Shown in pieces: positions 1 through 24,969 of a DNA stretch of 24,969 nucleotides. Position 1 is the first letter of the stretch, and every line of letters starts with the position of its first letter. Source of the stretch: a virus; the IMG/VR virus record IMGVR_UViG_3300033064_000451, positions 1-24,969 of that record; one strand, given 5' to 3'. A model generated the notes under the pieces. The model searched no databases, was not told the DNA's origin, and saw only the letters and a list, made by a program, of their open reading frames with translations. Position numbers and translations under genes: made by a program.

Positions 1-2
1 CC

Positions 3-179
3 GCGACTCAGGCGATCGAGTCGATCCAACGGGCGGCTGACGAGATCGGCGTCGGGGAGTGGCGCGGGGGGATCGTGCGCCAGATGTGCACGCCGTGGAT
101 CGGCAAGAAGGACAACGCCGACGATCTGATCGGCGAGCTGTCGGCCTGGCTTGAGCGCCAGATCGGCGGCGAGAAGTGA
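3..179 (+). CDS. Hypothetical protein, 5'-truncated by window edge
   Basis: An open frame runs from the window edge to TGA at 177-179 with no start in view, so this is the C-terminal 58 residues of a longer protein. It reads ATQAIESIQRAADEIG at the left and ends LSAWLERQIGGEK. The stretch is soluble and helical-looking, with no recognisable motif. Its stop overlaps the GTG of the next gene by four bases (GTGA), the coupling style of the whole operon, which supports it being real. Function unknown. Confidence 0.6.
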   Translation, partial: ATQAIESIQRAADEIGVGEWRGGIVRQMCTPWIGKKDNADDLIGELSAWLERQIGGEK

Positions 180-322
180 CCACCTACGTCATCCCGTGCA
201 AGGCCTGCGGTATCCGGATGGTCGTCACCGACCGCCGGATCCTGCTGTGCGACGAGTGTGCCGGCGAGGACGCCCAATCGGAGTCGGTCGATCACATCCC
301 GCCGTGGCAGGTCCGCGGATGA
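176..322 (+). CDS. Small zinc-finger-like protein
   Basis: A 48-residue protein that starts at GTG 176, inside the previous gene's stop (GTGA overlap). It has two CxxC pairs (CKAC near residue 8 and CDEC near residue 27), the spacing of a compact zinc ribbon. It ends HIPPWQVRG, and its stop overlaps the next ATG (ATGA). Small zinc-ribbon proteins are common in actinophage early operons, where they are usually of unknown function. The coding claim rests on the cysteine pairs and the two 4-base overlaps. No specific role can be assigned. Confidence 0.6.
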   Translation: MTTYVIPCKACGIRMVVTDRRILLCDECAGEDAQSESVDHIPPWQVRG

Positions 323-465
323 GCCTCGACGATCTGCCGATCCTGCGCATCCCGCCCGGCCCGACCGACGCCGACATCGCGTTCTGGTCCGACCTCGCCT
401 ACATGCGCGCGCTCCTGGCCGACATCGACCGCGCCGCGGCTGAGTTACGGGGCGAGACGTGGTGA
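319..465 (+). CDS. Hypothetical protein, 48 aa
   Basis: A short acidic protein beginning MSLDDLPILRIPPG. ATG 319 overlaps the upstream stop by four bases, and its own TGA (463-465) overlaps the GTG of the next gene. The body (residues 17-45) is predicted helical with regular hydrophobic positions (FWSDLAYMRALLADIDRAAA). I do not recognise a family. It may be a small accessory or host-interaction protein. Support comes from operon position and codon use like its neighbours. Confidence 0.55.
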   Translation: MSLDDLPILRIPPGPTDADIAFWSDLAYMRALLADIDRAAAELRGETW

Positions 466-1301
466 CCGAATGCAGCAAGGGATGCGGGCGCAAGGCCAGC
501 CGCCGGTCAATGTGCAACAGCTGCTATCAGACCTACCGCAACAAGCAAGTGGCCTACGGTCGCTGGCAGACCGCCAAGGTCGACGCCGAGGCGACCCGCG
601 CGCACGTCCTGGCGCTCAAGTCCGTCGGAGTCGGCGACCGCCGGATCGTCGAGCTGTGCGGTGTCTCGCGCAGCGCGCTACAGATGCTCGGCCGCAATCG
701 TCATGGGACTAACGAGCCACTGCGCTCGCAGGTCTTGCGCAGCACGGCCAACCGGATCCTCGCGATCCCGCTCGATGCTGACCACCGCGGCTATGGCGTG
801 CGCATCGACTCGACCGGATCGCTGCGCCGGCTGCGCGCACTGCACGCCATCGGCTGGACGCAGACCGAGATCGCACGGCGCATCGGCTGGACCGTGAAGA
901 ACCTGAACCGGTACTTCATCAGCGATCCCGCCATGATCAACCGCAGCACGGCGCACAAAATCTCCCGAGTGTTTGATCAGCTGCAACTGATACCCGGCCC
1001 GAGCCAGCGGTCGCGTGACCACGCCAAGGCTCAAGGCTGGCCGCCGCCGCTGGCCTGGGATGAGGACGCGATCGACGACCCGTCCGCGGTGCCCGACGTC
1101 GGGGCGCTGGTCACCGTGCCATTCCTTGAGAAGTACGAGGAGCTGCGCGACCTCGGCTACAACGATTTACAGATATTCCGCAAGTGGTCGATCAAGCCTG
1201 AGTCGCTGAACCGCCAGCTCGACCGCCACGGCATCAAGGCCAGTCCCGAACTGGTCAACCTTGTGACATCGGCCAAGCACCGCAAGCGGGTCGCATCGTG
1301 A
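462..1301 (+). CDS. HTH DNA-binding protein with N-terminal Cys4 motif
   Basis: A 279-residue protein. GTG 462 is chosen over GTG 459 because it gives the 4-base GTGA overlap used throughout the operon. The N-terminus has four cysteines (C4, C8, C18, C21), probably a zinc knuckle. Three segments then look like helix-turn-helix units: about 45-75 (GVGDRRIVELCGVSRSALQ), about 120-150 (GWTQTEIARRIGWTVKNLNR) and about 225-255 (GYNDLQIFRKWSIKPESLNR). Repeated HTHs suggest binding to repeated or extended DNA sites. The protein could be a regulator or an initiator-type protein, and the sequence does not decide. Its presence in the replication operon makes the repeats at 6933-7083 one candidate target, but that is only inference. 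Confidence 0.75.
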   Translation: MTECSKGCGRKASRRSMCNSCYQTYRNKQVAYGRWQTAKVDAEATRAHVLALKSVGVGDRRIVELCGVSRSALQMLGRNRHGTNEPLRSQVLRSTANRILAIPLDADHRGYGVRIDSTGSLRRLRALHAIGWTQTEIARRIGWTVKNLNRYFISDPAMINRSTAHKISRVFDQLQLIPGPSQRSRDHAKAQGWPPPLAWDEDAIDDPSAVPDVGALVTVPFLEKYEELRDLGYNDLQIFRKWSIKPESLNRQLDRHGIKASPELVNLVTSAKHRKRVAS

Positions 1302-1501
1302 CCGCGTGCAGCGTGACATGCTCGGCGTGCGAGCGCACCTGGTCGCACCTGTGCGTCGACTGCGCCCGTGAGCAGCGATCGCTACACACCGTTACCACCG
1401 GCCACCGGGCCGAGCTTTACGTCCCTACCGAGATGTCGATGGACGACATCCGCAAGGAGATGCGCAGGGCGCGCCGGCTGATGCGGAGACGCGGATGGTG
1501 A
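1298..1501 (+). CDS. Small zinc-ribbon-like protein, 67 aa
   Basis: Starts at GTG 1298 in a 4-base overlap with the upstream stop. Two CxxC pairs occur in the first 23 residues (CSAC and CVDC), followed by a basic C-terminus (MRRARRLMRRRGW), so it is probably a zinc-binding, nucleic-acid-contacting peptide. Codon use matches the operon. I cannot name a family or function. Confidence 0.6.
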   Translation: MTACSVTCSACERTWSHLCVDCAREQRSLHTVTTGHRAELYVPTEMSMDDIRKEMRRARRLMRRRGW

Positions 1502-1629
1502 CCTGCCAGTGCGGCCACGACACCGACACCCATCACGACAAGCTCGGCCGCTGCGAGGGCGAGTGCATCGACAGCGAGTACGGCACCTTCCGGTGCCTTT
1601 GCCCTTACTACCTCGAGGAGAAGATATGA
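1495..1629 (+). CDS. Small Cys/His-rich protein, 44 aa
   Basis: ATG 1495 is preceded by GGAG (1485-1488) at a 6-nt spacing. GTG 1498 would give a GTGA overlap and is an equally possible start. The protein has six cysteines (two as CxC near the start and two as CLC near the end) plus a HDTDTHH histidine patch, which suggests metal binding. The start CQCGHDTDTHH resembles small phage zinc-finger peptides. Its stop overlaps the next ATG (ATGA at 1626). Function unknown. Confidence 0.6.
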   Translation: MVTCQCGHDTDTHHDKLGRCEGECIDSEYGTFRCLCPYYLEEKI

Positions 1630-2588
1630 CCAGTAGCGCAGCGCAGTGGGAGAACGCCGAGATCCCGCGCGACCGGTGGGGTCGCCCGATGGTCCTGCCC
1701 GCCAAGGGCACCAAGCGGGTCAGTTACCAAAGGACCACGACCTTTGTGAAGTGCCTAGATGACCAGACCGGAATCATGAAGTGGAAGATGCGCCTAGTGG
1801 CCGCAGGCATGGGCCAGCGCAAGGATCTCGTCCTGGCCGCCGCTGCCGCCGACCCGACCGACAAGAAGAAGAACCTCGAGATCGCCGAAAGCGCGTTTGA
1901 GCACGCCAACGGGACAGGTGGCGATGCGGCAAAGGTTGGCACCGCCATGCACGCATTCACCGAGCGCATTGACCGCGGCGCGCCGCTGGGAGTAATTCCG
2001 CAGGAGTACCAGGCCGACATCGAGGCATACCGCGCGGCGACTGAGCCGATGGAGTTCACCGCCATCGAGACGTTCCGCGTGCATGACGACTGGAAGGTGG
2101 CTGGCACCGCCGACCGCATCGGAAAGCTCAAGGGCCGCACCATGATCGTCGACATCAAGACCGGGTCCATTGATTACCCGCACGCGATGTCCATGCAACT
2201 CGCCATGTACGCGCGCAGCCTGCCGTATGACATCGCGACCGACAAGCGTGCAACCGACGCCGAACCAGTCGACCTGAACCGCGGGATCATCATCCACCTA
2301 CCCGCCGGGCAAGGGCGCTGCGACATCTACGAGATCGACATCAGCAAGGGCTGGGGCGCGTGCCTGATCGCGAAGCAGGTCTGGGACTGGCGGGGCCGCA
2401 AGGGACTCACGACATTGATCGACCCGACCGCCCCGATCCCGGTGCCGGCCACCTGGGAGTCGCTGATCCTCAACGCCCAGAACGTCGACCGGCTGCGCGA
2501 GATCTGGCGCAGGGCCTCCGAACTGGGTCAGCTGACGCCCGAGCTGAAGGCCGCGGCGAAGCTGCGCAGCGAGGAGTTGGGGGAGTGA
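1626..2588 (+). CDS. PD-(D/E)XK nuclease, Cas4/RecB-like exonuclease
   Basis: A 320-residue protein beginning MTSSAAQWENAEIPRDRWG at ATG 1626 (ATGA overlap). It carries the signature of the Cas4/RecB/lambda-exonuclease nuclease superfamily: a histidine in GTAMHAFTE (H109), the metal-binding Asp in VAGTADRIG (D163), the D-x-K core in IVDIKTG (D176, K178), and the QxxxY motif QLAMY (191-195). Such phage proteins process DNA ends during replication and recombination. I see no C-terminal cysteine cluster like that of true Cas4, and there is no CRISPR locus, so a replication/recombination role is more likely than spacer acquisition. It lies upstream of the SSB-like and primase-helicase genes. Confidence 0.85.
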   Translation: MTSSAAQWENAEIPRDRWGRPMVLPAKGTKRVSYQRTTTFVKCLDDQTGIMKWKMRLVAAGMGQRKDLVLAAAAADPTDKKKNLEIAESAFEHANGTGGDAAKVGTAMHAFTERIDRGAPLGVIPQEYQADIEAYRAATEPMEFTAIETFRVHDDWKVAGTADRIGKLKGRTMIVDIKTGSIDYPHAMSMQLAMYARSLPYDIATDKRATDAEPVDLNRGIIIHLPAGQGRCDIYEIDISKGWGACLIAKQVWDWRGRKGLTTLIDPTAPIPVPATWESLILNAQNVDRLREIWRRASELGQLTPELKAAAKLRSEELGE

Positions 2589-3511
2589 CTACGAAGTTGC
2601 CGATATTGCAACTGATGCGGCGATATCCAGAAATGCTTAACAACCTAGATCTGAATAAAACGTTGGACAAAAGTGCGTCGACACTTTTTACGGAAGTGCT
2701 TAGCGGGAGCTCCACCTACTTTGACATTGAAGTAGCCGCAGATATTTACAATGAAAGGCGTGATAAGCCAGGGATAATTAAGATGCCATACGACTCAATG
2801 TGGTTTGAGTTCCCGGCGCCAATCGACCTCAGTTACTGGTTTGATCTTGCCAGCGATGACAATGGACCAATTCTAGGTTTCGGTGATGTTGGTTGCGTGG
2901 CATTACGAATTAACACTTCCCAATTCGGAGAAGATATTGAGGGCGACCGAATCGGATTCATATTTGCATTGAGCGTCAACACCGGAATAGCTTTCCCACC
3001 TTTGGCAATCTGTTCCGAATATGACGCCGATGGACAGTACATTGAAGCTCGGTATATTGACCTTGACGGCAAAGGTGTAAATGAAGATGCCATTGCTTTT
3101 ATGGATCACCTGGCAGGACCAGTATTTACCGCTTTGTCTTTAATTAATTGCCGAAATGTGCAGACCGAAGAATCGGGAAAAATAGGGCTATCGCGCAGCG
3201 GGGCCGAGAAGCGACGGAAGACCCCAGCCAAGTTTATTCGCTATCACACGATCATTCTTCCTGGCGGAGGTTCGGTATCAGACGGTAAGGGCGGCCATCG
3301 CGCCACTGCCCTACATAAAGTCCGCGGCCACTTCAAGACCTTTACTGCTGAGCGACCGCTACTTGGCCGGCACGTTGGGACTTATTGGTGGGGCTGGCAA
3401 GTGCGCGGAAATCCCGACAACGGCGTCGTTATCAGCGACTACCAACTGAAGCAACCCGGCAGCGGGGCTCCGCTGCGCCAGTTAGTCAAAGAGAAAGCGA
3501 GTAGCAAATGA
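2585..3511 (+). CDS. Unknown protein of low GC, probable recent insertion
   Basis: A 308-residue protein from GTG 2585 (GTGA overlap) to TGA 3509-3511, which overlaps the ATG of the SSB gene. Base composition breaks from its neighbours: two 60-base samples I counted (2641-2700 and 2881-2940) are about 42-43% GC, against about 68% for 2521-2580 just upstream. The C-terminal part has a conserved-looking block at about 243-275 (LHKVRGHFKTF, then GTYWWGWQVRG), of a His-x-Val-Arg-Gly-His type I associate with phage and plasmid hypothetical proteins. A FTALSLINCRNV segment lies at about 181-192. There is no signal peptide or membrane segment. It could be a regulatory, counter-defence or host-takeover gene. 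Function is not assignable from sequence. Confidence 0.75.
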   Translation: MTTKLPILQLMRRYPEMLNNLDLNKTLDKSASTLFTEVLSGSSTYFDIEVAADIYNERRDKPGIIKMPYDSMWFEFPAPIDLSYWFDLASDDNGPILGFGDVGCVALRINTSQFGEDIEGDRIGFIFALSVNTGIAFPPLAICSEYDADGQYIEARYIDLDGKGVNEDAIAFMDHLAGPVFTALSLINCRNVQTEESGKIGLSRSGAEKRRKTPAKFIRYHTIILPGGGSVSDGKGGHRATALHKVRGHFKTFTAERPLLGRHVGTYWWGWQVRGNPDNGVVISDYQLKQPGSGAPLRQLVKEKASSK

Positions 3512-3945
3512 CAACATGGGAAACGATCGAAGTCCCGCGCGGGGCGTATATCGGCTGGGGCTCGAAGAAGGGCCAGCACGTCACCGGCAGAGTGCTCGAC
3601 TACAGCTCGGAGGGCGGCACTGACTTCAATCAGGCACCGTGCCCCTCGGCCACGATCGAGCTGACCGAGGACGCCGCCAGCTTCAACAAGGACGGCGAGC
3701 GCAGCCTGCACGAGGCCGGGTCGCTCGTCCAGCTCAACGCCGGCCAGGTGTCGCTCAAGCGCGCACTGCGGGCCGCGGATCCTTCAACCGGCGATCTGAT
3801 CAAGATCACGCTGATCAACCTCGCCAAGACCGACAAGGGCTCGGTCAAAGAGTTTGACATCAAGATCGCCCGCGGCGCGGGCGGCAAGGTCGCGCCCAAG
3901 GCTGCGGCCGTGGCCGAGGTCGACGACGACGAGCCGCCGTTCTGA
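3508..3945 (+). CDS. Single-stranded DNA-binding protein (SSB-like)
   Basis: A 145-residue protein from ATG 3508 (ATGA overlap). The body is beta-rich (HVTGRVLDYSS, then SATIELTED, then LIKITLINLAKT, then KEFDIKIARG), consistent with an OB-type fold. The end is a flexible Ala/Lys linker followed by VDDDEPPF, closely resembling the acidic DDDIPF tip with which bacterial and phage SSBs recruit partners. It would coat single strands made by the primase-helicase at 4705 and the nuclease at 1626. GC-rich codon use returns here after the low-GC gene before it. The fold is inferred, and the tail is seen directly. Confidence 0.75.
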   Translation: MTTWETIEVPRGAYIGWGSKKGQHVTGRVLDYSSEGGTDFNQAPCPSATIELTEDAASFNKDGERSLHEAGSLVQLNAGQVSLKRALRAADPSTGDLIKITLINLAKTDKGSVKEFDIKIARGAGGKVAPKAAAVAEVDDDEPPF

Positions 3946-3958
3946 GCGGTAGCACTCG

Positions 3959-3992
3959 GATGGCGGGGTCAGCCGTGGCTGACCCCGCCATC
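3959..3992. repeat. 16-bp perfect inverted repeat (hairpin) over a start codon
   Basis: The left arm (3959-3974) and right arm (3977-3992) are exact reverse complements separated by two bases. The core is GGCGGGGTCAGCC/GGCTGACCCCGCC. No T-run follows, so it is not a classical intrinsic terminator. The ATG of the small ORF at 3960 lies inside the left arm, so the RNA hairpin could hide that start. It could act as a U-tract-less terminator after the SSB gene, as a translational switch, or as a protein-binding palindrome. Confidence 0.7.
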
Positions 3993-4100
3993 GGGGGCAC
4001 CGATGACGAGGCGCTCGCCCAGGCGCTGCGCAACCTCTGGCCCATCCTGAGCAAGGATGGCCGCCAGACCGCGATCGGAATAGCTGGCGCTCAACGGTGA
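3960..4100 (+). CDS. Small hypothetical protein, 46 aa
   Basis: Starts at ATG 3960, 15 bases after the SSB stop, and ends at TGA 4098-4100, which overlaps the GTG of the GIY-YIG gene (GTGA). It reads MAGSAVADPAIGG, then a helical DEALAQALRNLWPILSKDG segment. No family is recognised. The start sits inside a strong hairpin and its Shine-Dalgarno sequence is weak, so expression may be low or regulated. The 4-base overlap downstream and GC-rich codon use support a real gene, but it may be only a leader that couples translation. Confidence 0.4.
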   Translation: MAGSAVADPAIGGTDDEALAQALRNLWPILSKDGRQTAIGIAGAQR

Positions 4101-4708
4101 CTCATCTACTTACATTTGATGAAGCCCGGAGGGAAATCGGAATCACTCCTTCCGCATTGATCAGCGCGATCGAACGTGGGGATCTGACTCAGGTCAACCT
4201 AGAAGGAGTGCGAGGATCTACGCGGAAATATGTAACCGCAAAGTCGCTTGATTTATGGATGAACCGCATGAATGGTCAGGACGACCTACTTGATCCGCCG
4301 ATATCGCAACAGTGCTCACCTCAGACTCAGGTATCCGCTCTGGGATTTTTTATTAAGGAACTGTCGGAAAAGGTTGATATGGCTATTGGCCGTATGGACA
4401 ACCGCCAAGAGCGCGACCGGCGAACACGTTTGCGGCACACCGTTTCTTCTAGGATTGGCGATTCGTTCGATCCGCACGGCTATTACGTCTACCTGCTATG
4501 GGGTGATGACGAAAGCACTCCGATATACATCGGTCAGTCACGCAATGTTCTGAGTCGACTTGGCAGCCATATGCAGAACTCCGAAAAGCGATACTCAGTC
4601 AGATCGGTTCAGCTGATCAAATGCAGCGGCCAGGCAACGATGAACCGCACCGAGTCCGCCCTAATTCGGGAATACAAACCACCAATGAACATTGTCGGGA
4701 CTAAATGA
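4097..4708 (+). CDS. GIY-YIG endonuclease with N-terminal HTH-like domain
   Basis: A 203-residue protein from GTG 4097 (GTGA overlap). The C-terminal half is a GIY-YIG nuclease: YVYLL (130-134) and YIG (144-146) form the two name motifs, followed by arginines R149/R154, H158, and the catalytic-type glutamate in NRTESALI (E186), then KPPMN. The N-terminal about 55 residues (LTFDEARREIGITPSALISA, later RKYVTAKSLDLWM) look like an excisionase/MerR-type winged HTH, with a charged linker at 85-120. It could be a free-standing homing endonuclease, a nuclease against competitor or host DNA, or a repair enzyme. GC is low (about 40% in 4321-4380, counted), so it is probably a recent insert between the SSB and primase genes. 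Confidence 0.85.
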   Translation: MTHLLTFDEARREIGITPSALISAIERGDLTQVNLEGVRGSTRKYVTAKSLDLWMNRMNGQDDLLDPPISQQCSPQTQVSALGFFIKELSEKVDMAIGRMDNRQERDRRTRLRHTVSSRIGDSFDPHGYYVYLLWGDDESTPIYIGQSRNVLSRLGSHMQNSEKRYSVRSVQLIKCSGQATMNRTESALIREYKPPMNIVGTK

Positions 4709-6918
4709 CGCTCTGCATCCCCGCCGACATCAACGAGGCCGACACGCTCGGCGCCGCCCTGGCCTACGCCGCCGCCGGCTGGTACGTCCTGCCCGTCAGG
4801 ACTGACACCAAACACCCGGGGAGTGTTGTCGGGGCCGGCTGGCCGTCGATGTCGAGTCGGGATCCGAAGACGATCGCGGGATGGTTCGCCGGGGCCGATC
4901 ACGGTATCGCGTTGCACTGCGGTCGGTCTGGCGCGGTCGTGCTTGATGTGGACGACTACGACAACATCCCCGACGAAGTGCTCACCGTCATCGAGACCAG
5001 CAAGTGTCCGTATCAGTCGACGCGCACCGATCAGCCCGGCCGCGGGCATTACCTGCTCGCCAACGAGACCGGCCGCAGGATCGGCAACGGGCTCGGCAAG
5101 CTCGCCTCAAGTAAGAAGTGGGGCGAGGTCCGCGGAGCCAACGGCGTCATCATCGTCGCCCCGTCGGTGCATCCCGAGGGCGGCAAGTATCACTGGGAGC
5201 GCACCGGGGCCGTCCCGCCGATACCGGACTATCTGGCCGAGGCGCTGCCCAGCTCGACCAACCCTGAGAACACTGCGACTGACGCCGAGATCGAGAAGTT
5301 CCTCGCGAGCCACACCGAAACCACCAAGCCCGAGGCGCTCACCGGGCTGACGAAAGCACTCGCCGCGAAGTTGGCCGGCGGGCACTCGTGCCATATGTCG
5401 ACCCTCGGCGTGCTGACCGACGCGATGGCCGAGTCCGCGGCAGGCTATTACGACGCCCGCACAGCCACCAGGACGCTCTACCCGCTCTACCGCGAGACAG
5501 TCACCACCGGCACATCCACCGGGCGCACACTGACGAAGACAGAGGCGAAGCACGCCTACACCGGGATCATCGCCTGGGCGATCGGCCAGGCCGACGCCAA
5601 CACCGGCAAGGCCCGCGAACGGGTCGGCGAGAAGTACCGCGACAACGTCACCGAGATCGCGCCCGAGGAGATCCTGGCCCCGGTGCCGGTCACCGCACCG
5701 TTAGAGAGCCTTGAGGGTCACTTCTGGGAGTCCCGCAAGTCACTGAAGCTGATCTATGACGCCTCGCTGTCGCAGATGTGCGCGCCGTGGGCGGTGCTGG
5801 CCTGCTGCGTGGCCCGCACCCTCGCCCTGGTTCCACCGGAGATCACCCTGCCGGATGTGATCGGGGGGCGGGGATCGCTCAATTGGTTCGCCGCGATCGT
5901 CGCCAAGTCCGGTGGCGGGAAGGGTGCGGCCAACGCCGTCGCGACGATCCTGGTTCCCGGGGACATCCACACCCGCGGCGCCGGATCCGGCGAGGGCATG
6001 CTCGAGGCGTACAACCGCCGCGACGAACCGCAGGATCATGTCACGGCCATCCTGTTCTCGGTCGACGAGGTTGACTCGCTCGCCTCGATGCAGGCCCGCT
6101 CGGGCCAGACCACGATGACCGTGATCCGCAGCGGGTTCAGCGCCGAGACTCTCGGATACTCCTACCGCGGGCGCACCAAGGAGAAGGTCGACGCCCACAC
6201 CTACCGCATGACCATGATCGTCTCGGTCCAGCCTGAGCGGTCCAGCGGGCTCTTCAGTGATTCCGGTGGCGGGACGCCACAACGATTCATGTGGTTCCCG
6301 GGCCGCGACAAGCGCATCAGGGCGGCCAGGGAGCCGTGGCCGCTGGATGCCAAAGGCCGCCAGCGCACCCTGCCGGCGGTTGACACCAACCGCATGCCGT
6401 TTGATGGCATCTCGATTCCGCCCGAGGCCGAGCTGCTGATCTGCCAGGTCCGCGAACAGTCCATGAATGGCGGCGACAACATCCTCGACGGGCATGCCGT
6501 GTTCTGCCGCGAAAAGTTCGCCTTCGCCCTGGCGCTCATGGACGGCCGCACCGCCATCGGCAGCGACGACTGGAAGCTCTCCGGGATCGCCGCCGCGGTC
6601 TCGGACTGGTGCCGCCTGCGCGCCCAGGGCGCGATGGACAACGCCCAGACCGCCTTGGCTGCTGAACGTGGCCGGCTGCGCGGTGTCGAGTTTTACGAGT
6701 CCGAGATCGCCCGGGCCGTGCTCGCCGACGATGACGTGAAGCGGATCCTGCGCTGGGCGGTCGGCAAGCTCAACGCGGCCGACGGTAAACGGATGAAGAA
6801 GCGTGAGCTGACGATCGCCGCGAGTGGACGCGATCGGTCGAAGCTGACCGAGTCCATGCTGCGCGGCGTCGAGGCCGGGTTACTGATCGCCGACGAGGCC
6901 GAGTGGGTGCTCATATGA
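4705..6918 (+). CDS. Bifunctional DNA primase-polymerase/helicase
   Basis: A 737-residue protein from ATG 4705 (ATGA overlap). The N-terminal domain (about 15-185) is of the archaeo-eukaryotic primase (prim-pol) type: GAALAYAAAGWYVLPV opens it, the catalytic acidic motif is VVLDVDDYD (D81-D84), the GRGHYLL region (112-118) supplies the conserved His, and GEVRGANGVIIVAPSVHP (140-157) closes the active site. After a helical linker comes an ATPase domain with Walker A AKSGGGKG (400-407) and Walker B AILFSVDEVD (448-457). The C-terminus (about 650-737) has a winged-helix look. It would synthesise primers and unwind DNA at the phage origin. The candidate origin lies directly downstream. Confidence 0.88.
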   Translation: MTLCIPADINEADTLGAALAYAAAGWYVLPVRTDTKHPGSVVGAGWPSMSSRDPKTIAGWFAGADHGIALHCGRSGAVVLDVDDYDNIPDEVLTVIETSKCPYQSTRTDQPGRGHYLLANETGRRIGNGLGKLASSKKWGEVRGANGVIIVAPSVHPEGGKYHWERTGAVPPIPDYLAEALPSSTNPENTATDAEIEKFLASHTETTKPEALTGLTKALAAKLAGGHSCHMSTLGVLTDAMAESAAGYYDARTATRTLYPLYRETVTTGTSTGRTLTKTEAKHAYTGIIAWAIGQADANTGKARERVGEKYRDNVTEIAPEEILAPVPVTAPLESLEGHFWESRKSLKLIYDASLSQMCAPWAVLACCVARTLALVPPEITLPDVIGGRGSLNWFAAIVAKSGGGKGAANAVATILVPGDIHTRGAGSGEGMLEAYNRRDEPQDHVTAILFSVDEVDSLASMQARSGQTTMTVIRSGFSAETLGYSYRGRTKEKVDAHTYRMTMIVSVQPERSSGLFSDSGGGTPQRFMWFPGRDKRIRAAREPWPLDAKGRQRTLPAVDTNRMPFDGISIPPEAELLICQVREQSMNGGDNILDGHAVFCREKFAFALALMDGRTAIGSDDWKLSGIAAAVSDWCRLRAQGAMDNAQTALAAERGRLRGVEFYESEIARAVLADDDVKRILRWAVGKLNAADGKRMKKRELTIAASGRDRSKLTESMLRGVEAGLLIADEAEWVLI

Positions 6919-7115
6919 GCAAACAAAAGGCCATGTTGGACATTTGTTGGACATGTCCAACATGCCTCTCAAGCCGACCTGGCCTTTTAATAAAAAAAAG
7001 AATAAACACCAATCGTATAAACCCTGCTCAAAGCATTGAGAGAGAAAGACCCATGTTGGACATGTCCAACAAATGTCCAACATCGGCCAGCAAACACCGA
7101 AGGGCAACGATATGA
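6915..7115 (+). CDS. Small ORF spanning the candidate origin
   Basis: A 66-codon ORF with 4-base ATGA overlaps on both sides: its ATG overlaps the primase stop, and its TGA (7113-7115) overlaps the resolvase-like ATG. The peptide starts MSKQKAMLDICWTCPTC and, because of the inverted repeats, has a second related motif MLDMSNKCPT near residue 47. The middle (LLIKKRINTNR) comes from AT-rich DNA. The peptide sequence looks dictated by the DNA repeats and not by protein function. It may be translated mainly to keep ribosomes coupled, or not at all, since the next gene has its own Shine-Dalgarno. No function proposed. Confidence 0.35.
   Translation: MSKQKAMLDICWTCPTCLSSRPGLLIKKRINTNRINPAQSIERERPMLDMSNKCPTSASKHRRATI
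6933..6964 (+). repeat. Left arm of 32-bp inverted repeat
   Basis: It contains TGTTGGACA at 6935-6943, a two-base gap, then the palindrome TGTTGGACATGTCCAACA at 6946-6963 (flanks AT...G). It is the exact reverse complement of 7052-7083. The arm can fold on itself as well as pair with its partner. Confidence 0.9.
7052..7083 (-). repeat. Right arm of 32-bp inverted repeat
   Basis: It contains the palindrome TGTTGGACATGTCCAACA at 7053-7070 or shifted by one, then AA, then TGTCCAACA. It is the exact reverse complement of 6933-6964. Just outside both arms lies GGCC (6929-6932 and 7085-7088), offset by one base. Confidence 0.9.
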
Positions 7116-7471
7116 CCCGCTCGCGAGCATCCGCCAAGGCCGCCGGTTCAACCTTCGAGCGCATCATCGCCGACTGGCTCGCCGAGCACCTGGACGACCG
7201 GATCGACCGCAGGGTCAAGACCGGCGCGAAGGACAAGGGCGACATCGGCGGCATTCGGCTCAAGGGCCACCGGGTCGTCGTCGAGTGCAAGAACCACGCC
7301 CGTACCGATCTGGCCGGCTGGATCGCCGAGGCTCAGATCCAGGCCGACAACGATGGCGCACCGATCGGCGTGGTCGTCCACAAGCGGCACAACGTCGCCA
7401 AGCCCGAACGGCAATGGGTCACCATGACGCTCGCCGACTTCGCCTGGCTGATCCGCGAGGCCAACGCATGA
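7112..7471 (+). CDS. PD-(D/E)XK nuclease, Holliday junction resolvase-like
   Basis: A 119-residue protein from ATG 7112, with AGGG at 7101-7104 as its own ribosome site as well as an ATGA overlap. The core is that of small archaeal-type resolvases and related nucleases: a basic N-terminus, GSTFERIIADWL (E16), GAKDKGDIGGI (D44), VVVECKN (E58, K60), then a helix with Q75 (AGWIAEAQIQAD). The length is typical for such stand-alone enzymes. It would resolve branched DNA made during replication or recombination, before packaging. Its place beside the primase-helicase and candidate origin fits. Exact substrate specificity is inferred. Confidence 0.8.
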   Translation: MTRSRASAKAAGSTFERIIADWLAEHLDDRIDRRVKTGAKDKGDIGGIRLKGHRVVVECKNHARTDLAGWIAEAQIQADNDGAPIGVVVHKRHNVAKPERQWVTMTLADFAWLIREANA

Positions 7472-7662
7472 GCGACGACCTCCGCACCCGCATCGCCAAG
7501 GTGTTGTACGGGCAGATTCTGCACCCGGTTCCGCTGTTCGATTCCCAGCCCGACGAGGTGAAGGGTGTATGGCTCGCGGATGCAGACGCGGTGACCGACC
7601 TGCTGATCGACATGGCTGGTAAAGGCGAACTACTCAAGGCGATCGACAGGATGCACCGATGA
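7468..7662 (+). CDS. Hypothetical protein, 64 aa
   Basis: Starts at ATG 7468 (ATGA overlap with the resolvase-like gene) and ends at TGA 7660-7662, overlapping the next ATG. It begins MSDDLRTRIAKVLYGQIL and carries VWLADADAVTDLLIDMAG. This pattern (a helix, a short insert, then ADAVTDLL) is familiar from many actinophage small proteins of unknown function. It is soluble, with no metal-binding cysteines. Confidence 0.65.
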   Translation: MSDDLRTRIAKVLYGQILHPVPLFDSQPDEVKGVWLADADAVTDLLIDMAGKGELLKAIDRMHR

Positions 7663-7868
7663 CCGAGGGCGAATGGGTGACTACTAACGACATTGCGATC
7701 GTCCAGCGGGCGATCCACGAGGGAATCATTGACGCGTGGCGTTATGGCATCGGGGCGGCAATCCGAACGATCCAGCAGTACCGGGGGCAGAGCGTCGACG
7801 TCGAAACCTTCGACAAAGTCATCGACGATTTACGCCGGCAGTCGGCAGATGCGGAGAACGAACGGTGA
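7659..7868 (+). CDS. Hypothetical protein, 69 aa
   Basis: ATG 7659 overlaps the previous stop by four bases, and the TGA (7866-7868) overlaps the GTG of the WhiB gene. The protein is mostly helical (IVQRAIHEGIIDAWRYGIG, then DKVIDDLRRQSADAEN). No family is recognised. Placement directly before whiB with coupling suggests co-expression. Confidence 0.6.
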   Translation: MTEGEWVTTNDIAIVQRAIHEGIIDAWRYGIGAAIRTIQQYRGQSVDVETFDKVIDDLRRQSADAENER

Positions 7869-8167
7869 GCGGTAAAGCTGGGCGTCGGCTCAGAATCGAG
7901 ATAGCGCCAACCGGATGGCAGGACCGGGCCGCGTGCACCGAACGCACCGACCTCACTTGGTTCCCCGACACTCAGGGGACTAGCAGGTCGCAGATGGCCG
8001 CGATCGAGGTATGCCGCGCTTGTCCGGTCGAGCTGGACTGCCTGCGTTACGCCGTGGCCAATGGTGAGAACTACGGCATCTGGGGCGGCATGACCTCGGA
8101 TCAGCGCACAAATCTGCGCCGAGACCGCCGCCGGTACGCCGCGCTGAACCTCGAGGAGCCCGCATGA
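7865..8167 (+). CDS. whiB: WhiB-family iron-sulfur transcriptional regulator
   Basis: A 100-residue protein from GTG 7865 (GTGA overlap). It has the four invariant cysteines of WhiB-like proteins: C24 (RAACTERTD), C50 and C53 in VCRACPV, and C59 in LDCLRYA, which hold a [4Fe-4S] cluster. It also has the glycine-rich turn YGIWGGMT (70-77) and a basic C-terminal tail (NLRRDRRRYAAL) for DNA contact. WhiB proteins act with the primary sigma factor of actinobacteria, and phage copies (for example TM4 WhiB) can affect host division and superinfection exclusion. This family restricts the host to Actinobacteria. Likely role: redirecting host or phage transcription. Confidence 0.93.
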   Translation: MSGKAGRRLRIEIAPTGWQDRAACTERTDLTWFPDTQGTSRSQMAAIEVCRACPVELDCLRYAVANGENYGIWGGMTSDQRTNLRRDRRRYAALNLEEPA

Positions 8168-8988
8168 CGGATTGCCGCAACTGCCGGCGCGACACCGATC
8201 TGTTCCTCTGCCAGGTCTGCACCAAAGAGCTCGGCGCGCTCCTGGCCGACCTGCCCTGGCTGCTCGATCAGCTCGAGATCACCGTGATCCGCCAAGACAA
8301 GCTTTCGACCGGTGTGATCGGCCGATCCTCCGATAACCCAAGCCCGATCAACGTCGGCGCGATGGAACTGTCGCGCAATCTGCGCGGCCAGCTCGGCACC
8401 ATCATCCGCGGCCTGACTGAGTACCGCGGCGCCAAGATCCCGCACAAGGTCTGGACAAACTCAGTGATGGCCGAATGGCTCTCGCACAACGTCTCGTCGA
8501 TCCAGTGCAGTGAGGACGCCGGCCAGATTTACCGCGAGATCCGCGGCGGCACCGAGAACATCCTCGCCGCGATTAACCCATTCTCAAGGATGTACTGCGG
8601 CCCGTGCACCTCAGTCACGGGCCGCAGCCCTAGTGGTGATGATATCAAGTGTGGCAAGGATTTATACGCCGATCGGCATAACCCAGAAGATATCCAATGC
8701 CCTCAGTGCAACACTTGGATCAATCCACGCGAGCAGTTGATGATTACCTTCAAGAGCCGCGACCTGATGAGCGAAAAGGAATTGATCGAGGCTATGCGAA
8801 TCGTGGGTGAACCTGTTACTGAAGCCGTTCTAGACCGTTGGTTGCGCACCAACAAGCTGACTGTGCGCGGATACATGCACCGAGGGCAGATCATTCCCGA
8901 GCCATTCAACAAGCGAGACTTCAGGATCTTCTCGCTCAGCCAAGCGCGGGAACTACGGGCACGCGACAATGCCAATGCGGGCAAGTGA
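8164..8988 (+). CDS. Zinc-finger/HTH DNA-binding protein
   Basis: A 274-residue protein from ATG 8164 (ATGA overlap). The N-terminus has a Cys4 cluster (C4, C7, C16, C19). A second cluster lies in the middle (C145, C148, C163, C179, C182). After it comes a probable winged HTH (about 203-258; LMSEKELIEAMRIVGEPVTE, then VLDRWLRTNKL, then FSLSQARELRA), similar to MerR/terminase-like heads. Comparable zinc/HTH proteins are common in mycobacteriophage early regions. Composition changes inside the gene: samples at 8281-8340 and 8401-8460 are about 58-62% GC, while 8641-8700 and 8761-8820 are about 45-48%. This suggests the C-terminal half was acquired separately. Confidence 0.75.
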   Translation: MTDCRNCRRDTDLFLCQVCTKELGALLADLPWLLDQLEITVIRQDKLSTGVIGRSSDNPSPINVGAMELSRNLRGQLGTIIRGLTEYRGAKIPHKVWTNSVMAEWLSHNVSSIQCSEDAGQIYREIRGGTENILAAINPFSRMYCGPCTSVTGRSPSGDDIKCGKDLYADRHNPEDIQCPQCNTWINPREQLMITFKSRDLMSEKELIEAMRIVGEPVTEAVLDRWLRTNKLTVRGYMHRGQIIPEPFNKRDFRIFSLSQARELRARDNANAGK

Positions 8989-9197
8989 GCAAGTACAGCG
9001 TGGGTCAAGACGTCCAGGTCAACTTTGACGACCTCAAGCATCAAGGCCATATCGAGAAGATCGAAAACGGTTGGATCTACTGCCGCATCGCGATCAAGTG
9101 GGCCGAGGACTACGGTTCGATCACTCCACGATTGGCCCCGTACTCGACGGTATGCGTGAGGGAAAGCGACGTCGAACCCATCAACGCCTTGCCATAG
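8985..9197 (+). CDS. Hypothetical protein, 70 aa, beta-rich
   Basis: Starts at GTG 8985 in a GTGA overlap and ends at TAG 9195-9197, the last gene before the terminator. It reads MSKYSVGQDVQVNFDD, then HQGHIEKIENGWIYCRI. An alternating hydrophobic pattern with VGQDV and HIEKIENGW suggests a small SH3-like barrel, but I do not recognise the family. Codons remain slightly AT-richer, like the end of the gene before it. Confidence 0.6.
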   Translation: MSKYSVGQDVQVNFDDLKHQGHIEKIENGWIYCRIAIKWAEDYGSITPRLAPYSTVCVRESDVEPINALP

Positions 9198-9217
9198 TCG
9201 CGTGAGTAGGGCATACT
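9189..9217 (+). promoter_or_regulatory. Possible sigma70-type promoter
   Basis: TTGCCA (9189-9194) and CATACT (9212-9217) are spaced by exactly 17 bases. They match TTGACA at five of six positions and TATAAT at four of six. It lies at the end of the left operon and would start transcription just before the terminator hairpin at 9245, making a short leader. It is a pattern match only. Confidence 0.35.
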
Positions 9218-9244
9218 AATACTGCTGGCAGATCTATGTCACCG

Positions 9245-9273
9245 AACCCGCAGGTTTACCTGCGGGTTTCTTT
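9245..9273 (+). terminator. Intrinsic (rho-independent) terminator
   Basis: The arms AACCCGCAGG and CCTGCGGGTT (9245-9254, 9259-9268) form a perfect 10-bp stem with a TTTA loop, directly followed by TCTTT. It ends the left operon and insulates it from the lysis/virion genes. It is the clearest terminator in the window. Confidence 0.88.
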
Positions 9274-9288
9274 ATGTCCGGAGACTCC

Positions 9289-9456
9289 ATGACCGACTGC
9301 GACCATGAATACCAATTCGAGTCCATCGAGAATCCCGCAGATCCGCAGGGCAAGAACCCGACCCGCACGATGTGGCTCTTGTGCACGCTGTGCGCGCACC
9401 GTCAGGCGCGTTTGACGCAGCGCACCGACGACGAGATCAACGCAGCGATGACGTGA
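9289..9456 (+). CDS. Small zinc-ribbon-like protein, 55 aa
   Basis: ATG 9289 is preferred over ATG 9274 because GGAG (9280-9283) sits five bases upstream and because 9274 overlaps the terminator tail. It starts MTDCDHEYQFESIENP and carries WLLCTLCAHRQ. C4/H6 and the later CTLC/H pair resemble a small Cys/His zinc site. It is the first gene after the terminator, and its stop overlaps the GTG of the next gene. Function unknown. Confidence 0.6.
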   Translation: MTDCDHEYQFESIENPADPQGKNPTRTMWLLCTLCAHRQARLTQRTDDEINAAMT

Positions 9457-9773
9457 TCCTGCAAGCTCTCACCCTTGGCGCGATCGGCGTCACGCTCTGG
9501 TCAATCGCGTATCTCATCAACATCTTCGGAAGGTTCGCAATGTCCACACAGGAAGCTGTCGACAAGATTACCGCTCAGATCGGCAAGGCTCAGGTCGAGC
9601 TGGTCAACCGCATCGCTGACGTCCAGGCGCAGCTCGATGCCGCAGGCGTCGCCGAGCAGATCGACCTCAGCTCGCTCACCGCCGCCGCCCAGGCCCTCGA
9701 CGACGTCGTACCTGACGCACCGGTCAACACACCGGTCGACGACGTCGTAGCCGACGCACCGGACGCCGCATGA
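9453..9773 (+). CDS. Membrane-anchored coiled-coil protein with two possible starts
   Basis: From GTG 9453 (GTGA overlap with the previous stop) the protein has 106 residues and begins with a hydrophobic segment, LTLGAIGVTLWSIAYLINIFG, which looks like a membrane span. An in-frame ATG at 9540 with a strong GGAAGG (9528-9533) at a 6-nt spacing would give a soluble 77-residue form starting MSTQEAVDKITAQIGKAQ. The rest is a coiled coil, then a linker with a repeated DDVV(P/A)DAP. The next gene is a holin. I infer a lysis-associated role, with long and short forms possibly acting differently. The shorter form resembles small actinophage proteins usually found near holins. Confidence 0.6.
   Translation: MILQALTLGAIGVTLWSIAYLINIFGRFAMSTQEAVDKITAQIGKAQVELVNRIADVQAQLDAAGVAEQIDLSSLTAAAQALDDVVPDAPVNTPVDDVVADAPDAA
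9528..9542 (+). promoter_or_regulatory. Internal ribosome binding site and ATG
   Basis: GGAAGG (9528-9533), six bases before ATG 9540, in frame within the longer ORF. It is stronger than anything before GTG 9453, so the short product may be the main one. Confidence 0.55.
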
Positions 9774-9997
9774 ACTACCTCAGCTCGACCTTCTGGAAGG
9801 GCGCAGTAGAGCGCGCGGTCAAGACGTTCGCCGAGGCCGCACTCGCGACCTTGGGCGCAGGCGCACTCAACGTGCTCACTGTCGATTGGGTCGGTGTCGT
9901 GTCTGTAAGCGCCGGCGCAACAGTGCTGTCCCTGCTCGCCTCAGTCGCCTCGGCTGGGTTGGGTAGCAAGGGCACTGCGTCGGCCGTCGAGCTCTGA
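9770..9997 (+). CDS. Holin, r1t-like type
   Basis: A 75-residue protein from ATG 9770 (ATGA overlap). It starts MNYLSSTFWKGAVERAVKTF, typical of r1t-type holins of actinophages, followed by two hydrophobic segments (about 19-36 and 39-64) with a short connecting region near DWVGV. Holins form membrane holes that release the endolysin at the end of infection. I see no endolysin in this window, so it must lie elsewhere or be replaced by something else. The lysis position before the terminase genes fits a late cassette. Confidence 0.75.
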   Translation: MNYLSSTFWKGAVERAVKTFAEAALATLGAGALNVLTVDWVGVVSVSAGATVLSLLASVASAGLGSKGTASAVEL

Positions 9998-10004
9998 CAG
10001 GCGC

Positions 10005-10697
10005 GTGCTGTACGTCGTCATCGGGCCTCCCGCTGGCGGCAAGTCCACCTGGGTGCGCGAGCACGCCAAGGCTGGCGACATCACCATCGACTACGACTCG
10101 CTGGCCAACACGCTCACGCCGGCATCAGTGGGATCACATGAGCACACCAGTGACGTGAAGAAGGTCACCAAGGCTGCGCGCCAGGCGGCCATCGACGCGG
10201 CACTGAGCCTGACGGGCGAGGCGGATGTGTACATCATCCACTCGACCCCGAGTGCACAGCTGCTCGCCAAGTACCGCGGCCGTGGCGCTGAGATCATCAC
10301 CATCGACCCGGGCCGCGACATAGTCATGGCTCGAGCTAAGGCCGAGCGTCCCTGGTTTATGCAGGGTGCAGTCAAGCGCTGGTATGAGGAGAACGTCGAC
10401 ATGGCCGCCAAGAGTGAGCGAGGCGGACACCGTTGGCGCCAGCTCGCAGCCAAGTTCAAGGCTCAATGCGCCAAGCGCAACGATCCTTGCATCCACTGCG
10501 GCCAGCTCATCGACTACGCAGCGACACCGCAGACAGCGTCAGCGTTCGAGGCCGATCACTTCCGACCGGTCTCGACTCATCCGCAGCTTGCTTTGATGAT
10601 CGGCAACCTGCGGCCGTCCCATTCGAGCTGCAACCGCTCGCGCGGCGCGAAACCCATGGCAGAAGCCTCAAGCGCCTGGGTGGCCGCCGACTGGTGA
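10005..10697 (+). CDS. P-loop ATPase/kinase-like protein fused to an HNH endonuclease
   Basis: A 230-residue protein from GTG 10005, seven bases after the holin stop. The N-terminus is a P-loop domain beginning MLYVVIGPPAGGKSTW, with Walker A GPPAGGKST (7-15), an ITIDYDS segment (26-32) and a mid-domain strand DVYIIHST (74-81). It resembles polynucleotide kinase-like AAA phage proteins. The C-terminus is a zinc-stabilised HNH nuclease: CIHC (162-165), FEADHFRPVS (H185 as first His), NLRPSHSSCN (N201, H206, C209). HNH proteins next to terminases take part in packaging cleavage in HK97-type phages. Here the gene is close to the candidate packaging region and the terminase genes. The role of the fused ATPase is unknown. 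Confidence 0.8.
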   Translation: MLYVVIGPPAGGKSTWVREHAKAGDITIDYDSLANTLTPASVGSHEHTSDVKKVTKAARQAAIDAALSLTGEADVYIIHSTPSAQLLAKYRGRGAEIITIDPGRDIVMARAKAERPWFMQGAVKRWYEENVDMAAKSERGGHRWRQLAAKFKAQCAKRNDPCIHCGQLIDYAATPQTASAFEADHFRPVSTHPQLALMIGNLRPSHSSCNRSRGAKPMAEASSAWVAADW

Positions 10698-10938
10698 CGT
10701 TTGCTGGCGGCACCTGGGGTTTGCTGGTCCTGCCGAGCCGATCTACATCTAGTGGTCGGCTTTAGGCCTCTGACCTGCGGAAACAGGGGTATGGGGGTCG
10801 AAATCGCTGTGACCTGCGGCGATCCGCACCTTTGCCGCGGTAGAGAGATCTCGCAAAAGTCACTCGACCACAACATGTAGACCCCAAGATGGGGCAAGAT
10901 GTTTGCTGGCATGTTTGCTACACCGGAAAGGTGAAGGG
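10698..10938 (+). other. Non-coding region with repeats, candidate packaging (cos/pac) site
   Basis: This is the longest gene-free stretch (241 bp) and lies between the HNH gene and the small terminase. Repeats seen: TTTGCTGG at 10700-10707, 10720-10727 and 10902-10909, with a fourth TTTGCT at 10914-10919 inside the direct pair ATGTTTGCT...ATGTTTGCT (10899-10919). TGACCTGCGG occurs at 10771-10780 and 10810-10819. A CCCC-AAGAT-GGGG hairpin lies at 10882-10894. Phage packaging sites often lie next to the small terminase gene and hold repeats for it to bind. A late promoter may also be here, but I see no convincing -35/-10 pair. Confidence 0.5.
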
Positions 10939-11385
10939 ATGGCCCTACGCCATGGCACTCGCACCAAGTACAACGCAGGTTGCCGGTGCCTCGAGTGTAA
11001 GCAAGCGGCCAGCGATTACGAGAAGGCGCGCCGCCAGGCGATCAACGCCAACAGGCACGCGCCGGCCAAGCTGACCGCACTTCCGACGCCACGATCGAGC
11101 GAGCCCGCAGGGGATTCACCCGCGGTCGAGCTGGGCCGCGTCGAATCCGGTGTCATGGCGGAAGTTGGCGAGTTATCGACGGCCGCTAATCGGCCGGGTC
11201 TTGTCCAGATTGCCATCGCCCTGGCGCGCGTCCTCGACTCACCGCTGGCCATTGCGCAGCACCCGAGTGCTGCGCACCGACTCAGCGAGACGCTCGACAA
11301 GATCCGCAAGGGATCCGACGCTCGCAAGAGCAAGCTGGCCTCGGTCAGGCAGATGACGACCAGACCCGCCGAGGCTGCCGGTTGA
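10939..11385 (+). CDS. terS: Terminase small subunit
   Basis: A 148-residue protein. ATG 10939 is chosen over the upstream in-frame ATG at 10903 because AAAGG lies about seven bases before it and the protein then opens with the expected MALRHGTRTKYNAGCRC. This N-terminal GTRTKYNAGCRCLECKQA block is typical of actinophage small terminases. The C-terminal half is helical (VQIAIALARVLDS, then SETLDKIRKGSDARKSKLA). The small subunit recognises phage DNA and directs the large subunit. The stop overlaps the TTG start of the large subunit (TTGA). Assignment rests mainly on position and the N-terminal block. Confidence 0.72.
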   Translation: MALRHGTRTKYNAGCRCLECKQAASDYEKARRQAINANRHAPAKLTALPTPRSSEPAGDSPAVELGRVESGVMAEVGELSTAANRPGLVQIAIALARVLDSPLAIAQHPSAAHRLSETLDKIRKGSDARKSKLASVRQMTTRPAEAAG

Positions 11386-12947
11386 TTCTCGGCTGCGAGA
11401 CGCCGCGCATCTACACCAAGCCCAAGCGCGAGCTCACCCCCGAGACCACGCACGGGTTCGCGGCGATTGCTTTCGCCGAGGACGTGCTCGGTGTCCGACT
11501 GTTCCCGTGGCAGCGTTGGCTGCTCCTGCACGCTCTCGAGCTGGAAGAGTGCGACGACGGCGCCATCCGGTACCGGTACAGATTTGTCGTTGTCACCGTT
11601 GCTCGTCAATCGGGCAAGACGATGCTGATGTTAATCCTGGCGCTCTGGCATATCTACGCACTCGACTCACCGACCGTGATCGGCACCGCGCAGGATCTTG
11701 CCAACGCCGAGAAGGCTTGGGGCGAGGCCGTCGAGTGGGCGCAGTCCGATGAAGAGCTCGGCGACCTGATCGAAAAGGTCAACCAGGGCCACCCGAAGTT
11801 TATGAAGCTTGTCACCGGCTGCCAGTACCGGGTCGCTGCGGCATCACGCCGCGGCGGCCGCGGATTCTCCGGTGATCTGATCCTGCTCGACGAGCTGCGC
11901 GAGCATCAAACCTGGGACTCATGGTCGGCCGTGACGAACACCATGAACGCCCGGCCGCAGGCGCAAGCCTGGGCACTGACTAACGCCGGCGATGCACTGT
12001 CGATCGTGCTGCGCTATCTGCGCGCCCAGGCGCACCGCGAGCTTGGCTGGCCTGACGGCGATGCCGACTCCGAGATCCTCGAGGGTCTCGACGAGGAGAT
12101 GCAGGAATACCTCGAGAAGAACGCCGACGAGCAAGTGCTCGGCTGGTTCGAGTGGTCCGCAGCGCCGGCCGCCAAGCGCACCGATCGCGGTGCGTGGGCT
12201 CAGGCGAACCCGTCAATGAATCACGTCGACATTGTCGAGAACTGTGTGACCGAGCGCGCCATCTCTGCGGCGATGCGGACCAACCCGCCGAGCCAGTTCG
12301 AGATCGAGGTGCTGTGTCGCTGGGTCACGATGGCCGAGGCCGGGCCGTTCCCTGAAGGGAGCTGGCGCGAAACCCTCGACAATGCTGCCAAGCCCGCCGA
12401 GGACTCGCTGCGCATCGTCTGCCTGGCGATGAGCTGGAACCGCACCAAGTGCTACATCGCCCGGGCCGCCAAGGATGCCGACGGCGTCCCGGTGGCCGGC
12501 ATCGCCGCCGACCGTACCGGCACCGATTGGGTTATCCCGTGGCTGATCGAGAACCGCGAGAACTACAGCGGCATCGTGATCCAGGCGAACGGCGCACCCG
12601 AGACCGCACTGATGGACGACATCACCAACGCCAGACTTCCCGACGGCAACCCGGCGAACCTGCCGATCCTGCCGTGGGCTGGCCCCGAGCTCGGATCCGC
12701 AACCGGAGTGGTCTTTGACCGCCTCGATAAGCGCAAGATCCGCCACTTGTCACATCCCGGCCTCGACGCCGCGGCCACCTCGGCCTCGGTGAAGGTGCTC
12801 AGTCAGGGCGCGTGGGTCATTGACCTGGCGACCAGCCCGACTGATGCCGCACCGCTCAAGGCTTTCATTGGCGCGGTCTGGGCGGTCGAGACGACCGCAC
12901 CGGCCCGCCGGTCGGCCTACGAAGAGAAAGACCTCCTAGTTGTTTAA
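11382..12947 (+). CDS. terL: Terminase large subunit
   Basis: A 521-residue protein from TTG 11382 (TTGA overlap). The N-terminus TPRIYTKPKRELTPETTHGF matches the usual large-terminase opening, and FPWQRWLLLHALEL follows. The packaging ATPase has Walker A VARQSGKT (73-80) and Walker B LILLDE (166-171). The C-terminal RNase H-like nuclease region (about 340-500) is present, but the first two expected carboxylate motifs read LAMSWNRTK (348-356) and IVIQANGAP (398-406), without the usual Asp, while an Asp survives at D488 (SPTDAAPLKAF). It cuts and pumps DNA into proheads. The ATPase call is secure. The state of the nuclease site is an open question. Confidence 0.93.
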   Translation: MILGCETPRIYTKPKRELTPETTHGFAAIAFAEDVLGVRLFPWQRWLLLHALELEECDDGAIRYRYRFVVVTVARQSGKTMLMLILALWHIYALDSPTVIGTAQDLANAEKAWGEAVEWAQSDEELGDLIEKVNQGHPKFMKLVTGCQYRVAAASRRGGRGFSGDLILLDELREHQTWDSWSAVTNTMNARPQAQAWALTNAGDALSIVLRYLRAQAHRELGWPDGDADSEILEGLDEEMQEYLEKNADEQVLGWFEWSAAPAAKRTDRGAWAQANPSMNHVDIVENCVTERAISAAMRTNPPSQFEIEVLCRWVTMAEAGPFPEGSWRETLDNAAKPAEDSLRIVCLAMSWNRTKCYIARAAKDADGVPVAGIAADRTGTDWVIPWLIENRENYSGIVIQANGAPETALMDDITNARLPDGNPANLPILPWAGPELGSATGVVFDRLDKRKIRHLSHPGLDAAATSASVKVLSQGAWVIDLATSPTDAAPLKAFIGAVWAVETTAPARRSAYEEKDLLVV

Positions 12948-13152
12948 CAGACGCCCGCCTAGCGCAGTGGACCGCAAGGTTCTGGTCAACCTCTGCACCG
13001 GCAACGCGATTAGCGGCGTCTGTACGTACAACGGCCCCGAAGGCCTGGTGCTGCGCGGCGCGATCGTGCATGAGCCCGACGCCGACCCCTCGCCCGCTGA
13101 CGGCGAAGTCCTGATCGGAACGATCAATGTCGACTTTATTCAATTGCTTTAA
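12940..13152 (+). CDS. Small hypothetical protein between terminase and portal
   Basis: A 70-residue protein starting at TTG 12940, overlapping the large terminase end by eight bases. GTG 12967 is a possible later start. It reads MFNRRPPSAVDRKVLVNLCT, then a beta-rich part with GLVLRGAIVHEP and DGEVLIGTINVDFIQLL. Small proteins of this shape often lie between TerL and portal genes in actinophages. Likely an Sm/SH3-like barrel of unknown role in head assembly or packaging. Confidence 0.65.
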   Translation: MFNRRPPSAVDRKVLVNLCTGNAISGVCTYNGPEGLVLRGAIVHEPDADPSPADGEVLIGTINVDFIQLL

Positions 13153-13164
13153 CGGGAGGCGCTG

Positions 13165-14397
13165 ATGGCATTCGTCGCCACCGCCGGCTCAGTCGAGCAG
13201 CTCTCGCAGCATCGCGTAGTTCGTCCGTCGCGCATCCAGCTGTCGACCACCTATTCGGCGGACTACGCCGAGATCTGGCGCACGCAGGAATCGGTGCGCA
13301 CCGTGATCTCATTCCTCGCGCGTAACGTCGCGCAGCTCGGCCTGCCGCTGTACGAGCGGGTCGGCGACGCTGATCGCCAACGCCTACAGGATCACCCGCT
13401 CGCCAAGATGCTGCGCCAGCCCAACCCGTGGACGAGCCGCTACCGGTTCATCTCGGCGCTGGTGCACGACTTCAGCATCTACAACAACGCCTACTGGCTC
13501 AAGACCAAGTTCCCCAACGGCGAGGGCGGCCTGGTGCGCATCCCGCCGCCGATCATCAAAGCGTCGGGCACCGACTGGCTGACCCCGGCAGCGTTCGAGG
13601 TCCGCGGCAATACCGGCATGAAGGTGTACCCGCGCGACCAGATCGTGTACTTCCGCGGTTTCGGTGTCGACGCCGACGAGGGCATCAGCCCGCTTGAGGC
13701 GTTACGCCGCACACTGCGCGAAGAGTTCACCGCGGGGGAGATGCGCGAACAAACCATGCGCAACGGCGCACGCATGAGCGGCTACCTAGTCCGACCCAAG
13801 GACGCTCCCGAGTGGAGTGACACCGCGCGCGACCGGTTCAAGCGCAACTGGCAGGCGCAGTACGCCGGGTCCGGTCCTGGCGCCGGCGGCACGCCGATCC
13901 TCGAGGACGGCATGACGTTCACCCCGGTCAGCCAGACCGCCCGGGATCTGCAATACGTCGAGAGCCGCAAGCTCACGCGCGAGGAAGTGGCCGCGGCCTA
14001 CCACATCCCGCCGCCCATGATCGGGATCCTCGACAGCGCGACGTTCTCGAACATCACCGAGCAGCACAAGATGCTCTACCAGCTGACGCTCGCGCCGCTA
14101 CTGGTGATGATCGAAGAGGAGATCGAGCTGCAGCTGATGCCCGACTTCGAGCCGCAGCCCGATCGTTTCTATGTCGAGTTCAACCTGCGCGAGAAGCTGA
14201 CCGGATCCTTCGAGGAACGCGCCGACTCAATTATGAAGGCCGTCGGCGGGCCGACGATGACCATCAATGAGGCCCGCGCACTGGACAACCGCACGCCCAT
14301 CGACGGCGGCGACGTGCTCATCCGCCCGCTCAATGTGACCCAGAACGGCGAGCCCGACCCGGTGCCTGCCGCACCGGCCGAACCGCCGCCGGCATAG
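13165..14397 (+). CDS. Portal protein, HK97 family
   Basis: A 410-residue protein from ATG 13165 with a strong GGGAGG ribosome site. HK97-type portal features are seen: WRTQESVRTVISFLARNVAQ near the N-terminus, the DHPLAKMLRQPNP block, YRFISALVHDFSIYNNAYW, the wing segment VYPRDQIVYFRGFG, the stem region AAAYHIPPPMIGIL with SNITEQHKMLYQLTLAPL, and a C-terminal TINEARALDNRTPIDGGD. Twelve copies form the ring through which DNA enters the head. The C-terminus is a Pro/Ala-rich tail. The next gene is the protease. Confidence 0.95.
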   Translation: MAFVATAGSVEQLSQHRVVRPSRIQLSTTYSADYAEIWRTQESVRTVISFLARNVAQLGLPLYERVGDADRQRLQDHPLAKMLRQPNPWTSRYRFISALVHDFSIYNNAYWLKTKFPNGEGGLVRIPPPIIKASGTDWLTPAAFEVRGNTGMKVYPRDQIVYFRGFGVDADEGISPLEALRRTLREEFTAGEMREQTMRNGARMSGYLVRPKDAPEWSDTARDRFKRNWQAQYAGSGPGAGGTPILEDGMTFTPVSQTARDLQYVESRKLTREEVAAAYHIPPPMIGILDSATFSNITEQHKMLYQLTLAPLLVMIEEEIELQLMPDFEPQPDRFYVEFNLREKLTGSFEERADSIMKAVGGPTMTINEARALDNRTPIDGGDVLIRPLNVTQNGEPDPVPAAPAEPPPA

Positions 14398-14413
14398 GAC
14401 GCCAGGAGAACCC

Positions 14414-15250
14414 ATGCTCACTAAGAACGCCACGATCGACATCAAGGCCGGGCCGCAGGACGGCCTGGACGAGGGCCAGTTCGTTGCCTACGCCAGCGTA
14501 TTCGGCAACGTCGACTCCTACGGCGACATCGTCACCAAGGGCGCATTCGCCAACGATCTCAAACGGTGGGAGAAGTCGGGCAACCCGATCCCGCTTCTCT
14601 TCGCTCACAACATGGCTGATCCGGATTTTAATCTCGGCCACGTCATCAAGGCCGAAGAGGACAACGTCGGCCTGAAGGTCACCGCGCAGCTCGACCTCGA
14701 GAACCCGAAAGCCAAACAGGTGTACCGGATGCTCAAGGGCCGGCGCATCAACCAGATGTCTTTCGCCTACGACGTCGTCGATGGCAGCACCGAGAAGGTT
14801 GACGGTGAGGACGTCTACGAGATCCGCGACATGAAGCTCTACGAGGTGTCGGTCGTGACCGTCGGCGCCAACCAAGAGACCGAAATCCTCTCCGTGAAGC
14901 AGTTGCCCTGTGTGGCAGACCGACTGCTCGCGGAGTTCAAAGCCGGCCGAGTGCTATCGGCCAAAAATGAGAGCGAACTTCGCAGCGCGCATGAGGCCTT
15001 GGGCCGCGTGCTGTCCGTTCTCGATAGCACACAGGACGATCAGAAGGCCAGCGAGCCGGATCCGTCACGCCAGTCTCACGACGACACCTCAGTCAAGACC
15101 GCCCCGACCATCGCGCCAGCGGAGGTTGAGGGAGATCAAGACGACGAGGAGTCCGAGGAGGAGATCCGTGTGGCCAATCCGACCCCGTCCGCCGACTTGG
15201 CCGTTCTGCCTGAAGCAATCCTCGGCGAGATTCTCGCCGAAATCGAATAA
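14414..15250 (+). CDS. Prohead serine protease, HK97 type, with long C-terminal region
   Basis: A 278-residue protein from ATG 14414 with AGGAGA upstream. It has the Caudovirales prohead protease pattern: FVAYASVFGNVDSYGDIVTKGAF (split by the turn near residue 33), catalytic His in LLFAHNM (H65), catalytic Ser in NQMSFAYD (S116), and the LYEVSVVTVGANQET strand. The protease domain ends near 165. About 110 further residues include LSAKNESELRSAHEALGRVL, an acidic DQDDEESEEE patch and PEAILGEILAEIE, probably a scaffold-like part. It trims the capsid precursor and itself during head maturation. Confidence 0.92.
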   Translation: MLTKNATIDIKAGPQDGLDEGQFVAYASVFGNVDSYGDIVTKGAFANDLKRWEKSGNPIPLLFAHNMADPDFNLGHVIKAEEDNVGLKVTAQLDLENPKAKQVYRMLKGRRINQMSFAYDVVDGSTEKVDGEDVYEIRDMKLYEVSVVTVGANQETEILSVKQLPCVADRLLAEFKAGRVLSAKNESELRSAHEALGRVLSVLDSTQDDQKASEPDPSRQSHDDTSVKTAPTIAPAEVEGDQDDEESEEEIRVANPTPSADLAVLPEAILGEILAEIE

Positions 15251-15276
15251 CCAACCCCCCGTAAGGATCTGAAAAG

Positions 15277-16551
15277 ATGAGTACAAACCGCATCGCCATG
15301 CTCAAAGAGCGGGCCGAAGCATCATCCAAGCTGGCACGCGACATCGCCCAGAAGGCCGCCGACGAGAACCGCGACCTGACCGCTGATGAGCGGGCCGACT
15401 ACGACGGCGCCCTGGTGACGCTGAAGAGCGTTCTCGAAGGCATCAAGATCACCAAGGCCGACGAGGCCGTGATCGCACAGGCAAAAGAGTTCGCCGATTC
15501 GGTGGGCGTGGCCGATGGCGGCGACGTCCGGGCGCGCATCAAGTCGCTCGGCCTGACCGTCTGCGATTCGCCGGAGTTCAAGGCCATGATGGCCACATTC
15601 CCCGAAGGTCGCATCCCGTCCAAGGGTCGCGTGAACTCTTCCTCGATCAGCGTCAAGTCGGTGTTCACCGGTGCCAGCTCCACCTCGGCCGGCGCGTTTG
15701 TCGTCAACGATCGCACCGACATCGTCGAGATGCTGGGCCGCAAACCGCTCACCGTTCGCGACCTCGTCTCCAAGCGTCGTACAACGTCTGACGCCGTTGA
15801 GTACGTCCGCCAGTCGAGCCACACCAACAACGCCGCAGTCGTCGCCGAGGCCACCAGCGCCGCGGGTCCGACCGTCGTGTCCGGTGTACTCACCAACAAC
15901 GCCGGCGGCGGCTACAAGCCCGAAGGCGCGTGGGCGTTCGAGGTCGTGACGGCCAACGTCAAGACGATCGCGGAGTTCGTCCCGGTCACCAAGCGGGCAC
16001 TCGCCGACGTGGCGCAGCTCGAGGGTCTCATCAACGATGAGCTCGCCGCGGACATCGCCGAGGCCGAAGAGGGCGAAATCCTCAACGGCGACGGCTCCGG
16101 TGAGCACTTCACGGGCATCACCGAGACCTCGGGCATCCAGACGCAGGCCTTCTCGGTCGATCTGTTCGAGACCGTCCGCAAGGGTGTCACCAAGCTGCGC
16201 ACCGTGGGCCGGGTCAACCCGACCGCGCTGGTGCTCAACCCCGCCGACGCCGAGGCGATCGACCTCACCAAGGACGGCCAGGACCGCTACTACTACGGCG
16301 GCCCTTCGGCCATCGGCCAGCGCACCCTCTGGGGAGTGCCGGTCGTGGAATCCGAGACCCAGGCGGCCGGCGGCGGTCTGCTCGGTGACTTCTCCAAGGC
16401 GGTCCTCTGGGATCGCGAGCAGACCACAGTCACGATGACCGACTCGCACGCGGACTTCTTCATCCGCAACCTGGTCGCCATCCTGGCGGAAGAGCGTCTC
16501 GCCTTCGGCGTGACCCGCCCGACTGCGTTCTGCACCGTCGCGTTCTCCTGA
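15277..16551 (+). CDS. Major capsid protein, HK97 fold
   Basis: A 424-residue protein from ATG 15277 with AAGGA upstream. The N-terminal 75 residues are a helical delta domain (AMLKERAEASSKLARDIAQK), then a linker with the probable protease cut near 100-118. HK97-fold elements follow: E-loop region with EATSAAG (191-197) and GYKPEGAWAFEVV, spine helix LEGLINDELAADIAEAEE, the NGDGSGEHFTGI turn (270-281), and the C-terminal VTRPTAFCTVAF. It forms the icosahedral shell. No separate scaffold gene is seen, consistent with the delta domain serving that role. Codon use is strongly GC-rich, as in a highly expressed gene. Confidence 0.95.
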   Translation: MSTNRIAMLKERAEASSKLARDIAQKAADENRDLTADERADYDGALVTLKSVLEGIKITKADEAVIAQAKEFADSVGVADGGDVRARIKSLGLTVCDSPEFKAMMATFPEGRIPSKGRVNSSSISVKSVFTGASSTSAGAFVVNDRTDIVEMLGRKPLTVRDLVSKRRTTSDAVEYVRQSSHTNNAAVVAEATSAAGPTVVSGVLTNNAGGGYKPEGAWAFEVVTANVKTIAEFVPVTKRALADVAQLEGLINDELAADIAEAEEGEILNGDGSGEHFTGITETSGIQTQAFSVDLFETVRKGVTKLRTVGRVNPTALVLNPADAEAIDLTKDGQDRYYYGGPSAIGQRTLWGVPVVESETQAAGGGLLGDFSKAVLWDREQTTVTMTDSHADFFIRNLVAILAEERLAFGVTRPTAFCTVAFS

Positions 16552-16565
16552 TCTAAGTGGCACTC

Positions 16566-16609
16566 ATAGGAGCGACCGGCAGTCAGCCCTGGCTGTCGGT
16601 CGCTCCTAT
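16566..16609 (+). terminator. Long hairpin after the capsid gene, possible partial terminator
   Basis: The left arm (16566-16582) and right arm (16593-16609) pair over 17 positions with one G-T (G-U) wobble: ATAGGAGCGACCG...CGGTCGCTCCTAT. There is a further small CAGCC/GGCTG stem inside the loop. No T-run follows, so it may act as a weak terminator or as a 3' end stabiliser that keeps capsid mRNA in excess over downstream genes. It lies 15 bases after the capsid stop. Confidence 0.6.
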
Positions 16610-16614
16610 GCAAC

Positions 16615-16628
16615 AAGGAGGAAACGTG
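16615..16628 (+). promoter_or_regulatory. Strong ribosome binding site deciding GTG 16626
   Basis: AAGGAGG (16615-16621), four bases before GTG 16626. The frame is open upstream to 16557, but a start there would run through the hairpin, so GTG 16626 is preferred. Confidence 0.7.
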
Positions 16629-16844
16629 CTCAAGCCCTACGACGTCGTCATCAACGGCAACAGGACGACCCTTCTGCTCTCCGACGCCGACGCGAAGGCC
16701 CGCGGCCTCACCGCCAAGGCCGAGCCCGCCGTCGTCACCAAAGCGCACGCGCCGGCCAACAAGGCCCGCAAGCCCGTGAACAAGCGCGCCGAGATCGCCG
16801 CGCTGGCATTCACCGCCAAACCTGAGAGCGACGACGGGGAGTGA
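16626..16844 (+). CDS. Small hypothetical head-region protein, 72 aa
   Basis: Starts at GTG 16626 after AAGGAGG. It begins MLKPYDVVINGNRTTLLLSD, then DADAKARGLT, then a Lys/Ala-rich basic linker and an acidic end (ESDDGE). Small proteins of this look often follow the major capsid gene in actinophages and have no agreed function. The stop overlaps the GTG of the next gene (GTGA). Confidence 0.65.
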   Translation: MLKPYDVVINGNRTTLLLSDADAKARGLTAKAEPAVVTKAHAPANKARKPVNKRAEIAALAFTAKPESDDGE

Positions 16845-17380
16845 CCCTCGATGTTAGTGGCTTGCAGGCATTCAGCCAAGGCGAGTTTGATCAAGACGAC
16901 GCCGAGTCTGTCCGTCAGCTCGACGCCGGCCTGGCTGCCGCCCGCAGTTACTGCGGCTGGCACGTCACCCCGGTAGCCGCCGCGACCGTCCTCACCCTTG
17001 ACGGCCCGGGCGCACCGCTTCTCGTCCTGCCGACACTTAAGCTCACCGCGCTGACCACCGTCGTCGAGTTGGACGTAAACATTCCGATCGGCGACCTGAA
17101 CTACAGCACCCGCGGGCTGATACGCAAGCGGGACTACTACTGGTGGACATCGGACTTCGGCGCGATCGTCGTCACCTTCTCCCACGGTTTTGCATCGGCA
17201 CCCGACTTCGAGTCAGCCGTCTACAGCGCAACCGTGCGAGGATCCTTCGGACCACCGACCGCCAACTTCCGCGCCGTCGGACCATTCAGCTACGAGCCTG
17301 AAGGCAACGTGCATAACGGGCTTTTCACCGACGCCGAGCGGGCAGTATTGGACCGCTACCGGCTGGAAAAGATGCCGTGA
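16841..17380 (+). CDS. Head-tail connector (adaptor) protein
   Basis: A 179-residue protein from GTG 16841 (GTGA overlap). It opens with a helical part (DVSGLQAFSQGEFDQDDAES, then LDAGLAAARSYCGWHVTP) typical of gp6/gp15-like adaptors (helices followed by CGW), continues with beta strands (TVLTLDGPG, LVLPTLKL, TRGLIRKRDYYWW) and ends in a helix (FTDAERAVLDRYRLEKMP). It would bind under the portal ring and prepare the tail attachment site. The call is supported by its place after the capsid. Confidence 0.75.
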   Translation: MTLDVSGLQAFSQGEFDQDDAESVRQLDAGLAAARSYCGWHVTPVAAATVLTLDGPGAPLLVLPTLKLTALTTVVELDVNIPIGDLNYSTRGLIRKRDYYWWTSDFGAIVVTFSHGFASAPDFESAVYSATVRGSFGPPTANFRAVGPFSYEPEGNVHNGLFTDAERAVLDRYRLEKMP

Positions 17381-17727
17381 AAGAAACGGTCACCGTCACC
17401 CCAACAGTCGGCAATGACTCTGACGGCGACCCGGTTGCCCAGGGCGCCCCGATCACTCTGACCCCGTTACAGATTTCCCCGGGCAACATGCTCAACAAGT
17501 ACGGCAAGGGCGGCGACCTGACCGACGTCGAGTTCACCGTCTATCTGCCGCTGCGCATCCGCACCGCCACCGACATCCTGACCGCCGTCGATGACGTGAT
17601 TCACGACGGCGACCAGATCACCGTCCGCGGCCGCGTCTGCTCGGTCCTGCTCGAAGTGTGGCGCACCGGCGGCTACCGGGGCGGGGCCGCAGTTCTGGCT
17701 CGCTCACGTTCCGGCAAGGCCGCCTAA
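17377..17727 (+). CDS. Head-tail connector (stopper-like) protein
   Basis: A 116-residue protein from ATG 17377 hmm-free of motifs beyond a beta-rich pattern: KETVTVTPTVGNDSDGDPV, SGN-type turn in ISPGNMLNKYG, then VEFTVYLPLRI, HDGDQITVRGRVCSVLLEVW. The order (VTPTVG...D, VEFTVYLP, ITVRGR) is that of head-closure/stopper proteins. It would plug the packaged head and join the tail. ATGA overlap with the adaptor gene (17377-17380) indicates coupling. Role inferred from position and fold pattern. Confidence 0.65.
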   Translation: MKETVTVTPTVGNDSDGDPVAQGAPITLTPLQISPGNMLNKYGKGGDLTDVEFTVYLPLRIRTATDILTAVDDVIHDGDQITVRGRVCSVLLEVWRTGGYRGGAAVLARSRSGKAA

Positions 17728-17972
17728 TGGCCAAGCAAGGATTCCGGCGCAACTCCAAGACCCTCGGCCACATCCTCAAGACCGAGGACGGCGGCAAGCG
17801 CGCGATCGCCGCCAAGATCCTCGCCCAGATGAACGACTCTGAGGCGTTCATTGAGGAGTACACCACCGACCGCGAAGTGATCGGCATCGTCGTCCCGGCC
17901 GACACGCAAGCCAAGAACGGCACCGCCACCAAGGCCGCGAGCGCCGTCGGCATCAGCCGAGGCAATCCGTAG
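17727..17972 (+). CDS. Small neck-region protein, 81 aa
   Basis: ATG 17727 shares one base with the previous stop (TAATG). The protein is basic at the N-terminus (MAKQGFRRNSKTLGHILKTE), helical in the middle (GGKRAIAAKILAQMNDSEAF) and ends VPADTQAKNGTATKAAS. Position between stopper-like and tail-terminator-like genes is where HK97 gp10-like neck proteins occur, and the short FIEEYTTDREVIGIVVPAD part fits such a fold. Assignment is by position. Confidence 0.6.
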   Translation: MAKQGFRRNSKTLGHILKTEDGGKRAIAAKILAQMNDSEAFIEEYTTDREVIGIVVPADTQAKNGTATKAASAVGISRGNP

Positions 17973-18383
17973 ATGGCGCAACACGATCCGGCCAAGGCGA
18001 TCAAGACCGCCCTGGCCGACTTCTTCGACGGCGCACAACCGGACTGGACCGTCACCCTCGAAGTTCCCGACGACTTCACCCCCGTCGACGGCGAGCCCGT
18101 ACTGCTCGTCGCCGACGACGGCGGCGACCAAGTCAACGCCGGCGCATGGATGGCTGGCCGGGGACTGCTCCGCATCGTCATCCGGCTGACCGCGTTCGCG
18201 CGAGGCCGCACCGAAGCCCGCGCCGTCATCGACGCCGCGGTCGACCGCCTCATGGCCAACCGGCCCGCTGAGGTGGCGCGAATTGAGAACTTCCCGGCCG
18301 TGCTGGACACGCGCGATCGGGAGACGGGCGCCTATCTGGCGTCCATCACGATGCCCGTCGTCGTGAAACCCCCTGCCGCATAA
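17973..18383 (+). CDS. Tail terminator protein
   Basis: A 136-residue protein from ATG 17973, directly after the previous stop. It has helix-strand alternation typical of gpU/gp17-like terminators: AIKTALADFFDGAQPDWTV at the start, GRGLLRIVIRLTAFARGRTE in the middle, AVIDAAVDRLMANRPAEV, then YLASITMPVVVKPPAA. It would cap the tail tube at its head-proximal end. The call is supported by its position directly before the major tail protein. Confidence 0.7.
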   Translation: MAQHDPAKAIKTALADFFDGAQPDWTVTLEVPDDFTPVDGEPVLLVADDGGDQVNAGAWMAGRGLLRIVIRLTAFARGRTEARAVIDAAVDRLMANRPAEVARIENFPAVLDTRDRETGAYLASITMPVVVKPPAA

Positions 18384-18400
18384 CAAATCTAGGAGAAATT

Positions 18401-18919
18401 ATGGCTGGCGACGCTAGCAATATCCGCGTGTGGGAGACCGGCGATGTCTTCATCTTCGATCCCGCAGAAACTTACGACGGCGCGACCGACGTGCCGGCCA
18501 ATATCGACGCCGCACTGGGCGCGGACTGGCTGCCCGCCGGTCTGATGATGGGCACCCCGGGCGTTGGCATGGCGCGCTCCATCGAGCGCACCGATGTCAA
18601 CTCCTGGCAGCAGGGCCGCGTCAAGGAACGGGTCAAGAACCCGAAGGTCGACGTCTCCTTCACCCTGCTCGAGGACAACGAAGTGACCGACGACCTCGTC
18701 GACGACACCGCCGTGCCCTCGATCAAGTACCGCTACGTCGCGCTGGTGTTCACCGAGGACGAGACCGGCGTCGTCAAGCGTTACTTCTCCAAGGCGAAGG
18801 TCGGCCTGTTCGTGGCCACCAACAACATCGAGCAGGACATCAACGGCCGCGAGATCACCGGCTCACTGGAGCCCGTCGCCGGTGAGTACTGGACCGTGCA
18901 AGAAGGCGTTCCCGCCTAA
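18401..18919 (+). CDS. Major tail protein
   Basis: A 172-residue protein from ATG 18401 with AGGAG upstream. Tube-protein features: NIRVWETGDVFIFDPAE near the start, GLMMGTPGVGMARSIERTDV, an RVKNPKVDVSFTLLEDN strand, YRYVALVFTEDETGVVKRYF, and the closing DINGREITGSLEPVAGEYWT. Hexamers stack to build the tail tube. Its stop overlaps the next ATG by one base (TAATG). The position between terminator-like and chaperone genes supports the call. Confidence 0.85.
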   Translation: MAGDASNIRVWETGDVFIFDPAETYDGATDVPANIDAALGADWLPAGLMMGTPGVGMARSIERTDVNSWQQGRVKERVKNPKVDVSFTLLEDNEVTDDLVDDTAVPSIKYRYVALVFTEDETGVVKRYFSKAKVGLFVATNNIEQDINGREITGSLEPVAGEYWTVQEGVPA

Positions 18920-19131
18920 TGCGCCGACTGGTGCTGATCGAGTTCACGACCGCCACCTGGAAGCGCGGCGTCGGGGACCAGGTCTACGTCGACAAAGGCT
19001 CGGCGGCCAGCTTCTGCGACAAGGAGAAGGTCGCCGAGCGGGTCGGTCAGGCCGCACCGGTAACCCCGGCGCCGATCGTGGTCGTCGATGTCGAGCCGGT
19101 GGACACCCCGCCGGCCGATGCCGACTTCTGA
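18919..19131 (+). CDS. Small hypothetical protein after major tail gene, 70 aa
   Basis: ATG 18919 shares one base with the tail protein stop. It reads MRRLVLIEFTTATWKRGVGD, then VYVDKGSAASFCDKEKVAER, and ends in a Pro/Val/Asp-rich tail. The N-terminal beta pattern with a helix at DKEKVAERV resembles small actinophage proteins found near tail or capsid genes. It overlaps the next gene by 14 bases. Function unknown. Confidence 0.6.
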   Translation: MRRLVLIEFTTATWKRGVGDQVYVDKGSAASFCDKEKVAERVGQAAPVTPAPIVVVDVEPVDTPPADADF

Positions 19132-19885
19132 TCCGGTAAGGGCAGAGGCGCTCGGCGAGGAGTTCGTCACCGCGACCCATTTGGGCCGCGAGTGGCGGAT
19201 CCCCGCGGACGTCGACACCTGGCCGCTGGAAAAGGTCAAGCACAGCATCGGGTTCTCGATGACCACCCGCGAGATCCTGATCAATCACATCGCGACCGCC
19301 GAGGTGATCGAGGCTCTGCTCGGCCCGCAGTGGGACGACTTTGTCGCACTGGCACCACGACGCAGGAATCTCGTACCAGCGTCGCAGGCTTTCGCTGAGG
19401 CGGTAGGGATAGCGCCTAGCACTCAGCGCAGCTCCGACGGCAAGCTACATGATCGAGTGTGGGGTTCAGTCCCGCGACTGCTGGCCGTTCTCGAAACTTG
19501 GCCGACCGCAGTCGAATCTGATCTGTCCCGATTCTGGGGCATCGACTACCGCGACCGGTGGCGCTTTGACGGCGGCCGTCGCCTACTCACGCTGCGCCAG
19601 ATCCACGCCCGCATCTCTCACCTTCCCGCGGATTCTGCGCTGGCGGTGATGCTGGGCCGCCGATCGCCCACCGAGCTGCTGCTCATGGATCTGTACGAGC
19701 CGATGGCCGGCAGGGTTCACCCCGCCCGGCCACTCACGCCCGAGCAGCTCACCGAACGCAACGCCGAGGCCGCCGCCAAGGCTAAGGCCCGAGCCGCCTA
19801 CGAATCACGCCGTGTCGCTCAAGGGCATCGCGGTGTAGCCAGCGGCCTGGAGAACGCCCGCGCCAACGCATCACGAGGAAGGTAG
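19118..19885 (+). CDS. Tail assembly chaperone with G-like and T-like parts in one frame
   Basis: A 255-residue protein. ATG 19118 is preferred over upstream in-frame ATG 19088, which would overlap the previous gene more. The N-terminal part (about 14-98) has GREWRIPADVDTWPLEKVK and LLGPQWDDFVALAP, like the G part of actinophage chaperones. The C-terminal part (about 135-205) has WGIDYRDRWRFDGGRRLLTL, RISHLPADSALAVML and GRVHPARP, like the T part that is usually reached by a ribosomal frameshift. Here both are in one continuous frame. It should bind the tape measure protein during tail assembly. Confidence 0.75.
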   Translation: MPTSDPVRAEALGEEFVTATHLGREWRIPADVDTWPLEKVKHSIGFSMTTREILINHIATAEVIEALLGPQWDDFVALAPRRRNLVPASQAFAEAVGIAPSTQRSSDGKLHDRVWGSVPRLLAVLETWPTAVESDLSRFWGIDYRDRWRFDGGRRLLTLRQIHARISHLPADSALAVMLGRRSPTELLLMDLYEPMAGRVHPARPLTPEQLTERNAEAAAKAKARAAYESRRVAQGHRGVASGLENARANASRGR

Positions 19886-19887
19886 AG

Positions 19888-20163
19888 ATGGCCAAGAAGG
19901 TCGAGACCGAGACTCCTGATCCATTAGTGACCGTCGAGTTTAACGGTCACAGCTTCTCCTTCCCGCGCGATCAGGAGGACTGGCCGACGCTGGCCATCAT
20001 CGCCGCAAGTCGTAAGCAATACGACGGCGTCGTCGAGCACCTTCTCGGTTCTGCGCAGTGGGACACCCTGACGAAGTTCGCGGCCCCGGCCTACAAACAG
20101 TTCATGGAGTTCCTGCAACTGTTCGCCGAAACCGTCGCGCGCGAGTGTAGCAGCGATTCCTAA
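19888..20163 (+). CDS. Second G-like tail assembly chaperone
   Basis: A 91-residue protein from ATG 19888 with GAGGAAGG upstream. It contains VTVEFNGHSFSFPRDQEDWP and HLLGSAQWDTLTKFAAPA, which parallel WRIPADVDTWP and LLGPQWDDFVALAP of the preceding gene, so the two seem to share a domain. It ends LQLFAETVARECSSDS, again like QAFAEAVG in the neighbour. Probably a chaperone for the tape measure protein encoded next. No slippery site is visible at its end. Confidence 0.68.
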   Translation: MAKKVETETPDPLVTVEFNGHSFSFPRDQEDWPTLAIIAASRKQYDGVVEHLLGSAQWDTLTKFAAPAYKQFMEFLQLFAETVARECSSDS

Positions 20164-20190
20164 TGCCTGACCGAGCAGAGAGGGTAGCCA

Positions 20191-23100
20191 GTGGCCGGTA
20201 GCGACGTCGGCTACTACACCCTGCCGGTCATCCTTTCCTTCGACGGCATCGAGAAGTCGGTCAACTCCAAGCTCGGCAAGGCATTCGGCGACGTCGGCAA
20301 AAAGTCATCCAAGGCGCTCGCCGATGGCACCGAGGCCGACCTCAAGCGTGCGGCCGACGCCTACGGCAAGCTGCGCAATAAAGCGGAGGACGCCCTCGGC
20401 AAGGTTCGCGTCGAAGAAGAAAAGCTGAAGAAAGCCCGGGCGGGCGGCAAGACCGATCAGATCGCCGCCGCCGAGGAGCGACTGAACAAGGCGCTGCGCG
20501 ACTCATCTAGCGCCACCCGTGCCGCCAAGGATAGTTACAACGATCTGAGCAACGCACAGAATCGGCTCGGTGATGGCACCCGCGGCCTGGGCGGGAGCTT
20601 CGGCAACCTCGGCGACATGGCTGGCAAGGCCGGGGTCGCACTGACCGCCGCGGGCGTCGTCGCCGCCGGCGCAGCACTCGTCGGGATTGCAGCCTTGGGC
20701 GCCGGCGTGGTCGTCGCAGGCAAGGAACTGTACGACTTGGGCCAGGTCTGGGACGACGTCGCCGACTCACTCGCCACGCGCACCGCCACCCTCGGCCCCG
20801 CACTGGAAAAGCTGACCGGCGCGGTGAGGAACCTCGCGCCCGCGACCGCCTCGTCGATCGGCGACATCGGCAACGTCGTCGGCCAGGTCTCGCAGGCGCT
20901 GCGACTTTCCGGCTCGGAGCTGACCTCAGTCTCCAAGTCGATCCTTGACCTTGACCGCATCACTGGTCAGCAGACCAACATCCGCGACCTCGGCAAAGTC
21001 TTTCGCGGGTTCGGTGTCGACGCCGGTGATCAGGTCTCTACCCTCGACTCGCTTTACCGCGCCAGCGCCGCAACCGGAATCGGTGTCAACGAGCTACTCT
21101 CGGCCGTCACCGCCGCCGGCCCCGCCGCCCGACTCATGGGCCTGGACCTGAGCGAAACCGCCTCACTGCTGGCCACCTTCAACGAGGCCGGCATCGACGG
21201 CGAGAAGGCGCTGAACTCGCTAGGCATCGCCGCAAAGAACCTTGCCAAGGACGGCATCGCCCCGGCCGCCGGGCTGCGCGACACCCTCACCCAGATTGAA
21301 GGACTGATCGCCGCTGGCGACGAGGCGGGCGCAGTCAACCTCGGCGCCAAGATCTTTGGCCGCGGCTACGGTCCCATCCTTGACGCGATCCGATCCGGCG
21401 CACTTGACGCTCAGTCACTCAATACCGCACTGGCTGAGGGCGGGACCACGATCGACGAGGTCGCCAAGTCGACCGCCGACTGGTCTGAGCGTTGGCAGCA
21501 ACTCAAGAACACGCTCTCAGTCGCTCTAGAACCGCTGGCCTCTGGCGTGTTCAACACGATCAACGCCAAGCTCGACCAGCTGGCCGACTGGGTGACCAAC
21601 AATCAGTCCAAGGTGATCGGGTTCTTCCAGCAGGTCTCAGAGTTCGCCTTCAGTAGCGCCAAGGCAATCGTCCAGTTCGGCGCGGATGCGCTGCGCACCC
21701 TTGGGGAACTGGTCAAAAACTTTGCCGACGGGCTAGCGGAGCTGGGCGGCGTGATCCAGTTCATCCCTGGACTGACCGGGCTAGGTAATGCACTTCAGGA
21801 TCTTGACGACAACTCCGGCGGCATTCAGGACAAGTTCAACAAGGCCGCCGACGCGATGGAGCGCAACCTGCTCCCCGCCCTCGACAAAGGGGCTGAGTAC
21901 ACCCAGGCGTTCCTCGAGCGCACCCGGCAGGCCACCCGATTCACCGAGGTGCTCGGCGAGGCCGTCGCCACGATCAACGACAACGGCGACATCGTGCTCA
22001 CCGACAACACTCCCGAGGTCACCGACAAGCTCGAGGCACTTGGCATCACCGTCACCGAGATGCCCGACGGCACGTTTAAGGTCGAGGCCAACACCGAGGA
22101 CGGCAAGACCGCCCTGGACGCTTTCCGCGCGCAGCAAGAGAAGACCCCAATTAAGGTCGACGCCAACACTACGAAGGCCGACACCGCACTAGATAAACTT
22201 TTTGAGGAATACAAAACGCTGTCGATTGGCGTGCAGTTAGGCGACTCAGCAGGGGCGGGTCTATTAGGCGGGGCGCTACTGGGCGTCGGTGGCAATCCCG
22301 CCAACGTCTCCGAGGTCGGTCTTCAGCCGCAGAGCGTTGCCGCGCTGCGCGCTATCCAAAGTGAGTTCCCTAATGTTCCGCTGACTTCAGCCAAGGCCGG
22401 CCGACAGCTCGATCCTTTTGAGTGGCACCCCGACGGGCGCGGCCTAGATCTAGGGATTCCTAACTGGGACACCCCGGCAGGCAAAGCCTACGGCGATCAG
22501 GTCAACGCCTGGATCCTGAAAAACAAGGAACAGCTGGGAGTTCAGGGCACTCTCTGGCAGGTCAAGGATCACTACAACCACATCCACGTCTCGGTGAAGG
22601 ATCAACCCTCACCGCTACTGGCTCAGATACAGGCGCAGATGGGCACCACGGGCGCACCGGGGGCGCTGCCGCCGATGCCGCCAATGCCATCGGTCTCCTC
22701 GCCTTCGACGCCGATCTCCACTCCTGCTATGCCGTCGATGCCAAGTATCAGCGGGGCAACACCCGCGCCTTCCCCCTCGATTGACATGTCCCGGCTCCAC
22801 ACCACACCGATCGGCCCATCCACCCCTGGCGTAAACGAAGACGGCGAGGCGGGATTCTTTGTTCCCGATCCCAAGCAGGTCCGCGAGGCAGACCAAAGAG
22901 TCGCGGACGCCCAGGAGAGCATCCTCTCAGCCGACGCGTCCGCCGCGCAGTCCCGCGCAAGCTTGTCGGAATTAGACTCGACCGCATCAGCGTCTCAGCG
23001 CCTGTCCGCAGAGGAGAGCGTGAGGGCGGCCGAGTCCCGCGCGCTGAAGGCACGCCGAGAGGCCGCCGACGCAGCGACCGATCTGGCTGAGGCGCGAAAG

Positions 23101-23544
23101 GGCAAATTCACCAAAGCCAAGGATGCAGAGAAGGGCCAAGGCGCAGGCTCGCAATCCGGTGGACTAGGCGAGCTGGGCAGTATCGCCTCGAGCTTCCTGA
23201 CCGAGACGTTCGGGCTGCCGGACCTGACCCAGTTCATGCCGCTGCAAATGGCCAGCGGGCTGCTGAGTGCCTTCATGCCTTCGATGACCGGGGAAGGCCA
23301 GACCGTCGGCGGCACCTCGTCGGCACCGTTCGGCATCCCCGACATCGCCGCACCGCCGATGCCTCAGGGTGGCATGCACGGCGGCGCCGGCGCAGCACCC
23401 GGGCCGGTCAACATGATCACCGTTGATCAGAGCCAGAACTTCAACAACTCCCCGGTCGGCTCAGATCCCGCGGCCGTCGAGAAGGCGCGCCAGGCCAACA
23501 TCAACCGCGCGCCGCGCCTGCCGATCGGAATGGGTGCGCAATGA
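20191..23544 (+). CDS. Tape measure protein with embedded LAS-type peptidase domain
   Basis: The longest gene (1117 residues), from GTG 20191 with GAGAGG upstream. Order: coiled coils at about 40-130, a hydrophobic segment at about 148-177, then the conserved tape measure domain (about 290-410; GIGVNELLSAVTAAGPAARL, GLDLSETASLLATFNEAGID). At about 706-803 is a probable metallopeptidase of the LAS/M15-like type: H746 and D753 in WHPDGRGLDLG and H797/H799 in YNHIHVSV. A Pro/Ser-rich linker follows (about 815-875), then more coiled coil. It sets tail length and may cut peptidoglycan during DNA entry. Its stop overlaps the next ATG. Confidence 0.93.
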   Translation: MAGSDVGYYTLPVILSFDGIEKSVNSKLGKAFGDVGKKSSKALADGTEADLKRAADAYGKLRNKAEDALGKVRVEEEKLKKARAGGKTDQIAAAEERLNKALRDSSSATRAAKDSYNDLSNAQNRLGDGTRGLGGSFGNLGDMAGKAGVALTAAGVVAAGAALVGIAALGAGVVVAGKELYDLGQVWDDVADSLATRTATLGPALEKLTGAVRNLAPATASSIGDIGNVVGQVSQALRLSGSELTSVSKSILDLDRITGQQTNIRDLGKVFRGFGVDAGDQVSTLDSLYRASAATGIGVNELLSAVTAAGPAARLMGLDLSETASLLATFNEAGIDGEKALNSLGIAAKNLAKDGIAPAAGLRDTLTQIEGLIAAGDEAGAVNLGAKIFGRGYGPILDAIRSGALDAQSLNTALAEGGTTIDEVAKSTADWSERWQQLKNTLSVALEPLASGVFNTINAKLDQLADWVTNNQSKVIGFFQQVSEFAFSSAKAIVQFGADALRTLGELVKNFADGLAELGGVIQFIPGLTGLGNALQDLDDNSGGIQDKFNKAADAMERNLLPALDKGAEYTQAFLERTRQATRFTEVLGEAVATINDNGDIVLTDNTPEVTDKLEALGITVTEMPDGTFKVEANTEDGKTALDAFRAQQEKTPIKVDANTTKADTALDKLFEEYKTLSIGVQLGDSAGAGLLGGALLGVGGNPANVSEVGLQPQSVAALRAIQSEFPNVPLTSAKAGRQLDPFEWHPDGRGLDLGIPNWDTPAGKAYGDQVNAWILKNKEQLGVQGTLWQVKDHYNHIHVSVKDQPSPLLAQIQAQMGTTGAPGALPPMPPMPSVSSPSTPISTPAMPSMPSISGATPAPSPSIDMSRLHTTPIGPSTPGVNEDGEAGFFVPDPKQVREADQRVADAQESILSADASAAQSRASLSELDSTASASQRLSAEESVRAAESRALKARREAADAATDLAEARKGKFTKAKDAEKGQGAGSQSGGLGELGSIASSFLTETFGLPDLTQFMPLQMASGLLSAFMPSMTGEGQTVGGTSSAPFGIPDIAAPPMPQGGMHGGAGAAPGPVNMITVDQSQNFNNSPVGSDPAAVEKARQANINRAPRLPIGMGAQ

Positions 23545-24605
23545 CCGCCTGGCGTGACCTCCCGCAGCATCTCCGCGTTCCCGGGATGAGCAACAAATGG
23601 GTCGGCAACGATCACCAGCCGGATGTCTGGCATCTGTCAGGGTTCAATGAGGGCGCCGAGGGCGTGTTCATCAGTGGCCCGATCAAGGGACTGGTGCACC
23701 GCCCGTTCAAGAGTGTCTGGCATGAGCCTGCCTACGGCCCGCCGCGGTTCGAGCGCACCATCGACGAGCGCAAAGAGATCTCCACCCGCATCGCGATCTG
23801 CTCGGATAGTGAGTACGGCTGGCAGGACGTAGAAACCAAGTGGTGGAACGGCTGCACCGGCGACGACCAGGGCTACTGGTGCACCAGCACCAGGCGCACC
23901 GGGGAGCTGTGGCTGCCGATGCAGCTCGCCGACGCCGTGCAGACTGATCTGACCGAGGATCCGGGCTACTCGAACTACATCCAAGAGTGGGACATCCTCC
24001 TGGCCGCCGACGGCGAACCGCGCTGGCGGATGCCGGACCTCCAGCCGCCCGACTTTGCGTCCTATCTTGTTCCCTCGGAGATCTCCCCGGGCACCTACGT
24101 CGGCAACCCGGTCATCACGCAGGTGTTGCGCGACGAAGAGTTCGGCGCGCCGATGATCGACGTGGCCATCGGAAAGTTCAAGGTCGCCAACCGCGGGACC
24201 GCGCCGGCCTGGCCGATCTTCACACTCTCCGCGCCGACCACCGGCAAGAAGCCGACCCGCTGGTGGATCTCCAACGGCTCAACCTCCGACATGGTGCGCG
24301 TCCCGCCGATCTACAAGGGCGAGCACCTGATCGTCGACACCAACCCCGAGCACTGCATCGCCATCTCGGCGATCGACCCGGTGGATGACTGGACAAAGCA
24401 GATCATCCGCAACTCCGGTCTGCTGTCCTGGCTTAACGGCCAATACGGCGAGAGCGGCATCAGTGTGCTTGAGCGGTTCCATGGCCAAGGGTTCTCCAAC
24501 CCGATCGCACCCGGCACCGTGGCGACGATCACCGTGTTCTGCGACCGCACCGATATGCGCGCCTCGGTACGTCTGCCGCAACGCTACGAGCGCGCCGTCT
24601 CGTGA
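23541..24605 (+). CDS. Minor tail protein (distal-tail type)
   Basis: A 354-residue protein from ATG 23541 (ATGA overlap with the tape measure stop). It is Trp/Tyr-rich and beta-rich, with VWHLSGFNEGAEGVFISG, HRPFKSVWHEPAYGPPRFER, WDILLAADGEPRWRMPD, FKVANRGTAPAWPIFTLSAP and ISNGSTSDMVRVPPIYKGEH. Proteins at this place, directly after the tape measure gene, form the distal tail ring and attach the baseplate. I infer a Dit-like role from position and general pattern. There is no enzymatic motif. Confidence 0.75.
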   Translation: MTAWRDLPQHLRVPGMSNKWVGNDHQPDVWHLSGFNEGAEGVFISGPIKGLVHRPFKSVWHEPAYGPPRFERTIDERKEISTRIAICSDSEYGWQDVETKWWNGCTGDDQGYWCTSTRRTGELWLPMQLADAVQTDLTEDPGYSNYIQEWDILLAADGEPRWRMPDLQPPDFASYLVPSEISPGTYVGNPVITQVLRDEEFGAPMIDVAIGKFKVANRGTAPAWPIFTLSAPTTGKKPTRWWISNGSTSDMVRVPPIYKGEHLIVDTNPEHCIAISAIDPVDDWTKQIIRNSGLLSWLNGQYGESGISVLERFHGQGFSNPIAPGTVATITVFCDRTDMRASVRLPQRYERAVS

Positions 24606-24969
24606 CCCTGACCCCGAGCGAGTTCCGCGAGATCTCCCAGGTCCTCGACGACCGCCGTGTCGCCGCGCAGTCCCGCAAAGTTCCGCAGCCGCTGATCCGG
24701 TTGTGGGACAAGGACATGAAGCTGATCGCGCGGATTATGATCCCCGAGACCTGGGAGTGCGAGGAGATCGCGCACGACAACGGCATGGCCCGCATCGAGA
24801 TCGTCGGCAAGGACAACGATTGGCTGCGCGAGCTGATTATGTTTCAGACCCGGCCCGCCGAGGATCTGCACATCACCATCGACCCAGACCCGGCCAAGCC
24901 GAAAGACTTCAAGAACCGCTGGGGCGGCAAAGTCGAGACCCTCGTCGACGAGGAGCGCCAGGGCAAGCC
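24602..24969 (+). CDS. Minor tail protein (Gp37/Tal-like), 3'-truncated by window edge
   Basis: Starts at GTG 24602 (GTGA overlap) and runs off the window after about 122 codons. It begins MTLTPSEFREISQVLDDRR, and the segment PLIRLWDKDMKLIARIMIPE with later GMARIEIVGKDNDWLREL is typical of the tail protein that follows the distal-tail protein in actinophages (Siphovirus Gp37-like/tail-associated lysin family). It probably forms the tail tip that meets the cell surface. The missing C-terminus prevents a firmer call. Confidence 0.7.
   Translation, partial: MTLTPSEFREISQVLDDRRVAAQSRKVPQPLIRLWDKDMKLIARIMIPETWECEEIAHDNGMARIEIVGKDNDWLRELIMFQTRPAEDLHITIDPDPAKPKDFKNRWGGKVETLVDEERQGK

Follow-up and report, generated by a model that had tools for sequence, protein, structure and literature searches.

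Known origins beside initiator helicase genes

The origins of SaPIs contain iterons arranged around an AT-rich region, and the initiator helicases of SaPI and SCCmec elements are MCM-like. Furthermore, the initiator helicases SaPI Rep and SCCmec Cch2 recognise short iterons that lie directly downstream of their own genes, which SaPI Rep does via its C-terminal domain (PMC7581432). In pRN1, the ORF904 protein combines a prim-pol, a helicase that has been called SF3, and a C-terminal winged helix; the pRN1 origin, described as a stem-loop without iterons, is located directly 3′ of this gene and works when moved (PMC4234260). As cited in PMC4234260, the alpha protein of phage P4 is a primase-helicase with a Toprim-type primase, whose winged helix binds repeats at the origin. 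For the Cluster O mycobacteriophages, PMC4351075 reports a 39-nt AT-rich element that is flanked by repeats in the left-hand divergent gap and calls it a plausible origin.

The window analysed here, i.e. the whole stretch of 24,969 bases, is a virus sequence with a gene content typical of tailed phages. Like the SaPI-type origins, a repeat element in this window is located directly downstream of a predicted initiator helicase gene and has multiple short iterons around an AT-rich region, while the C-terminal specificity of the SaPI type would be mirrored in the covariation of the iterons with a C-terminal wHTH. The likeness to SaPI Rep is seen in the layout and in the MCM-like fold, as judged with Foldseek. 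Unlike in SaPI and SCCmec, prim-pol and helicase are fused in one protein, the iterons are grouped into two palindrome-containing clusters that mirror each other, and the elements are carried, in Actinomycetota, by tailed phages and prophages. The likeness to ORF904 is partial, since prim-pol, helicase and C-terminal winged helix are united in one protein in both cases, whereas six iterons in two clusters take the place of the single large stem-loop of pRN1. With P4 the likeness is also partial: a primase-helicase with a winged helix and repeats at the origin is a shared trait, but here the primase is an AEP prim-pol and not of the Toprim type, and the AAA+ fold is MCM-like. We propose, with a probability of roughly 0.87, that positions 6919–7111 constitute the replication origin of this phage, which would be bound by the C-terminal wHTH of the adjacent prim-pol in a manner resembling SaPI Rep and its ori. 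An iteron origin beside its initiator gene is already known; what is new here is the residue-base pattern described below.

Layout of the repeat element

The segment at 6933–6964 (ATGTTGGACATTTGTTGGACATGTCCAACATG) is the exact reverse complement of that at 7052–7083. Both 32-bp copies contain the palindrome TGTTGGACATGTCCAACA, located at 6945–6962 and 7054–7071, plus one extra 9-mer, and six 9-mers TGTTGGACA are present in all. The features are as follows.

4705–6918, plus strand: predicted initiator gene, 737 aa, with an AEP prim-pol (residues 18–175), an MCM-like AAA+ helicase (about 330–660) and a C-terminal wHTH (about 696–737), from Pfam, PHROG, AlphaFold and Foldseek
6790–6915, plus strand: coding sequence of the wHTH domain, with residues 708–723 as recognition helix, from the secondary structure of the model
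6823–6837, plus strand: codons of the putative specificity motif S707-G708-R709-D710-R711 (X1-X2-X3-D-R), from residue-base covariation in 52 phages
6918–6925, plus strand: left flank box AGCAAACA, from the sequence
6934–6942, plus strand: iteron 1, TGTTGGACA, from the sequence
6945–6953, plus strand: iteron 2, left half of the first palindrome, from the sequence
6954–6962, minus strand: iteron 3, right half of the first palindrome, from the sequence
6965–7051, no strand: AT-rich core with A8, presumed unwinding element, from the overlapping lowest-GC 60-mers and comparison with relatives
7054–7062, plus strand: iteron 4, left half of the second palindrome, from the sequence
7063–7071, minus strand: iteron 5, right half of the second palindrome, from the sequence
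7074–7082, minus strand: iteron 6, from the sequence
7089–7096, plus strand: right flank box AGCAAACA, from the sequence
7112–7471, plus strand: RusA-like Holliday junction resolvase or PDDEXK nuclease, next gene downstream, from phrog_244 (E 3.8e-32)

The element fills the intergenic gap at 6919–7111, with the prim-pol stop codon (6916–6918) on one side and an ATG at 7112 on the other, and the array has a AGCAAACA box on either side. No 60-mers in the window have a lower GC content than those starting at 6984–6988 (0.30, compared to 0.637 for the whole window), and these overlap the 87-bp spacer, which itself has a GC content of 0.40. Both the inverted copies with their six 9-mers and the AT-rich spacer with its A8 run had been pointed out in the preliminary description, and both were recovered exactly. 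No further match to TGTTGGACATGTCCAACA was found in the 24,969 bases when up to three mismatches were allowed, with 0.04 matches expected from shuffling, and a comparison of the element's DNA with INPHARED phages revealed no similarity. The GC skew of the window displayed no clear inflection. In TinyDot the cumulative skew minimum is ∼1 kb from the array, which is a single weak case, and the skew of Catdawg was uninformative.

Two short boxes were noted in the relatives. AGCAAA occurs close after the stop codon of the gene in 31 of 97 relatives, which is counted as evidence for the left AGCAAACA flank box of the window, and a CGCGAG/ACGAG-like box lies, by raw count, within the origin region of 51/97.

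The adjacent prim-pol/helicase protein

In Pfam, the 737-aa protein matched Prim-Pol (E 3.5e-25) and DUF3987 (E 3.3e-7), and its PHROG assignment is DNA polymerase/primase. Residues 326–737 were modelled by AlphaFold with a pLDDT of 94.4 and a pTM of 0.88, and MCM helicases were the best among the matches listed when this model was compared with the PDB using Foldseek. A sequence search of the PDB with the single protein gave no match, while a profile search gave weak wHTH matches only, to RPA32 and Mcm4. The modelled wHTH runs in the order strand, helix 699–705, helix 708–723 and two-strand wing, which places X2 (residue 708) at the first position of the recognition helix. R709 and R711 are conserved in more than 90%. 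According to the annotations, a resolvase or endonuclease gene is frequently the next one after the origin in relatives, as it is here.

The array in relatives

Relatives were drawn from viral contigs, bacterial genomes and annotated phages. The closest one (L003, protein 74% identical) has the identical layout, but all six of its 9-mers are TGTCGGCCA, a concerted change that would be expected if a single protein reads all six copies. An exact search of viral contigs for the 18-mer yielded L030 and L031, besides two chance matches in coding sequence (L029 and L032).

Arrays were first detected as 8-mers repeated in both orientations, within a span of 400 bp and then of 350 bp with a minimum extent of 80 bp. 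With the stricter 350-bp version, an array was present between −100 and +400 of the gene's stop codon in 72/152 loci, as compared to 7 arrays in 1479 kb elsewhere, which is ∼200-fold fewer per kb. Since inspection by eye showed that the 8-mer version missed arrays, a looser 7-mer detector combined with a shuffle test was adopted. This detected an array in 97 of the 120 genes with a wHTH tail and in 1 of the 33 with another C-terminus (Fisher 5e-17), where 97/120 comes from the loosest of three detector versions and the figure of 72/152 from the strictest. The wHTH type was defined by a protein end 80–120 residues past the conserved helicase motif, the 120-aa cut having been set after the binned counts were seen. 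Held-out loci were scored with the 7-mer rule, which asks for four or more copies and for both orientations, and with the same 120-aa limit, the shuffle test being left off; they gave 32/42 versus 0/37 (Fisher 1e-13). As these counts treat related sequences as independent, the Fisher p-values are too small; the contrast is nonetheless large and was repeated in the held-out loci. The detector reported no array in 23 of the 120 wHTH-tailed relatives, in some of which an array is visible by eye or displaced.

The core was AT-richer than its own locus in 95 of the 97 relatives with an array, and the net orientation of the two clusters was mirror-image in 68, balanced in 19 and the same in 10. Larva, which has only the N-terminal prim-pol in common and a separate helicase gene, carries no such array beside the gene. 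Catdawg, in which the C-terminal half is in common, has an array in a divergent intergenic gap, and so do Corndog-type phages. This Catdawg gap is the left-hand one that holds the Cluster O AT-rich element; in the passages of PMC4351075 on that element it is not tied to the prim-pol or to other phage groups.

The iteron sequence varies strongly among phages and is uniform inside each of them, as exemplified by TGTTGGACA, GGTGTCAGC, GGTGGAGGC and CCTGGAAA. In total, 445 iteron 9-mers lie within arrays and 15 outside them in 942 kb, where 13.9 would be expected from composition. The preliminary description had taken a palindrome scattered over many promoters as the mark of an operator; the outside copies are at chance level, and the multi-promoter copies expected of a regulatory operator were not found.

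Of 397 genomes sampled within one Mycobacterium genus group, 108 had the gene, as compared to 6 of 397 sampled phylum-wide, and two distant relatives of it were found among plasmids. Proteins with longer, different C-termini (L139, L154, L166 and others) have no array 3′ of their gene. In L005 and L010, the gap that follows the gene contains G-rich repeats, which may be an iteron set overlooked by the detector, and a second cluster of TTGGAC-like repeats in L030 (4509–4594), apparently in a repetitive coding stretch, is probably due to chance.

Covariation of the iterons with the wHTH

In one run of partial Mantel tests over 98 phages with arrays, iteron distance followed the wHTH when the helicase was controlled for (r = 0.30, p = 0.002), whereas it did not follow the helicase when the wHTH was controlled for (r = 0.05, p = 0.18). 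We regard the association of iterons and wHTH across phages as well supported by these comparisons.

Within the X1-X2-[RK]-D-R family of 52 phages, particular residues were paired with particular iteron bases. GTACA accompanied Y, H or K at X2 in 5/5 cases, as compared to 1/47 others, GGCCA accompanied T at X1 in 3/3 (1/49 others), and an A at the eighth base accompanied K at X3 in 3/4 (0/48 others). Fisher values ranged from 2e-6 to 2e-4, uncorrected for relatedness. The X1 = T rule is based on three lineages and the X2 = Y/H/K rule on five; the X3 = K cases come down to two lineages, L039 and L041 being close sisters, and L110 would add a third under a shifted register. K at X2 was pooled with Y and H only after L227 had been seen. 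L225 is an exception to the X1 rule, having GGCCA despite X1 = S, and phages with A at X2 are mixed (GGACA in L117, GTACA in L268). The iterons were registered with a tool that favours a GGACA core, Catdawg being added manually and seven held-out rows registered by hand, while L098, L104, L111 and L163 were omitted from the table for an ambiguous motif or iteron register. For the common class with S at X2, GGAC was observed as predicted in the held-out L222, L250, L274 and L219 and not in L225; L223 had no array beside the gene. As the held-out set contained no case of X1 = T, X2 = Y/H or X3 = K, these rules derive entirely from the discovery loci. We hypothesize that residues 707–709, where the recognition helix begins, read particular iteron bases. 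The individual rules are held at this level because of the exceptions mentioned and because they were spotted by eye and then counted largely on the same loci.

Two sister prophages of M. abscessus, L043 and L013, were compared codon by codon. Among 330 helicase codons they show 24 synonymous changes and a single nonsynonymous one, and among 67 wHTH codons 19 synonymous and 20 nonsynonymous changes; codon counts for L036 and L039, which were out of frame, are left aside. The DNA identity of L043 and L013 declines from 0.97 to 0.71 in the wHTH and 0.53 in the left iterons, and is back at 0.99 beyond. This pair suggests that wHTH and origin were exchanged or diversified together.

Alternative explanations

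The palindromes resemble dimer operators and the element sits between genes of one transcription unit, which would suit an autoregulatory operator through which a DNA-binding protein of the phage, the prim-pol or some other, controls transcription of the surrounding genes and not replication. We regard this as unlikely, given that the element lies 3′ of the initiator gene and not in its promoter, that a sigma-70 consensus scan (which covers sites of the sigma-70 type only) gave no promoter-like site, and that copies elsewhere do not exceed chance. Moreover, an operator would not need a conserved AT-rich core with mirror clusters on its two sides, and the iterons covary with the helicase protein's own wHTH. 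It is very unlikely that the element is an origin whose iterons are bound by a different protein, such as the product of 459–1301 (phrog_1590), even though this product has HTH domains. The iterons covary with the prim-pol wHTH after control for the helicase, as well as with residues of its recognition helix, and L043 and L013 have nearly the same helicase but different wHTHs and iterons. The preliminary description had named either the prim-pol/helicase or an HTH protein near 462 as the reader of the 9-mer; the covariation, being in the prim-pol's own C-terminus, favours the former and lends no support to the latter.

That the palindromes fold as RNA stems at the gene end, as a transcription terminator or as hairpins ending the prim-pol mRNA, is hardly credible: a scan found no terminator-like site, the single non-palindromic iterons of L003 changed together with the palindromic ones, the element lies apart from the gene in Corndog-type phages, and the link with the wHTH would be left unexplained. 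Packaging (cos/pac) or attachment sites are generally known to reside in intergenic gaps of phage genomes; here, however, the terminase genes begin ∼3 kb away and the presence of the element tracks the C-terminus of the prim-pol, which makes such a site just as hard to credit.

Proposed function of the candidate origin

At the level of sequence, the computations support where the element lies, that it is conserved and restricted to this one location, and that iterons and wHTH covary. The origin put forward in the preliminary description gains further weight from the presence of the array 3′ of genes with a wHTH tail, its absence with another C-terminus, and the AT-rich core. If the element is an origin, the 9-mers would be bound by protomers of the neighbouring prim-pol/MCM-like helicase via the C-terminal wHTH, in which residues 707–711, where the recognition helix starts, would read the GGACA half of TGTTGGACA. 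The mirror-image clusters would then load helicase complexes on both sides of the 87-bp AT-rich core, presumably as two rings, and after melting of this core the N-terminal prim-pol domain could prime synthesis for bidirectional forks.

More tentatively, and at slightly short of even odds in our judgement, the part of the prim-pol gene that encodes the wHTH could be exchangeable together with the neighbouring origin, as a single specificity cassette on which diversifying selection acts. This would keep related prophages in one host from firing each other's origins, and residues 707–709 would represent a largely readable residue-to-base code for origin recognition. A large group of phages and prophages from actinobacteria gains a predicted origin and its predicted reader. 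The natural residue-base variants would make initiator-origin specificity, compatibility of co-resident prophages and the recognition rules of wHTH domains testable with existing phages.

Two further observations concern other parts of the window. A gene for a WhiB-like transcription factor is located at 7736–8167, downstream of the candidate origin, and the GC content dips to 0.516 at 2501–3500 across a phrog_20769 gene, the listed start of which overlaps the exonuclease gene at 1509–2588.
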